Origin: Streptomyces lydicus
Lineage (GTDB): Bacteria > Actinomycetota > Actinomycetes > Streptomycetales > Streptomycetaceae
Assembly: GCF_001729485.1 (NCBI RefSeq)
Contig: NZ_CP017157.1
Coordinates: 7,254,001 to 7,318,000 of the forward strand
DNA: 64,000 bases
Direction of reading: 5' to 3'
Positions 1 to 64,000 of the stretch are shown here, piece after piece. Position 1 is the stretch's first letter, and every line of letters begins with the position of its first letter. The notes under the pieces were generated by a model. The model was not told the origin of the DNA and made no database searches. It was given only the letters and a program-made list of their open reading frames with translations. The position numbers and the translations under genes are program-made.

Positions 1-2
1 AT

Positions 3-42
3 GGGCGGGCCGGAGAGCCGGACGGGCGGGCCGGAGAGCCGG
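3..42. repeat. Two 19-bp direct repeats at the window edge
   Basis: GGGCGGGCCGGAGAGCCGG occurs at 3-21 and again at 24-42, a period of 21 bp, just past the stop codon of the first gene. Each copy contains a CCGGagaGCCGG-like dyad, so the pair may serve as a terminator. It may continue beyond the left edge. Confidence 0.6.
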
Positions 43-50
43 CCGTCGGC

Positions 51-740
51 TCACACCCCCGTGGGCGCCAGTTCGCGTTCCCGGTCCGTCTCGCGGGCCG
101 CGAAGGGGCACTGCCACTCGGCGGGCTTGGGGCGGCCGGAGTAGCGGCGGGCCTCGGAGAGTTCCTCGTACTCGTGGAGGTTGGGGTTGATGTCGCCCTG
201 CAGCTTGATGTCCTGCTTGCGTATCTTCTCCGCCAGCCGGTCCCACATCCCGGCGCCCTTGATCCGGGTGAACTGCTCGTGGGAGTTGAAGGCCAGCATC
301 GGGAAGGGCGGGCGGCGGCCCCAGCGGCGGTGGGTCTCGTGCAGGCCGATCACGAAGAACGGATGGCCGGCCACGCTGTACGCGAATTCTCTGGCCTGCG
401 GGTCCGAGGAATAGCCCTCCGCCCACCGGTAGTTCTCCGCGTCCTGTTCGTGCAGCAGCTGGAGGTGCTGCCAGAGCAGCTCCTCGAAGCGCAGCTCGTC
501 CACCCCGCGCGGCTGCTCGAAGGTCGCGACGAAACTCGTGAACGTCCGGGCGCTCCAGTTCGCCGAACCGACGAACTCCGCGAGATCGAGCGCCATCAGA
601 CGGGCCGACTCCGCGCCCCCCAGCAGGTCATAGTGCCGGTGTGCGATGCCCCCCTGGCGCCAGGCGGAACGTCCCGCCAGACAGGAGAACCGGTCTCCCA
701 GGATGAACCGCTCGACCTCATCACGCGCATCCGACGTCAT
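51..740 (-). CDS. YqcI/YcgG (GntA-like) family protein
   Basis: A 229-residue protein of the YqcI/YcgG family. Characterised members such as GntA are haem-dependent N-hydroxylases acting on guanidino compounds; the substrate here is unknown. The central stretch around GHPFFVIGLHETHRRWGR and the following PFPMLAFNSHEQF block is the conserved family core, with several histidines that could ligate haem. The start at 740 is preferred over the in-frame ATG at 758 because AAGGAAGG lies 7 nt upstream and overlaps the longer reading. No signal peptide or membrane segment is seen, so it should be cytoplasmic. It stands alone, with about 300 bp before the next gene. The family call is fairly firm; catalytic activity is inferred. 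Confidence 0.75.
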   Translation of the reverse strand: MTSDARDEVERFILGDRFSCLAGRSAWRQGGIAHRHYDLLGGAESARLMALDLAEFVGSANWSARTFTSFVATFEQPRGVDELRFEELLWQHLQLLHEQDAENYRWAEGYSSDPQAREFAYSVAGHPFFVIGLHETHRRWGRRPPFPMLAFNSHEQFTRIKGAGMWDRLAEKIRKQDIKLQGDINPNLHEYEELSEARRYSGRPKPAEWQCPFAARETDRERELAPTGV

Positions 741-1036
741 GGCCAGCCTTCCTTCCACCTACGTACCTCCTCGGGGGAGATCATCTCCTTCACGGAATCC
801 GACAGGCGCCCGCCCCAGCCCCACGCACCCGGGCCCACGGGGCGGCTGCGGCAGCCGAGACCGCACACGGGCAGGACCGGGTCCGACGGGGAAAACGGGG
901 AGGGTCGCTGGGTGATTGTGACCGGCCGAAGCCGATCGGCGAAATGCCCGAAGCGGCGTCCGTGGCGACGATTCGCTCACATCGCCCGATGAGCACGGCG
1001 TTTCACCCAACGTGAGGGAGCCGGGCGCGCCGCGGG

Positions 1037-1366
1037 TCAGCCGGCGGCGCCGGTCCGGTCGTCGGCGGAGTGCCGGTCCGCGCCCTGCGCCTGCTGCCGG
1101 CGCAGCGCCCGTACGCCGCGGAACCCGATCACGCCGATTGCCGTCCCCAAGAGAAAGGAAGCCACCGCGAGCAGGAGATGGACCCAGAAGTAGGCGGTCG
1201 GGTCACCCGCGTCGTCGAAGGCGAGACCGCTCCCGTCCTTCCAGAGGTTCTTGACGAAAGTGATCCAGATGAACCAGCTCCACACCCCGAAGGCGAGCAG
1301 GAACCAGGCCACCGGGCGCGAGAGAGTCGTGGGTGTGCGGGGGGAGTCCCCGGAGGAACGCAGCAT
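1037..1366 (-). CDS. SCO4848-like small integral membrane protein
   Basis: A 109-residue protein with two predicted membrane helices (about residues 20-40 and 61-83) joined by a loop containing KNLWKDGSGLAFDDAGDPTAYFW. This loop is highly conserved in the actinomycete SCO4848 family, whose function is unknown. Frame and helices favour the ATG at 1366, with a weak GGA ahead of it; an upstream in-frame ATG at 1393 is possible but adds no recognisable sequence. The gene is divergent from the D,D-carboxypeptidase and near YihY, as I recall from S. coelicolor. That neighbourhood suggests an envelope role, which is inference. Confidence 0.8.
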   Translation of the reverse strand: MLRSSGDSPRTPTTLSRPVAWFLLAFGVWSWFIWITFVKNLWKDGSGLAFDDAGDPTAYFWVHLLLAVASFLLGTAIGVIGFRGVRALRRQQAQGADRHSADDRTGAAG

Positions 1367-1466
1367 GCGTTCCAGTATGGGCAGCGGCTCCATCCGGCGG
1401 TCGGGAGGGGCACTCTTCCGTGGGGTGCTGTCGGCGGCGGGGTCAAAGGGGGGTACGTTCAGCGAC

Positions 1467-2807
1467 GTGCCGACGACCTTCAGTGCCTCCACGGCTTCCA
1501 CGGCCGCCACCGGACCGCTCGCCCCGGCCGCCCCCGCCGCGACCGGCAGCGCCGGACGCGCGGCGCGCAACGGCTTCCCCCTGCGCACCGTCGCCGCGCT
1601 GGCCGCCGGCGGGCTGCTGGGCTCCCCGCTGCTGGCCGGCACCGCCCAGGCCGACCCCAAGGCCCCGGCGCCGCCGGCGAAGATGTCGCAGATCGGCGGG
1701 GACCGGCTGGGTACGCCCGGCGTCCACGTGCAGCCGAAGCCCGGAGCCCCGAAGCTGCCGGGGCCGGACGCGCTGACCGCCCGGTCGTGGATCGTCTCGG
1801 ACGCCGAGTCCGGCAAGGTGCTGGCCGCCAAGAACCCGCACTGGCAGCTCGCGCCGGCCAGCACCCTGAAGATGCTGTTCGCGGACACCGTGCTGCCGAA
1901 GTTCCCCAAGGACCAGAAGCACACCGTCAAGCCCGCCGACCTCGCCGGCATGGGCGCGGGCAGCAGCATGGTCGGGATAAAGGAGAACCTCACCTACACG
2001 GTCCACGACCTGTGGCTCGGGGTCTTCCTGCGGTCCGGGAACGACGCGGTGCACACGCTCTCCGCGATGAACGGCGGCACGGCGGCCACCGTCGCGCAGA
2101 TGCAGCAGCACGCCAAGGAGCTGAACGCCAACGACACCCACGTGGTGACGCCGGACGGCTACGACGCGCCGGGGCAGGTCTCCAGCGCGTACGACCTGAG
2201 CCTGTTCGCGCGGGCCGGGCTGCAGAACGCCGACTTCCGCGAGTACTGCTCGACAGCGAGCGCCCAGTTCCCCGGCGACAAGGGCAAGGACGGCAAGCGG
2301 GCGACGTTCGGCATCCAGAACACCAACCGGCTGCTCAGCGGCGACTACGACATCAAGCCCTACCCGGGGATCGCCGGGGTGAAGAACGGCTCGACCACCA
2401 ACGCCGGCTCGACCTTCACCGGTGTGGCGCAGCGGGGTGACCGCAAGCTGCTGGTGACGGTGATGAACCCGGCGAAGAAGCTGCACAACGAGGCGTACAA
2501 GGAGGCCGCGCAGCTGCTGGACTGGGGCTTCGCGGCGGCCGACAAGGTGGAGCCGGTCGGCCGGCTGGTCGGGCCGCGCAGCGAGGACGACGGCCGGGGC
2601 GCGGTGGCCCCCGCGAAGCACCGCAAGGGCGCGAACGACAGCACCCAGGCGGCGCTGGACAGCACCGGCGGATCGGGCGGCGCCTGGACCGCGGTGGGGA
2701 TCGGCGGCGGCGCGGTGGTGCTGCTGGGGCTCGTGGGGCTGGCCGTGCACCGCCGGTGGCCGCTGCCGGCGCTGGTCCGCGGGCGGGGACGGCGCTCGGG
2801 CAGGTGA
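1467..2807 (+). CDS. D-alanyl-D-alanine carboxypeptidase (penicillin-binding protein)
   Basis: A secreted, C-terminally anchored serine peptidase trimming the terminal D-alanine from peptidoglycan stem peptides. With the GTG at 1467 it has 446 residues. An N-terminal signal segment ends near AGTAQA (residue 61). The active-site SxxK is S132-T-L-K135, followed by S190-G-N192. The third motif reads K306-N-G instead of the usual K-T/S-G. A C-terminal helix (about 410-430) precedes an Arg-rich tail. The frame stays open back to 1251, with ATGs at 1365 and 1377, but those overlap the divergent gene; GTG 1467 follows AAAGGGGGG by 13 nt, a long spacing. The start is therefore uncertain while the family is firm. 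Confidence 0.85.
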   Translation: MPTTFSASTASTAATGPLAPAAPAATGSAGRAARNGFPLRTVAALAAGGLLGSPLLAGTAQADPKAPAPPAKMSQIGGDRLGTPGVHVQPKPGAPKLPGPDALTARSWIVSDAESGKVLAAKNPHWQLAPASTLKMLFADTVLPKFPKDQKHTVKPADLAGMGAGSSMVGIKENLTYTVHDLWLGVFLRSGNDAVHTLSAMNGGTAATVAQMQQHAKELNANDTHVVTPDGYDAPGQVSSAYDLSLFARAGLQNADFREYCSTASAQFPGDKGKDGKRATFGIQNTNRLLSGDYDIKPYPGIAGVKNGSTTNAGSTFTGVAQRGDRKLLVTVMNPAKKLHNEAYKEAAQLLDWGFAAADKVEPVGRLVGPRSEDDGRGAVAPAKHRKGANDSTQAALDSTGGSGGAWTAVGIGGGAVVLLGLVGLAVHRRWPLPALVRGRGRRSGR

Positions 2808-2832
2808 GACGCGGCCGCGGGGCGGTGGGGGC

Positions 2833-3810
2833 TCAGCCCTCCCGCCCCTCGGGCGCCGCCGCGGGCCCGTCCGGCCCGTCCGCCCGCTCCCGGACACCCG
2901 CGCCGCCCGCCTCCCCCCGCTCGACCGTCTCCTCCCTCTCCTCCGTCTGCTCCGCCTCTGCCGTCTTCTCCTGGGTGGCGGTCCACGAGGCGCAGTACAC
3001 CAGCAGCTTCGCGGTGAAGTTGATCCACAGCAGCAGGGCGATCGGGGTGCCGAAGGCGCCGTACATGCTGCGCGAGGCGACGCCCCTGAGGTAGCCGCTG
3101 AGCAGCAGCTTGAGCAGTTCGAAGCCGATCGCGCCCATCAGGCCGGCGACCACCACGGCGCGGCGCGGCGGATGGGCGCCGGGGAGCCTGGTCAGGATGT
3201 AGGCCAGCAGCAGGAAGTCCGCGAGGACGGCGATGCAGAAGCCGGCGACCGAGAGCAGGACGGCGCCGGCCCCGCCCTCCGGCAGGCCGATCGCCTCGGC
3301 CGCCTTGCCGACCGCCGCGGAGGCGAAGGTGGAGCAGGCGAGCGAGAGCACCGCGACACCGCCGAGGCCGAGCAGCAGGGCGCCGTCCCGGAGCTTGCCG
3401 AGGAAGAAGTTGCCCTCCTCGTCGTCCTTCTCCCACACGGCGCGCAGGCAGTCGCGCAGCGACTCGACCCAGCCGATACCGGTGAGCAGCAACACGCCAC
3501 CGGCGACCAGCCCGATGGTGGTGGCGTTTTCGACGAGTGAGGCGAGGTCGAGTTGCGCGGCGATGCCGGGGATCTGCTCGGCGATCTTGGTTTGCAGCTT
3601 GTGCACCCCGCTGGGGCCGAGCAGCGCGGCGCTGATCGCGGCGGCGACGGTGAGCAGCGGGAACAGGGCGACGAAACTGGTGAAGGTGATCGCGGCGGCG
3701 AGCCGGGTCCACTTGACCCGCAGCATGCGCGTGTAGGCGCGCCAGAGGTGGGTGGTCATCAGCCAGGTGACGGCCGGTCCGATCACCGGCAGCCTGCTCA
3801 GCCAGTCCAT
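2833..3810 (-). CDS. YihY/virulence factor BrkB family membrane protein
   Basis: A 325-residue polytopic membrane protein of the YihY/BrkB family, whose biochemical role is unsettled. The N-terminus carries the family-typical KWTRLAAAITFTSFVALFPLL region, followed by about six hydrophobic helices ending near residue 275. The C-terminal 50 residues are Glu/Gly-rich, charged and presumably cytoplasmic. An ORF covering the same DNA in another frame is compositional shadow. The gene converges on the carboxypeptidase gene with only 25 bp between stops. The ATG at 3810 begins MDWLSRLPVIGPAVTWL, typical for the family, so no alternative is needed. Confidence 0.85.
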   Translation of the reverse strand: MDWLSRLPVIGPAVTWLMTTHLWRAYTRMLRVKWTRLAAAITFTSFVALFPLLTVAAAISAALLGPSGVHKLQTKIAEQIPGIAAQLDLASLVENATTIGLVAGGVLLLTGIGWVESLRDCLRAVWEKDDEEGNFFLGKLRDGALLLGLGGVAVLSLACSTFASAAVGKAAEAIGLPEGGAGAVLLSVAGFCIAVLADFLLLAYILTRLPGAHPPRRAVVVAGLMGAIGFELLKLLLSGYLRGVASRSMYGAFGTPIALLLWINFTAKLLVYCASWTATQEKTAEAEQTEEREETVERGEAGGAGVRERADGPDGPAAAPEGREG

Positions 3811-3980
3811 GGCATTCCCCTCGTGCCCCCGTGGCCCGCCGGCCCGGGCCGGTTGTGCGGCGGGGGGCCCGGCCGATCCGGAGCCCTAGCGTCCGCGTAC
3901 CCCGGGAATGCCCCCGCTCATACGTCGGCGTGGGCCATCGTGTGGACCGCCGGCCGGGCACGGCCCGGAGCGGGCACGGC

Positions 3981-4565
3981 TCAGCAGGAGGGGGCGGGCG
4001 GCCGGGAGAGGTCGGCGGCCTGACGGGGGACGGCCGCCGTACGCGGACCGAAGGGGTACTCCCGCTCCAGGCGCCAGACCGCGTCCGCGCCCTGCTCGTA
4101 GAGCGCGAAACCGCTGATCGTCCAGGTGGCGGAGAAGTCCCGCAGCTCGTCCTGGGCGCGGTCCATGGCGGCCTCGGCGATGCCGTGCGCGACGGTCACA
4201 TGGGGGTGGTACGGGAACTGCAGCTCCCGGGCGCAGGGGCCGGAAGGGGCGCGCACCCGGGCCTGGAGGGCGGTGCAGCCCGCCTCCCCCTCGGTGACCT
4301 TGACGAAGACGACCGGGGAGAGCGGGCGGAAGGTGCCGGTGCCTTCCAGGCGGAGCGGGAAGGCGCGGCAGCCGGCCGCGACCTCGGCGAGGTGGCGTTC
4401 GACGGCGGGCAGCGCGTCGGTGTGCACCTCCGTCGGCGGGAGGAGGGTGATGTGCGTGGGGATGCCGTGTGCGGCAGGGTCCCCGAAGCCCGCGCGCTTC
4501 CGCTGGAGGAAGCTGCCGTACGGCTCCGGGACCGCGATCGAAACGCCCAGCGTTACGGTCCCCAC
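3981..4565 (-). CDS. 2'-5' RNA ligase / cyclic phosphodiesterase-like protein
   Basis: A 194-residue protein of the 2H phosphoesterase superfamily, with the two diagnostic HxT motifs T37-H-I-T40 and P121-H-V-T124 at the expected separation. These enzymes act on 2',5'- or 2',3'-cyclic phosphate ends of RNA or small nucleotides; the substrate here is unknown. No signal peptide is present. The upstream leader contains GGAGGGAG shortly before the ATG, a strong ribosome site. The Pro/Arg-rich last 25 residues are probably disordered. It lies in the same orientation as trpS but is separated from it by a terminator-like hairpin, so it is probably transcribed alone. Confidence 0.8.
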   Translation of the reverse strand: MGTVTLGVSIAVPEPYGSFLQRKRAGFGDPAAHGIPTHITLLPPTEVHTDALPAVERHLAEVAAGCRAFPLRLEGTGTFRPLSPVVFVKVTEGEAGCTALQARVRAPSGPCARELQFPYHPHVTVAHGIAEAAMDRAQDELRDFSATWTISGFALYEQGADAVWRLEREYPFGPRTAAVPRQAADLSRPPAPSC

Positions 4566-4674
4566 TGCGTTCTCCCTCCTGACGTGTGTGCGGCGCGCTC
4601 GCGCACCCTCCTAGTGTGCCGGGTGCGCGCCCTTCGCGGGGAGCGTCCTCGGCTCTGTTGCGGGCAGGCACAAA

Positions 4675-4694
4675 GGCCCCCGCAGGTGGGGGCC
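4675..4694 (-). terminator. Rho-independent-type hairpin after trpS
   Basis: GGCCCCC at 4675-4681 pairs with GGGGGCC at 4688-4694 around a 6-nt loop. A second, longer GC-rich near-palindrome centred near 4725 lies closer to the trpS stop. Neither has a T-run, which is usual in Streptomyces. Confidence 0.6.
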
Positions 4695-4749
4695 CCTGGT
4701 TCCGCGGGGGTCGCGCGGGCCGCCCGGGCGGGCCGCGCGGACGGTCCCG

Positions 4750-7492
<2,743 letters not shown>

Positions 7493-7536
7493 GGCGTCCT
7501 CCGGGGCGCTCGATCGGTGGTCCGGTCGGGTCCCGG

Positions 7537-7615
7537 GTGCCCAGGCGGGCGGCACCTCGTGATGGTGGCCGCACACCGCTCCCTCGGGGTCGCTTCCCCG
7601 TACGCCAGTCGCGAT
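7537..7615 (-). promoter_or_regulatory. ZTP (pfl) riboswitch in the glyA leader
   Basis: Read on the minus strand, the leader contains CGACTGGCG (7611-7603), then GGGGAAGCGACCCC, then CCGCCTGGGCA (7548-7538) inside a GGTGCC/GGGCACC stem. The CCGCCUGGGC loop and CGACUGGCG element, in this order and at about this distance, are hallmarks of the ZTP/pfl aptamer. It ends about 45 nt before the ATG, leaving room for a short expression platform over the GGAGG ribosome site. Association with glyA is a known context of this class. Confidence 0.85.
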
Positions 7616-7762
7616 GCGCACCGCCGAGTCTAGACGCCGCCGCACCCGGCGGCGCCGGGACCACCGACCGCCCGGGCGGCTTCCGAACACACCGCCCGCG
7701 CGGCACTATAGAGGGGCAGATCGGCGCATATGCCCCGTACGGCCTACCGAAACGGAGATCCG

Positions 7763-8968
7763 GTGACGTCCACGGAACGCAGCATCGCCGCCGCCGAAGC
7801 CCACAGCGCGCACACCTACCACCCGCTCCCCGTCGTCGTGGCCACCGCCGAGGGCGCCTGGATGACGGATGTGGAGGGCCGGCGCTACCTGGACATGCTC
7901 GCCGGCTACTCCGCGCTGAACTTCGGGCACGGCAACCGCCGCCTGCTCGACGCCGCCCGGGCCCAGCTGGAACGGGTCACGCTCACCTCGCGCGCCTTCC
8001 ACCACGACCGGTTCGGGGACTTCTGCACCCAGCTGGCCGAGCTGTGCGGAATGGAGCTGGTGCTGCCGATGAACACCGGCGCCGAGGCGGTCGAGACGGC
8101 GATCAAGACGGCCCGCAAGTGGGGCTACAAGGTCAAGGGCGTGCCGGACGGCCGCGCGCGGATCATCGTCGCCGACAACAACTTCCACGGCCGCACCACC
8201 ACCATCGTCTCCTTCTCCACCGACGCCGAGGCCCGCGCCGACTTCGGCCCGTACACCCCCGGCTTCGACGTCGTCCCCTACGGCGACCTCGCCGCGCTGG
8301 AGGCCGCCGTCGGCGACGACACGGTGGCCGTCCTGCTGGAGCCGGTCCAGGGCGAGGCGGGCGTCCTGGTGCCGCCGCCGGGCTACCTCGCGGGCGTACG
8401 GGAGCTGACCCGGCGCCGGAACGTGCTGTTCATCGCCGACGAGATCCAGTCCGGCCTGGGCCGCACCGGCCGGACCTTCGCCTGTGAGCACGAGGGCGTC
8501 GTCCCGGACGTGTACGTCCTGGGCAAGGCGCTGGGCGGCGGGGTGGTGCCGGTGTCGGCGGTGGTCTCGTCCCGCGAGGTGCTGGGCGTCTTCGCGCCCG
8601 GCGAGCACGGCTCGACGTTCGGCGGCAACCCGCTGGCCTGCGCGGTGGCGCTGGAGGTCATCGCGATGCTGCGGACCGGCGAATTCCAGCAGCGCGCCAC
8701 GGAGTTGGGCGACCATCTGCACAGCGAACTGGGGCTGCTGGTGGGCGAGGGAGCGGTGGACGCGGTACGCGGCCGCGGCCTGTGGGCGGGCGTGGACGTC
8801 AACCCCTCGCGCGGCACCGGGCGGGCCGTCTCCGAAGAGCTGCTGACCCGCGGGGTGCTGGTCAAGGACACCCACGGCGCCACCATCCGCCTCGCCCCGC
8901 CGCTGGTGATCAGCAAGGAGGACCTGGACTGGGGGCTGGCCCGGCTGCGGGACGTACTGGAGGCATGA
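7763..8968 (+). CDS. rocD: Ornithine--oxo-acid transaminase
   Basis: A class III PLP aminotransferase of 401 residues, converting ornithine and 2-oxoglutarate to glutamate semialdehyde. It shows YSALNFGHGNRRLL near the N-terminus, MNTGAEAVETAIK, the DEIQSGLGRTG motif holding the cofactor aspartate, and VLGKALGGGVVP with the PLP lysine. The GTG at 7763 is chosen because GGAG lies 7 nt upstream; the longer frame from 7730 starts without a ribosome site. Length and motif order match bacterial RocD. It is divergent from glyA with a 270-bp shared control region and is followed by a strong hairpin. Confidence 0.9.
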   Translation: MTSTERSIAAAEAHSAHTYHPLPVVVATAEGAWMTDVEGRRYLDMLAGYSALNFGHGNRRLLDAARAQLERVTLTSRAFHHDRFGDFCTQLAELCGMELVLPMNTGAEAVETAIKTARKWGYKVKGVPDGRARIIVADNNFHGRTTTIVSFSTDAEARADFGPYTPGFDVVPYGDLAALEAAVGDDTVAVLLEPVQGEAGVLVPPPGYLAGVRELTRRRNVLFIADEIQSGLGRTGRTFACEHEGVVPDVYVLGKALGGGVVPVSAVVSSREVLGVFAPGEHGSTFGGNPLACAVALEVIAMLRTGEFQQRATELGDHLHSELGLLVGEGAVDAVRGRGLWAGVDVNPSRGTGRAVSEELLTRGVLVKDTHGATIRLAPPLVISKEDLDWGLARLRDVLEA

Positions 8969-8982
8969 AGGGGGCCGGGCGG

Positions 8983-9050
8983 GCAGCGGGCGGCCGGCGG
9001 GCGAAAGCGGCCCCGGCCGCCCGCTGCGCCACGTCCCGGCCGCCCGCTGC
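8983..9050. terminator. Strong hairpin between convergent rocD and ATP-grasp gene
   Basis: GCAGCGGGCGGCCGG at 8983-8997 can pair perfectly with CCGGCCGCCCGCTGC at 9013-9027, or with an identical second copy at 9036-9050. The duplicated right arm allows two mutually exclusive stems. Confidence 0.65.
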
Positions 9051-9091
9051 GCGTGCGCGGCGGCCCGGGCCCGGGCGGCGGGCCCGGCGGC

Positions 9092-10282
9092 TCAGCGGAT
9101 CACATGGGGCACGAAGCGCGCGTACTCGTCGGTGACCGGGCCCGCCGACTCCCGGATACCGAGCCCGGCGGCCTCGTCCTCGACGACCCACGCGCCGAGC
9201 ACGACGCGGTTGCCGTCGAAGTCCGGCAGCGGAGCCAGCTCCTGGTAGCAGCAGGGGTCCTCGGGCCCGCGCGGCACCGGCTCGGCGCCCGGTTCGTGCA
9301 GGGTGACCCCGGCGCCCTCCCGGCCGAGCAGCGGCTTGGCCGCGTACCCGCGGGTGTGCGCCAGCTCGCGCGGCCCGTCGAGGTAGGCGGGCAGCAGGTT
9401 CGGGTGGCCCGGGTACAGCTCCCACAGGACCGCCAGCAGCGCCTTGTTGGACAGCAGCATCTTCCAGGCGGGTTCGATCCACAGGGTGGAGCCGGTGCCG
9501 CCGCCGTTGTCGAGGGTGTCCAGGACGTGCGGGCCGAAGTCGTCGGTGGCCAGCCACTCCCACGGGTAGAGCTTGAAACAGGCCCGCACGAAGCGCAGCC
9601 GCTGGTCGACGAAGCGGCCCGCGAGCCGGTCCCAGCCGATGTCCTCCACCGGGATCGACGCGGTCTCCAGGCCCGCCTGCTGTGCCGTCTCCTCCAGGTA
9701 CGCGACGGTCATCAGGTCCTCCCCGAGCTCGTCGCCCGCGGAGTGCGCGAAGTGCACCGGCGCGCCGGGCGGCAGCAGCGGCGCCTGCCGCTTCCAGGCC
9801 GCCACCAGCCGCTCGTGCAGCGAGTTCCACTGGTCGGCGCCGGGGAACCGCTCCTCCATCCAGAACCACTGCGGGCTGGCCGCCTCGACCAGCGACGTCG
9901 GGGTGTCGGCGTTGTACTCCAGCATCTTGGCCGGGCCGGTGCCGTCGTAGTGCAGGTCGAACCGCCCGTAGAGGGAGGGGAGTTCGGCACGCCGGCGCCA
10001 GGACTCGGCGACCAGCCCGGCCAGCCGGGGATCGGTGATCCCCAGGTCGGCGAGACGGTCACGGGAGACGAGGTGCTCGGCGGCGGCCAGGCACATCGCG
10101 TGCAGTTCCTCGACGACCTCCTCCAGCGCCTCGACCTCCGGGAGGGTGAACGCGTAGTAGGCGCTCTCGTCCCAGTACGGGCGCAGCGAGTCGTCCGGGT
10201 AGCGGGTGAGCGGGTAGATCAGGCCCTGCGCCTCGACGGTCTGCTGCCAGCCGGGGCGGGGCGCGATGGTGTGGCGTTCCAT
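9092..10282 (-). CDS. Glutathionylspermidine synthase-like ATP-grasp protein (YgiC-like)
   Basis: A 396-residue protein of the glutathionylspermidine synthase ATP-grasp family (E. coli YgiC/YjfC type). The family predicts ATP-dependent ligation of a carboxylate to an amine; the real substrates of single-domain members are unknown, and actinomycetes use mycothiol and not glutathione. Seen: ARFDLHYDG-type segment (YGRFDLHYDGTGPAKMLEYNADTP), an ATP-grasp core with FKLYPWEW, AWKMLLSNKALL and a C-terminal KPLLGREGAGVTL loop. The ATG at 10282 is 17 bp below the stop of the lipoprotein gene, so the two form an operon. A very long frame upstream to 11863 is antisense shadow. Confidence 0.8.
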   Translation of the reverse strand: MERHTIAPRPGWQQTVEAQGLIYPLTRYPDDSLRPYWDESAYYAFTLPEVEALEEVVEELHAMCLAAAEHLVSRDRLADLGITDPRLAGLVAESWRRRAELPSLYGRFDLHYDGTGPAKMLEYNADTPTSLVEAASPQWFWMEERFPGADQWNSLHERLVAAWKRQAPLLPPGAPVHFAHSAGDELGEDLMTVAYLEETAQQAGLETASIPVEDIGWDRLAGRFVDQRLRFVRACFKLYPWEWLATDDFGPHVLDTLDNGGGTGSTLWIEPAWKMLLSNKALLAVLWELYPGHPNLLPAYLDGPRELAHTRGYAAKPLLGREGAGVTLHEPGAEPVPRGPEDPCCYQELAPLPDFDGNRVVLGAWVVEDEAAGLGIRESAGPVTDEYARFVPHVIR

Positions 10283-10299
10283 GCCGGTGCCGGGTCCGC

Positions 10300-10716
10300 T
10301 CAGCCGCCGAAGGAGCCGTGGTGGCCGCCGGAGGAGCCGTGCCGGCCGCCCGAGCCGGAGCAGCCGAAGCCGCCGCGGTTGACGGCGGTGGTCTTGCTGA
10401 AGGTGCCCTGGTCGGCGTACGAGCCGCTCTTGCCGCCGTCGTAGTACCACTGGGCGTCCACCGGCTGCTTGCCCGTGCCGCGGCCGTTCCTGCCGGACCC
10501 GCCGCCGGTGCCGCCGCTCCCGGAGGACGAGCCGCCGCCCGCCGAGCAGTTCTTGGCGTCGACGACGCGGTAGCCCTTGACCACGTCGTAGCTGTTGCGG
10601 TCCACGCAGCGCTTGTCGGGCTCGGAGCCGCAGGACGTCAGGGCCGCGGCCAGCGCGCCCATCCCGCCCAGGACCACCGTGCTCGACCGCAGCCGCCGCC
10701 GTGCCTTCTCGGCCAT
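10300..10716 (-). CDS. YgiB-like small lipoprotein
   Basis: A 138-residue predicted lipoprotein: Arg-rich n-region, hydrophobic segment and a lipobox L-T-S-C with Cys near residue 29. After it come RNSYDVVKGYRVV, then Gly/Ser-rich sequence and a C-terminal end TAVNRGGFGCSGSGG. The RGGFG(x) end and the coupling to a YgiC-like gene recall E. coli YgiB (DUF1190), though this protein is shorter; that link is inference. The start at 10716 is preferred because GGGGGAT precedes it by about 9 nt. It is the first gene of a two-gene operon and diverges from the EamA-type transporter. Confidence 0.7.
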   Translation of the reverse strand: MAEKARRRLRSSTVVLGGMGALAAALTSCGSEPDKRCVDRNSYDVVKGYRVVDAKNCSAGGGSSSGSGGTGGGSGRNGRGTGKQPVDAQWYYDGGKSGSYADQGTFSKTTAVNRGGFGCSGSGGRHGSSGGHHGSFGG

Positions 10717-10831
10717 TTCCGCATCCCCCGTCAACGTTCATCCGTGTGAGCCCGGCAAGCCTAGAGGGACGCATCCGCTTCCCGGGCCGCGGCCCTGCCG
10801 CCTTTCCGACTCGCCCCCTACAGTCGGCTCC

Positions 10832-11716
10832 ATGCTCCTTGGGATGATCTGTGCCCTCGCTTCCGCCGTGTGCTTCGGCACCGCCTCCGTCCTGCAGGCG
10901 GTGGCCGCGCGGGGCACCGCCCCCGGTACGGGGTCGGGCGTCGACCCGCGCCTGCTGCTGCGGGTGCTGGGGCAGTGGCGGTATCTGCTCGGACTGGCGC
11001 TGGACGGCCTGGGTTTCGTGCTGGAACTCATCGCGCTGCGGGCGCTGCCCATCTACACGGTCGGCGCGGCGCTCGCGGCGACCCTGGCGGTGACGGCGGT
11101 GGTGGCGGCGCCGGTGCTGCACACCCGGCTCGGCGCTAGCGAGTGGCTCGGGGTGGCGGTGGTCTGCGGTGGCCTGGCGATGCTCGCGCTGGCGTCCGGG
11201 GAGGAGGGGCACCTGCGGGGGACGCCCGGGCTGCGGATCGCGGTGCTGGTCTTCGCGGTGCTGGTGCTCGCGTCCGGGGCGGTGGCCGGGCGGCTGCCGG
11301 ACCGGGCCCGGGCGGCGGCGCTCGGGTTCGGCGCGGGCTGCGGCTTCGGCGTGGTGGAGGTCGCGGTCCGCCTCATCGACGACTTCGCCCCGTCGGCGCT
11401 GCTCACCAACCCGGCCTGCTACGCGCTGCTGATCGGCGGCGGCGCCGCGTTCCTGCTGCTGACGACCGCCTTCCAGCGCGGTTCGGTCACCGCCGCCACC
11501 GCCGGCATGGTGATCGGCGAGACGATCGGCCCGGCGCTGGTCGGCGTCGCCTGGCTCGGCGACCGGACGCGGCCCGGCCTGGCCCCGCTGGCCGTCATCG
11601 GCTTCGCGTGCGCGGTGGCCGGGGCGCTCGTACTGGCCCGCTTCGGGGAGGCGCCGGCGGCGGAGCGGACCGAGCCGGAGAGCGCGCCGGAAGCGGCGGC
11701 ACCGAAGGGCCGGTAG
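10832..11716 (+). CDS. EamA/DMT-type integral membrane protein
   Basis: A 294-residue membrane protein with about nine hydrophobic helices and two similar halves, as in the drug/metabolite transporter superfamily. The first helix begins at the start codon (MLLGMICALASAVCFGTASVLQA), typical for this group. The substrate cannot be inferred. The frame is open from 10595, but that extension crosses the divergent lipoprotein gene and has no helix, so ATG 10832 is used despite a weak ribosome site; a leaderless transcript is possible. The last 25 residues are Glu/Ala/Pro-rich and probably cytoplasmic. Confidence 0.78.
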   Translation: MLLGMICALASAVCFGTASVLQAVAARGTAPGTGSGVDPRLLLRVLGQWRYLLGLALDGLGFVLELIALRALPIYTVGAALAATLAVTAVVAAPVLHTRLGASEWLGVAVVCGGLAMLALASGEEGHLRGTPGLRIAVLVFAVLVLASGAVAGRLPDRARAAALGFGAGCGFGVVEVAVRLIDDFAPSALLTNPACYALLIGGGAAFLLLTTAFQRGSVTAATAGMVIGETIGPALVGVAWLGDRTRPGLAPLAVIGFACAVAGALVLARFGEAPAAERTEPESAPEAAAPKGR

Positions 11717-11747
11717 CGGGCCCGGCCGGGGCGGCGGGGCGCATGCG

Positions 11748-11782
11748 GGCGCCGGGCCGCCCCGAGGGGACGGCCCGGCGCC
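11748..11782. terminator. Bidirectional hairpin between transporter and Ig-repeat gene
   Basis: GGCGCCGGGCCG at 11748-11759 pairs perfectly with CGGCCCGGCGCC at 11771-11782 across an 11-nt loop, between two convergent stop codons. Confidence 0.75.
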
Positions 11783-11810
11783 GTGGTGCGGGTCGGAGGA
11801 ACGGGGAAGG

Positions 11811-14800
11811 TCAGACCACGGTCTGGGTGTCGGTGTCGCTGGACGTGGTGAAGTTCCCGTCACCGGAGTAGACCGCCGTGACGGTGTAGAGCCCGGCCGT
11901 GGCCAGCGGGGAGCTGACGGCGGCGACGCCGCTGCCGTCCACGGTCCCGGTGAGGTTCACGGTGGTCACACCGTCGGTGACGGTGAAGGCGACCGTTCCC
12001 GTCGGGATGCCGGCCCCCGGCGCCACCGCCGCCACGAAGGCGACGAACACGACCGTGTCGCCGGCGGTGGACGGGTCGGGGAACGAGGTGACGGTGGTGA
12101 CGGTCGACGCCTGGTTCACCGTCTGGGTGAGGGCGTCGCTGGAGCCGCTGAAGTTGGCGTCACCGCTGTACGTCGCGGTCACCGTGTGCGCACCGGCGTC
12201 GAGGGAGTTGGTGGTGACGGTGGCCGTGCCCCCGGAGACGGTGGCGGTCAGCGACCCGCCCCCGCCGCCGCTGATGACGAAGGTCACCGTGCCGGTCACG
12301 GTGCCGGCCCCGGGCGCCACCGGCGCGACGGTGGCGGTGAAGGTGACCGGCTGCCCGAAGACGGACGGGTTCGGCGACGCGGTCACCGAGGTGGTGGTCG
12401 CCGCCTGGCCCACGGTCTGGGTGTCGTTCCCGCTGGACCCGGTGTAGTTGGCGTCGCCGCTGTACGTCGCGGTGACGGTGTGCGCACCGGCGTCCAGAGG
12501 GGCGCTGACGCTCACGGTCCCCCCGGAGAGGGTGCCGGTCAGCGTCGGGCCGCCGGAGACGACGAACGTGACGACCCCGGTGGGCGTGCCCGCACCCGGC
12601 GCGACGGGCGCGACGGTGGCGGTGAACGTCACCGGCTGCCCGGCCACGGACGGGTCGGGCGACGAGGTGACCGTGGTCGTGGTCGCCGCCTGGGTGACCG
12701 TCTGGGTGCCGGCGCCGACGGAGCCCGTGAAGTCGGCGTCACCGCCGTACGTCGCGGTCACCGCGTACGTCCCCGCCGTCACCAGCCCGTTGGTGGACAC
12801 GCTGACCGTGCCGCCGACCAGGGTCCCGGTCAGCGTCACCGTGGTGAGACCGTCGGTCGCCAGGAAGGTCACCGTTCCGGTGGGCGTCCCCGCCCCCGGC
12901 GCGACCGGCGTGACAGTGGCGGTGAACGTCACCGTCTCACCCACCACGGACGGGTCGGGTGAGGAGGTCACCGAGGTGGTGGTCGCCGCCGGGGTGACCG
13001 TCTGGGTGCCGCTCCCGCTGGAGCCGCTGAAGTTGGCGTCGCCGCCGTACGTCGCGGTCACGGTGTGCGTACCGGGGGTGACGGCAGCGGTCGTCACGCT
13101 GGCCGTACCGCCGGAGAGGGTGCCGGTCAGGGTCGGGCCGCCGGCGATGACGAAGGTGACGGTCCCGGTGGGGGTCCCCGCCCCCGGCGGCACCGGCGCC
13201 ACGGTGGCGGTGAAGGTCACCGACTGCCCGAAGACGGACGGGTCCGGAGTGGACGTCACCGTCGTCGTGGTGGCCGCCTGGGTCACCGTCGCGGTGGTGT
13301 TCCCGACGGAGCCGGTGAAGTCGGCGTCGCCGCTGTACGTCGCGGTCACCGCGTACGTACCCGTCGTCGCGAGCCCGTTGGTGGTCACCGTGGCCGTGCC
13401 GCCGACCAGGGTGCCGGTCAGCGTCACCGTGGTGTCCCCGTTGGTGGCCAGGAAGGTCACCGTGCCGGTGGGCGTGCCCGCACCCGGCGCGACCGGTGTG
13501 ACGGTGGCGGTGAACGTCACCGTTTCGCCCACCACGGACGGGTCAGGGGACGCGGTCACCGAGGTGGTGGTGGCCGCCTGGGTCACGGTCTGGGTGGTGT
13601 TCCCGCTGGAGCCGGTGAAGTCGGCGTCGCCGCCGTACGTCGCGGTGACGGTGTAGGTACCGGCCGCGAGGGCACTGGTCGTCACGCTCGCCGTACCACC
13701 GGAGAGGGTCCCGGTCAGGGTCGGACCGCCGGAGATGACGAACGTGACGACCCCGGTGGGCGTCCCCGCCCCCGGCGCGACCGGCGTCACGGTCGCCGTG
13801 AACGTCACCGACTGCCCCACCACCGACGGGTTCGGCGACGAGGTGACCGTGGTGGTGGTCGCCGCCTGGGTGACCGTCTGGGTGCCGGCGCCGACGGAGC
13901 CGGTGTAGTCGGCGTCACCGCTGTATGTCGCGGTCACCGCGTAAGTCCCCGCCGTCACCAGCCCGTTGGTGGACACGCTGACCGTGCCGCCGACCAGGGT
14001 CCCGGTCAGCGTCACCGTGGTGAGACCGTCGGTCGCCAGGAAGGTCACCGTTCCGGTGGGAGTCCCCGCCCCCGGCGCGACCGGCGTGACGGTGGCGGTG
14101 AACGTCACCGTCTCACCCACCACGGACGGGTCGGGTGAGGAGGTCACGGTGGTCGTGGTGGCCGCCTGGACGACGGTCTGGGTGTCGGTGCCGCTGGACC
14201 CGGTGAAGTTTCCGTCACCGCTGTAGGTCGCCGTGACGGTGTGCGAGCCGGCCGCGAGGGCACCGGTCGTCACGCTCGCGGTCCCGCCGGAGAGGGTGCC
14301 GGTCAGGGTCGGGCCACCGGTGATGACGAAGGTGACGGTCCCGGTGGGGGTCCCCGCGCCGGGCGCGACGGGTACGACCGTCGCGGTGAAGGTCACCGAC
14401 TGCCCCACCACCGACGGATCCGGCGACGAGGTCACGGTGGTGGTGGTCGCCGCCTGGCTCACGGTCTGGGTGTCGGACCCGCTGGACCCGGTGAAGTTGG
14501 CGTCACCGCTGTACGTCGCCGTGACCGTGTAAGTCCCGGCCGTCACCAGCCCGTTGGTGGTCACGGTGACCGTGCCGGCGACCAGGGTCCCGGTGAGTGT
14601 CACCGTGGTGAGACCATCGGTGGCGACGAAGGTGACGGCGCCGGTGGGGGTCCCCGCGCCGGGTGCGACCGGCGTGATGGTGGCGGTGAACGTCACCGTC
14701 TCGCCCACCACGGACGGGTCGGGCGAGGTGGTGACCGTGGTGGTCGTCGACGCCTGGTTGACCGTCTGGGTGTCGGTGCCTACGGAGCCCGTGAAGTTGG

Positions 14801-17800
14801 CGTCGCCGCTGTAGGTCGCGGTGACGGTGTGCGAGCCGGCCGCGAGGGCACTGGTCGTCACGCTCGCCGTACCGCCGGAGAGGGTGCCGGTCAGGGTCGG
14901 GCCACCGGTGATGACGAAGGTGACGGTCCCGGTGGGGGTCCCCGCGCCCGGCGCGACCGGCGTCACCGTCGCGGTGAAGGTCACCGGCTGGCCCACGACC
15001 GAGGGGTCCGGCGACGAGGTCACGGTGGTGGTGGTCGCCGCCTGGGTAACCGTCTGGGTATCGGTGCCTACGGAGCCCGTGAAGTTGCCGTCGCCACTGT
15101 AGGTCGCCGTGACCAGGTAAGTCCCCGCTGTCACCAACCCGTTGGTGCTCACGCTGACCGTGCCGCCGACCAGGGTCCCGGTCAGCGTCACGGTGGTGAC
15201 CCCGTCGGTCGCCAGGAAGGTCACCGTGCCGGTGGGAGTCCCCGCACCCGGCGCGACCGGCGTCACCGTCGCGGTGAACGTCACCGACTGCCCCACCACG
15301 GACGGGTCGGGTGACGTGCTCACCGTGGTCGTGGTGGCCGCCTGGGTGACCGTCTGGGTATCCGTCCCGCTGGAGCCGGTGAAGTTGGCGTCACCGCCGT
15401 ACGTCGCCGTGACCGTGTAAGTCCCGGCCGTCACCAGCCCGTTGGTGGTCACGGTGACCGTGCCGCCGCTCAGGGTCCCGGTGAGTGTCACCGTGGTGAG
15501 ACCGTCGGTGGCGACGAAGGTGACCGTGCCGGTGGGCGTGCCCGCGCCCGGCGCGACCGGCGTCACCGTCGCCGTGAAGCTGACCGACTGCCCCACGACG
15601 GACGGGTCGGGCGAGGTGGTCACCGAGGTGGTCGTCGACGCCTGGTTGACCGTCTGGGTGTCGGTGCCTACGGAACCGGTGAAGTTGGCGTCGCCGCTGT
15701 AGGTCGCGGTAACGGTGTGCGAGCCGGCCGCGAGGGCACTGGTCGTCACGCTCGCCGTACCGCCCGAGAGCGTGCCGGTCAGGGTCGGACCGCCCGAGAT
15801 GACGAACGTGACCGTGCCGGTGGGGGTCCCCGCGCCCGGCGCGACCGGCGTGACGGTGGCGGTGAAGGTCACCGGCTGACCCACGACCGAGGGGTCCGGC
15901 GACGAGGTGACCGTAGTGGTCGTCGACGCCTGATTCACCGTCTGGGTGTCGGTGCCTACGGAACCGGTGAAGTTGGCGTCGCCGCTGTAGGTCGCGGTGA
16001 CGGTGTGCGAGCCGGCCGCGAGGGCACTGGTCGTCACGCTCGCGGTCCCACCGGAGAGCGTTCCGGTCAGCGTCGGACCGCCCGAGATGACGAACGTGAC
16101 CGTGCCGGTGGGCGTGCCCGCGCCCGGCGCGACCGGCGCCACGGTGGCGGTGAAGGTCACCGGCTGACCCACGACCGACGGATCCGGCGACGAGGTGACC
16201 GTGGTCGTCGTCGACGCCTGGACGACCGTCTGCGTGTCGGTGCCTACGGAGCCCGTGAAGTTGCCGTCACCGCTGTACGTCGCCGTCACGGTGTGCGAGC
16301 CGACGCCCAGCGCAGCGGTCGTCACGCTCGCCGTACCGCCCGAGAGGGTCCCGGTCAGCGTCGGACCACCCGAGATGACGAACGTGACCGTGCCGGTGGG
16401 CGTGCCCGCGCCCGGCGCGACCGGCGTCACCGTCGCGGTGAACGTCACCGGCTGACCCACCATCGACGGATCCGGCGACGAGGTGACCGTGGTCGTCGTC
16501 GCCGCCTGGACGACGGTCTGGGTGTCGGTGTCGCTGGACCCGGTGAAGTTGGCGTCACCGCCGTAGGTCGCGGTGACCGTGTACACCCCGGTGGTGACCA
16601 GCCCGTTGGTGCTCACCGCCGCGACCCCGCTGCCGTCCAGGGTCCCGGTGAGGGTGACGGTGGTGACTCCGTTGGTGACGACGAAGGTGACGGTGCCGGT
16701 CGGTACCCCGCTGGCGGGGGCGACGGCGCCGACGAAGGCGGTGAAGGCGACCGACTGCCCCACCACGGACGGGTCGGGGAACGAGGTGACCGTGGTCGTG
16801 GTCGACGCCTGGTTGACGGTCTGGGTGTCGGTGCCGGTCGAGGTCGCGAAGTTGGCGTCGCCGTTGTACGTCGCCGTCACGGTGTGCGAGCCGGCGCCCA
16901 GCGAGCTGGTCGTCACGCTCGCCGTGCCGCCCGACAGCGTGCCGGTCAGGGTGCCGCCCCCGGGGCCGCCGATCACGAACGTGACGGTTCCGGTGGGGGT
17001 GCCGGCGCCCGGCGGGACCGGCGCGACGGTCGCCGTGAACGTCACCGTCTGCCCGACGACCGACGGGTCCGGCGCGGAGGTGACCGTGGTGGTCGTCGAT
17101 GCCTTGTTCACGGTCTGGGTGTCGGTGCCCGTGGAGGGGCTGAAGCCGGGGCCCCCGCTGTACGTCGCGGTGACCGTGTGCGTACCGACGCTCAGCGCAC
17201 TCGTCGTCACGGTCGCCGTACCGCCCGACAGCGGCGCCGTCAGCGTGGGACCACCGGAGATCACGAAGGTGACCGTGCCGGTCGGGGTGCCGGAGGCGGG
17301 CGGGACGGGGGCGACGGTGGCGGTGAAGGTGACGGGCTGGCCGAAGACCGACGGGTCCGGGGACGAGGTGACCGTGGTCGTCGTCGCCGCGCTGGACTGC
17401 ACCGTCTGGGTGTCGGTGCCGGACGACGCGGAGAAGTTGGCGCTGCCGTTGTAGGTGGCGGTGACCGGATGGGTGCCGACGGTGAGGGTGCTGGTGGTGA
17501 CGGTGGCCGTCCCGCCCGACAGCGGCGCGGTGAAGGTGCCGCCCCCGCCGCCTCCGATGACGAAGGTGACCGTGCCGGTCGGTGTTCCGGCGCCCGGCGC
17601 GACCGCCGCGACATGGGCGGTGAAGGTGACGGGCTGGCCGAAGACCGACGGGTCCGGGGACGAGGTGACCGTGGTGGTCGTCGCCGCCTGGGTCACGATC
17701 AGCACGGTGCTGCCGGAGGACGACGAGAAGAAGGCGTTGCCGTTGTAGGTGGCGGTGACGGTGTGCAGCCCGACGGACGGCGCGCTGGTGGTGACGGTCG

Positions 17801-17972
17801 CCGTGCCGCCGACCAGGGTGCCGGTCAGGGTGGGGCCGCCGGCGATGACGAAGGTCACGGTGCCGGTGGGTGTGCCCAGTCCGATGGGGATGACTGTCGC
17901 GGTCAGGGTCACGGTCTGTCCGAAGACTGCCGGATTCGGCGCTGCGGACACCAACGTGAGAGTGGGTGCCAT
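11811..17972 (-). CDS. Giant Ig-like domain repeat protein (21 repeats)
   Basis: A 2053-residue protein made almost wholly of 21 Ig-like repeats of about 97 residues (bacterial Big_3-type). Each opens TTVTSSPDPSVVGQxVTFTATV and passes through GTPTGTVTFV...GTLSGGTASVTT...HTVTATYSGDANFTGS. Two forms are mixed: a short one with VISGGPTLTGTL and a longer one with LATDGLTTVTL and TNGLVTAGTY. ATG 17972 has GAAGGG 7 nt upstream. The first Ig domain starts at residue 4, leaving no signal peptide, and there is no LPXTG, membrane helix or other anchor at the end. Ig arrays usually serve surface adhesion or spacing; how this one would leave the cell is unclear. Near-identical DNA repeats make copy number liable to change. 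Confidence 0.9.
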   Translation of the reverse strand: MAPTLTLVSAAPNPAVFGQTVTLTATVIPIGLGTPTGTVTFVIAGGPTLTGTLVGGTATVTTSAPSVGLHTVTATYNGNAFFSSSSGSTVLIVTQAATTTTVTSSPDPSVFGQPVTFTAHVAAVAPGAGTPTGTVTFVIGGGGGGTFTAPLSGGTATVTTSTLTVGTHPVTATYNGSANFSASSGTDTQTVQSSAATTTTVTSSPDPSVFGQPVTFTATVAPVPPASGTPTGTVTFVISGGPTLTAPLSGGTATVTTSALSVGTHTVTATYSGGPGFSPSTGTDTQTVNKASTTTTVTSAPDPSVVGQTVTFTATVAPVPPGAGTPTGTVTFVIGGPGGGTLTGTLSGGTASVTTSSLGAGSHTVTATYNGDANFATSTGTDTQTVNQASTTTTVTSFPDPSVVGQSVAFTAFVGAVAPASGVPTGTVTFVVTNGVTTVTLTGTLDGSGVAAVSTNGLVTTGVYTVTATYGGDANFTGSSDTDTQTVVQAATTTTVTSSPDPSMVGQPVTFTATVTPVAPGAGTPTGTVTFVISGGPTLTGTLSGGTASVTTAALGVGSHTVTATYSGDGNFTGSVGTDTQTVVQASTTTTVTSSPDPSVVGQPVTFTATVAPVAPGAGTPTGTVTFVISGGPTLTGTLSGGTASVTTSALAAGSHTVTATYSGDANFTGSVGTDTQTVNQASTTTTVTSSPDPSVVGQPVTFTATVTPVAPGAGTPTGTVTFVISGGPTLTGTLSGGTASVTTSALAAGSHTVTATYSGDANFTGSVGTDTQTVNQASTTTSVTTSPDPSVVGQSVSFTATVTPVAPGAGTPTGTVTFVATDGLTTVTLTGTLSGGTVTVTTNGLVTAGTYTVTATYGGDANFTGSSGTDTQTVTQAATTTTVSTSPDPSVVGQSVTFTATVTPVAPGAGTPTGTVTFLATDGVTTVTLTGTLVGGTVSVSTNGLVTAGTYLVTATYSGDGNFTGSVGTDTQTVTQAATTTTVTSSPDPSVVGQPVTFTATVTPVAPGAGTPTGTVTFVITGGPTLTGTLSGGTASVTTSALAAGSHTVTATYSGDANFTGSVGTDTQTVNQASTTTTVTTSPDPSVVGETVTFTATITPVAPGAGTPTGAVTFVATDGLTTVTLTGTLVAGTVTVTTNGLVTAGTYTVTATYSGDANFTGSSGSDTQTVSQAATTTTVTSSPDPSVVGQSVTFTATVVPVAPGAGTPTGTVTFVITGGPTLTGTLSGGTASVTTGALAAGSHTVTATYSGDGNFTGSSGTDTQTVVQAATTTTVTSSPDPSVVGETVTFTATVTPVAPGAGTPTGTVTFLATDGLTTVTLTGTLVGGTVSVSTNGLVTAGTYAVTATYSGDADYTGSVGAGTQTVTQAATTTTVTSSPNPSVVGQSVTFTATVTPVAPGAGTPTGVVTFVISGGPTLTGTLSGGTASVTTSALAAGTYTVTATYGGDADFTGSSGNTTQTVTQAATTTSVTASPDPSVVGETVTFTATVTPVAPGAGTPTGTVTFLATNGDTTVTLTGTLVGGTATVTTNGLATTGTYAVTATYSGDADFTGSVGNTTATVTQAATTTTVTSTPDPSVFGQSVTFTATVAPVPPGAGTPTGTVTFVIAGGPTLTGTLSGGTASVTTAAVTPGTHTVTATYGGDANFSGSSGSGTQTVTPAATTTSVTSSPDPSVVGETVTFTATVTPVAPGAGTPTGTVTFLATDGLTTVTLTGTLVGGTVSVSTNGLVTAGTYAVTATYGGDADFTGSVGAGTQTVTQAATTTTVTSSPDPSVAGQPVTFTATVAPVAPGAGTPTGVVTFVVSGGPTLTGTLSGGTVSVSAPLDAGAHTVTATYSGDANYTGSSGNDTQTVGQAATTTSVTASPNPSVFGQPVTFTATVAPVAPGAGTVTGTVTFVISGGGGGSLTATVSGGTATVTTNSLDAGAHTVTATYSGDANFSGSSDALTQTVNQASTVTTVTSFPDPSTAGDTVVFVAFVAAVAPGAGIPTGTVAFTVTDGVTTVNLTGTVDGSGVAAVSSPLATAGLYTVTAVYSGDGNFTTSSDTDTQTVV

Positions 17973-18462
17973 GGACGGCCCTTCGCGTGTGTGGAGGTGG
18001 CGGGCCGTGCGTCTCCCCGTAGAGCCAGCGGAGCGCGGGGAGGCTCCGGCATCCCGAGGGGAAGGGCCGGGCACCATCAGTCATGGGGGCGCGCATCTGC
18101 CTGCCGGTGCGCTCTCCCAGGTGGACGACCCGCCGGTCGATAGCATCAGTAAGGGCGTTGACCGCGCGGCCTCGCCAGAGCGGGCCCGCGCTTTACCCTG
18201 AATGGCGCAGCGTGTTCCGCCCGGACCGTACGCACGGTGCGCACCCCTGGGCGCAGGAATGGTGTGTGCCGGCGCAGGCCGACGACCGGCGTGCGAGGCC
18301 CCCTCCCCGCACCACCCGTGACCCTCAACGGGGCTTCCGCGCAACGGGGTTCGGCCGCCGGACCGGACCGGGGCGGCCACCGACGTGCCGGCGTCGTCGG
18401 CATCGTCCGCGTCGTCGGCATCGTCCGCGTCGTCCGCGTCGTCCGCGCCTAAGCTGCCCGTC
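17973..18462. other. Divergent non-coding region upstream of Ig-repeat gene and acetyltransferase
   Basis: These 490 bp have no gene I can support. Frames on both strands lack ribosome sites and family features. It should contain the promoters of both flanking genes, and its right end is a 9-bp tandem repeat. Confidence 0.6.
18392..18445. repeat. 9-bp tandem repeat, six units
   Basis: Six consecutive 9-bp units of the form CRTCGTCSG (CGTCGTCGG, CATCGTCCG, CGTCGTCGG, CATCGTCCG, CGTCGTCCG, CGTCGTCCG) end about 18 bp before the ATG of the acetyltransferase gene. The first four form two copies of an 18-bp unit. It sits where promoter or leader would be. Confidence 0.75.
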
Positions 18463-19110
18463 ATGGACGACGAACGCACGGCGGTTGCACGCACAACGGT
18501 CGACGGGCGCGACGCAGACGCCGGGGCGGGGCTGCCGGGCGGTTTGCTGGTGCGGCACCCCGTACCGGAGGACCACGGGCGGCTTCAGGTGGCGCTGGCC
18601 GACTGGTGGGGCGGTCTGGGCGGCGAAGCGGGCGCGCTGCAGCGCCAGTTGCTCGTGCCGCGGCTGTTCCTCCAGCACTTCGCCGGCACCAGCTTCCTCG
18701 TCGAGCGCCCCGACCACACCTTGCACGCGTTCCTGATCGGCTTCCTGTCCCAGACGGATTCCCGGACGGCGTACATCCACTTCGTGGGCGTGTGCCCGGA
18801 CGGCAAGCGGGCGGGGGTGGGCGGCTTCCTCTACCGCCGGTTCTTCGCCGCGGCCCGCGCGGCCGGCCGTACCCGGATCCGCTGCATCACCAGCCCCAAC
18901 AACCGCGACTCCCTCGCCTATCACCGCCGGATGGGTTTCCGTCTGGAGCCGGGCGACCGGATTGATGAGCACGGGGTGCCGGTGCACCGGGACTACGACG
19001 GGCCGGGGCTCGACCGGGTGTCGTTCGTACGGGATCTGCCCGCCGGGCCGGGCGACGGGCCGGGCGCGGGTGCCGGGCCGGGCGCTACTCCCCCGGCGGC
19101 AGCGCCCTGA
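18463..19110 (+). CDS. GNAT family N-acetyltransferase
   Basis: A 215-residue GCN5-related acetyltransferase. The core strand-loop AYIHFVGVCPDGKRAGVGGFLYRRFF holds the acetyl-CoA pyrophosphate loop (R-A-G-V-G-G), followed by IRCITSPNNRDSLAYHRRMGF, the usual last-motif pattern. The acceptor substrate is unknown. The N-terminal 25 residues look flexible, and the C-terminal 20 are a Gly/Pro/Ala tail. The frame is open upstream through the 9-bp repeat, but ATG 18463 (MDDERTAV) is the only plausible start. Its 3' end overlaps the convergent MocR gene by 26 bp. Confidence 0.8.
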   Translation: MDDERTAVARTTVDGRDADAGAGLPGGLLVRHPVPEDHGRLQVALADWWGGLGGEAGALQRQLLVPRLFLQHFAGTSFLVERPDHTLHAFLIGFLSQTDSRTAYIHFVGVCPDGKRAGVGGFLYRRFFAAARAAGRTRIRCITSPNNRDSLAYHRRMGFRLEPGDRIDEHGVPVHRDYDGPGLDRVSFVRDLPAGPGDGPGAGAGPGATPPAAAP

Positions 19111-20506
19111 CCAGCGCGTCCAGGACGCCCGCGAAGGAGTGGTCGGGCGGGGTGCCGTAGGCGACCACCAGGGCGTCGCGGGCGGCCGGCGGGGCGGCCG
19201 GGTCGCGGAAGCGGTCCAGTCCCTCCAGCGCGAGGCCCTGCCAGCGGGCGGCCTGGACGACGGACTGCTCGGTCCCGGGCGGGAGTTCCAGTACCGCGTG
19301 CAGTCCGGCGGCGATACCGGAGACGTGCACCTGGGGCGCCCGCTCGGCCAGCGCCGCGACCAGCTGGTCGCGGCGGCGCCGGTAGCGCAGTCGCATACCG
19401 CGCAGATGCCGGTCGTAGGCGCCCGAGGAGATGAACTCGGCGAGGGTGAGCTGCTCCAGCTGCCCGGACTGCCACTCCCCGGTGCTCTTGACCGCGAGCA
19501 GCGGGTCGACGAGCCGGTCCGGCAGCACCATCCAGGCCAGCCGCAGCGCGGGGGCGAGGCTCTTGCTCGCGGTGCCCAGATAGACGACGTGGTCCGGGTC
19601 GAGGCCCTGGAGGGCGCCGACCGGCTGGCGGTCGTAGCGGAACTCGCCGTCGTAGTCGTCCTCCAGGGCGTAACCGCCGTGCGCGCGGGCCCAGTTGACC
19701 GCCGCGGCCCGCCGGTCGGGGTGCAGCGGGACACCGGTGGGGAACTGGTGGGCGGGCGTGAGCAGGGTCGCGCGTACGTCGTCGAGCGCGGCCAACTCCT
19801 CGGTACGGGCGCCGTGTTCGTCGACGGTGAGAGGGACGGTGCCGAGCCCGGCCCGTTCGATGACGCCCCGGTGGAAGTCGAGGCCGTACGCCTCGGTGGC
19901 CAGCCGCCCGGCGCCCGGCAGCCGGGCGAGCAGGGCCAGCGCCTGCATGAAGCCGGTGCAGACGACGATGCGGTCGGGGTCGGCGCGGACGCCCCGGGCG
20001 CGGGCCAGGTAGTCGGCGAGGACGGCGCGCAGTTCCGGGCGGCCGGCGGGGGTGCCGTAGCCGAAGGCTTCGCTGGGCGCGGCGGTCAGGGCGCGGCGGG
20101 CGGCGGCGAGCCAGGCAGTGCGGGGGAAGGCGGCGACGTCGGGGGTGCCGGGGGTGAGGTCGAAGCGGGGCCGGCCGGGCCGGCGGGGGTCGCCGGGGCC
20201 GGGCCGGCGGGGTGCGGCGGGCAGGGCGCGCGGCAGCACCACCCGGTCGGCGACCCGGGTGCCGGAGCCCTGGCGGGCGCTGAGCCAGCCCTCCGCGACC
20301 AGCTCGGCGTAGGCGTCGGCGACGGTGTTGCGGGCGATGCCCAGGTCGGCGGCGAGCGAGCGGGAGGACGGCAGCCGGGTACCGGGGGCCAGCCGCCCGG
20401 AGCGTACGGCGTCGCGCAGCGCGTGCAGGAGGGCGGCCCGCAGCCCGCCGGGGCGGGTGAGGTCCAGATGCAGATCACGCCCGAAAGTGGCCCAGGAATT
20501 CGCCAT
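19085..20506 (-). CDS. MocR/PdxR-family GntR regulator with aminotransferase domain (copy 1)
   Basis: A 473-residue regulator: winged-helix GntR domain (residues about 10-85, with LAADLGIARNTVADAYAELVAEGWL) fused by a Pro/Arg linker to a fold-type I aminotransferase-like domain (about 115-470). The PLP lysine is K315 in TASKSLAPALRL, with ALEDDYDGEFRYD upstream. Such proteins bind PLP-amino acid adducts and control divergent genes. ATG 20506 lies 47 bp from the divergent AhpD-type gene, the probable target. It is strikingly like the second MocR at 22808, almost identical across the HTH, so the two arose by duplication. Confidence 0.9.
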   Translation of the reverse strand: MANSWATFGRDLHLDLTRPGGLRAALLHALRDAVRSGRLAPGTRLPSSRSLAADLGIARNTVADAYAELVAEGWLSARQGSGTRVADRVVLPRALPAAPRRPGPGDPRRPGRPRFDLTPGTPDVAAFPRTAWLAAARRALTAAPSEAFGYGTPAGRPELRAVLADYLARARGVRADPDRIVVCTGFMQALALLARLPGAGRLATEAYGLDFHRGVIERAGLGTVPLTVDEHGARTEELAALDDVRATLLTPAHQFPTGVPLHPDRRAAAVNWARAHGGYALEDDYDGEFRYDRQPVGALQGLDPDHVVYLGTASKSLAPALRLAWMVLPDRLVDPLLAVKSTGEWQSGQLEQLTLAEFISSGAYDRHLRGMRLRYRRRRDQLVAALAERAPQVHVSGIAAGLHAVLELPPGTEQSVVQAARWQGLALEGLDRFRDPAAPPAARDALVVAYGTPPDHSFAGVLDALVRALPPGE

Positions 20507-20509
20507 GGA

Positions 20510-20533
20510 AGTGGACCATACCGGTGCGCCACT
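20510..20533. promoter_or_regulatory. Candidate MocR operator
   Basis: AGTGG at 20510-20514 and CCACT at 20529-20533 form an inverted repeat (14-bp spacer) filling the 47-bp gap between mocR copy 1 and its divergent AhpD-type gene. It is the only clear dyad in that gap; function is inferred from position. Confidence 0.4.
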
Positions 20534-20553
20534 GTCGCCGTAGCGTGAGAGCC

Positions 20554-21057
20554 ATGACCACAGCCCACACACCCCGCACCACGCCCGAGGCGGCTCCGGC
20601 CGCGACCCACTCGCACGGCCCCCGCCTGCGCTGGGCGAAACTCGCCCCCGACGTCTACAAGGCCATGATCGCGCTGGACGCGGCGGCGAAGAAGGGCCTG
20701 GACCCGGCGCTGGTCGAGCTGGTCAAGATCCGCGCCTCGCAGCTCAACCACTGCGCGTTCTGCCTCGACATGCACATCACCGACGCCCGCAAGGCCGGCG
20801 AGACCGAGGAGCGAATCTACCTCCTGAACGCCTGGGAGGAGGCGGCCGGCTTCTACTCCCCCCAGGAGCAGGCCGCGCTCGCCCTCACCGAGGCCGTCAC
20901 CGTGCTGACCGAAGGCTTCGTGCCCGACGCCGTCTTCGAGCGCGCCGCCGCCCACTTCGAGGACGCCGCACTCGCCCAGCTGATCGCCCTGATCACCACC
21001 ATCAACGCCTGGAACCGCTTCGGCGTCGCCACCCGCATGGCTCCGGGGCAGGCATGA
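20554..21057 (+). CDS. AhpD/carboxymuconolactone decarboxylase family protein 1
   Basis: A 167-residue all-helical AhpD-like protein. The redox motif is C67-A-F-C70 with H74 (NHCAFCLDMH), the arrangement used by AhpD peroxidases for thiol-dependent reduction of alkyl hydroperoxides; a true decarboxylase role is unlikely. The conserved WEEAAGFYSPQEQAALALTEAVT helix follows. Its stop overlaps the start of the next AhpD gene (ATGA), so the two are translationally coupled in an operon with the PEP-mutase-like gene. The divergent MocR regulator probably controls it. The first 22 residues, rich in Thr, Pro and His, are probably flexible. Confidence 0.85.
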   Translation: MTTAHTPRTTPEAAPAATHSHGPRLRWAKLAPDVYKAMIALDAAAKKGLDPALVELVKIRASQLNHCAFCLDMHITDARKAGETEERIYLLNAWEEAAGFYSPQEQAALALTEAVTVLTEGFVPDAVFERAAAHFEDAALAQLIALITTINAWNRFGVATRMAPGQA

Positions 21058-21515
21058 GCACGCCCGAGACCGCGCCCCGGCTTCCCCTCTTCCGGCTCGC
21101 GCCCGACATCTACGCCCCTCTGCACGCGCTGACCCGGGCCGCCAAGCAGGGCCTCGATCCCGTCCTGGTCGAGCTGCTGCTCATCCGTGTCTCGCAGCTC
21201 AACCGCTGCGCGTTCTGCCTCGACATGCACGTCACCGAAGCCCGCAGGGCCGGGGTGAGCGAGCAGCGGATCGCCCTCCTCAGCGCCTGGGAGGAGGCCC
21301 CCGCGCACTACACCGGGAAGGAGCGGGCGGCGCTGGCGTTCGCCGAGGCCGTGACGCTGTTGTCGCACGGCGGCGTACCGGACGAGGTCCACGAGCGGGC
21401 CGCCGCCCACTTCGACGACGCCGAACTCGCCCGTCTCCTCGCCCTGATCACCGCGATCAACTCCTGGAACCGGCTCAATGTCGCGGCCCGCACGCCCGTC
21501 GGAAGTGCCCTGTGA
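21054..21515 (+). CDS. AhpD/carboxymuconolactone decarboxylase family protein 2
   Basis: A 153-residue paralogue of the preceding gene, with redox motif C52-A-F-C55 and H59 in NRCAFCLDMH, and the WEEAPAHYTGKERAALAFAEAVTLLSHGGVPDEV segment. It starts inside the stop of copy 1 and its own stop overlaps the GTG of the next gene (GTGA), so three proteins should be made in step. AhpD proteins work as oligomers, so copies 1 and 2 could form a mixed complex; that is speculation. The partner reductant is not encoded nearby. Confidence 0.85.
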   Translation: MSTPETAPRLPLFRLAPDIYAPLHALTRAAKQGLDPVLVELLLIRVSQLNRCAFCLDMHVTEARRAGVSEQRIALLSAWEEAPAHYTGKERAALAFAEAVTLLSHGGVPDEVHERAAAHFDDAELARLLALITAINSWNRLNVAARTPVGSAL

Positions 21516-22243
21516 CGGCCGCGGCGCTGCGCGCCCTGCACCACGGCCCGGAGCTCCCGCTGGTCCTGCCCGGCCCCTGGGACGCGGCGTCCGCCAAGGT
21601 CTTCGCGGACGCCGGCTTCCCCGCGCTGGCCACGCCCAGCGCGGGCGTCGCGGCGTCCCTCGGCTACCGCGACGGGCAGACGCCGGCCGCGGAGATGTTC
21701 GCCGCCGTCGCCCGCATCGCCCGGGCCGTGGACATCCCGGTCACGGCGGACGTGGAGGCCGGCTACGGCCTGTCCGCCGAGGAGTTGGTGGGCCGGCTCC
21801 TGGACGCGGGCGCGGTGGGGTGCAACCTGGAGGACACCGACCCCGCCACCGGAGCCCTCCGGGACCCCCGGGAGCAGGCGGACTGGCTGGCCCGGGTACG
21901 TGCCGCGGCGGGCGACGCGCTCGTCGTCAACGCCCGGATCGACACCTACCTGCGCGGCGTCCACGACGAGGACGAGACGATCCGCCGGGGCCGCGGCTAC
22001 GCCGAGGCGGGCGCCGACTGCGTCTACCCGATCGCCGCCCCGCCCGACCGGCTCGCCGCACTGGCCACCGCCATCGGCCTGCCCCTCAACGCCGTGGTCC
22101 TCCCCCAGGGCCCCGGCCCCCGCGAACTCGGCGCCCTCGGCGCCACCCGCATCACCTTCGGCCCCGGCCTCCAGCAGCAGGCGGCAACGGCGCTGGCCCG
22201 GGTGGCGGGGCAGCTGCGGGAGGACCTGACGGCGGGGGCCTGA
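21512..22243 (+). CDS. Isocitrate lyase/phosphoenolpyruvate mutase family protein
   Basis: A 243-residue TIM-barrel protein of the PEP mutase/isocitrate lyase superfamily. Seen: GPWDAASAKVFADAGFPALATPSAGVAASLGYRDG near the N-terminus, VTADVEAGYG (metal ligand region), CNLEDTD and VNARIDTYLRG. The KKCGH motif of true isocitrate lyases is absent, so a C-C or C-P bond lyase of another 2-hydroxy or 2-oxo acid is more likely. It starts with GTG overlapping the stop of AhpD copy 2. Being coupled to two AhpD genes under a PLP-dependent regulator suggests one oxidative or catabolic pathway, but no substrate can be named. Confidence 0.8.
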   Translation: MTAAALRALHHGPELPLVLPGPWDAASAKVFADAGFPALATPSAGVAASLGYRDGQTPAAEMFAAVARIARAVDIPVTADVEAGYGLSAEELVGRLLDAGAVGCNLEDTDPATGALRDPREQADWLARVRAAAGDALVVNARIDTYLRGVHDEDETIRRGRGYAEAGADCVYPIAAPPDRLAALATAIGLPLNAVVLPQGPGPRELGALGATRITFGPGLQQQAATALARVAGQLREDLTAGA

Positions 22244-22254
22244 GGCCGCGCGGG

Positions 22255-22761
22255 TCACCGTTCGTCCGTGCCCGGCACCTTCGCCGTGCTGAGGGCGACG
22301 CGGTTCCAGGTGTTGATGGTGAAGATCAGGGCGAGGAGGCGGGCGAGTTCGTCCTCGGGGAAGTGGGCGGCGGCCCGCTCGTAGACCTCGTCCGGTACGC
22401 CGCCGTGCGACACCAGCGTCACGGCCTCGGTGAGGGCCAGTGCCGCCCGCTCCTTCGCGGTGAAGAAGTGCGCCGCCTCCTCCCAGACGGCGACCATGTG
22501 CAGCCGCTCCTCGCTCTCCCCCGCCTTGCGGGCGTCGGTGGTGTGCATGTGCAGGCAGTACGCGCACTTGTTGAGCTGCGAGGAGCGGATCTGGACCAGC
22601 TCCACCAGGGCCGGGTCGAGGCCCTCGCGGGCTGCGGCGTCGAAGCCGATCAGGGCCTTGAACGCCTTGGGGGCGGCCTTGGCGAAGTTCACCCGGGGCC
22701 GGCGGGCCACTGCTGCGTCGTCGTGCCGTGCGGTCGTCCGTGTGTGCGTCTCGTTCGTCAT
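22255..22761 (-). CDS. AhpD/carboxymuconolactone decarboxylase family protein 3
   Basis: A 168-residue AhpD-like protein with C66-A-Y-C69 and H73 (NKCAYCLHMH), and WEEAAHFFTAKERAALALTEAVTLVSHGGVPDEVYERAAAHF, nearly the same as the other copies. It converges on the PEP-mutase-like gene with 11 bp between stops and diverges from the second MocR over 46 bp, mirroring the first MocR/AhpD pair. The N-terminal 25 residues are polar and probably flexible. The likely reaction is thiol-dependent peroxide reduction, and the divergent regulator is its probable controller. Confidence 0.85.
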   Translation of the reverse strand: MTNETHTRTTARHDDAAVARRPRVNFAKAAPKAFKALIGFDAAAREGLDPALVELVQIRSSQLNKCAYCLHMHTTDARKAGESEERLHMVAVWEEAAHFFTAKERAALALTEAVTLVSHGGVPDEVYERAAAHFPEDELARLLALIFTINTWNRVALSTAKVPGTDER

Positions 22762-22807
22762 GTCTTGAATCTAGAAGCCCGGATGACCGACTGTAGGGTG
22801 CATTTCC

Positions 22808-24235
22808 GTGCCGAAATCATGGGTCAATCTCGCGGAGAGCCTGGGCGCCGACCTGCATCTGGAGCTGACCGGGCCGGGCGGCCGGCGGGCCGCCCTGCTC
22901 CGGGCGCTGCGCGACGCCGTACGCTCCGGGCGGCTCGCCCCCGGTACCCGGCTGCCGCCCTACCGCTCGCTCGCCGCCGACCTGGGCATCGCCCGCAACA
23001 CCGTCGCCGACGTCTACGCGGAACTCGTCGCCGAGGGCTGGCTCACCGCCCGCCAGGGCTCCGGCACCCGGGTCGCCCACCGGGCCGAGCCGCCGGCGCC
23101 GGCCCGCGCCCCGGCCCACCGCGCCCCGACGGCCCGCCCCACGCACAACCTCCTCCAGGGCCGGCCGGACGCCTCCGCCTTCCCCCGTACCGCCTGGCTG
23201 GCGGCGGCCCGCCGCGCCCTGACCGCCGCCCCGCACGACGCCTTCGGCCCCGGCGACCCGCGCGGCCGCCCCGAACTGCGCCGCGCGCTGACCGACTACC
23301 TGGCCCGCACCCGCGGCGTCCGCACCGACCCCGACCGCATCGTCATCTGCTCCGGCTTCGCCCACGCGCTGCGGCTGCTCTTCCCGGCCGTGCTCCCCGG
23401 CCCGCTGGCCGTCGAGGCGTACGGACTGGCCTTCCACCGCCGGCTCCTGGCCACCGCCGGCGTGCCCACCCTGCCGCTCACCGTCGACGAACACGGTGCC
23501 GACACCCGGGAGTTGGCCCGGCTCGACGGCGCCCGGGCGGTCCTCCTCACGCCCGCCCACCAGTTCCCCACCGGCGTCCCGCTGCACGCCGACCGCCGCG
23601 CCACGGCGATCAACTGGGCCCGGGAGAACGGTGGTTACGTCCTGGAGGACGACTACGACGGCGAGTTCCGCTACGACCGCCGACCGGTCGGTGCCCTCCA
23701 GGGCCTGGACCCCGAGCACGTCCTGCACCTCGGCTCGGTCAGCAAGAGCCTGTCCCCCGCGCTGCGGCTCGGCTGGATGGTGCTCCCCGCCCGCCTGGTG
23801 GACGCCGTCCTGGCGGCCAAGGGCGAACGCGAGGCATGGGCGGGCGTCACCGACCAGCTCACCCTCGCGGAGTTCCTCACCCACGGCTCCTACGACCGGC
23901 ACATCCGCCGGATGCGCCAGCGCTACCGCCGACGCCGCGACCGGCTCGTCGAGGCCGTGCACGGCCACGCCCCGCACCTGCGGGTCACCGGCATCGCCGC
24001 CGGCCTGCACGCCGTCCTCCAACTCCCCGACGACGCGACCGGGGCCGACGAGCAGGCCGCCCTGCGCGCCGCCCGCTGGCAGGGCCTGGCCCTCGACGGC
24101 CTGACCGACTACCGCCACCCCGACGCGACCCAGCCGCCCCGCCACGGCCTGGTCGTCGGCTACGCCACCCCCACCGACAGCGGCTTCCCGTCCGCCCTGG
24201 AGGCGCTGTGCCGGGCGCTGCCACCGGCGCCGTAG
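22808..24235 (+). CDS. MocR/PdxR-family GntR regulator with aminotransferase domain (copy 2)
   Basis: A 475-residue paralogue of the first MocR. The N-terminal wHTH differs from copy 1 by only a few residues across about 60 positions (LAADLGIARNTVADVYAEL); the aminotransferase domain keeps VLEDDYDGEFRYD and the PLP-lysine motif SVSKSLSPALRLGW but is more divergent elsewhere. It starts at GTG 22808, since an ATG 11 nt further on is out of frame. No clear ribosome site is seen, so a leaderless message is possible. The neighbouring AhpD copy 3 is the expected target; near-identical HTHs raise the chance of cross-regulation between the two cassettes. Confidence 0.9.
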   Translation: MPKSWVNLAESLGADLHLELTGPGGRRAALLRALRDAVRSGRLAPGTRLPPYRSLAADLGIARNTVADVYAELVAEGWLTARQGSGTRVAHRAEPPAPARAPAHRAPTARPTHNLLQGRPDASAFPRTAWLAAARRALTAAPHDAFGPGDPRGRPELRRALTDYLARTRGVRTDPDRIVICSGFAHALRLLFPAVLPGPLAVEAYGLAFHRRLLATAGVPTLPLTVDEHGADTRELARLDGARAVLLTPAHQFPTGVPLHADRRATAINWARENGGYVLEDDYDGEFRYDRRPVGALQGLDPEHVLHLGSVSKSLSPALRLGWMVLPARLVDAVLAAKGEREAWAGVTDQLTLAEFLTHGSYDRHIRRMRQRYRRRRDRLVEAVHGHAPHLRVTGIAAGLHAVLQLPDDATGADEQAALRAARWQGLALDGLTDYRHPDATQPPRHGLVVGYATPTDSGFPSALEALCRALPPAP

Positions 24236-24260
24236 CGGCCGTCGGGAGGCCACTACGGCC
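24229..24260. terminator. Hairpin between mocR copy 2 and the protease gene
   Basis: GCCGTAGCGGCC and GGCCACTACGGC pair with one mismatch around a 7-nt loop, between two convergent genes. Confidence 0.5.
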
Positions 24261-24269
24261 CGGCGGCCG

Positions 24270-25433
24270 CTACTGGTTCGCGAACTTCCGGCTGATGCCG
24301 GTGAAGACACGTTCGGCCTCCGGACCCAGATGGGGGCCGGCGAGCCAGGTGTGGGCGTTGGAGCTGATGGAGGTGTTGGAGACCAGGGTCAGCTTGCCGC
24401 CGCGGGTGACGAACCAGCCGCCGCCGGAGGTGCCGCCGGTCATGGTGCAGCCGATGCGGTTCATGGCGGGCGTGCCCTGCTGCATGACCAGGCGGCCCGG
24501 GCGGGCGGGGCAGTTCATCATCCGGGCGCCGTCGTAGGGCGGCGCGGCCGGGTAGCCGAAGGCGTCCAGCGAGCTGATCCGGTCGGCGGACGGGGCGTCG
24601 AACCACACCTGGGCGGCGGCCCCCACGGTCTCCTGGAGGGACCTGCCGCCGCCGTTCTCCGGCTTGACGTGCAGCACCGCGAAGTCGTAAGCGGAACCGC
24701 CGTTGCCGGACTCCTCGCTGCCCATGTTGATCCACTCGCCGGAGGTGGTGATCCAGTCGGCCCAGAAGCGGCCGTAGGGGGTGATCTGCTGGGACGGGGT
24801 GCCGTCGACCTGGCTCATGGGCACGCCGTTGTCGTTGTACGACGGCACGAAGACGATGTTGCGCATCCAGCCGCCCTGCTTGCCGGAGTGCACGCAGTGA
24901 CCGGCGGTCCACACCAGGTTGGAGCGGCCCGGGTGCGCCGGGTCCTCGACGATCGTGCCGGAGCAGACCATCGGGCCCTTGGGGCTGTCGAAGAAGATCT
25001 TCCCGACCGGGGCCATGTTCCGGTGGTACGGGCGGGCGACCTGCTCGGCCGTGACCGGCTGCGGCTCGGGATCGGTGGCGTCGAACTCACTGCCCGCGCC
25101 GGTGGCCTGCACCCCGATCTCCGGCGCGGCCTTCGCCCGCGCCAGCCGGTCGTTCCGCCAGTGGTCCTTGATGACCGGGTTGACGAAGTCCTGCGCCTTG
25201 CGGGCCCACTCGTCCCAGTTCTGCCAGCCGCCGTCCTTCCACTTCTTCAGGCCGTCGAGGTCGGTCGGCACGCCCTTGGGGAGCTTCAGGCCCGCACCGC
25301 CCTTGTGGTCGGCGGCGGCCGAACTCCCGGGCCCGGCAGCCGCGTTGTCGCCGGGGCCGCAGGCGGTGGCGGTGACCGCGAGCAGCGCGGCCAGTGCCGC
25401 GGCCGCGGCGGTGGAGCGGCGGATGGATGGCAT
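24270..25433 (-). CDS. Secreted trypsin-like serine protease
   Basis: A 387-residue exported protein of the chymotrypsin/trypsin-like fold. An Ala-rich signal segment ends at Cys25 (VTATAC), an imperfect lipobox, so it may be a lipoprotein or simply secreted. Catalytic residues are H179 (WTAGHC), D250 (AYDFAVLHV) and S336 (GGTSGGGW). The stretch 50-140, with KKWKDGGWQNWDEWARKAQDFVNPVI, is a helical pro-region of the type seen in actinomycete secreted peptidases. Substrate unknown. The gene stands alone between a terminator hairpin and a 159-bp divergent promoter region. Confidence 0.85.
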   Translation of the reverse strand: MPSIRRSTAAAAALAALLAVTATACGPGDNAAAGPGSSAAADHKGGAGLKLPKGVPTDLDGLKKWKDGGWQNWDEWARKAQDFVNPVIKDHWRNDRLARAKAAPEIGVQATGAGSEFDATDPEPQPVTAEQVARPYHRNMAPVGKIFFDSPKGPMVCSGTIVEDPAHPGRSNLVWTAGHCVHSGKQGGWMRNIVFVPSYNDNGVPMSQVDGTPSQQITPYGRFWADWITTSGEWINMGSEESGNGGSAYDFAVLHVKPENGGGRSLQETVGAAAQVWFDAPSADRISSLDAFGYPAAPPYDGARMMNCPARPGRLVMQQGTPAMNRIGCTMTGGTSGGGWFVTRGGKLTLVSNTSISSNAHTWLAGPHLGPEAERVFTGISRKFANQ

Positions 25434-25592
25434 GGTGCGAGTCCCCCCGTGACGTGACGGCGCCGCCCCCGGCCGCGCCGTTCCGTAAATCTGTCATGTC
25501 CCTCATCGGTCTGCGCCCTACTATGCCGCCATGCCCGGGCCGCCCCGCTGCGGGGGCCCGACGGACCGACTACCCCAGGACGGACGGCTGCC

Positions 25593-26150
25593 ATGGCCCG
25601 CTCAGCCACCGTGGTGCGCAGTGCCCGACTGGCGCTCCGCCGCTTCACCCCCGACGACGCGGAGCAACTGGCCGCGCTGCACGGCGACCCGGACGTCATG
25701 CGCTTCATCGACACCGGGCGACCGGTACCGCGGGCGCAGGTGCTGACCCGGACCCTGCCGGAATTCCTCGCCGAGCCGGGCGTACGGGCCGCGGAAGTGG
25801 CCGCCACGGGTGAGTTCATCGGCTGGTTCGCGCTGCGGCCCACCCGCCCCGGACAGTCCGACGAGGCGGAACTCGGCTACCGGCTGCGCAGGGCGGCCTG
25901 GGGCCGGGGCTACGCGACCGAGGGCGCCCGCGCGGTCCTCGCGTACGGCTTCGGCGAGCTGGGGGTGCGGCGGGTGACGGCGACGACGATGACGGTCAAC
26001 CGGGGCTCGCGCCGGGTCCTGGAGAAGGCCGGCCTGCGGTACGTACGGACCTTCTTCGAGGAGTGGCCGGACCACATCGAGGGCGCGGAGCACGGCGACG
26101 TGGACTACGCACTGTCCCGGGAGGAATGGGCGGCGGGCGCCCGGCGGTAG
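25593..26150 (+). CDS. GNAT family N-acetyltransferase (RimJ/RimL-like)
   Basis: A 185-residue acetyltransferase of the RimJ/RimL-type branch. It starts with SARLALRRFTPDDAEQLAALHGDPDVMRFI, the usual first motif, and has the acetyl-CoA loop R-R-A-A-W-G-R-G-Y-A-T-E-G, then VTATTMTVNRGSRRVLEKAGL. These enzymes modify N-terminal or small-molecule amines; the acceptor is not predictable. It diverges from the protease gene and converges on the zinc-ribbon gene with only three bases between stops. Confidence 0.82.
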   Translation: MARSATVVRSARLALRRFTPDDAEQLAALHGDPDVMRFIDTGRPVPRAQVLTRTLPEFLAEPGVRAAEVAATGEFIGWFALRPTRPGQSDEAELGYRLRRAAWGRGYATEGARAVLAYGFGELGVRRVTATTMTVNRGSRRVLEKAGLRYVRTFFEEWPDHIEGAEHGDVDYALSREEWAAGARR

Positions 26151-26153
26151 TCC

Positions 26154-26399
26154 CTACCGGCGGGCCGGCAGGCGGGGGTCCCGGTAGGCGGGGTGGGGGT
26201 GGGGGGCCGGGGCGCCGGGGCGGGCGGGGGTTGAGATCCCGTCGCGGAACTCCGCCAGCTGCTCCGCGGTGGGGTACCACTGCTGGGCGCAGCGGCCGCA
26301 CCACCAACGCCAGTTGTCCCAGTCGGTGTTGGTGTTCGTGGTGTCCTTCCACAACCGGTCGTCGCACGCGGGTGTGGGGCACTTCGGCGGGAGGGGCAT
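26154..26399 (-). CDS. Small zinc-ribbon protein
   Basis: An 81-residue protein with two cysteine pairs, CPTPAC near residue 7 and WWCGRC near residue 34, separated by an acidic, Trp-rich loop. This is a likely zinc ribbon. The second half is Pro/Ala/His-rich and disordered. No characterised family is recognised. The frame opens further upstream, but ATG 26399 has GGGAGGGG-like sequence just ahead in the transcript sense and gives a compact domain. Role unknown; nucleic-acid binding is one possibility. Confidence 0.6.
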   Translation of the reverse strand: MPLPPKCPTPACDDRLWKDTTNTNTDWDNWRWWCGRCAQQWYPTAEQLAEFRDGISTPARPGAPAPHPHPAYRDPRLPARR

Positions 26400-26495
26400 G
26401 GCGTCAGCCTGCTGGGTGCGCCGCCGTGGGGAGCGGCGGATCGCCGACCGCCATCCGAACGGGTGAGACCGGCGGCCGGGCCGCGGGGCGGCACG

Positions 26496-26533
26496 ACGGA
26501 GGGGTGCGGGCCCGCCGGCCCGCACCCCTCCGT
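26496..26533 (-). terminator. Terminator of the betaine operon
   Basis: ACGGAGGGGTGCGGGCC at 26496-26512 pairs perfectly over 17 bp with GGCCCGCACCCCTCCGT at 26517-26533 around a 4-nt loop, 20 bp past the stop of the binding-protein gene. Confidence 0.85.
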
Positions 26534-26553
26534 TCCGTCCTTCCGGCCGGCTG

Positions 26554-27546
26554 CTACTTCTTCGGCAGCCAGCTCTTCCAGACGTCCGGGTGCTTGTCCA
26601 CCCACTGCTTCGCCGCCTCGTCGGCGGACAGGCCGCCGGAGGCGATCGCTTCGGAGACCTCGTTCTGGTCGTCCTTGGTCCACTTGAAGTTCTTCAGGAA
26701 CGCCGCGGCACTGCCGCCCTTCTTGGCGAACTCCGTGTTGAAGAACTTCTGCAGCGGGGTGGTCGGATAGGCGCAGTCGATGGACGTGGGGTCCTTGGCG
26801 CCCTTCGCCGCGCAGGCGTCGGTGTACTTGGGGAGCTTGACCTCCACCATCGGCACCTGGTTGAAGAGCCACTGCGGCTCGTACCAGTACGTCAGGAACG
26901 GCTTCTTCTGCTTGGCGAACTGCTGGATCTGGGTGATCTGCGCGGCCTCGGAGCCGGCGAAGACCACCTCGTAGTTCAGACCCAGGTTCTTCACCAGCGC
27001 CTTGTCGTTGGTGACGTAGGACGGCGAGCCGTCCATCAGCTGGCCCTTGTTGCCGCTCTCCGAGGTACGCAACTGCTTGGCGAACTTGTTGAGGTTCTTC
27101 CAGTTGGTGACCTCGGGGTGCTTGTCGGCCCAGTACTTGGGGACGAACCAGCCGATGTGACCGGTGACGCCGTTGCCGCCGCCCGCGGTGATCGTCTTCT
27201 TGTCCTTGACGTACCGCTTCTCCTGGTCGGGGTGGCCCCAGTCCTCCAGGATCGCGTCGACCCGGCCCTGGCTGAGGGCGTCCCAGGCGGGGATCTCGTC
27301 CACCTGGACGGTGTCGACGTGGTACCCCATCTTGTGTTCCAGCAGGTACTTGGCGACCGCGACGTTGGACTGGGCGCCGACCCAGGTCTGCACCGACAGC
27401 GTGACCGACTTGGAGCCCTTGGCCGCGGCGAACGGCGAGGACTGCTTGGTCATGTCGGCCTTGCCGCAGGCGGACAGGGACAGCGAGAGGACCACCGTGC
27501 CGGCGAGCACGGTCGTGCCGAGGACGGCTTTGCGCGTACGGGACAT
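26554..27546 (-). CDS. proX: Glycine betaine ABC transporter substrate-binding lipoprotein
   Basis: A 330-residue OpuAC/ProX-type binding protein delivering glycine betaine or related quaternary amines to the ABC importer. The signal peptide ends with lipobox L-S-A-C27. The mature part has TWVGAQSNVAVAKYLLEHKMGY, ILEDWGHPDQEKRY and PFLTYWYEPQWLF, with aromatic residues fit for a cation-pi box around the trimethylammonium group. It starts 2 nt after the permease stop and is the last gene before the terminator. The symbol follows the E. coli analogue; actinomycete annotations vary. Confidence 0.88.
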   Translation of the reverse strand: MSRTRKAVLGTTVLAGTVVLSLSLSACGKADMTKQSSPFAAAKGSKSVTLSVQTWVGAQSNVAVAKYLLEHKMGYHVDTVQVDEIPAWDALSQGRVDAILEDWGHPDQEKRYVKDKKTITAGGGNGVTGHIGWFVPKYWADKHPEVTNWKNLNKFAKQLRTSESGNKGQLMDGSPSYVTNDKALVKNLGLNYEVVFAGSEAAQITQIQQFAKQKKPFLTYWYEPQWLFNQVPMVEVKLPKYTDACAAKGAKDPTSIDCAYPTTPLQKFFNTEFAKKGGSAAAFLKNFKWTKDDQNEVSEAIASGGLSADEAAKQWVDKHPDVWKSWLPKK

Positions 27547-27548
27547 GA

Positions 27549-29549
27549 TCAGGCTCCCTTCCCCGTCGTGCGGCGTTCCGTGGGCTGGGTGACCCGGTCG
27601 AGCATCAGGCCCAGGCACACGATCGCCACACCCGCGACCAGGCCGACGGCCAGGTCTCCGGTGGCGAGGCCGGTGACGACGTCGTAACCGAGGGCGCCAC
27701 CGCCGACCAGGCCGCCGATGATGACGACGGCGAGGACGAGCACCACGCCCTGGTTGACGGCCAGCAGCAGGGCCGGCCGGGCGAGCGGCAGCTGCACCTG
27801 GCGCAGCATCTGCCAGCGGGTGGCGCCCAGCGAGCGGGCCGACTCCATGGCCGCGGGGTCCACCTGGCGCAGGCCCTGGGTGGTGATGCGGATGACCGCG
27901 GGCAGCGCGTAGACGACCGCCGCGGCGGCGGCCGGGGCGCGGCCCACCGCGAAGAGGGCGACGACCGGGATCAGGTACACGAACTGCGGCATGGTCTGCA
28001 TGACGTCGAGGACCGGGCGCAGGAACGCCTCGAAGCGCTTGCTGCCGGCCGCGAGGATGCCCACGCCGAAGCCCAGCACCAGCGTCACCGCGAGGGCGGC
28101 GAGCACCTGGGAGAGGGTGTTCATGGACGGCTTCCACACGCCCAGCACACCGATGGCGGCCATCGCGAGGACGGCGGTCAGTGCGGTGCGCCAGGTGCCG
28201 ATGAGCCAGGCCAGCGCGGCGACGACGAGCAGCGTGCCGTACCAGGGCAGCGCGGTCAGCCCGTCGCGCAGCGGGTTGAGCACCCAGTTGGTGAAGTGCG
28301 CGGCCCAGTCGGCGGTGCCGCCGATGACCGGGACGCCGGAGTAGAGGTGGTCGACCATCCACGCCTTGAAGTCGTTGACGGGGTGGGCGATGTCCACCGA
28401 CCAGGCGCCGGGCCAGACCAGCGAGCCCGCGAGGCGGCCGAGCAGGGCGACCACCGCGGTGACCGCGGCGATGCCGGCCCAGGCCCGCCAGCCGCGCAGC
28501 CAGGCCGGGCCGCCGGTGGCGGAGTCCGCGCCCAGCCGGGCGCCGGCCGCGGCGGTGGTGCGGTCCATGACGATGGCCAGCAGCACGATCGGCACGGCGG
28601 CGGCGAGTGCGGCGCCGACGTCGACCGAGGCGAGCGCCTGGTAGACGCGGTCACCGAGACCGGCCGCGCCGATCATGGAGGCGATCACGACCATGGACAG
28701 CGCCATCATGATCGTCTGGTTGACGCCGAGCAGCAGCTCCTTGCGGGCCAGCGGGAGCCGGGCGGTCAGCAGCCGCTGCCGGCCGGTGGCGCCGAGCGAG
28801 GAGACCGCCTCCAGCACCCCCGCGTCCGCGCCGCGCAGACCCAGCGCGGTCAGCCGCGCCATCGGCGGGGCCGCGTAGACGACGGTGGCCAGCAGCGCGG
28901 CCGGCACGCCGATGCCGAAGACCAGCACGACGGGCAGCAGGTAGGCGAACGCCGGCAGCACCTGCATGGTGTCGAGGACCGGGCGCAGGATGCGGAAGAG
29001 CCGGTCGGACAGGCCCGCGGCCAGGCCGAGCAGCGCGCCGACGACGACCGAGGCGAGCACCGCCACGACCATCAGCGCGAGCGTCTGCATGGTCGGGACC
29101 CACATCCCGAGTGCCCCGCTGACCAGGAAGGACAGCAGCGCGGTGGCGGCGATGCGCACACCGGCCACGCGCCAGGCGAGCAGCGTGACGCCGGCCGTCA
29201 CACCGGTCCAGCCCAGCGCGAGCAGCACCAGGTAGACGGCGCGTACGGAGAGGACCACGGCGTTGGAGAGGTGGCCGAGGAAGTAGACGAACAGCCAGTG
29301 GCTGTCGCGGTTGTTGATGATCCAGTCGCTGGTCCTGCCGAGCGGCCCGGACACGTCGACGGTCAGCGAGGACGGCCAGGCGGCACCGTACTTGGCGGCC
29401 AGCAGCGGGACGAGGACGGCCGCGGCGACGGCGAGCAGCAGGAGCTTGGCGAGGCCGCGGCGGTCCAGCAGGGCCTTGACCGGGCCGGCCTTGGGGGCGT
29501 CGGCGCCGAGGCCGCGTCGAGCGGCGGGGGGTGCGGATGCAGTGCTCAT
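27549..29549 (-). CDS. proW: Glycine betaine ABC transporter permease, duplicated (two-domain) form
   Basis: A 666-residue membrane protein containing two complete binding-protein-dependent transport permease domains. Each has an EAA-type loop: SSLGATGRQRLLTARLPLARKELLLGVNQTIMMALSMVVIASMIG in the first half and a matching RSLGATRWQMLRQVQLPLARPALLLAVNQGV in the second. Usual ProW has one domain and works as a dimer; this fusion would supply both. ATG 29549 is chosen because the upstream extension to 29615 is Arg-rich without a helix. A 165-bp gap separates it from the ATPase gene; I see no supported gene in it. Confidence 0.88.
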   Translation of the reverse strand: MSTASAPPAARRGLGADAPKAGPVKALLDRRGLAKLLLLAVAAAVLVPLLAAKYGAAWPSSLTVDVSGPLGRTSDWIINNRDSHWLFVYFLGHLSNAVVLSVRAVYLVLLALGWTGVTAGVTLLAWRVAGVRIAATALLSFLVSGALGMWVPTMQTLALMVVAVLASVVVGALLGLAAGLSDRLFRILRPVLDTMQVLPAFAYLLPVVLVFGIGVPAALLATVVYAAPPMARLTALGLRGADAGVLEAVSSLGATGRQRLLTARLPLARKELLLGVNQTIMMALSMVVIASMIGAAGLGDRVYQALASVDVGAALAAAVPIVLLAIVMDRTTAAAGARLGADSATGGPAWLRGWRAWAGIAAVTAVVALLGRLAGSLVWPGAWSVDIAHPVNDFKAWMVDHLYSGVPVIGGTADWAAHFTNWVLNPLRDGLTALPWYGTLLVVAALAWLIGTWRTALTAVLAMAAIGVLGVWKPSMNTLSQVLAALAVTLVLGFGVGILAAGSKRFEAFLRPVLDVMQTMPQFVYLIPVVALFAVGRAPAAAAAVVYALPAVIRITTQGLRQVDPAAMESARSLGATRWQMLRQVQLPLARPALLLAVNQGVVLVLAVVIIGGLVGGGALGYDVVTGLATGDLAVGLVAGVAIVCLGLMLDRVTQPTERRTTGKGA

Positions 29550-29714
29550 GCGCGCCCCCGCTTGACGGTGCCGGTGGGCACGTTCATCGCGGCGCAGCGC
29601 TGGGCCTCGCGCCACTGGCGCAGCAGGGCGGCGCGCAGGCGGGCCCGGGGGAGGCCGCGGGAGCTCTGGAACCGACGGCGCGCACGGCGCCGCTTCTGGG
29701 GGTCGCGGCGTACA

Positions 29715-30835
<1,121 letters not shown>

Positions 30836-30839
<4 letters not shown>

Positions 30840-32377
30840 GCATCACCTCCCTGAGTCGGGGCCTTATGGAGCAGGTCGGCGCACTTCTCCCCCACCATGA
30901 GCACGCCCAGCATCGGGTTGACGGCCGGCATCGTCGGGAAGACCGAGGCGTCGGCGATACGGATGCCGGCCAGTCCGCGGACCCTCAACTCGGGGTCGAC
31001 GACGGCCAGTCGGTCGTTCGCGGCGCCCATCTTGCAGGTGCCGGCCGGGTGGTAGACGGTGTGCGCGGCCTTGCGCACCAGCTCGCTGATCTCCGCGTCG
31101 TCGGTCACGTCCGGACCGGGGAAGACCTCGCGCTTGAGCCACTTGGCGAACGGCTCGGCCTGCGCGACCTTGCGTGCCAGCTTGATGCCGTCGACCAGGG
31201 TCCGGCCGTCGTAGTCGTCCTCGTCCTCGAAGTACCGGAAGTCCAGCGCGGGCTTGACCTCGGGGTCCGCGGAGGTGAGGTAGAGCCGGCCGCGGGAGCG
31301 GGACTTGGGGATGTTGGGGGTCATCGACACCCCGTGCTCGGGCCGCTCGTAGCCCAGTCGCTCGGGGTTGTCGGTGAAGGGGATCTGGTAGAAGTGGAAC
31401 ATCAGGTCGGGGCCCTTGTGCTCCGGGTCCCGCTTGACGAACAGACCGGCGTCGGAGTCCATCGCGGAGTTGCCCGGGATCGGCCCGTCGGTCTCCCACA
31501 CGATCACCGACTCGGGGTGGTCGATGAGGTTCTCGCCCACGCCCGGCAGGTCGTGCACGACGGGGATGCCCAGCGCTTCGAGGTCCTTCTTCGGGCCGAT
31601 GCCGGAGTGCATCAGCAGCCGCGGGGTGTCGACGGCGCCGGCGCACACCAGCACCTCGCGTGCCGCCTCGACGTAGATCTCCTCGCCGTCCTTGGTGCGG
31701 ACGTGGACGCCCTTGGCGGTCGTGCCGTCCAGCTCCAGCTTGTGCGCCCAGGTCTCCAGCATCAGCGTGAGGTTGGGGCGGTCGCCGGCCTCGATGTGCG
31801 GGTGGAGGTAGGCGACGGAGGCGGAGGAGCGCTTGTTGTTCTCCGGGTGGTAGGAGAGGTCGAAGAAGCCGACGCCCTCGTCGAAGGGCTTGTCGTTGAA
31901 CCCGACGACCTCCGGGACGCCGAGCGCCGTTTTGGTGGCCTCGATCCAGTCCGTCGCGATCTGGTTCTGGTCCTTCTTCGCCACCCGCACGATGTTGTTG
32001 CGCAGCTTGCCGAAGTAGGGGTCCATCTCCTTGTGGCCCCAGCCGGCGGCGCCCGCGGCCTCCCACTCGTCCCAGTCGGACGGCAGCGGCTTGAAGGAGA
32101 TCAGGGTGTTGTGGGAGGAGCAGCCGCCGAGGACCTTGGCGCGGCTGTGCAGGATGTGCGAGTTGCCGCGCGGCTGCTCGGTGGTCGTGTACTCGTAGTC
32201 CAGCTCGCCGCCGAGCAGGCCGAGCCACTTGCGCAGCGTCAGCACGTCCTCGCGGTCGATGTCGGAGGGACCGCCCTCGATGACGGCGACGGTGACCCCG
32301 GGGTCCTCGGTGAGGCGGGAGGCGATGACGGAACCGGCGGTGCCGCCACCGACAACGACGTAGTCGTACACGGGCAT
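30836..32377 (-). CDS. Choline oxidase-like GMC flavoenzyme
   Basis: A 513-residue glucose-methanol-choline family oxidoreductase. The FAD-binding motif is VVVGGGTAG (8-15). The stretch R79[11 protein letters not shown]90 matches Arthrobacter choline oxidase, where the corresponding His carries covalent FAD; the catalytic pair appears as H443 in HTVYHPAGT and N487 in AVNPMLG. Its place after betaine aldehyde dehydrogenase and before a betaine importer supports oxidation of choline to betaine aldehyde or betaine. It could be a dehydrogenase (BetA-like) and not an oxidase; the sequence does not decide, so no symbol is given. Confidence 0.85.
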
Positions 32378-32452
32378 GGGGGTCGTTCTCCTTCTGCGAA
32401 ATTCACCAGCGCTGCGATGGCCCGAGCTGCCTGGGGGTGGGTGCGGGAGGAC

Positions 32453-32488
32453 GGGGCCGGCGCCGCGGGGGGAGGCGGCGCCGGCCCC
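32453..32488 (-). terminator. Intra-operon hairpin after the aldehyde dehydrogenase gene
   Basis: GGGGCCGGCGCCGC at 32453-32466 pairs perfectly over 14 bp with GCGGCGCCGGCCCC at 32475-32488 (8-nt loop). It begins 3 bp past the aldehyde dehydrogenase stop and lies about 75 bp before the next start, so it could terminate part of the transcripts or stabilise an mRNA end. Confidence 0.75.
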
Positions 32489-32491
32489 GGG

Positions 32492-33994
32492 TCAGCCCGC
32501 GAACCAGCGCACCGGCTCCGGCCGGAGGTTTTCGTAAATGTGCTTGCTCTCGCGGTATTCGTCCAGACCCGTGGGGCCAAGTTCCCGGCCGATGCCGGAC
32601 TTGCCGAAGCCGCCCCACTCCGCCTGCGGGAGGTAGGGGTGGTAGTCGTTGATCCACACCGTGCCGTGCCGCAGCCGCGCCGCGACCCGGCGGGCGCGGG
32701 CGGTGTCGGCGGAGAAGACCGCGCCGGCCAGGCCGTACTCGGTGTCGTTGGCGAGCGCGACGGCCTCGTCCTCGGTGCGGAAGGTCTCCACCGTCAGGAT
32801 CGGCCCGAAGGTCTCCTCGCGGACCACCTTCATCTCCCGGTGGCAGCCGTCGAGGACGGTGGGCGCGTAGAAGTAGCCGGTGGCCGGGCGGACGTCGGAC
32901 GACTCGGGCCGGGCGCCGCCGCAGCGCAGCTGGGCGCCCTCGGCGAGCGCGGAGGCGACATACGCCTCGACCTTGTCGAGCTGCTGCTGGGAAACCAGCG
33001 GGCCGCACTCCACCCCGTCCTCGGTGCCCCGGCCGAGCTTGATCTTCTCGGCGCGGCGGGCGAGTTCGGCGACGAAGCGGTCGCGCACCGACTCCTCGAT
33101 GATCAGCCGGGCGCCGGCCGAGCAGACCTGCCCGCTGTGGATGAACGCCGCGTTCAGCGCCTGGTCGACGGCGGTGTCGAAGCCCTCGTCGGTGGCGCAG
33201 GCGTCGGCGAAGACCACGTTGGGGTTCTTGCCGCCGAGCTCCAGCGCGATCTTCTTGGCGCCGGACACCGCGGCCGCGCCCGCCTTCGTGCCGCTGACCA
33301 GGCCACCGGTGAAGGAGAACAGGTCGACGTCCGGGTGCTCGGCCAGCCGCTGACCGACCGGGAGGCCCGCGCCGGTGACGATGTTGGCGACGCCGGCCGG
33401 GAGGCCGGCCTCGACGAGCAGCTTGACCAGGTGCACGGTCGACAGCGGGGTGACCTCGCTGGGCTTGACCACAAAAGTGTTGCCGGCCGCGAGGGCCGGC
33501 GCGATCTTCCAACTCGCCTGGAGCAGCGGGTAGTTCCACGGCGTGATGAGCGCGCAGACACCGACCGGCTCGTGCACGACGACGCTGTGCACGTCCGGCG
33601 AGCCGGCGTCGACGACCCGGCCGCCGCTCTCGTTCATCACCACGTCGGCGAAGTACCGGAAGGCGTTGGTGACGTCGTCGACGTCGACCCGGCCCTCCTC
33701 CAGCGTCTTGCCGGTGTCCCGGCTCTCGATCAGCGCGATCTCCTCGCGGTCGCGCTGGAGCAGGTCGGCGACCCGGCGCAGCAGCGCGGAGCGCTCGGCG
33801 ACCGGCGTACGCGGCCAGGCGCCGTCGTCGAAGGCGCGGCGGGCGGCCGCGACCGCCGCGTCGGCGTCCTCGGCACCGCCCTCGGACACCACCTGGAGCG
33901 TGCTCGCGTCGGCGGGGTCGAGGACCTCCCGCGTGGCGCCGGATGCGGCGGACCGCCACACCCCGTCTACGTGAATGGTCTCGCTTGCCGACAC
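32492..33994 (-). CDS. betB: Betaine aldehyde dehydrogenase
   Basis: A 500-residue aldehyde dehydrogenase oxidising betaine aldehyde to glycine betaine with NAD(P). The catalytic pair is E252 (LELGGKNPN) and C291 (SGQVCSAG); [12 protein letters not shown] and [10 protein letters not shown] mark the cofactor site. The aldehyde substrate is inferred from the adjoining choline oxidase-like gene and importer; the ALDH superfamily is certain. GTG 33994 has GGAAGG 9 nt upstream and is preferred to the frame opening at 34084. It is the first gene of the locus, so its 5' region controls the operon. Confidence 0.85.
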
Positions 33995-34106
33995 GTCGTT
34001 CTGCCTTCCGCTTACCGATTTGTTCCCACTGGTGCAACCACTGGCATCACCAGCAACGGGAACCCCTATCCGGAAGCGCCCCACCTATGCCCAAACCTTC
34101 ATGGAA

Positions 34107-34122
34107 AGTGAGCCGACTCACT
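34107..34122. promoter_or_regulatory. Candidate operator upstream of the betaine operon
   Basis: AGTGAGCCGACTCACT is a perfect inverted repeat (6-bp arms, 4-bp spacer), 113 bp upstream of the betB start, in the divergent region shared with the secreted-protein gene. Between it and betB lie two direct copies of CCAGTGG. Size and symmetry suit a dimeric TetR- or GntR-type repressor, but no such gene is adjacent. Confidence 0.45.
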
Positions 34123-34257
34123 CAATGTGCGAACGAATGTCCTAGAACGTAACCTGAATAGCCGTATGTCCCTCGGGACGTCACAGGGGTGCCCGGTCAC
34201 CCCTCCTACCCGAGCCACACCCCCCTCCCACGCCCCCTCCGGACCGGAGGTGCCGAG

Positions 34258-35061
34258 ATGACCAGCAGATGCCGCGCCGTCACCGCCACCGCCGCCCTGA
34301 GCTGCGGGGCGGCCCTGCTCGCCGGGGCCGCCTGCACGGGCGTCGCGGCGGCCGGCGACCCCGACGGCGAGGGCGACCTCGCCGGCAAATCGGCCCAGCA
34401 GATCTCCGACACCGCCCTGCACGAACTCGTCGCCGCGCACTCCCTGCGCCTGCGGACCCGGACCTCCGCCGACCCCACCGAGCTCGACCTCACCCTCGAC
34501 CGGGCCGGCAACTGCACCGGCGCCATCAGCAAGGGCCCGTCCGGGCGCGTCGAGATCATCAAGCACGGCACACAGGTCTGGATGAAACCGGACGCGGCCT
34601 TCTGGAAGAGCCAGCTCCCCGGCAGCAAGGGCGAGGAGGCCGCCGCGAAGTACAAGAACACCTTCCTGCACGGCACCACCCACGACGACTTCCTGCACAG
34701 CCTGTCCGAGGCGTGCGACCTCACCGCCTTCCAGAAGTCGGCCGCCGGCTCCGACGAGCCGCCCTCCGGCGCCCCGTCGCCGTCCCGCACCCCGACCCTG
34801 ACCAAGGGCCGCCCCACCGTCCACGAGGGCGCCCGCGTCCTGCCCCTCGTCAAGAAGGCCGACGGCGTCGTCCAGACCCTCTACGTCGCCATCGACGGCA
34901 AGCACTACCCGCTCAAGCTCACCGCCGAGGTCGACCACCAGACCGGCACCATCCTGCTGAGCAACTACGGCACCCCGGTCCCCGCCACCACCCCCGCCCC
35001 CGGCGACACCGCCGACATCTCGGCACTGGAGAACCTCCTGCAGGGCACCCGGGGGGCCTGA
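34258..35061 (+). CDS. Secreted LppX/LprG-like protein
   Basis: A 267-residue exported protein. The first 30 residues are a signal peptide; the only cysteine candidate, in LLAGAAC, is a poor lipobox, so cleavage after VAAA by ordinary signal peptidase is also possible. The mature part has SADPTELDLTLDRAGNCTGAI, EIIKHGTQVWMKPDAAFWKSQ and a C-terminal YPLKLTAEVDHQTGTILLSNYGTPV, like other actinomycete beta-rich lipoproteins that bind lipids. The lipid-binding idea is inference. ATG 34258 has GGAGG 8 nt upstream. It diverges from the betaine operon. Confidence 0.65.
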   Translation: MTSRCRAVTATAALSCGAALLAGAACTGVAAAGDPDGEGDLAGKSAQQISDTALHELVAAHSLRLRTRTSADPTELDLTLDRAGNCTGAISKGPSGRVEIIKHGTQVWMKPDAAFWKSQLPGSKGEEAAAKYKNTFLHGTTHDDFLHSLSEACDLTAFQKSAAGSDEPPSGAPSPSRTPTLTKGRPTVHEGARVLPLVKKADGVVQTLYVAIDGKHYPLKLTAEVDHQTGTILLSNYGTPVPATTPAPGDTADISALENLLQGTRGA

Positions 35062-35124
35062 CGGGAGGCGCGGGCCGGGCCCACCCGGGTGCGCGGCTCC
35101 CCGGACGGGCGGCCCGCCCGCCGG

Positions 35125-35712
35125 TCAGTCTTCCGTGGGCGTGCCCGGCGCGGCGGCGGTCGCCGGGGGAACCGCGCACTGGTCGGAGAAGCCCTGGCTG
35201 CGCAGGCCCATCGCGCTGTTCAGACGCGAGCGCAGGTTCTCCACCGCCACCACCGTGGTCAGCTCGACGAACGCCCGGTCGCCGAGCCGCCCGCGCAGGT
35301 CCGCGGCCAGCTCGTCGGTGACCGCCGGCGGCGTCGCGGTCATCGCCTCCGCGTACGCCATGACCAGCCGCTCCGGCTCCGTGAAGGACTCCCGGTGGGC
35401 GCGCCGGTCGGGCACCTTGCTGATCTTCGCGAGCGGCAGCCCGAGCCGGTCCGCCTGCCAGTGGCCGAAGTCCACGCACCACGAGCAGCCGATCGCCGCC
35501 GCCGACGCCAGCTCCGCCAGGTGCTTCAGCGCCGGGTCCAGCGCCTTCCAGCGCGCCACCCTGCTCTCGAAGGCGAAGTACCCGCGCAGGATCTTCGGGT
35601 GGTGCCCCAGCACCAGGGCGGGCTGCATGACCCGGCCGTAGGCGCGCCGCGAGTACCACTCGGCGAGGCGCAGGGTGAGCGTGCGGGGCGGGGAGAGCGG
35701 AATCCGGGCCAT
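35125..35712 (-). CDS. AhpD/carboxymuconolactone decarboxylase family protein 4
   Basis: A 195-residue AhpD-like protein, distinct from the three at 20-23 kb. Its redox motif is C76-S-W-C79 with H84 (IGCSWCVDFGHW), then TEPERLVMAYAEAMTATP and a C-terminal helix. A peroxidase-like function is inferred from the CxxC-xxxx-H arrangement. ATG 35712 is fixed by a perfect AAGGAGG 8 nt upstream; the longer frame to 35814 is discarded. It diverges from the small DUF5988 gene over 100 bp and converges on the secreted-protein gene. Confidence 0.82.
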   Translation of the reverse strand: MARIPLSPPRTLTLRLAEWYSRRAYGRVMQPALVLGHHPKILRGYFAFESRVARWKALDPALKHLAELASAAAIGCSWCVDFGHWQADRLGLPLAKISKVPDRRAHRESFTEPERLVMAYAEAMTATPPAVTDELAADLRGRLGDRAFVELTTVVAVENLRSRLNSAMGLRSQGFSDQCAVPPATAAAPGTPTED

Positions 35713-35812
35713 GGCGGTACCTCCTTGTGCCACCGGGGCCGGCCGCCGGCCCCTCACCCCATTGACGTACCGGTACCGGCCGGTGTGACATCCCGGGGGC
35801 GACAATGCAGGC

Positions 35813-36022
35813 ATGGCTGAGACAGCGGCGAAAGCGGTGCTCGTGGGTGGCCCCGAGGAACTGCCCGAACGGATCGTCCCGGTCGATCCGCCCGGGTCCG
35901 AGCTGAAGATCCCGTTCCGTAACGGCTACGAGCACTTCCGGGCCACCAGCCGGCAGCAGCACACGCCCGAGGGGCCGCTGCCCGTCTACGAATGGTGGGA
36001 GCGCACCGAACTGCCCGGGTAG
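35813..36022 (+). CDS. DUF5988 family small protein
   Basis: A 69-residue protein matching my memory of the DUF5988 pattern: an N-terminal VLVGGPEELPERI segment, a central LKIPFRNGYEHFRAT block, and an aromatic end VYEWWERTEL. It has no membrane segment or signal peptide. Family members are small and uncharacterised, often near secondary-metabolite genes in streptomycetes. The ATG at 35813 has only a weak CAGG upstream. Function unknown. Confidence 0.75.
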   Translation: MAETAAKAVLVGGPEELPERIVPVDPPGSELKIPFRNGYEHFRATSRQQHTPEGPLPVYEWWERTELPG

Positions 36023-36024
36023 CG

Positions 36025-36118
36025 GCCGGCAGCACCGTCACCGCGCGCACCGCGCGCAAACGGCCGAGCCCGCACGGCCGTTGCGGCCGTGCGGGCTCGG
36101 TGCGTCGGTGCTGCCGGC
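36025..36118. terminator. Nested bidirectional terminator before mdh
   Basis: An inner stem pairs CCGAGCCCGCACGGCCG (36064-36080) with its exact complement at 36084-36100 across a 3-nt loop. An outer stem pairs GCCGGCAGCACC (36025-36036) with GGTGCTGCCGGC (36107-36118). The structure exactly fills the gap between two convergent genes. Confidence 0.9.
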
Positions 36119-37496
<1,378 letters not shown>

Positions 37497-38669
37497 TCAG
37501 CGGACGGCCCGCCCGGTGACCGGGCGGGCGCAGACGTTCGCGCCCGCGGCGGTCGTCCCGCACGCCGAGACCTTCGCCGGGTCGCCCGTCACCTGCACCA
37601 TCGAGGTGTACGCCGCGCCGTCCCGCTCGACCCGCGCCGTGACGCGCCGCCCGCCCGCGCTGACCGTCGCCCGGTCCCCCGGCGCCGCCCCGCTGAGCCG
37701 CGCCCAGGCCGCCCGGCAGACCGTGCTGTAGCGGACCTCTATCAGCGCGCCGCCTGCCGTGCCGCGGGACGCGCTGGTGGCCCGCGCCCCGCCGCAGCCC
37801 ATCGCCTCCGGGTCCTTGCCCGCACAGTCGGCGCCGCTGCACCGCACCCCGGCCGGCAGCACCGGCCGCGCGCCCGGCGTCGCCGGCGGCGCGGGCGCAT
37901 CGGCTGCCTTCCGGACGCCCCCGGCGTCCGGCTGCAGCAGCAGCACGGCGGCGACGGCCACCAGCAGCGCGCCGACCACGCCGGCCGTCCACGCGAGCGC
38001 CCGCGGCCCGCGGGTCCGCCGGTCCGCCCCGGCCGCACCGGACGCCGCCGCCGGGGCGGGGGCGGCCGGCGGCACCACCCCGTCCCGGCCGGGGAAATCA
38101 CCCGGCGCGGGCTCCTGCGCACCGCGCTGCCGCGGCACCGAGGAAGCCCACGGCCCCGCGGCCGTCTCCCGTTGCTCCGCGACCTCGACGCCCCGCGCCG
38201 ACGGGCCGGCCGGCCCGCCCGTCCGCCCCGGCTCCCCGGAGTTCGCGTACCCGGCCGCGGCGCCGGCGGTCCCGGACCGCGCCCCCTCCGTCGCGCGCGA
38301 CGGGGACTGCGCCGGCCCGGACGGTGTCTCGAACTCGCCCAGGGCGGCCCGCGCCTGGGCGACCCGTATCGCCTCCACCGTGACGTCCTGCCGCATCTCC
38401 GCCCGGCTCCAGGCGCGTTCGGCCAGCTCCCACAGGGTGGTGAGGTGCCCGGCGTGGGTGTCGGTCGCCTCGGCGAGCGCCAGCACCGCGCGGCGCGGCG
38501 GCAGCAGCCGCCCGTTGAGGTAGCGCTCCCACGACGTCTTGCTGAAGCCCGTACGGTCCGCGAGGGCGGACACGCTCAGCCCGCTGCGGTCCACGAGTCT
38601 GCGCAGCCGGCCCGTGAACTCCCGCACCTGCGGGTCCAGTTCCGCCGGCAGCGGCTTCCAGCGAGGCAT
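37497..38669 (-). CDS. HTH-transmembrane-DUF2690 protein A
   Basis: A 390-residue protein with a cytoplasmic Xre-like helix-turn-helix (about 20-65, LSVSALADRTGFSKTSWERYLNGRLLPPR), a long Ala/Pro/Gly-rich linker, one membrane helix (about 226-246) and an exported Cys-rich domain (C277, C282, C292, C318, C370, C380) of the DUF2690 type (GKDPEAMGCGGA...VRYSTVCRAAWARL). The layout suggests a membrane-bound regulator sensing outside conditions, which is inference. It lies in the same orientation as two similar genes upstream but after a 281-bp gap, so it may have its own promoter. ATG 38669 has GGGGGAGG close by. Confidence 0.75.
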   Translation of the reverse strand: MPRWKPLPAELDPQVREFTGRLRRLVDRSGLSVSALADRTGFSKTSWERYLNGRLLPPRRAVLALAEATDTHAGHLTTLWELAERAWSRAEMRQDVTVEAIRVAQARAALGEFETPSGPAQSPSRATEGARSGTAGAAAGYANSGEPGRTGGPAGPSARGVEVAEQRETAAGPWASSVPRQRGAQEPAPGDFPGRDGVVPPAAPAPAAASGAAGADRRTRGPRALAWTAGVVGALLVAVAAVLLLQPDAGGVRKAADAPAPPATPGARPVLPAGVRCSGADCAGKDPEAMGCGGARATSASRGTAGGALIEVRYSTVCRAAWARLSGAAPGDRATVSAGGRRVTARVERDGAAYTSMVQVTGDPAKVSACGTTAAGANVCARPVTGRAVR

Positions 38670-38950
38670 GGCCTCCCCCAATCGCCCATGTACGCGCGAC
38701 GACGCGACTCCCCCGGGCCGCCGGCCTCCGATGACTACCCACAGGGATGCCCCCGGCCAGGACGCGCTGCGCCTTTCCTGAGCGCACGGCAGCAGACGGG
38801 GCAGGTGCCGCACACCCGTACGCGCCCTGGAGCTCTCAGCAGTGTGGCATTTCCGCCCGGGTTCTTACGACTTTCCTACAGATGCCGACAAGAACCGGCC
38901 ACGAGGGCGTCGGGCGTGTACCGTCCGGCCGACCCGGCAGGCGCGCCGGG

Positions 38951-39799
38951 TCAGCCCGGGACGCACTCCTTCGCGGCGCCACCCGCCGGATAGAGGCACA
39001 GCCGGATGCCCCGCGGGCCGCGGGCCGCCGCCATGGGCGTGACGAGGTACCCCTCGGCGTCGAAGCGGTCCCGCACCCGCACCGACCGCGGCGCCGACCC
39101 CGGCACCGACACCTCGATGCGGTCACCGACCCGGCCGTTGCGCAGCCGCCCCCAAGCCGCCCCGCAGACCGTGCCGTAGCGGACCTGAAGATGCTGCCCC
39201 CGGGAGGCGGTCCGCTCCACCGGCGTCTCCACCAGGCCCGCGCCGCCGCAGAACATCGACTGCGGGTCCTTGCCGTCGCACGCCCGCCCTCGGCAGCCGG
39301 TGACCGCCGACGAGGACGGCACCGCGCCCCGCACCGGGCCGCCCACCCGCTCCTCCCCCGCCCGGAAGACCAGCGCCACCCCGACCGCCAGGACGCCGAC
39401 GCAGACCCCGGCCGCCACCGCGGCCACCGCACGGGAGAGCGGCGGCCGGGACGGCGGCCCGGCCGGCACGGAGGGCACCCGCGGCGGCGGCACGGGCGAC
39501 GCGGCCGGCGCGGCACCCTTCGAGGGCGCGGCCCGTCGGCTCCAGGCCGCGTCCGCCAGCTCCCACAGCGCCACCAGCCGCCCGGCCGGCTCGCCCGCCA
39601 GCCGGCACAGCGCCTCGACCGCACCCCGGGGCGGCAGCTTCTTGCCGTTCAGATAGCGCTCCCACGACGACTTGCTGTACGGCGTGCGCGCGGACAGCGC
39701 GGCCAGACTCAGCCCCGTACGCCCCCGCAACTCCCGCATACCGGCGGCCAGTCGGGACGTCTCCACGTTCTCGCACAGCTCACCGCGGCGCCCGCTCAC
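38951..39799 (-). CDS. HTH-transmembrane-DUF2690 protein B
   Basis: A 282-residue paralogue of protein A: HTH (about 25-60, with TPYSKSSWERYLNGKKLPPR), a short Pro-rich linker, a membrane helix (about 124-145) and a DUF2690 exported domain (CDGKDPQSMFCGGAGLVETPV...VRYGTVCGAAWGRLRNG). The GTG start at 39799 overlaps the TGA of protein C (GTGA), so they are co-translated; the frame upstream of it lies inside protein C and is shadow. The HTH is closer to that of C than to A, suggesting B and C share a recent ancestor for that part while their outer domains differ. Confidence 0.75.
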   Translation of the reverse strand: MSGRRGELCENVETSRLAAGMRELRGRTGLSLAALSARTPYSKSSWERYLNGKKLPPRGAVEALCRLAGEPAGRLVALWELADAAWSRRAAPSKGAAPAASPVPPPRVPSVPAGPPSRPPLSRAVAAVAAGVCVGVLAVGVALVFRAGEERVGGPVRGAVPSSSAVTGCRGRACDGKDPQSMFCGGAGLVETPVERTASRGQHLQVRYGTVCGAAWGRLRNGRVGDRIEVSVPGSAPRSVRVRDRFDAEGYLVTPMAAARGPRGIRLCLYPAGGAAKECVPG

Positions 39800-40680
39800 C
39801 GGCGCAGCACCTTCCAGGTGTCGGGCCCCACGATCCCGTCCGTCGGCAGCCCGGCCCCGGCCTGCAGGCGCTTGACGGCGCGCTGGGTGTGCTCGCCGAC
39901 GACGCCGTCCACCGGGCCCGGGTCGTAGCCGTGGTGGTGCAGCAGGCACTGCGCCTCGACGACGTCCCAGCCGGTGGCGCCGCTGCCCAGGATCGCGGTC
40001 GTGGTCCGGCTCCGCCCGGCGGACAGGCCGCCCGGCGCGCGGGTGAGGTGACAGCCGAAGGTCTCACCGACCCGGTGGGTGAAGGCCGGCACCGCGCCGG
40101 TCGCCCGGCCGGCCTCCGCACCGGCCGTACCGCGCCCGGCGGTGTCCGGCTGCCAGGGCCGGACGACCAGCAGCGCCACGGCGGCCACGACGACCAGGCC
40201 CAGCGCCGCCAGCACGACCAGCGGCCCGGTCCGCGCCCGGGGACCCCCGGCCGGCCGCGGACCGCCCTCCCCGGCCCCCGCCGCGTCCACCGCACCGGCC
40301 CCCGCTGCGTCCACCGCTCCGGCGTCCGCCGGGCCCGCCGCCGGCGCCGTCTCCGGGGCCGCCGCCGCGCCCCCGGCCGGCTCCGCCCCGCGGGGCCCCG
40401 GCGCCGGCCGGTCCGTACCCCACGCCTGCGCCGCGACCTCGTGCAGCGCCAGCAGCCGGGTCGGATCGGTGCCGCAGACCCGCGCCAGCGCCGCCACCGC
40501 GTCGCGCGGCGGCAGCTTCTTGCCGTTGAGATAGCGCTCCCACGACGACTTGCTGTACGGCGTCCTGGCGGCGAGCGAGACCAGGCTCAGCCCGCTGTGG
40601 TCCTTGAGTCTGCGGAGCTGCACGACGAGCTGCCGCACCCGCGGGTCGAGCGATTCGGGCAGCCCTTTCCAACGCGACAT
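39796..40680 (-). CDS. HTH-transmembrane-peptidoglycan-binding protein C
   Basis: A 294-residue protein with the same front half (HTH about 20-60, TPYSKSSWERYLNGKKLPPR), an Ala/Gly-rich linker and a membrane helix (about 152-173), but ending in a peptidoglycan-binding domain 1 (about 230-294, with CLLHHHGYDPGPVDGVVGEHTQRAVKRLQAGAGLPTDGIVGPDTW). The outer part would contact cell wall while the HTH faces DNA. It is the first gene of the B/C pair and begins at a divergent promoter region with a perfect 16-bp palindrome. Confidence 0.78.
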   Translation of the reverse strand: MSRWKGLPESLDPRVRQLVVQLRRLKDHSGLSLVSLAARTPYSKSSWERYLNGKKLPPRDAVAALARVCGTDPTRLLALHEVAAQAWGTDRPAPGPRGAEPAGGAAAAPETAPAAGPADAGAVDAAGAGAVDAAGAGEGGPRPAGGPRARTGPLVVLAALGLVVVAAVALLVVRPWQPDTAGRGTAGAEAGRATGAVPAFTHRVGETFGCHLTRAPGGLSAGRSRTTTAILGSGATGWDVVEAQCLLHHHGYDPGPVDGVVGEHTQRAVKRLQAGAGLPTDGIVGPDTWKVLRR

Positions 40681-41001
40681 GTCCCACCCCGTACGCGTGC
40701 GTTCTCCCCCGAGGCGCGAGCCCCCTGTGCATGCCGATGATGACGCGGACGTGGCCTCCGGTTCCCGCTTTTACGGTTTCCGCACCGTTTCCGGACATCC
40801 GTGCCGAACACTCCCCGTCCCAGCGCGGCGTCCGCGGGGCCCACGTCCCCGCAGGCCGGCCCGTGGGACGTCCCACGAGGTCCCAGCCGGCCGGCACACG
40901 GTGGCAGGCCGCCGACGCGGCGGCGCACAGTCGTTTCCGCACCACCGGCGGCACGGACCACTCCGCGCCGCCCTCCACTCACCGGGGGAGGAACCCACAC
41001 C
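40681..41001. other. Divergent control region between protein C and the I36 protein
   Basis: These 321 bp hold no supported gene. The notable element is the palindrome at 40862-40877, annotated separately. Just before the I36 start is GGGGGAGG, a strong ribosome site 11 nt from the ATG. Confidence 0.55.
40862..40877. promoter_or_regulatory. Perfect 16-bp palindrome
   Basis: CGTGGGACGTCCCACG is self-complementary and lies midway between two divergent genes, 182 bp upstream of protein C and 125 bp upstream of the I36 gene. Half-site GTCCCA recurs at 40882. It looks like a dimeric regulator site; the HTH proteins next door are candidates. Confidence 0.5.
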
Positions 41002-41421
41002 ATGAACATCCGCAGCAACGTCCGTCAGCGCCTCGCCCTCACCGCGGCCGCCGCGGCCGCCGCGGGCGGCCTGGCCCTGGCCCCGGCCGCCGGCGCGTTC
41101 GCCGCCCCCGCGCCCACCCAGCACGGCTCCGTCACCCTGCAGCGCGCGCCGGGCAACTGTCCCCGCGGCTACCTGTGCGTCTACCCCAAGCCCAACTACA
41201 AGGGGACGCCGAAGAAGGTGGCCGGCAACAACCGCGACCTGCGGCGCTACGGCGGTGCCTTCAGCCACCCGTGGTCGGCGTTCAACAACGGCACCCGCTG
41301 CAACGTGACGGTCTACGAGCGGCCCAACTACCGCGGCGGCCACGCGAAGCTGAACCGCGGCACCGGCTGGACGTACATCGGCGGCAACATCATGACCATC
41401 TACTCGAACAAGTGGTGCTGA
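41002..41421 (+). CDS. Peptidase inhibitor family I36 (beta/gamma-crystallin-like) secreted protein
   Basis: A 139-residue secreted protein. The signal peptide ends near AGAFA-A (about residue 34). The mature domain has two crystallin-like Greek-key halves with GNCPRGYLCVYPKPNYKG and NVTVYERPNYRGGHAKL, plus four cysteines that probably form two disulphides. The family includes the Streptomyces metalloprotease inhibitor SMPI; inhibition here is inferred. ATG 41002 is supported by GGGGGAGG upstream. It diverges from the HTH-membrane protein operon. Confidence 0.8.
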   Translation: MNIRSNVRQRLALTAAAAAAAGGLALAPAAGAFAAPAPTQHGSVTLQRAPGNCPRGYLCVYPKPNYKGTPKKVAGNNRDLRRYGGAFSHPWSAFNNGTRCNVTVYERPNYRGGHAKLNRGTGWTYIGGNIMTIYSNKWC

Positions 41422-41435
41422 GCACCCCACACATG

Positions 41436-41480
41436 ACGGCGGCGGCCCGTCCTCCCACGGGGGAGGAGGCGGGCCGCCGT
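41436..41480. terminator. Hairpin between I36 gene and DUF3017 gene
   Basis: ACGGCGGCGGCCCGTCCTCCC pairs with GGGAGGAGGCGGGCCGCCGT apart from a 3-nt bulge and one mismatch, around a 4-nt loop, between convergent stops. Confidence 0.8.
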
Positions 41481-41496
41481 CCCGTACCGTCGCGGC

Positions 41497-41925
41497 TCAG
41501 CGCACGGTGAAGTGCACGATGTCGTCGAGGAACGGGATGTGGATCCACGGCTTCGGCTGCACCATCAGGGCCAGCATCACGATGACGAAGCCGAGCACCC
41601 CGTACGTCAGCATGTCCGTGAAGCGGGAGCGCACCGCCAGCATCCCCACCTCCGGCAGCATCCGGCGCAGCACCGCGCCCGCCAGCAGTGCGAGCCCGAT
41701 CACGATCGCGCCGATCCGGAACGCGTCGAGCGCGACGAGCAGCAGCCCGAACGCGACCCCGCCCATGACCGTCAGCAGCGGCCACTGCCGGGCCGGCGCG
41801 GGGTAACCGCCCGACGCGGCCCGGCCGCCGCCCTCCGGGCGGGCCGTGTCGCGGGTCAGGGTCGGAAAGCGGCGCGAGGAGCGCTGCGGCTCGGACGCTC
41901 CGTCCGAATGCGCGTCGGCAGCCAT
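41497..41925 (-). CDS. DUF3017 family membrane protein
   Basis: A 142-residue protein with three hydrophobic helices (about 48-67, 70-90, 103-122) after a polar Arg/Ser-rich head. The pattern RRMLPEVGMLAVRSRFTDMLTYGVLG and its position right after folD match the actinomycete DUF3017 family; function unknown. ATG 41925 gives the family-typical length; the frame further up overlaps folD. It follows folD by 74 bp in the same direction, so co-transcription is likely. Confidence 0.78.
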   Translation of the reverse strand: MAADAHSDGASEPQRSSRRFPTLTRDTARPEGGGRAASGGYPAPARQWPLLTVMGGVAFGLLLVALDAFRIGAIVIGLALLAGAVLRRMLPEVGMLAVRSRFTDMLTYGVLGFVIVMLALMVQPKPWIHIPFLDDIVHFTVR

Positions 41926-41999
41926 GGCTGGCGGTCCTTCCGTGTCCGGTCCGTCTGTCTGTCTGTGTCTTCCAACAGGGTCGCAGAGTCCGCGAGCGG

Positions 42000-42854
42000 T
42001 CAGCCCGCCGCGCGCTCGGCCGCCTCGACGACGTTGACCAGCAGCTGGGCGCGGGTCATCGGGCCGACCCCGCCCGGGTTGGGGGCGACCCAGCCGGCCA
42101 CCTCGGCGACGCCCGGGTGCACATCGCCGACGATCTTGCCCGCCTCGTCGCGGCTGACGCCGACGTCCAGGACGGCCGCGCCCGGCTTGACGTCCTCGGG
42201 CTTGATGATGTGCGGCACACCCGCCGCCGCGACGATGATGTCGGCCTGCTTGAGGTGCGCGGACAGGTCGCGGGTGCCGGTGTGGCACTGGGTCACCGTG
42301 GCGTTCTCCGACTTGCGGGTCAGTACCAGCGGCATCGGACGGCCGATGGTGATGCCGCGGCCGACGACCACCACGTGCGCGCCCTTGATCTCGACGTCAT
42401 GACGGCGCAGCAGCTGCACGATGCCGTAGGGGGTGCACGGCAGCGGGCCGTCGATGCCCAGCACCAGCCTGCCCAGGCTCATCGGGTGCAGTCCGTCGGC
42501 GTCCTTGGCCGGATCCATCAGCTCCAGCACGCGGTTGGCGTCGATGCCCTTGGGGAGCGGGAGTTGGACGATGTAGCCCGTGCAGGCCGGGTCCTCGTTG
42601 AGCTCCCGTACGACCGCCTCGATCTCCTCCTGGGTGGCGGTCTCCGGCAGTTCGCGCTGGATCGAGGCGATGCCGACCTGCGCGCAGTCGCGGTGCTTGC
42701 CGTTGACGTACCAGCGGCTGCCCGGGTCGTCGCCGACCAGGAGGGTGCCGAGGCCAGGCTGCACGCCCTTGGCCTTCAGCGCCTCGACGCGGGCGGTGAG
42801 CTCGGACTTGATAGCGGCTGCGGTGGCCTTGCCATCCAGAATCTGGGCAGTCAT
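42000..42854 (-). CDS. folD: Bifunctional methylenetetrahydrofolate dehydrogenase/cyclohydrolase
   Basis: A 284-residue enzyme converting 5,10-methylene-THF to 10-formyl-THF via methenyl-THF. Motifs: the catalytic Tyr/Lys region [42 protein letters not shown] and the NADP loop [18 protein letters not shown]. The usual reading is GRSxxVGxP, so the T-I pair in GRGITIGRP is slightly unusual. ATG 42854 is chosen because the family N-terminus ([12 protein letters not shown]) starts there; the frame to 43163 is spacer. It supplies formyl units for purN and purH nearby. Confidence 0.93.
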
Positions 42855-42999
42855 GGCTCCATCTTCCCGGACGAGGGCGGCCGGGTACCAATCAGGGCGC
42901 GCGACCCTTGCGGCGCGGGGCCTCCAGGCGGTTCCCGGCCATCCGCGCGGGGCCCGCTGGCCGGAATTGATCATTGCACTTGCACAACAGCCAAGGGCC

Positions 43000-43029
43000 T
43001 TGACTGGACAGAGTGAACGCGCGAATAGA
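43000..43029 (+). promoter_or_regulatory. Candidate vegetative promoter of the RDD gene
   Basis: TTGACT at 43000-43005 and AATAGA at 43024-43029 are separated by 18 bp, close to the HrdB consensus, about 110 bp before the RDD gene start. A strong GGAGGAAAA ribosome site follows near 43124. Confidence 0.4.
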
Positions 43030-43140
43030 AGGATTGACACGCAGTGCCGCAGGCTTCGTCGGGGGGGTGGCCAGTGAAACCTGTTTTTCCTCCGCGTCAC
43101 GCCGCGTGTCCCCCACTGACCCAACGGAGGAAAACAGCAG

Positions 43141-43890
43141 ATGAGCTTCGGTGACCCGAACAACCCTTACGGCCAGCAGCCGCAGGCACCGTACGGCCAG
43201 CAGCCGCCCGTCCCGCCGCAGGGCGGCCAGCCCGGCTACGGCTACCCCCAGCAGGCCCCGCAGGCTCCCCAGCAGCCGTACGGCTACCCCCAGCAGGGCG
43301 TCCCGCCGCAGGGCGGCCAGCCCGGCTACGGCTACCCGCAGCAGGCGGCCTACGGCCAGCCCGGCATGCCGGGCATGGGCATGCCGCAGGGCTACGCGAG
43401 CTGGGGCGCGCGCGTCGGCGCGTACCTCATCGACTACCTGATCGTGGGCCTGATCCCCACCATCCTGTACATCATCGGCATGGCCATGACGGCGAGCTCG
43501 GCCACCTCGTCCATCCCGGACACCTCGTCCTGCCCGCCCGGTGACGTGCAGTGCATCAGCGACGCCTACAACAAGGCCAGTGAGGCCAGCACGCCGGTCG
43601 GCGCCTTCGTCATGGTCGCCATCGCCGCCCTGATCGGCCTCGCCGCCGGCATCTTCGTCCTCGTCAAGGAGGGCAGCACCGGCCAGACGCCCGGCAAGAA
43701 GGCGATGAACATCCGCCTGGTCAAGGAGACCACCGGCCAGCCGATCGGCTTCGGCATGGCCTTCGTGCGCAAGCTGTGCCACATCCTCGACGGGTTCTGC
43801 TGCCTCGGCTACCTGTGGCCGCTGTGGGACGAGAAGTCGCAGACCTTCGCCGACAAGATCGTCGGCACGGTGGTCGTCAAGTCCCAGTGA
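43141..43890 (+). CDS. RDD family membrane protein with Gly/Tyr/Gln-rich head
   Basis: A 249-residue protein. The first 85 residues are a low-complexity head of repeated PYGQQP and [11 protein letters not shown] units. Then comes an RDD domain: [21 protein letters not shown] (with the R and D residues of the family), helices about 97-115 and 160-180, and [30 protein letters not shown] proteins are membrane proteins of uncertain function, some linked to ion transport. The next gene has a similar head. The ribosome site GGAGGAAAA supports ATG 43141. Confidence 0.82.
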
Positions 43891-43931
43891 GCCGGCCGGG
43901 GCAACCCCCCGGTCCGCCGTGCACCACTCCC

Positions 43932-43968
43932 CGAAGGCCCCCTCGCACCTGCGCGATCGGGGCCTTCG
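43932..43968. terminator. Hairpin after the RDD gene
   Basis: CGAAGGCCCC at 43932-43941 pairs with GGGGCCTTCG at 43959-43968 over a 17-nt loop. Confidence 0.65.
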
Positions 43969-44002
43969 CGGCTCCGTCCCACTCGCTTGAAGGACACCGC
44001 TC

Positions 44003-44575
44003 GTGAGTTACCCCAACCAGAACAACCCCTACGGGCCGCCCCCGGGCCAGCAGCCCGGCTACGGCTACCCCCAGCAGCCGCCGCCCCCGCAGCCCTCGCC
44101 GTACGGCCCCTACCCGGGCGGCGGCCCGATGCCCGGCATGCAGCCGCAGTACCCGATGGTGATGCCGGGCGGGGTCAAGGCCGCCCGCATCCTGCTGTAC
44201 GTGCTCGCCGGCCTCAACCTCATCGGCCTGGTCCTCGCCGTCGTGGGCCTGGGCGGCGTCAGCCGGGCGTCGCACGACGCCTCCCCGTACACCGGCTCCG
44301 ACGACATCATGGCGATGAACATCGGCAAGGGCCTGCTCATCGCGGCGATCGTGGTCATCGTCATCTTCACCGCGGCCGCCATCACCCTGGCCACGCAGTT
44401 CGCCAACGGCGGCGGCGGCGTCCGCGTCGGCACCATCATCTTCGGCGTCGCCACCATCATGCTGAGCCTGTTCAGCTTCCCGATCGGCCTGGTCCACACC
44501 ATCCTCGGGATCCTGGTGCTGGTCTTCGTCGCCAAGGACGAGGGCAACGCCTGGTTCAGCCGGCCGCGTTACTGA
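44003..44575 (+). CDS. Membrane protein with Pro/Gly/Tyr-rich head
   Basis: A 190-residue protein. It has a 50-residue head like that of the RDD gene ([21 protein letters not shown]) followed by three or four membrane helices (about 58-80, 112-135, 142-165 and possibly 165-178). No named domain is recognised. GTG 44003 has AAGGA 9 nt upstream. The shared head suggests the two neighbours are handled alike, for example by clustering in the membrane; this is speculation. A terminator lies between the two genes. Confidence 0.75.
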   Translation: MSYPNQNNPYGPPPGQQPGYGYPQQPPPPQPSPYGPYPGGGPMPGMQPQYPMVMPGGVKAARILLYVLAGLNLIGLVLAVVGLGGVSRASHDASPYTGSDDIMAMNIGKGLLIAAIVVIVIFTAAAITLATQFANGGGGVRVGTIIFGVATIMLSLFSFPIGLVHTILGILVLVFVAKDEGNAWFSRPRY

Positions 44576-44595
44576 CCCGCGCGCCCGCACACCAC

Positions 44596-44631
44596 GAAGG
44601 GCCGCATCCCCGGGCGGGGATGCGGCCCTTC
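44596..44631. terminator. Bidirectional terminator next to purH
   Basis: GAAGGGCCGCATCCCC at 44596-44611 pairs perfectly (16 bp) with its complement at 44616-44631 around a 4-nt loop, between convergent genes. Confidence 0.85.
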
Positions 44632-44662
44632 ACGTCGCTACGCCGTCGGTCCGTGCACCGGC

Positions 44663-46231
44663 TCAGTGGAAGAAGTGCCGGGTCCCGGTGAAGTACATCG
44701 TCACGCCGGCCTTCTCCGCCGCCTCGACGACCAACTCGTCGCGCACCGAACCACCGGGCTGCACCACGGCCTTGACGCCGGCCTCCGCCAGCACCTCGAA
44801 ACCGTCCGGGAACGGGAAGAACGCGTCCGACGCCGCGTACGATCCGCGCGCCCGGTCCGCACCGGCCCGCTGCACCGCCAGCTTCGCCGAGTCCACCCGG
44901 TTCACCTGGCCCATGCCGACACCGACCGTGGCACCGTCCTTGGCCAGCAGGATCGCGTTGGACTTCACCGCGCGGCAGGCCCGCCACGCGAAGGCCAGCT
45001 CCGCCAGCTCCCCGGCGGGCAGCGCCGCGCCCGTCGCCAGCGTCCAGTTGGCCGGATCGTCGCCGTCCGCCTGCAGCCGGTCGGTCTCCTGCAGCAGCGC
45101 GCCACCGTCAACCGCCTTGACCTCGACCGGGTTCGACGGCGCGTCGGGACAGCGCAGCACCCGGATGTTCTTCTTCCGCGACAGGATCTCGACCGCGCCG
45201 TCCTCGTAACCGGGCGCCACGATGACCTCGGTGAAGATCTCGGCGACCTGCTCCGCCATCGCCACCGAAACAGGACGGTTGACGGCGATCACCCCGCCGA
45301 ACGCGGAGAGCGAGTCACAGGCGTGCGCCTTGCGGTGCGCCTCGGCGACCTCCGCGCCGACCGCGATCCCGCAGGGGTTGGCGTGCTTGATGATCGCCAC
45401 ACACGGCTCGTCGTGGTCGTACGCGGCCCGGCGCGCGGCGTCGGTGTCCGTGTAGTTGTTGTACGACATCTCCTTGCCGTGCAGCTGCTCGGCCTCGGCG
45501 AGACCGCCCTCACCGCTGACGTAGAGCGCGGCGCCCTGGTGCGGGTTCTCGCCGTACCGCAGCACGTTCTTGCGGGTGTAGGTGGCGCCGAGGAAGTCGG
45601 GGAAACCGGAGTCGTCGGCCGCCGCGTAGTCACCCGCGAACCACGACGCCACCGCCACGTCGTACGCCGCCGTGTGCTGGAACGCCTCCGCCGCCAGCCG
45701 CTTGCGCTCGGCGAGCGCGAAGCCGCCGTCGGAGACCGCCTTCAGGACGTCCGCGTAACGGGCCGGATTGACGACGACCGCGACGGACGGGTGGTTCTTG
45801 GCGGCCGCGCGGACCATCGAGGGCCCGCCGATGTCGATCTGCTCCACGCACTCGTCGGGGGTGGCGCCGGAGGCAACCGTCTCCCGGAAGGGATACAGAT
45901 TCACGATCACCAGGTCGAACGGCTCGACACCCAGGTCGGCCAGCTGCCGGCGGTGGTCCTCCAGGCGCAGGTCGGCCAGGATCCCGGCGTGCACCTTCGG
46001 GTGCAGCGTCTTGACCCGGCCGTCGAGGCACTCGGGGAAGCCCGTCAGCTCCTCGACCTTGGTGACCGGCACCCCGGCCGCGGCGATCCTCGCCGCCGTC
46101 GAACCGGTCGACACGAGCTGGACGCCCGCCGCGTGCAGCCCCTGCGCCAGCTCCTCCAGACCCGACTTGTCATAGACGCTGACCAGCGCGCGGCGGATGG
46201 GCCGCTTCGAACCTTCGGCGGTGGCGGTCAC
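44663..46231 (-). CDS. purH: Bifunctional AICAR formyltransferase/IMP cyclohydrolase
   Basis: A 522-residue enzyme for the last two steps of IMP synthesis. The N-terminal MGS-like cyclohydrolase domain (about 10-150) shows [19 protein letters not shown] and [15 protein letters not shown]; the AICARFT domain follows with [27 protein letters not shown] and the C-terminal [19 protein letters not shown]. It starts with GTG overlapping the purN stop (GTGA), giving translational coupling. The formyl donor is 10-formyl-THF, made by FolD. Confidence 0.95.
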
Positions 46232-46917
46232 GAGATACGTACCTTTCGTCCCTCAATGCGGTAGCCGTGCCGGGCCAGACGCCCCACGACCTCGACGAGC
46301 AGCGATCGCTCGACTTCCTTGATGCGCTCATGCAGCGCGGATTCGTCGTCCTCGTCCCGGACCTCCACCACGCTCTGCGCGATGATCGGGCCGGTGTCGA
46401 CCCCGTCGTCGACGAAGTGGACGGTGCATCCGGTGACCTTCGCGCCGTACGCGAGCGCGTCACGCACGCCGTGGGCACCGGGAAAACTCGGCAGCAGCGC
46501 CGGATGGGTGTTGACGATCCGGCCGTCGAAGCGGGCCAGGAACTCCTTGCCCAGGATCTTCATGAAGCCGGCCGACACCACCAGGTCGGGCCCGTACGAC
46601 GCGGTCGCCTCGCTGAGCGCCCGGTCCCAGTCCGCGCGGCTCCCGTGGTCCTTGACCCGGCACACGAACGTCGGCAGGCCCGCCCGCTCGGCGCGCTCCA
46701 GGCCCACGATGCCGTCGCGGTCGGCGCCGACGGCCACGATCTCCGCGCCGTACGCCGCCGCGCCCTGCGCGGCGATCGCGTCCAGCAGCGCCTGCAGATT
46801 CGTCCCGGAACCGGAGACGAGCACGACGACGCGGGCGGGCCGGCCGGGATCGGCGGGCGGCACCGCGTGGACGGGCGCTGAGGCGGGGACTGAGGCGGAG
46901 GCTGGGGACGAAGCCAC
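46228..46917 (-). CDS. purN: Phosphoribosylglycinamide formyltransferase
   Basis: A 229-residue enzyme transferring a formyl group from 10-formyl-THF to GAR. The family core starts at [19 protein letters not shown], with [46 protein letters not shown] containing the catalytic N, H and D region. The start is GTG 46917, the last start before the core in this frame that gives a normal length; the upstream frame to 47214 overlaps promoter sequence. The first 30 residues, Ala/Pro/Ser-rich, are an extension. First gene of the purN-purH operon. Confidence 0.9.
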
Positions 46918-47221
46918 GGCGGGGCTCTTTCTCGATCTCGCGTGCGGTGAGCTCACCCGAGCCCACATGCCTTGTCTGGTCGCATGCCCGGGGTGGTGCG
47001 CATGCATTGTGTGGTCGTACAAGGCCGCGGGTACCGAAAATCCGGGGAACCCTACGAAGGCGCCGACCGTCAGCAACGATACCGGCACACCGCGCGGCCC
47101 CCGCGGGACGGGTACAGGGACGGGAGGTAGCGTCGGGCGTAAGACTGCATGCAGTTCGTGGTAACCGGGCGCCGGCCGCGAGGCCCGCGTACGGACGAGA
47201 CAAGGGGAAGACACGCCTCAG
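46918..47221. other. Divergent region between purN and a membrane protein gene
   Basis: No gene is supported in these 304 bp. GCATGCG-type sequences recur near 46983 and 47000, and ACTGCATGCAGT at 47144-47155 is a perfect 12-bp palindrome. No ZTP aptamer was found here, unlike upstream of glyA. Confidence 0.5.
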
Positions 47222-48253
47222 ATGACGGACCGACGCCGCCGCGCGGCCCTCCTGCTCCCTCCCCCAGCTACCGCTGGGTGGTACCCCCGACCCGTCACCA
47301 CCCCCGGGGCGGTGCTGCTGCCGCGCGAGCGCAAGTCGTCCTCCTCGAAGCCGTCGTCCCCGGCTTCCACGGGCTCCGACCGTGACAACCCCTTCGCCCC
47401 GCCACCCGTCGGCACCCCCGACCGGGAATGGCGGCCGCGCCACCCGGCCCCGCACACCCACGACCAGGACCCCGCACGGGGCCAGGGACACGACCAGGGG
47501 CAGGGCCGGGACCCCGGGCAGGGCCAGGGCGGCCAGGAGCAGTCACCGCAGGACGAGCCGCCGCGGAACTGGGGCAGCCAGTGGAGCCCCCGGCAGCCCG
47601 GCCGGCAGAGCGGAGACTTCGGCACCCGACCCGGCGGCCGCAACGGCCAGCCCAACGGCGGCCCCGGCGGCCCCGGCAACCTGCGCTGGGACCCCACCGA
47701 CCCGTCGCAGCGCCGCGCGCGCTACGCGCTGCTGGCCGGCATGTGGGCGTTCTTCTTCGTCCTCTTCAGCCTCCCCGAGGTCTCCCTGCTGCTGGGCGCA
47801 CTGGCGATCTACTGGGGCATCAGCTCCCTGCGCGCCAAGCCCGACCCCGCGAAGACGACGGCCGCCGCCACCACCGCCGCGATGGAGGGCCGCCCGACAC
47901 CCGGCACCCCGGAGGACCGCCCCACCCCCGGCGCGACGGAGAGCCGCCCGACCTCCGGCACGACGGAGAGCCGCCCGGCCTCCGGCGCCCCCGCCGCGGC
48001 CACCACGGGCCCCCGCCCCGCCACCCCCTCGGCACCGGCCCCCGGCACCACCCGCCCGCAGGTCACCGCGGCGATCGCCGGCCTGGTGACCGCCTCCCTG
48101 GCACTGATGATGGTGGCCGCCACCTTCACCGTGCAGCTCGTCTACCGCGACTACTTCACCTGCGTGAACGACGCCCTCACCCAGTCCTCCAGCAAGTCCT
48201 GCGAAAACCTCCTCCCCAAGGAACTCCGCCCCCTGCTCAGCGTCCAGGAGTAG
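47222..48253 (+). CDS. Membrane protein with disordered head (SCO4812-like position)
   Basis: A 343-residue protein: about 150 residues of disordered Pro/Gly/Gln/Arg-rich sequence, a first membrane helix pair (about 165-200, WAFFFVLFSLPEVSLLLGALAIYWG), a Thr/Pro/Ala-rich linker with repeated RPTPG-like units, and a last helix (about 285-308) before a tail YFTCVNDALTQSSSKSCENLLPKE with two cysteines. No domain is recognised. Residues 11-24 appear to come from a palindromic element lying within the coding region (see repeat at 47261). The gene diverges from purN. Confidence 0.7.
   Translation: MTDRRRRAALLLPPPATAGWYPRPVTTPGAVLLPRERKSSSSKPSSPASTGSDRDNPFAPPPVGTPDREWRPRHPAPHTHDQDPARGQGHDQGQGRDPGQGQGGQEQSPQDEPPRNWGSQWSPRQPGRQSGDFGTRPGGRNGQPNGGPGGPGNLRWDPTDPSQRRARYALLAGMWAFFFVLFSLPEVSLLLGALAIYWGISSLRAKPDPAKTTAAATTAAMEGRPTPGTPEDRPTPGATESRPTSGTTESRPASGAPAAATTGPRPATPSAPAPGTTRPQVTAAIAGLVTASLALMMVAATFTVQLVYRDYFTCVNDALTQSSSKSCENLLPKELRPLLSVQE
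47261..47288. repeat. Palindromic dispersed-repeat-like element inside a coding region
   Basis: The element runs CCCCCAGC-TACC-GCTGGG followed by the palindrome GGTACC and CCCC. The stem CCCAGC/GCTGGG spans 47263-47278. It resembles a short palindrome I remember as common between genes in Streptomyces. Here it is read in frame as PPPATAGWYP. Confidence 0.45.
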
Positions 48254-48260
48254 GCGGGGG

Positions 48261-48379
48261 GGCAGGAGCGGCCGGAGGGTAGGAGCAGCCGGGGGGCAGG
48301 AGCAGCCGGGGGGCAGGAACGGCCGGAGGGCAGGAGTAGCCGGAGGGTAGGAGCAGCCGGGGGGCAGGAGCAGCCGACG
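48261..48379. repeat. 17-bp tandem repeat, seven units
   Basis: Seven exact-length 17-bp units of consensus GGCAGGAGCAGCCGGGG follow one another without gaps; variation is confined to a few positions (C/T at 3, A/G within the middle, GGG/GAG at the end). It begins 8 bp past the stop of the membrane protein gene, in the convergent gap before the DUF6350 gene. Confidence 0.9.
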
Positions 48380-48489
48380 GGAGCCACCGGGGAGACCTTC
48401 CCCGCCCCTCTCACACCCTCTGACATGGGCAGCACCCCCAGCCCCCTCCCCCATCACCCTCCGTAGCGATTAACCACCCTCAGCAGGAA

Positions 48490-51012
<2,523 letters not shown>

Positions 51013-51103
51013 TCATCCGCGTACTGGGCAAATGATCGACGTGTCGCGTATGCCGTGTGTGTCGCACCGGCTCCGTCGATCCTGGTTTTCCACACTGCTG
51101 GGT

Positions 51104-52048
51104 ATGACGCAGCGCGAGCAGAATCCGGCCGCCACCGCCTTCGACGACCTGCACTCCCGGCACGCCGCCGGCCTGACCCGGCAGGCGTACCTGCTCACCG
51201 GCCGCCCTGAGCTGGCCCGTAGGGCCGTGGAACGCGGCTTCCGGCTGGCGTGGCAGCGATGGCCTCAGGTGGCGGTGGACCCGGACCCGGCGGGATGGGT
51301 GCGGGCGACGGTGCACGAGGGGGCGCTGACGCCCTGGCAGCGGCTGTTGCCCTGGCTGCGGACCGCCCGGACGGCGCAGGAAGTGCCGCCCTCCGTGGCA
51401 CCGGCGGACCGCGCGCTGCTGACGGCGGTGCTGCGTCTGCCCGCGCCGTACCGGCGGATGCTGGTGCTGCACGACGGGGTGGGGCTCGGGCTGTACGAGG
51501 CCGCGATCGAGGTCGAGGCGAGCACGCCGGCCGCCGCGAGCCGCCTGGCCCACGCCCGTGAGCGGGTCGTAGCGGAGCTGTCGGGCAGGGAACTCGCGGG
51601 CGGGAAGCTGTCACGCGCGGAGTCGTCACGTGCGGAGTCGTCACGCGGAGGGGAGCAGGGTACGGAGGAGCAGGGCGTGGAGAAGTGGGGTGCGGATACG
51701 GCGGGGGACGAGGGGTGGCGGGGCCGACTGGCGGTGTTGGCGGCGACGTTGGAGGTGGCGCCGCCGGCCGTACGGCAAGCAGCCGCACCGCAAAGGGTCA
51801 CCGCGCAGGCGGTCACACCTGCGGCGGCCGCGCCGCTGCTCCGTGCCGAGAGTGAGCGCAGCGCGCGCCGGCTCACCAGGGTGACCTTTGCCCTGACCGG
51901 GCTGTTCGCGCTGGTCACGTTGTCCGTGGCGGTCGTCGCCCCGGACCGTGGGGCCCCGCCGTGGCAGCGGCCCCTGGTGACCGCGCCGGTCGCGCCGGAT
52001 GGGCCGGTGCAGCCCCGCGAGGCCCGGCTCCTCCCGGAAGCCCGCTGA
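51104..52048 (+). CDS. Sigma-70-like protein with C-terminal membrane helix
   Basis: A 314-residue protein. Residues 8-75 resemble sigma-70 region 2 (AFDDLHSRHAAGLTRQAYLLTGRPELARRAVERGFRLAWQRW), and 100-170 a region 4-like HTH (PAPYRRMLVLHDGVGLGLYEAAIEVEASTPAAASRLAHARERV). The canonical aromatic and basic residues of active ECF factors are eroded. A Ser/Glu-rich linker leads to a hydrophobic helix (about 263-285) and a short outer tail. It might be a membrane-held regulator and not a true sigma factor. ATG 51104 is chosen by homology, with a weak ribosome site. It diverges from the DUF6350 gene. Confidence 0.65.
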   Translation: MTQREQNPAATAFDDLHSRHAAGLTRQAYLLTGRPELARRAVERGFRLAWQRWPQVAVDPDPAGWVRATVHEGALTPWQRLLPWLRTARTAQEVPPSVAPADRALLTAVLRLPAPYRRMLVLHDGVGLGLYEAAIEVEASTPAAASRLAHARERVVAELSGRELAGGKLSRAESSRAESSRGGEQGTEEQGVEKWGADTAGDEGWRGRLAVLAATLEVAPPAVRQAAAPQRVTAQAVTPAAAAPLLRAESERSARRLTRVTFALTGLFALVTLSVAVVAPDRGAPPWQRPLVTAPVAPDGPVQPREARLLPEAR

Positions 52049-52215
52049 GCCCGGGGGGACGGAATCAGCCCGAGCCCCGGCCGGGAAAACCGGATCCGCC
52101 CCGGCTGCCCGCCGCACCCCGTAAAGCCAGTAAGGCCAGTGGGGACGGCAGGGCCGGTAACTGCCCACGCTCCGGGCCCAGTTGGGCCGTCCGGGCGCCG
52201 GTGAGCGAGAACAGC

Positions 52216-52250
52216 CGCGGGCCCGTACCCACCAGGGGTACGGGCCCGCG
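52216..52250. terminator. Bidirectional terminator next to sucD
   Basis: CGCGGGCCCGTACCC at 52216-52230 pairs perfectly with GGGTACGGGCCCGCG at 52236-52250 around ACCAG, between convergent genes. Confidence 0.88.
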
Positions 52251-52312
52251 TCCCGCTGTGCACGGCAGCACTGCGCCGCAGGACGGGTCCGGCGGTGCGA
52301 GCCGGCAGGTGG

Positions 52313-53197
52313 TCAGCCGACGAGGATCTCGCGGGCCAGGCGCGCGGTCTCCGACGGGGTCTTGCCGACCTTGACGCCGGCGGCCTCGAGGGCCTCCTTC
52401 TTCGCCTGGGCGGTGCCGGAGGAGCCGGAGACGATGGCGCCGGCGTGGCCCATGGTCTTGCCCTCGGGCGCGGTGAAGCCCGCGACGTAGCCGACGACCG
52501 GCTTGGTGACGTTGGCCTTGATGAAGTCGGCCGCACGCTCCTCGGCGTCGCCGCCGATCTCGCCGATCATGACGATCAGGTCGGTGTCGGGGTCCGCCTC
52601 GAACGCCGCGAGGGCGTCGATGTGGGTGGTGCCGATGACCGGGTCGCCACCGATGCCGACGGCCGAGGAGAAGCCGATGTCACGGAGCTCGTACATCATC
52701 TGGTAGGTCAGCGTGCCGGACTTCGACACCAGGCCGATGCGGCCGGGCTTGGTGATGTCGCCCGGGATGATGCCGGCGTTGGACTGGCCGGGGGTGATCA
52801 GGCCGGGGCAGTTCGGGCCGATGATGCGGGTCTTGTTGCCCTTGGACTTCGCGTACGCCCAGAAGGCGGCGGAGTCGTGGACCGCGATGCCCTCGGTGAT
52901 CACGACGGCGAGCGGGATCTCGGCGTCGATCGCCTCGACGACGGCGGCCTTGGCGAAGGCCGGCGGCACGAAGAGGACGGAGACGTCGGCGCCCGTCTTC
53001 TCCATCGCTTCCTTGACGGAGCCGAAGACCGGGACCTCGGTGCCGTCGAAGTCGACGGAGGTGCCGGCCTTGCGCGGGTTGACACCGCCGACGATGTTGG
53101 TGCCGTCACCGAGCATCAGCTTGGTGTGCTTCATGCCAGTGGCACCGGTCATGCCCTGGACGATGACCTTGCTTTCCTTGGTCAGGAAGATAGCCAT
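52313..53197 (-). CDS. sucD: Succinate--CoA ligase subunit alpha
   Basis: A 294-residue subunit of succinyl-CoA synthetase, which makes ATP or GTP from succinyl-CoA. The CoA-binding fold begins [18 protein letters not shown], and the phosphorylated histidine lies in [11 protein letters not shown] near residue 252. [29 protein letters not shown] is the usual domain 2 entry. It follows sucC by 23 bp and ends at a strong terminator, completing a two-gene operon. Confidence 0.95.
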
Positions 53198-53220
53198 GGT
53201 GGTTAGTGTCCTCGTCCCTC

Positions 53221-54399
53221 TTACTTAGCAGCAGCCAGCTCGGCGGCCTTGTCGGCCGCGCCGTCCATGGTGTCCACGCGCTGGACCAGCGGGTGGTTGG
53301 CGTCCGACAGGATCTGACGACCCAGCTCCGCGTTGTTGCCGTCGAGGCGCACGACCAGGGGCTTGTTGACGTCCTCGCCCTTGGACTTGAGCAGCTCCAG
53401 GGCCTGGACGATGCCCTTGGCGACCTCGTCACAGGCGGTGATGCCGCCGAAGACGTTGACGAACACGGACTTGACGTCCGGGTCGCCGAGGATGATCTCC
53501 AGGCCGTTCGCCATGACCTCGGCGGAGGCGCCGCCACCGATGTCGAGGAAGTTGGCGGGCTTGACGTTGCCGTGGTTCTCACCGGCGTAGGCGACGACGT
53601 CGAGGGTGCTCATGACGAGGCCCGCGCCGTTGCCGATGATGCCGACCTGGCCGTCGAGCTTGACGTAGTTGAGGCCCTTCGCCTTGGCCGCGGCCTCGAG
53701 CGGGTTGGCCGCGTCCTTGTCCTCGAGCGCCTCGTGCTCCGGCTGGCGGAACTCGGCGTTGGCGTCCAGGGAGACCTTGCCGTCCAGGGCGATGACGTCG
53801 CCGTTGGCCACCTTGGCGAGCGGGTTGACCTCGACGAGGAGCGCGTCCTCGGCGATGAAGGTCTCCCACAGGGTGACGAGGACGTCGGCGACCTTGTCGG
53901 CGACCTCGGCGGGGAACTTCGCCGCGGCGACGATCTCCTGCGCCTTCTCCTTGCTGACGCCGTCGTTGGCGTCGACCGGGATCTTGGCGAGCTTCTCGGG
54001 GGTCTTCTCGGCGACCTCCTCGATGTCCATGCCGCCGGCGACGGAGGCCATGGCCAGGAAGGTGCGGTTGGTGCGGTCGAGGAGGTACGAGACGTAGTAC
54101 TCCTCAAGGATTTCCGGCGCGGTCTCGGCGATCATCACCTTGTGGACCGTGTGGCCCTTGATGTCCATGCCGAGGATGTCCGTCGCGCGGGCGACGGCCT
54201 CGTCGGGGGTTCCGGCCAGCTTGACGCCACCGGCCTTGCCGCGGCCACCGACCTTCACCTGCGCCTTGACGACGGACTTGCCGCCCAGCCGCTCGGTCGC
54301 CTCGCGGGCTGCCTCAGGCGTGTCGATGACTTCACCGGCCAGCACCGGTACACCGTGCTTGGCGAAGAGGTCCCTCGCCTGGTACTCGAACAGGTCCAC
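53221..54399 (-). CDS. sucC: ADP-forming succinate--CoA ligase subunit beta
   Basis: A 392-residue subunit with the N-terminal ATP-grasp domain ([42 protein letters not shown]) and the C-terminal flavodoxin-like domain ([19 protein letters not shown]). It pairs with SucD. The start is GTG 54399, with AAGGGA about 10 nt upstream. First gene of the operon; the 459-bp upstream region holds a Crp-like palindrome and two further dyads, so carbon-state control is plausible. Confidence 0.95.
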
Positions 54400-54594
54400 G
54401 CGCGTCCGTCCCTTGTCTTCTCAGAATCGCCGTAGTGATCGCGGTTCGTTCGTCTGCGATGGGCGTGCCGCGAAGGGCAACGTGACGGCGCTGTCACAGG
54501 GGAGGCGTACACGGTGACCGGATACGCGGCATGTCCGTCTCGCAGGTTATCGCCGCAGGACCTGCGGCCCTAAATCGCAGATCACACTCCAGCG

Positions 54595-54608
54595 GTGATT
54601 ACGGTCAC
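54595..54608. promoter_or_regulatory. Crp-type binding site
   Basis: GTGATTACGGTCAC fits GTGA-N6-TCAC, the symmetrical Crp consensus. It is about 195 bp upstream of the sucC start, in the AT-richer part of the spacer. Confidence 0.6.
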
Positions 54609-54755
54609 AGATCTTTTGGCCAAGTTACGCCTTCTCGTGATTTCCGCATGTCGTCGGCGGTTTTCCGACGTCGTTGCGCGATTGGCGAGGAGCGAGGAGC
54701 GGGAATCCCGGCGTGATCGGCGTATAGGGGTCCGGCCGGCCGTGGAAAACACAAG

Positions 54756-54790
54756 GCCGGGCGGCCCTCCCCCACAGAGGTCCGCCCGGC
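54756..54790 (-). terminator. Terminator of the secreted repeat protein gene
   Basis: GCCGGGCGG at 54756-54764 pairs with CCGCCCGGC at 54782-54790, about 70 bp past the stop of the gene at 54859. Confidence 0.65.
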
Positions 54791-54858
54791 TGTTCTTGGT
54801 GTTCCGGTGCTGTTCGGCCGCCGCCGCGGCCGACGCGCCGGTGGTGCGTCCTGAGGGC

Positions 54859-56208
54859 TCAGATGGCCTGGACGGGGAGGGTCGGCAGGGCCGGGAGGAC
54901 CGGCAGGGCCGGAACGTTGGCGGCGTTGGTGAGACGGGCCAGGTCGGCGGGCACGGCCGGGACGGCGACGGCGTCGGTCAGGTGGGCCGGGACGGCGGGC
55001 ACGGAGGGCACCGAGGGAACGGAGGGCACCGACGGAACCGACGGGACGGACGGCACCGACGGGACGGACGGGGTCGCGGGCAGGGACGGGAGCGGGGTCG
55101 CGGCCTGCACGCCGGCGACGGCCTTGGTGGCGGTGCCCTTGCCGTCGGTCACGACGACGGTGGCCAGGCCCTTGGCGAACGGGACGGCGTCGGCGCCGGC
55201 ATCCTGGCCGAACGCCACGGCGTCGGCGGCCTTGCCCTGCGCGAACGGCACCGCGTCGGCGGCCTTGCCCTGCACGAAGGCGGTCGCGTCGGTGGCCGCG
55301 CCCTGCGCGAACGGCACCGCGTCACCGGCGGCACCCTGCACGAACAGCTGCGCCTGGCCGCCGACGACGGTCACGAACGGGGTGGCCTGGGCGGCCGCGT
55401 CACCGGCGAGCCGGCCGGCGCCGCCGGCCGCGCCCTGGGCGACCGGCACGACCTTGACGACGATCCGACGGGCGACGGGCGGCAGCGCGTCGGCGGCCGC
55501 GTTGTCGACGACTGGGCGGGCGGTGGCCAGCGCGGCCTGGGCCTGCTGGGTCAGCTGCTCGGGACGGATGCCGGCACCGGCGAGGCCGGCCAGCAGGTTG
55601 TCGGCGGAGCCGGGGGCCTTGGGCAGCGCGGGGGCCTTGGGCAGCTGGGGCAGGCCACCGGGCAGGTCGGCGGAGGGCACGCCCGGGGTGGCGGGCAGCG
55701 ACGGAACGGAGGGCACCGAGCCGTCCGTGAGGTGGCCGAGCTTGCCGAGGTCCGCGGCCTTGGCGACCTTGACAGCCTTCTTGACGGCCTTGGTGACCTT
55801 CTTGGCCTTCTTCGCGTCGACGGTCTTCGCGACCTGGCCGGTCTTCGGCAGGTCCGCGCCGCCCAGCAGCTGCTTCGCGCCGTCCACGGCGCCGGTGGCG
55901 TCACCGACCTGCGGCAGCTTGCCGGTGGGCAGGTCCTGGGTCGACACACCGCCGAGGGCGCCGGTCGCCTTGCCGGTCACGCCGCCCACCGTCTTCTGCG
56001 CGGGGCCGGCGACCTTCTTGACCGTCGTGGTGGCGGTGCCGGCCACGTCGCCGGTGGGCAGCTGCCGGGTGGCGTCGGTCACCGTGCCGGTGGCGGGCAG
56101 GTCCGTGGAGACGGGCAGCTCGGCGGCGTTGGCGGCGACGGAGCCGAGGGCCCACAGGCCGGTGGCGGCAGCGGCGACGACGACGGAACGACGGATGGTG
56201 GAACGCAT
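54859..56208 (-). CDS. Secreted low-complexity repeat protein
   Basis: A 449-residue exported protein. The signal peptide (MRSTIRRSVVVAAAATGLWALGSVAANA) is cut after residue 28. The mature part has no named domain: a Lys-rich coiled segment (about 125-150, KKAKKVTKAVKKAVK), a middle section of 11- to 13-residue units like AVPFAQGKAADAV (about 280-345), and a run of nine SVP triplets (about 390-416). Very Ala/Val/Pro-rich. It resembles surface or wall-associated proteins of streptomycetes in composition only. A ribosome site AAAGGA lies upstream. It heads no operon; the next gene upstream is also secreted. Confidence 0.75.
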   Translation of the reverse strand: MRSTIRRSVVVAAAATGLWALGSVAANAAELPVSTDLPATGTVTDATRQLPTGDVAGTATTTVKKVAGPAQKTVGGVTGKATGALGGVSTQDLPTGKLPQVGDATGAVDGAKQLLGGADLPKTGQVAKTVDAKKAKKVTKAVKKAVKVAKAADLGKLGHLTDGSVPSVPSLPATPGVPSADLPGGLPQLPKAPALPKAPGSADNLLAGLAGAGIRPEQLTQQAQAALATARPVVDNAAADALPPVARRIVVKVVPVAQGAAGGAGRLAGDAAAQATPFVTVVGGQAQLFVQGAAGDAVPFAQGAATDATAFVQGKAADAVPFAQGKAADAVAFGQDAGADAVPFAKGLATVVVTDGKGTATKAVAGVQAATPLPSLPATPSVPSVPSVPSVPSVPSVPSVPSVPAVPAHLTDAVAVPAVPADLARLTNAANVPALPVLPALPTLPVQAI

Positions 56209-56301
56209 GGAGATGAAGTCCTTTGAATTCAGGAGGGTTTAAGGGCAGACCTGTCCCGCCCCCGCGCGGCAGGTCCGGTTACAGACGCGGAGCGGTCTGC
56301 C

Positions 56302-57225
56302 CTAGCCCGGGAATTCGAGGATTTCTTCGGCACGCCGACGCGTCGGAGCGCCATCGGCCGTGCGGACGCCACCGGGCAGCAGCCGGAAGCGCGGGGAGTG
56401 TGCCGGGGTGGTGGCCTGGTGGTCCCCACCGCGGGGGCCGTGGCCGTCACCGGCGGTGTGCGGGGCGGGCGCCGACGGCGCCTGCGGGAGCTGGCCCGGC
56501 AGGCCGGGGTGGCCCGGGTCCCGCTGCTCGTGGACGGTGGTCCGGGAGAGCCCGGCGTCCGTCGTGTGCGAGCCGTCCGTGCAGCGCGCGGGCCGGGCGG
56601 CGGTGCCGTCCGCCGGCGTGCCGGTCCGGGGACCGGCCTGCTGCGCGTGGCCGGGCGTACGGCCGTGCGGGTGCGCCGCGCCGTCGCCGGGCCGCTGTGT
56701 GTGCGCGTCGCCGGTCGGGAGGTCGACGGGCAGCACGGCACCGGCCGTGTTCCCGAGGTCCTGTACGGCGTGGCTCACCGGTTCGGTGATCCGGCCGGTG
56801 ACCGGTGCGGTCCGCTCGGCGGCGGGGCGTACGGCGTCGGCGAGTTCACGGGACGCGGCCTGCGCGCCGTCGGTGAGCTGCGTACGGGCGGCCGTGCCCT
56901 GCTGTGCGGCCGTGGCGTCGGAGCCGGCGAGCCGGTCCGTGCCGTCGGCGGCCCCGTCCCGGGTGGCGGCCCGGTCCGGGTCGGACGCCTCGGACGAGGC
57001 CCGGGCCGGGGACGTCGCCCCGGTCAGGGCCTGCGAGCCCGTACGGTCGTCGGCGTGGGCGCCGGGACCGAAGGCGAAGCCGAGGGCGACGAAGCCCACC
57101 AGGAAGAGCCCGGCCAGCAGTGCGCGCCGCGCGGCTGCCGCGCGCGGCAGGCGCACGGCCGCAGGCAGGGCGAGCACAGCGGACAAGGAGGGGACCTTCC
57201 CATACGGACGGGGACACTCGGGCAC
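56302..57225 (-). CDS. Secreted Pro/His/Gly-rich protein
   Basis: An exported protein of about 307 residues with a hydrophobic segment ALLAGLFLVGFVALGFAFGPGAHA (cleavage after AHA) and then polar, low-complexity sequence rich in Ala, Thr, Asp, Pro, Gly and His. VSHAVQDLGNTAGAVLPVDLP is reminiscent of the neighbouring repeat protein. No domain is recognised. The start is uncertain: GTG 57225 (GAGG 5 nt upstream), TTG 57186 (GGGAAGG 8 nt upstream) and GTG 57177 all give a signal peptide; the ATG at 57318 adds none. Confidence 0.6.
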   Translation of the reverse strand: MPECPRPYGKVPSLSAVLALPAAVRLPRAAAARRALLAGLFLVGFVALGFAFGPGAHADDRTGSQALTGATSPARASSEASDPDRAATRDGAADGTDRLAGSDATAAQQGTAARTQLTDGAQAASRELADAVRPAAERTAPVTGRITEPVSHAVQDLGNTAGAVLPVDLPTGDAHTQRPGDGAAHPHGRTPGHAQQAGPRTGTPADGTAARPARCTDGSHTTDAGLSRTTVHEQRDPGHPGLPGQLPQAPSAPAPHTAGDGHGPRGGDHQATTPAHSPRFRLLPGGVRTADGAPTRRRAEEILEFPG

Positions 57226-57321
57226 GACGGCCTCGGTGTCACGCGCGTCGCGGGCGATCGAGCGTTGCCCTGATCCTTGCACGAGGTGCCAGGTGGCACG
57301 CAAGTCCGCCCGGTGCATCGG

Positions 57322-58509
57322 TCACCGTTGCTCCGCCATGTCCGGTATGGGCAGCGGTCGTTTCTCCAGGGCGGCCGCCATGACGTCCGGGAAGAGGTCC
57401 GGTGTGCAGGCGAACGCCGGTGCGCCCAGGGCCGCGAGGGCCGCGGCGTGGCTCCGGTCGTAGGCCGGCGCGCCCTCGTCGGAGAGGGCGAGCAGGGTCA
57501 CGAACTGCACTCCGGACGCCTGCATCGCGGCGACCCGTTTGAGCATCTCGTCGCGGATACCGCCTTCGTAGAGGTCGCTGATGAGGACGACGACGGTGTC
57601 GGCGGGGCGGGTGATGCGTGACTGGCAGTAGGCCAGGGCGCGGTTGATGTCGGTGCCGCCGCCGAGTTGGGTGCCGAAGAGGACGTCGACGGGGTCGTCC
57701 AGTTGGTCCGTCAGGTCGACGACGGCGGTGTCGAAGACGACGAGTCTGGTGTCGAGGGCGCGCATGGACGCGAGGACGGCGCCGAAGACGGAGGCGTAGA
57801 CGACCGAGGCGGCCATCGAGCCGGACTGGTCGATGCAGAGCACCACGTCCTTTTTGACGGACTGTGCGGCCCGGCCGTGGCCGATGAGCCGCTCGGGTAC
57901 GACGGTGCGGTGTTCCGGCAGGTAGTTCTTGAGGTTCGCCCGGATGGTGCGGTCCCAGTCGATGTCGCGGTGGCGTGGGCGGCTGATGCGGGCGGAGCGG
58001 TCGAGGGCGCCGCCGAGGGTGGCGCGGGTGCGGGTGGCGAGTTTCTTCTCCAGCTGTGCGACGACCTTGCGGACGACGGCCCGTGCGGTCTCCTTGGTGG
58101 TCTCGGGCATGACGCGGTTGAGCGAGAGGAGGGTGCCCACCAGGTGCACGTCGGCCTCGACCGCTTCGAGCATTTCCGGTTCCAGCAGGAGCGCGGACAG
58201 TCCGAGCCGTTCGATGGCGTCGCGCTGCATCACCTGCACCACGGAGGACGGGAAGTACGTGCGGATGTCGCCGAGCCAGCGCGCGACGCCGGGGGCGGAG
58301 GCGCCGAGTCCTGCCGTGCGCCGTCCGCGGTCGGTGCCCTGGCCGTCGGCGCCCTTCTGCCGGCCGTAGAGCGCGGTGAGGGCACCGTCCATGGCGGCGT
58401 CGCGGCCGTGGAGTTCGTGTCCGGTGCCGTCGGCGGCGGCGCCGAGGACCAGGCGCCAGCGGCGGAGGCGTTCGGAGCCGTCGTCGCGGGTGGTCGTGGT
58501 AGTGGTCAA
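57322..58509 (-). CDS. VWA domain protein (CoxE-like) of a MoxR-VWA system
   Basis: A 395-residue protein. The C-terminal half (about 195-370) is a von Willebrand A domain with an intact metal site: D-Q-S-G-S in LCIDQSGSMAAS, GGTDINRAL and ISDLYEGG. The N-terminal half is helical and unnamed, with MQRDAIERLGLSALLLEPEMLEAVEADVHLVGTLLSLNRVMP. VWA proteins pair with MoxR ATPases to remodel or activate a target. It starts with TTG 58509, well supported by GGAGG 7 nt upstream and a TTGA overlap with the DUF5682 stop. Last gene of the minus-strand operon. Confidence 0.85.
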   Translation of the reverse strand: MTTTTTTRDDGSERLRRWRLVLGAAADGTGHELHGRDAAMDGALTALYGRQKGADGQGTDRGRRTAGLGASAPGVARWLGDIRTYFPSSVVQVMQRDAIERLGLSALLLEPEMLEAVEADVHLVGTLLSLNRVMPETTKETARAVVRKVVAQLEKKLATRTRATLGGALDRSARISRPRHRDIDWDRTIRANLKNYLPEHRTVVPERLIGHGRAAQSVKKDVVLCIDQSGSMAASVVYASVFGAVLASMRALDTRLVVFDTAVVDLTDQLDDPVDVLFGTQLGGGTDINRALAYCQSRITRPADTVVVLISDLYEGGIRDEMLKRVAAMQASGVQFVTLLALSDEGAPAYDRSHAAALAALGAPAFACTPDLFPDVMAAALEKRPLPIPDMAEQR

Positions 58510-60932
58510 CTCGCCACCTCCGTGAGGTCGTCGAAGCCGCGCTGTCCGTGTCCCAGCAGCAGTCGCAGGGTGGGGAGGACGGCCGCGGCGCGGTCGCGGT
58601 CCAGGCCGGGGCCGAAGCCGGGTGTGTCGGTGTCGGCGGCGGGTGCCGGGCCGGGTGTCGTGGTCGTGGGGCCGCGGCGGGCGAGTTCGCCGAGTGTGCG
58701 CCGCACCCCGGTGTCGTATGCGGCGAACGTGCGGCGCAGCAGGGGCAGTACGTCGGTGAACGCGCCGTCCGGGACGCCGGTGAGCCAGCCGTCGAGCAGG
58801 GCGAGCAGCCGGGTGTCGTGGACGAGCAGCATGCCGCCGTCCCCGCTGTCACCGTCGCCGGCGAAGCCCTCGATCCAGCCGGCCGCGTCGGCGGGTGGGG
58901 TGCCCGGTGAGAGGGCGAGTCCCATCAGCCGCTCGGCTCCCCCGTCGGCCAGGGCGCCTTCGTCGAGCAGCAGCCGGGTCGCCCGGCCGCGGATGAGGCC
59001 GGGGACGGTGTCCCGTTCGCTCAGTGTGCGCAGCACGTCGGCCCAGCGGGCGCGCAGGTCGGCCGGGCGGGCCGGGGGTGCGGTCCGCTGTCCGGTCCGC
59101 GGTCCGGCGGGGGGTTGCGGGGGGTTGTCCTCCTGGGCGAGGAGGGCGACGGCCCGGTGGGTGGCGTCGAGGTGGCCGCGCAGTTCGGCGGCGCCGTCCG
59201 CGTCCAGTCCGGGGCAGGCCGGTGGCAGTCCGACGAAGACCCGTTCGGCCAGGCCCGTCGCCACGTCGCGGAGTGCCGTGGCGTCGGTGCCGCGGACGTC
59301 GCCGTAGCGCACGGACCGTACGAGGGCGGGCAGCGCCCGGGCGAGGTGGCCGACGTCGGTGTCGAGGGCGGCGCGGTCGGCGAGTGCGCGCATCACCACC
59401 GGGAGGGCGTCCGGGAGTGCGGCGAGCAGGCAGTGTTCGGCGAGTGCGGTGACCTCGGCGAGGGAGGTCGCCGCGGTGGCTTCGGTGGTGGCCTTGGCGG
59501 TGGCCGCGGTGTGCACGGTGGTGCCCCAGACGCCGGCCTCGGCGACGCGCACGGCCAGTTCGGGTTCCCAGCGCAGCTGCCAGGTCTCGCGGAAGGTGCC
59601 GGTGCTGCCGCGGGAGCGGGCGGGTTCGCCCCAGGGGATGCCGAGCAGCCGCAGCCGGTGCAGCAGGCGGCTGCGTCCGGCGTCGGTGTCCTTGCGCAGG
59701 TCGAGCTGCAGTTCCCGTTCCAGGGCCTCGGGTTTGAGCCGCAGCGTCCGCTGGCTGCGGGTGAGGTCGCGCTGCAGGGGGACCGCGGGGGCGTCGTCGG
59801 GGACCTCGCCGAGGACCTCGCCGACGACCAGCCGGTCGTGGATGAGGGAGGACGGCGCGTCGGTGCCGTCGCCCATGACGGCGCGGATCGCGTCGTCCAG
59901 TTCGGTCAGGCCGGCCAGTGGGCGGCCGCGGACCGTGGCCAGTCCTTCGGCGAGCCGTACCGCTTCGATGACGTGGGCCGAGGAGACGGCGTAGTCCTCT
60001 TCCCGCAGCACTCCGGCGACCTTGGTCAGCCAGCGTTCGACGGGGCGGTCGGGGGCGCTGAAGAGGTGGCCGTACCAGCCGGGGGAGGCGATGCCGGCGC
60101 CGTAGCCGCTGTGCCGGGAGAGCCGCCGGTGGGTCCACGGCACCCAGGTGGTCGCCACCTTGGCCTTCGGCAGCCCCTTGAGCAGCTGCCGGTCGGCGGC
60201 CACGGTGGTGCGCCGCGCCAGCGCCGGGACGTGCCAGGCGCCGCACACGACGGCGAGGTCGTCCCCGAATTCCTTGCGGGCGGCCCGCAGGCGGAGCCGC
60301 ATGTGGGCCTCGCGGAGCGGGTCGCGGTGGTGTCCGCCGTCGCCGTACGCCTCGCGGAGCGCCGCCATCGCCTCCGCCAGCGCCGCGAACGGGGCCAGTG
60401 GATCCGCGTCGGGGTGCGCCCCGTCGGGCGCGGTGCCGCGGTGCTCGATCACGTCCTCCCACCAGCGTTCGGGGTCGTCGTAGCCGGCGGTCCCGGCCAG
60501 TGCCCGGATCGGGTCGATCCGTACGTCGGTGGCGTCGGGGGCCGCGCCGTCGGTGGCCCGGTCGGTGTCGGTGCTCCCGTCGTCCTGCGGCATCGCCAGG
60601 GTGTGCGCGGCGGGCAGGTCGATGAAGCGGACGGGGACGTCGTGCCGCAGGGCCCAGCGCAGCGCGACCCATTCCGGGGAGAACTCGGCCAGCGGCCAGA
60701 ACGCGGCGCGGCCCGGATCGTCCTGTACGTGGGCGAGCAGCGCGACGGGGGGCCGCATGCCGTCCCGGGCGGCCAGTGGCACCAGTGCGTCGGCCTCGGG
60801 CGGTCCTTCGATCAGGACCGCGGCGGGTGCGCACCGCTCCAGTGCGGCGCGCACCGCCCGTGCCGAGCCGGGGCCGTGGTGCCGCACGCCGAGCAGCGCC
60901 GGCCGGGGGCCGTCCGCCGTGCGCCCGCTCAT
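58506..60932 (-). CDS. DUF5682 family protein with TraB/ChaN-like N-terminus
   Basis: An 808-residue protein matching DUF5682 as found beside MoxR-VWA genes. The N-terminal 240 residues look like the TIKI/TraB/ChaN fold: G15-V-R-H-H-G-P-G-S23, E42-G-P-P-E46 and G231-A-W-H234, that is, two GxxH motifs and a conserved Glu that could bind metal. This is my reading and is not established. The C-terminal 550 residues are helical and unnamed. It overlaps MoxR (ATGA) and VWA (TTGA), so all three should be made together. No signal or membrane segment. Confidence 0.8.
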   Translation of the reverse strand: MSGRTADGPRPALLGVRHHGPGSARAVRAALERCAPAAVLIEGPPEADALVPLAARDGMRPPVALLAHVQDDPGRAAFWPLAEFSPEWVALRWALRHDVPVRFIDLPAAHTLAMPQDDGSTDTDRATDGAAPDATDVRIDPIRALAGTAGYDDPERWWEDVIEHRGTAPDGAHPDADPLAPFAALAEAMAALREAYGDGGHHRDPLREAHMRLRLRAARKEFGDDLAVVCGAWHVPALARRTTVAADRQLLKGLPKAKVATTWVPWTHRRLSRHSGYGAGIASPGWYGHLFSAPDRPVERWLTKVAGVLREEDYAVSSAHVIEAVRLAEGLATVRGRPLAGLTELDDAIRAVMGDGTDAPSSLIHDRLVVGEVLGEVPDDAPAVPLQRDLTRSQRTLRLKPEALERELQLDLRKDTDAGRSRLLHRLRLLGIPWGEPARSRGSTGTFRETWQLRWEPELAVRVAEAGVWGTTVHTAATAKATTEATAATSLAEVTALAEHCLLAALPDALPVVMRALADRAALDTDVGHLARALPALVRSVRYGDVRGTDATALRDVATGLAERVFVGLPPACPGLDADGAAELRGHLDATHRAVALLAQEDNPPQPPAGPRTGQRTAPPARPADLRARWADVLRTLSERDTVPGLIRGRATRLLLDEGALADGGAERLMGLALSPGTPPADAAGWIEGFAGDGDSGDGGMLLVHDTRLLALLDGWLTGVPDGAFTDVLPLLRRTFAAYDTGVRRTLGELARRGPTTTTPGPAPAADTDTPGFGPGLDRDRAAAVLPTLRLLLGHGQRGFDDLTEVAS

Positions 60933-62095
60933 GCGCTCACCTCGCGGCAGGCGCGGTAGAAGTCCTTCCAGCCGTCGCGTTCCCGTACGACCGTTTCGAG
61001 GTACTCCTGCCAGACGACCCGGTCGGCGGCCGGGTCGCGGACCACAGCGCCCAGGATGCCGGCGGCCACGTCACCGGAGCGCAGTACGCCGTCGCCGAAG
61101 TGGGTGGCCAGTGCCAGGCCGTTCGTCACCACCGAGATGGCCTCGGCGGTGGAGAGGGTGCCGGACGGCGACTTGAGTTTCGTACGGCCGTCGGTGGTGC
61201 GGCCGTCGCGCAGTTCGCGGAAGACGGTGACGACGCGGCGGATCTCGTCGAGGCCCTCCGGGGCGGGCGGCAGGTCCAGCGAGCGGCCGATCTGGCCGAC
61301 GCGGCGCGAGACGATGTCCACCTCTTCGTCGGGTGTCGCGGGCAGCGGCAGGACGACGGTGTTGAAGCGGCGGCGCAGCGCGCTGGAGAGTTCGTTGACA
61401 CCGCGGTCGCGGTCGTTGGCGGTGGCGATGAGGTTGAAGCCGCGGACGGCCTGCACCTCCTGGCCCAGTTCCGGGATGGGCAGGGTCTTCTCCGACAGGA
61501 CGGTGATGAGGGTGTCCTGCACGTCGGCGGGGATGCGGGTGAGTTCCTCGACCCGGGCGGTCATGCCGTGGGCCATGGCGCGCATCACGGGGCTGGGTAC
61601 CAGGGCGTCGCGGCTGGGGCCGTTGGCGAGCAGCTGGGCGTAGTTCCAGCCGTAGCGGATCGCTTCCTCGGGGGTGCCGGCGGTGCCCTGCACGAGGAGG
61701 GTGGAGTCGCCGCTGACGGCTGCCGCCAGGTGTTCGGAGACCCAGGTCTTGGCGGTGCCGGGCACGCCGAGCAGCAGCAGCGCGCGGTCGGTGGCGAGCG
61801 TGGTCACGGCGACTTCGACGATGCGGCGCGGGCCGACGTATTTGGGTGTGATGACCGTGCCGTCGGCGAGGGTGCCGCCGAGGAGGTACGTGGCGACCGC
61901 CCAGGGCGAGAGCCGCCAGCGCGCGGGGCGCGGCCGGTCGTCGGCGGCGGCGAGGGCCTTGAGTTCGTCGGCGAAGGTGTCTTCGGCGTGCGGTCGCAGC
62001 GCTTCGCCGCCCCCGGTGTCCGGCGCCGCTGCGGCCGGCCGGGCGGGGTCGTTCCCCGCCGCGTCGTGCGTCGTGTGATCGGTGGTCTCGGACAT
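60929..62095 (-). CDS. MoxR-like AAA+ ATPase
   Basis: A 388-residue AAA+ ATPase: Walker A in LLLGVPGTAKTWVSEHL, an acidic Walker B-like ARVEELTRIPADVQDTLITVLSEKTLP, sensor 1 NLIATANDRDRGVNELSSALRRRFNTVVLPLP with the arginine finger. The first 50 residues are an acidic extension. ATG 62095 has AGGGGGAG just upstream and is preferred to the opening at 62113. It is the first gene of the operon with DUF5682 and VWA, and its divergent promoter has a DNA-damage-type motif. The family predicts a chaperone-like activator working with the VWA partner. Confidence 0.9.
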   Translation of the reverse strand: MSETTDHTTHDAAGNDPARPAAAAPDTGGGEALRPHAEDTFADELKALAAADDRPRPARWRLSPWAVATYLLGGTLADGTVITPKYVGPRRIVEVAVTTLATDRALLLLGVPGTAKTWVSEHLAAAVSGDSTLLVQGTAGTPEEAIRYGWNYAQLLANGPSRDALVPSPVMRAMAHGMTARVEELTRIPADVQDTLITVLSEKTLPIPELGQEVQAVRGFNLIATANDRDRGVNELSSALRRRFNTVVLPLPATPDEEVDIVSRRVGQIGRSLDLPPAPEGLDEIRRVVTVFRELRDGRTTDGRTKLKSPSGTLSTAEAISVVTNGLALATHFGDGVLRSGDVAAGILGAVVRDPAADRVVWQEYLETVVRERDGWKDFYRACREVSA

Positions 62096-62161
62096 GGCTC
62101 CCCCTAGTCGCAAGGACTGCGGCCGACACCGCGGAAATCCCTTCGGCCGCTTGCTGGATCA

Positions 62162-62184
62162 ACCCTGCACCACACCACTGACAA
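62162..62184 (-). promoter_or_regulatory. PafBC/RecA-NDp-like promoter for the MoxR operon
   Basis: On the minus strand TTGTCAGTG (62184-62176) is followed after exactly 8 nt by CAGGGT (62167-62162). The damage-promoter consensus is TTGTCRGTG-N8-TAnnnT; the -10 differs at its first base. The predicted start near 62155 would leave a leader of about 60 nt. Confidence 0.65.
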
Positions 62185-62233
62185 CGCCCCTGGAACCCGC
62201 TCTGACCTGCGGTTTCGATGTGGGCGAGGGGGA

Positions 62234-62256
62234 TTGTCAGTGGTGCGCCGTAGCGT
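62234..62256 (+). promoter_or_regulatory. PafBC/RecA-NDp-like promoter for the SWIM gene
   Basis: TTGTCAGTG at 62234-62242, 8 nt, then TAGCGT at 62251-62256 fits TTGTCRGTG-N8-TAnnnT fully. With the usual 6-7 nt to the start point, transcription would begin at or next to the ATG at 62264, giving a leaderless mRNA. Confidence 0.75.
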
Positions 62257-62263
62257 CGTTGAC

Positions 62264-63628
62264 ATGAATCCGCTGGGGGAACGCTGGACGACGGATCAGG
62301 TGCTCGCACTGGCACCTGACGAGGCATCACGCAGGGCGGGCGGCAAGCTCGCGGCGCCCGGGCCGTGGTCGGGGACGGGCGCGGACGACGGCGCGGTGTG
62401 GGGGCTGTGCAAGGGCAGCGGCAGGACGCCGTATCAGGCGGTGGTGGACATCAAGGGGCCGGCTTTCCGGTGCAGTTGTCCGAGCCGGAAGTTTCCGTGC
62501 AAGCACGCGCTGGGGCTGCTGCTGCTCTGGGCGGGGGACGCCGGGGCGGTGGCGGGCGGGGAGCCGCCGCAGTGGGCGGGTGAGTGGCTGGCCGGCCGTC
62601 GTGAGCGGCCCGGTGGGCCGGGGGGCGCGGCCGCCGGTTCCGGTGCCGCCTCGCGGGCGCCCGCCGATCCGGCGGCGGCCGAGCGACGGGCGGAGCGCCG
62701 GATGCGGCGCATCGGCGCGGGCGCGACGGAGTTGGAGCAGCGGCTGGAGGACCTGCTGCAGTCGGGGCTGGCCTCGGCCGACCGCGCCGGCGGGGGCGGT
62801 TCCTGGGACGAGACGGCGGCGCGCATGGTCGACGCGCAGGCGCCCGGGCTGGCCGCGCGGGCGCGGGAGTTGGGGTCGCTGGTGGCGTCGGGGCCGGACT
62901 GGCCGGCGCGGCTGCTGGAGGAGTGTGCGCTGCTGCATCTGCTCGGCCGGGGCTTCCTCGGCATCGAGGGCCTGCCGGCGCCGCTCGCGGCGACGGTCCG
63001 GTCGCGGGTCGGTCTGACGACGGAGGCGGCGGAGCTGCTGGCCGGTCCCGACGCGGCGACGGTGCGGGACCGCTGGCTGGTGCTCGCCCAACAGGACAGC
63101 GACGACGGCGCGCTGACCACCCGCCGCATCCATCTGCGGGGTGAGCGGACCGGGCGGATGGCGCTGCACCTGTCCTTCGGCGGTGCCCATCGTCCGCTGG
63201 ACGTGGCGCTGCCGCCCGGTCTGGTGCTCGACGCGGACCTGGCGTTCTACCCGGGTGCCCGGCCGCTGCGCGCCGCCCTCGGGGAGCGGCATGCCCCGGC
63301 GGTTCCGGGGCCGGTGCCGCCGGGCTGCGGCATCGACGCCGCGCTGGCCGCGTACGGCGATGCGCTGCGCGACGACCCGTGGCTGGAGTCCTGGCCGGTG
63401 GTGCTCGCGGACGTCACGCCGATACCGGGCCGGGACGGCGCGGGCTGGCAACTGGCCGACGCGGACGGCGAGTCGGCGCTTCCGTTGGACCCGCGCTGTC
63501 CGGGCCGTACGGGGCTCTGGCAGCTGGCCGCCATATCGGGTGGTGCGCCGGTCACGGTCTTCGGCGAGTGCGGCCACCGCGGCTTCCTGCCGCTGACCGT
63601 CTGGGACCCGGCCCCGGTGTCCCTGTGA
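62264..63628 (+). CDS. SWIM zinc finger protein
   Basis: A 454-residue protein with an N-terminal SWIM motif C70-S-C72...C79-K-H81 (FRCSCPSRKFPCKHALGLLL), a zinc module used for DNA or protein contacts. After it come a Glu/Arg-rich helical segment (about 140-215) and a larger unnamed domain with HLLGRGFLGIEGLPAPLAATVRSRVGLTTEAAELLAGPDAATVRDRWLVL. It diverges from the MoxR operon and is followed 78 bp later by the DUF5691 gene. ATG 62264 is chosen over 62234 because the latter falls in the -35 element of the predicted promoter; no ribosome site is needed if leaderless. Confidence 0.85.
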   Translation: MNPLGERWTTDQVLALAPDEASRRAGGKLAAPGPWSGTGADDGAVWGLCKGSGRTPYQAVVDIKGPAFRCSCPSRKFPCKHALGLLLLWAGDAGAVAGGEPPQWAGEWLAGRRERPGGPGGAAAGSGAASRAPADPAAAERRAERRMRRIGAGATELEQRLEDLLQSGLASADRAGGGGSWDETAARMVDAQAPGLAARARELGSLVASGPDWPARLLEECALLHLLGRGFLGIEGLPAPLAATVRSRVGLTTEAAELLAGPDAATVRDRWLVLAQQDSDDGALTTRRIHLRGERTGRMALHLSFGGAHRPLDVALPPGLVLDADLAFYPGARPLRAALGERHAPAVPGPVPPGCGIDAALAAYGDALRDDPWLESWPVVLADVTPIPGRDGAGWQLADADGESALPLDPRCPGRTGLWQLAAISGGAPVTVFGECGHRGFLPLTVWDPAPVSL

Positions 63629-63706
63629 CCGCAGGCCCCGGTCGCGCCGGACGCGACACCCTCGCACTGCTGTACCCCGTCGACCACCGATTCCTGGAGG
63701 AAGGGC

Positions 63707-64000
63707 ATGACGACAACCACCAGCCCTGACGCCGCCCGCACGGCCGGCGACACCACACCCGCATCACCTGCTGCACCCGCCACACCGGCTTCACCTGCCG
63801 CGGCGGCAGCAGCCGACCCGTCCACCGCGCTCACCACCGCCGCCGCGCCCGCCGCTCCCCCGCCCGTCGCGGCCGCTCCCGCGCCCTGGTCCGCGCTCGT
63901 GAACGCGGCGCTGCTCGGGACCGAGCGGCGGCTGCCGCCGGTGGCGGTGCGGCCCGGCCAGGGTGCCGCGGCCGCGCTGCTGGACGCGGCCGCGGTGAGC
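63707..64000 (+). CDS. DUF5691 family protein (5' part only)
   Basis: The first 98 codons of a gene running off the right edge. After a 60-residue Ala/Thr/Pro-rich flexible head comes WSALVNAALLGTERRLPPVAV, the opening signature I associate with DUF5691 proteins found next to SWIM and MoxR-VWA genes. GGAGGAAGGGC precedes the ATG and gives a strong ribosome site. It is probably co-transcribed with the SWIM gene. Role unknown; no stop codon in the window. Confidence 0.7.
   Translation, partial: MTTTTSPDAARTAGDTTPASPAAPATPASPAAAAAADPSTALTTAAAPAAPPPVAAAPAPWSALVNAALLGTERRLPPVAVRPGQGAAAALLDAAAVS

Follow-up and report, generated by a model that had tools for sequence, protein, structure and literature searches.

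Does the divergent intergenic region that separates the SWIM-DUF5691 genes from the MoxR-DUF5682-VWA genes in Streptomyces lydicus act as a DNA-damage promoter in both directions, and would its two halves then work separately or as one unit? The window analysed is a stretch of 64,000 nucleotides (contig NZ_CP017157.1, positions 7,254,001 to 7,318,000 of the forward strand), and the features on which the argument depends are given below in window coordinates.

62234..62242, + strand: SWIM-side -26 element TTGTCAGTG of a RecA-NDp (PafBC-type) promoter; at most one mismatch in 113/113 SWIM upstream regions of the genus
62251..62256, + strand: SWIM-side -10 hexamer TAGCGT, 8 nt past the -26 element; TANNNT in 110/110 regions
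62176..62184, - strand: MoxR-side -26 element TTGTCAGTG; at most one mismatch in 100/113 regions, within the stretch read
62162..62167, - strand: MoxR-side -10 hexamer CAGGGT, 8 nt past the -26 element; CA first in 96/97 and T last in 97/97
62202..62210, - strand: third (accessory) box GCAGGTCAG, which faces the MoxR-side -26 element from 17 bp upstream
62264..63628, + strand: SWIM zinc-finger protein, 454 aa, predicted leaderless start
63707..64000, + strand: DUF5691 protein, 597 aa, extending beyond the window (PF18944, E 6.8e-172)
60929..62095, - strand: MoxR-type AAA+ ATPase, relative of E. coli YehL (38% identity, E 1.8e-70)
58506..60932, - strand: DUF5682 protein, relative of E. coli YehM (E 2.1e-38)
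57322..58509, - strand: VWA (CoxE-type) protein, relative of E. coli YehP (E 4.1e-75)

The initial annotation of this region described two outward-facing elements, each followed after 8 nt by a -10-like hexamer, and both are present as listed. On the + strand, 62234-62256 reads TTGTCAGTGGTGCGCCGTAGCGT, an exact match to TTGTCAGTG-N8-TANNNT that confirms TAGCGT as a full -10 match, while on the - strand 62184-62162 reads TTGTCAGTGGTGTGGTGCAGGGT, whose only departure from this pattern is a C in place of T as the opening base of the -10. The annotation was therefore correct to count one mismatch in CAGGGT, but because CA is found in 96/97 species this mismatch is a conserved feature of the MoxR side and not a sign of decay. 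Likewise, the 12-bp inverted repeat that it reported is perfect and real in the window, although strong conservation in relatives is limited to the TTGTCAGTG core plus G. The ATG of the SWIM gene, at 62264, lies 7 nt after the -10 and therefore the SWIM mRNA would be leaderless, with a predicted start at 62263/62264; the DUF5691 gene follows 78 bp downstream on the same strand. On the other side the MoxR ATG at 62095 is preceded by GGGGGAG, with a leader of ~60 nt and a transcript start predicted near 62155. For the pair as such, 0.29 matches with up to two mismatches are expected in the window and two were found, a result that 4/100 shuffles also reach, and therefore the window by itself is weak evidence. 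This arrangement is only mildly unlikely in the window alone, and it is conservation across genomes that provides the decisive evidence.

The SWIM gene was found in 113/121 genomes of the genus, and we read 300 bp upstream of the SWIM match in 110 of these regions and about 900 bp in the other three. The SWIM-side element was intact in 106 of the 113 upstream regions and carried a single mismatch in seven. Taking the best match as the MoxR-side element, with ties broken towards a 37-bp gap, we detected both elements (at most one mismatch each) in 100/113 genomes with the SWIM gene; in the other 13 regions no MoxR-side element of this quality was found in the stretch read, and it may lie further off. 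The consensus of the 110 regions also places the ATG 7 nt downstream of the -10. A search for the pair as CACYGACAA-N36..66-TTGTCRGTG gave matches in 74/121 genus genomes and 0 in each for the reversed control, and in hold-out Streptomyces genomes from a separate draw both elements were present in 8/8.

The sequence of the locus fits the consensus tTGTCRgtg-8 nt-TannnT printed in PMC5656591 for the RecA-NDp promoters of mycobacteria, in which TANNNT follows after exactly 8 nt. This -10 is found on the SWIM side in 110/110 regions and is replaced on the MoxR side by CANNNT in 96/97. To place this in its genomic context we scanned the host genome (8.2 Mb, a single contig) and found at least 53 sites for TTGTCRGTG-N8-YANNNT, against 0 for the reversed pattern, a lower bound as sites with T at the first pattern base are left out. 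The first base of the -10 is C in 20 of these 53 sites, where the pattern admitted only C or T; given this and the conserved CANNNT, we therefore file the MoxR side as a variant that would work like a RecA-NDp promoter. Allowing up to two mismatches to the TANNNT form gave 464 sites, against 169 for the reversed control. Among the 26 exact sites in the host genome, part of which were assigned to a gene with gene starts judged by eye, several lie upstream of recA, uvrB, uvrC and ruvC, and others stand, by Pfam among other evidence, ahead of genes for a MgsA/RarA-type ATPase, a uracil-DNA glycosylase, a UvrD-type helicase, an ABC transporter and a DNA polymerase III alpha subunit.

The host also encodes the expected activator, with pafB and pafC represented by two WYL genes 2-3 kb downstream of a Pup-ligase match. 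The product of the first matches chain 7p5x_AY (Transcriptional regulator-like protein; E 1.2e-50) and PafBC chain 6sj9_A (E 5.9e-39), and that of the second matches PafC (7p5x_AX, E 3.1e-55); in all there are nine WYL matches in this genome, PafB and PafC included. The initial annotation had assigned the promoters to the RecA/LexA-independent, PafBC-dependent damage class defined in mycobacteria. The fit to the consensus and the presence of pafB and pafC support this reading on sequence grounds, although the class is already known and is not mycobacterial only. In the passages available, PMC5087735 reports a RecA-NDp promoter for the UV-induced S. coelicolor gene SCO6735 and cites work on that of S. 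rimosus recA, and PMC9411070 likewise documents RecA-NDp in Streptomyces. For mycobacteria, the accessible part of PMC11804915 describes PafBC as activated by single-stranded DNA and as acting by sigma adaptation with a -26 element. From the same features we infer that the divergon would be induced by DNA damage in a PafBC-dependent manner. As far as its passages show, PMC9380542 reports an initial search that pointed to no conservation of the M. smegmatis motif in S. venezuelae, and leaves undecided if a RecA/LexA-independent damage response exists in Streptomyces. Our data bear on that question and, genus-wide, disagree with the suggestion of non-conservation, as the motif is abundant in the host genome and nearly invariant in the genus at the divergon. 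A table in PMC5656591, in the portion seen, places MoxR1 and MoxR2 among the proteins whose levels fall when pafBC is deleted in M. smegmatis.

The locus shares with the mycobacterial RecA-NDp (P1) promoters of the PafBC regulon the TTGTCRGTG element, the 8-nt spacer, the TANNNT hexamer, repair genes downstream and a host with PafB and PafC. However, it differs from them in having an outward pair in helical register, one conserved CANNNT -10 and a GCAGGTCRG box between the elements. Likewise, the SCO6735 and S. rimosus recA promoters belong to the same type and the same genus, with SCO6735 UV-induced, but they are single, and the passages of PMC5087735 describe no paired or phased layout for them.

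We then compared across species how far apart the two elements stand, counted from inner edge to inner edge. The gaps fell into narrow bins that follow each other at about 11-12 bp, namely 25-27 bp (n=10), 36-38 bp (n=53), 47-50 bp (n=14), 60-61 bp (n=13) and 71 bp (n=1), which together account for 91/100 divergons, with no gap at 28-35, 39-46, 51-59 or 62-70 bp among the 100. Nine longer gaps lay outside these bins (81, 84, 92, 107, 110, 126, 164, 184 and 595 bp). For the 90 gaps of up to 75 bp the best period was 11.7 bp, with a resultant of 0.91 against 0.74 at 10.5 bp; helical repeats measured in vivo by looping are ~11 bp, and the observed period would agree with that. A tree built from the coding flanks of the same locus (110 rows, 404 columns), which is weak, requires the spacing class to change at least 25 times when 97 rows are scored with the long gaps as one class. 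Of 21 pairs on non-overlapping paths of this tree, eight differed in gap by 1-2 bp and 13 by more, the larger differences being 9, 10, 11, 11, 11, 12, 12, 13, 22, 22, 24, 25 and 44 bp; a binomial test on these gave 11/13 and p 5e-4, with windows that were set after the data had been seen. In the hold-out genomes 7/8 gaps were 36, 37 or 61 bp, inside the bins, and one was 569 bp. The two longest-spaced divergons, L250 and L296, have 569 and 595 bp between their elements. That the spacing shifts by roughly a helical turn at a time suggests that the elements and the box are held in register.

The box itself was counted in divergons with both elements and a gap of up to 75 bp, so that 90/110 were used and those with a longer gap or a missing element were left out. 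One box with at most one mismatch to GCAGGTCRG lay between the elements in 88/90 and two boxes in none, while the reversed box was found in 2/90. It pointed towards MoxR in 49 and towards SWIM in 39, and stood either 5-6 bp (77) or 16-18 bp (11) from the element that it faced, with the opposite element at 11-12, 22-23, 34-35, 45-47 or 57 bp. A perfect box at 5-6 bp was present in 6/8 hold-out regions. Of three genus regions read last, one had a box (one mismatch, 6 bp) and two had none at this threshold; among 11 last-read regions the box was either absent at up to one mismatch or oddly placed in L298, L250 and L268, and in L297 it needs two mismatches. A preference for T or A five bases ahead of the box was seen in the independent set too.

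The box is not confined to the divergon and stands ahead of further repair-type promoters as well. GCAGGTCRG-N4..7-TTGTCAGTG occurs at 78 places in 45/61 genus genomes, with 0 for the control, and the places listed all have N5 or N6; it was not found in the genome from which the window was taken. In that genome boxes with at most one mismatch, scanned at 0-17 bp from the 53 sites, lie at 6, 6, 6, 7, 17 and 17 bp, the last two being this locus and uvrB. At uvrB (own genome 2205733-2205781, L006) a perfect GCAGGTCGG box precedes the -26 element by 17 bp, as far as the box does in the window's divergon. At a GNAT acetyltransferase gene (L028:1501-1523, own genome 385806-385828) 6 bp separate GCAGGTCGG from the CTGTCAGTG that follows it, and the start is of leaderless type, so that in the host genome its promoter takes the box-plus-element form with one mismatch. 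We also hand-picked 20 box promoters outside the divergon and named their genes by translation, with Pfam for one per kind (six proteins). At 17 of the 20 these were SAV_6107-like HEPN genes (5), pentapeptide-repeat genes (4), Lhr-type helicase genes (3), DNA polymerase A-like genes (2), SWIM genes of a second kind (2) and a GNAT gene (1). The SAV_6107-like HEPN genes (L229, L233, L234, L239 and L248; Pfam on L229 only) have a GCAGGTCRG-plus-TTGTCAGTG promoter with a CACGAT -10. The second kind of SWIM gene (L237:76-1479, - strand, and L243) encodes a C-terminal SWIM domain and an HTH_PafC similarity below the cut-off, and has a box-plus-RecA-NDp promoter with a TACGGT -10. We considered whether the third box is required where the -10 is a weak CANNNT, as CA is present in 16/20 box promoters outside the divergon, but this did not hold as a rule, as the SWIM promoters that are faced by the box have TA. 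No description of paired, phased RecA-NDp promoters or of the third box was found in the literature passages available, and this architecture is new as far as our searches reach, which covered passages and not whole texts, with most subscription journals missing.

Taken together, we think that the region is probably a bidirectional DNA-damage promoter, of PafBC type in each direction and phased with the third box. On damage, single-stranded DNA would activate PafBC, by the mechanism described in mycobacteria, and PafBC would make the -26 element TTGTCAGTG, combined with a weak -10, usable by the housekeeping RNA polymerase. One promoter would then give a leaderless SWIM-DUF5691 transcript and the other a MoxR-DUF5682-VWA transcript, and parts of a YehLMPQ-like chaperone/ATPase would be co-induced with recA and uvrB. 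The helical register of elements and box suggests that two polymerase-PafBC complexes and the box binder could form one phased assembly and not two independent promoters; the binding, induction, co-induction and operon transcripts in this scheme are what we infer. A more far-reaching version, which we put forward tentatively and hold to be somewhat doubtful, is that this is an extended two-site PafBC promoter, in which a phased GCAGGTCRG that precedes the -26 element by a turn or two is bound by a second PafBC or another partner, one box serves both divergon promoters as a single switch, and YehLMPQ-type MoxR systems are LexA-independent damage effectors. The series of helical-step spacings that occurs naturally across species is a ready experiment on two sigma-adapted polymerases that share one intergenic region.

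Other explanations have to be set against this. PafBC-type promoters might work independently of each other, with spacing classes that stem from common descent plus a handful of chance insertions, and a box that belongs to an unrelated one-gene regulator. The weak tree, the shared spacing of near relatives, a box that faces only one of the two promoters per species, and 9/100 gaps outside the bins would all be compatible with this; however, it has to accommodate at least 25 changes of spacing class on the tree, independent differences that cluster at multiples of ~11 bp, steps in both the near and the far box distances, and boxes that also stand 5-6 bp before TTGTCAGTG of other genes, and we therefore regard it as unlikely. 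The involvement of LexA, as sole or additional regulator of the divergon, seems to us very improbable. The LexA consensus is TCGAAC-N4-GTTCGA, and a scan for this palindrome with up to two mismatches found it in only 2/110 upstream regions, that of the window not among them. Streptomyces does have a LexA regulon (PMC9380542) and several mycobacterial genes carry both motifs (PMC8223512), as far as the available parts of these papers go.

The identity of the activator could also differ, and the -26 element be read in Streptomyces by ClgR, another WYL protein or an alternative sigma factor. We judge this improbable, since pafB and pafC are present and close to structurally solved proteins, and since the motif, which mycobacterial work links to PafBC, has genes of the same sort behind it. 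In favour of this reading, the genome holds nine WYL matches with PafB and PafC among them, PMC5656591 cites in the passages seen work according to which the P1 promoter region of M. smegmatis is recognised by ClgR, and PMC9380542, in the part available, saw no conservation of the M. smegmatis motif in S. venezuelae. That housekeeping promoters have merely acquired a chance inverted repeat, with no link to DNA damage, is scarcely credible: the pair is only mildly unlikely within the window, but conservation in 113/113 regions, 53 sites against 0 for the control and repair genes among the targets all speak against it.

We next assessed whether the SWIM gene is accompanied by this promoter outside Streptomyces. 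A class-level search found the SWIM gene in 22 genomes of other genera, and of 14 such loci read, six had a site with at most one mismatch right before the presumed SWIM start and eight did not. A named scan with one class-level protein gave 17 loci, mostly from Nocardiopsis, and at the 13 that were long enough SWIM-x-MoxR-DUF5682-VWA run in one direction. In Nocardiopsis and Glycomyces 11/14 loci had a site at -29 or -30 of SWIM (up to two mismatches; seven with at most one), with no such site at the other 3/14, at two Actinomadura loci or at a Bacteroidota locus. A phylum search added 12 loci of other genera, nine of them with SWIM and MoxR co-directional, and here no promoter of this type was found right before either gene, bar a poor candidate at L108. 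The loci L267 and L102 are one and the same, as are the stretches L278 and L270 (protein 100% identity), so these counts overlap in part. Since co-directional Nocardiopsis loci carry the site and most distant loci do not, the link between SWIM and the promoter neither requires divergent genes nor holds everywhere. Want of PafBC as the reason why distant lineages are promoter-less was unsupported, with a PafC-type HTH match in 27/27 genomes tested, promoter-less ones included; this is a weak test, as PF19187 also matches the E. coli and B. subtilis controls.

As for the genes themselves, the closest known counterpart is the E. coli yehL-yehM-yehP-yehQ run, which has a homologous MoxR ATPase, DUF5682 protein and VWA protein, each in the Pfam family of its counterpart here, in one gene run with a SWIM gene adjacent, but unlike the locus here it runs in a single direction and has no gene annotated DUF5691 in the stretch seen. 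SWIM and YehQ both match PF04434, but BLASTP gave nothing significant (best E 2.0, to YehQ), and no likeness was detected beyond the SWIM domain. We also read six paralogous MoxR loci (L104 and L114-L118). An exact RecA-NDp site stands before the first gene, encoding DUF4132 or WGR-DUF4132, of a MoxR-DUF5682-VWA run at L114:1063 and L116:3839, a site with one mismatch heads the run at L115:1141, and in L117 and L118 an exact site lies a few kb ahead of MoxR; at L104 no RecA-NDp site was found. These sites heading paralogous runs therefore suggest that several Streptomyces MoxR systems are damage-regulated. In E. coli, genes for WGR (YehF) and DUF4132 (YehI) proteins are likewise near yehL-Q. 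WGR domains in PARP proteins bind DNA breaks, and together with the WGR/DUF4132 association this makes a role of the MoxR system near damaged DNA plausible. The promoters thus offer a functional lead for the MoxR-DUF5682-VWA-SWIM-DUF5691 set, and suggest that this little-studied ATPase system may belong to the DNA-damage response.

With the MoxR-vWA ternary conflict systems of PMC7159879, as described in the text available, the locus has in common a MoxR and VWA pair plus a third component, but its bpMoxR profile score is 22.8 bits, below the cut-off of 27, and membership of the beta-propeller MoxR-vWA ternary systems was rejected on this score; the words SWIM, WGR and YehL are absent from the main text of that paper. 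Likewise, a known anti-phage defence system was rejected, as PADLOC models match 0/5 proteins, and NCBIfam profiles gave only matches far below cut-off on the proteins of the locus. No paper on DUF5682 or DUF5691 was found in the literature searched, from which most subscription journals are missing. Further along the window, an ORF with many VPSVPS-type repeats (54859-56208, - strand) lies between sucC-like genes and those of the MoxR operon.
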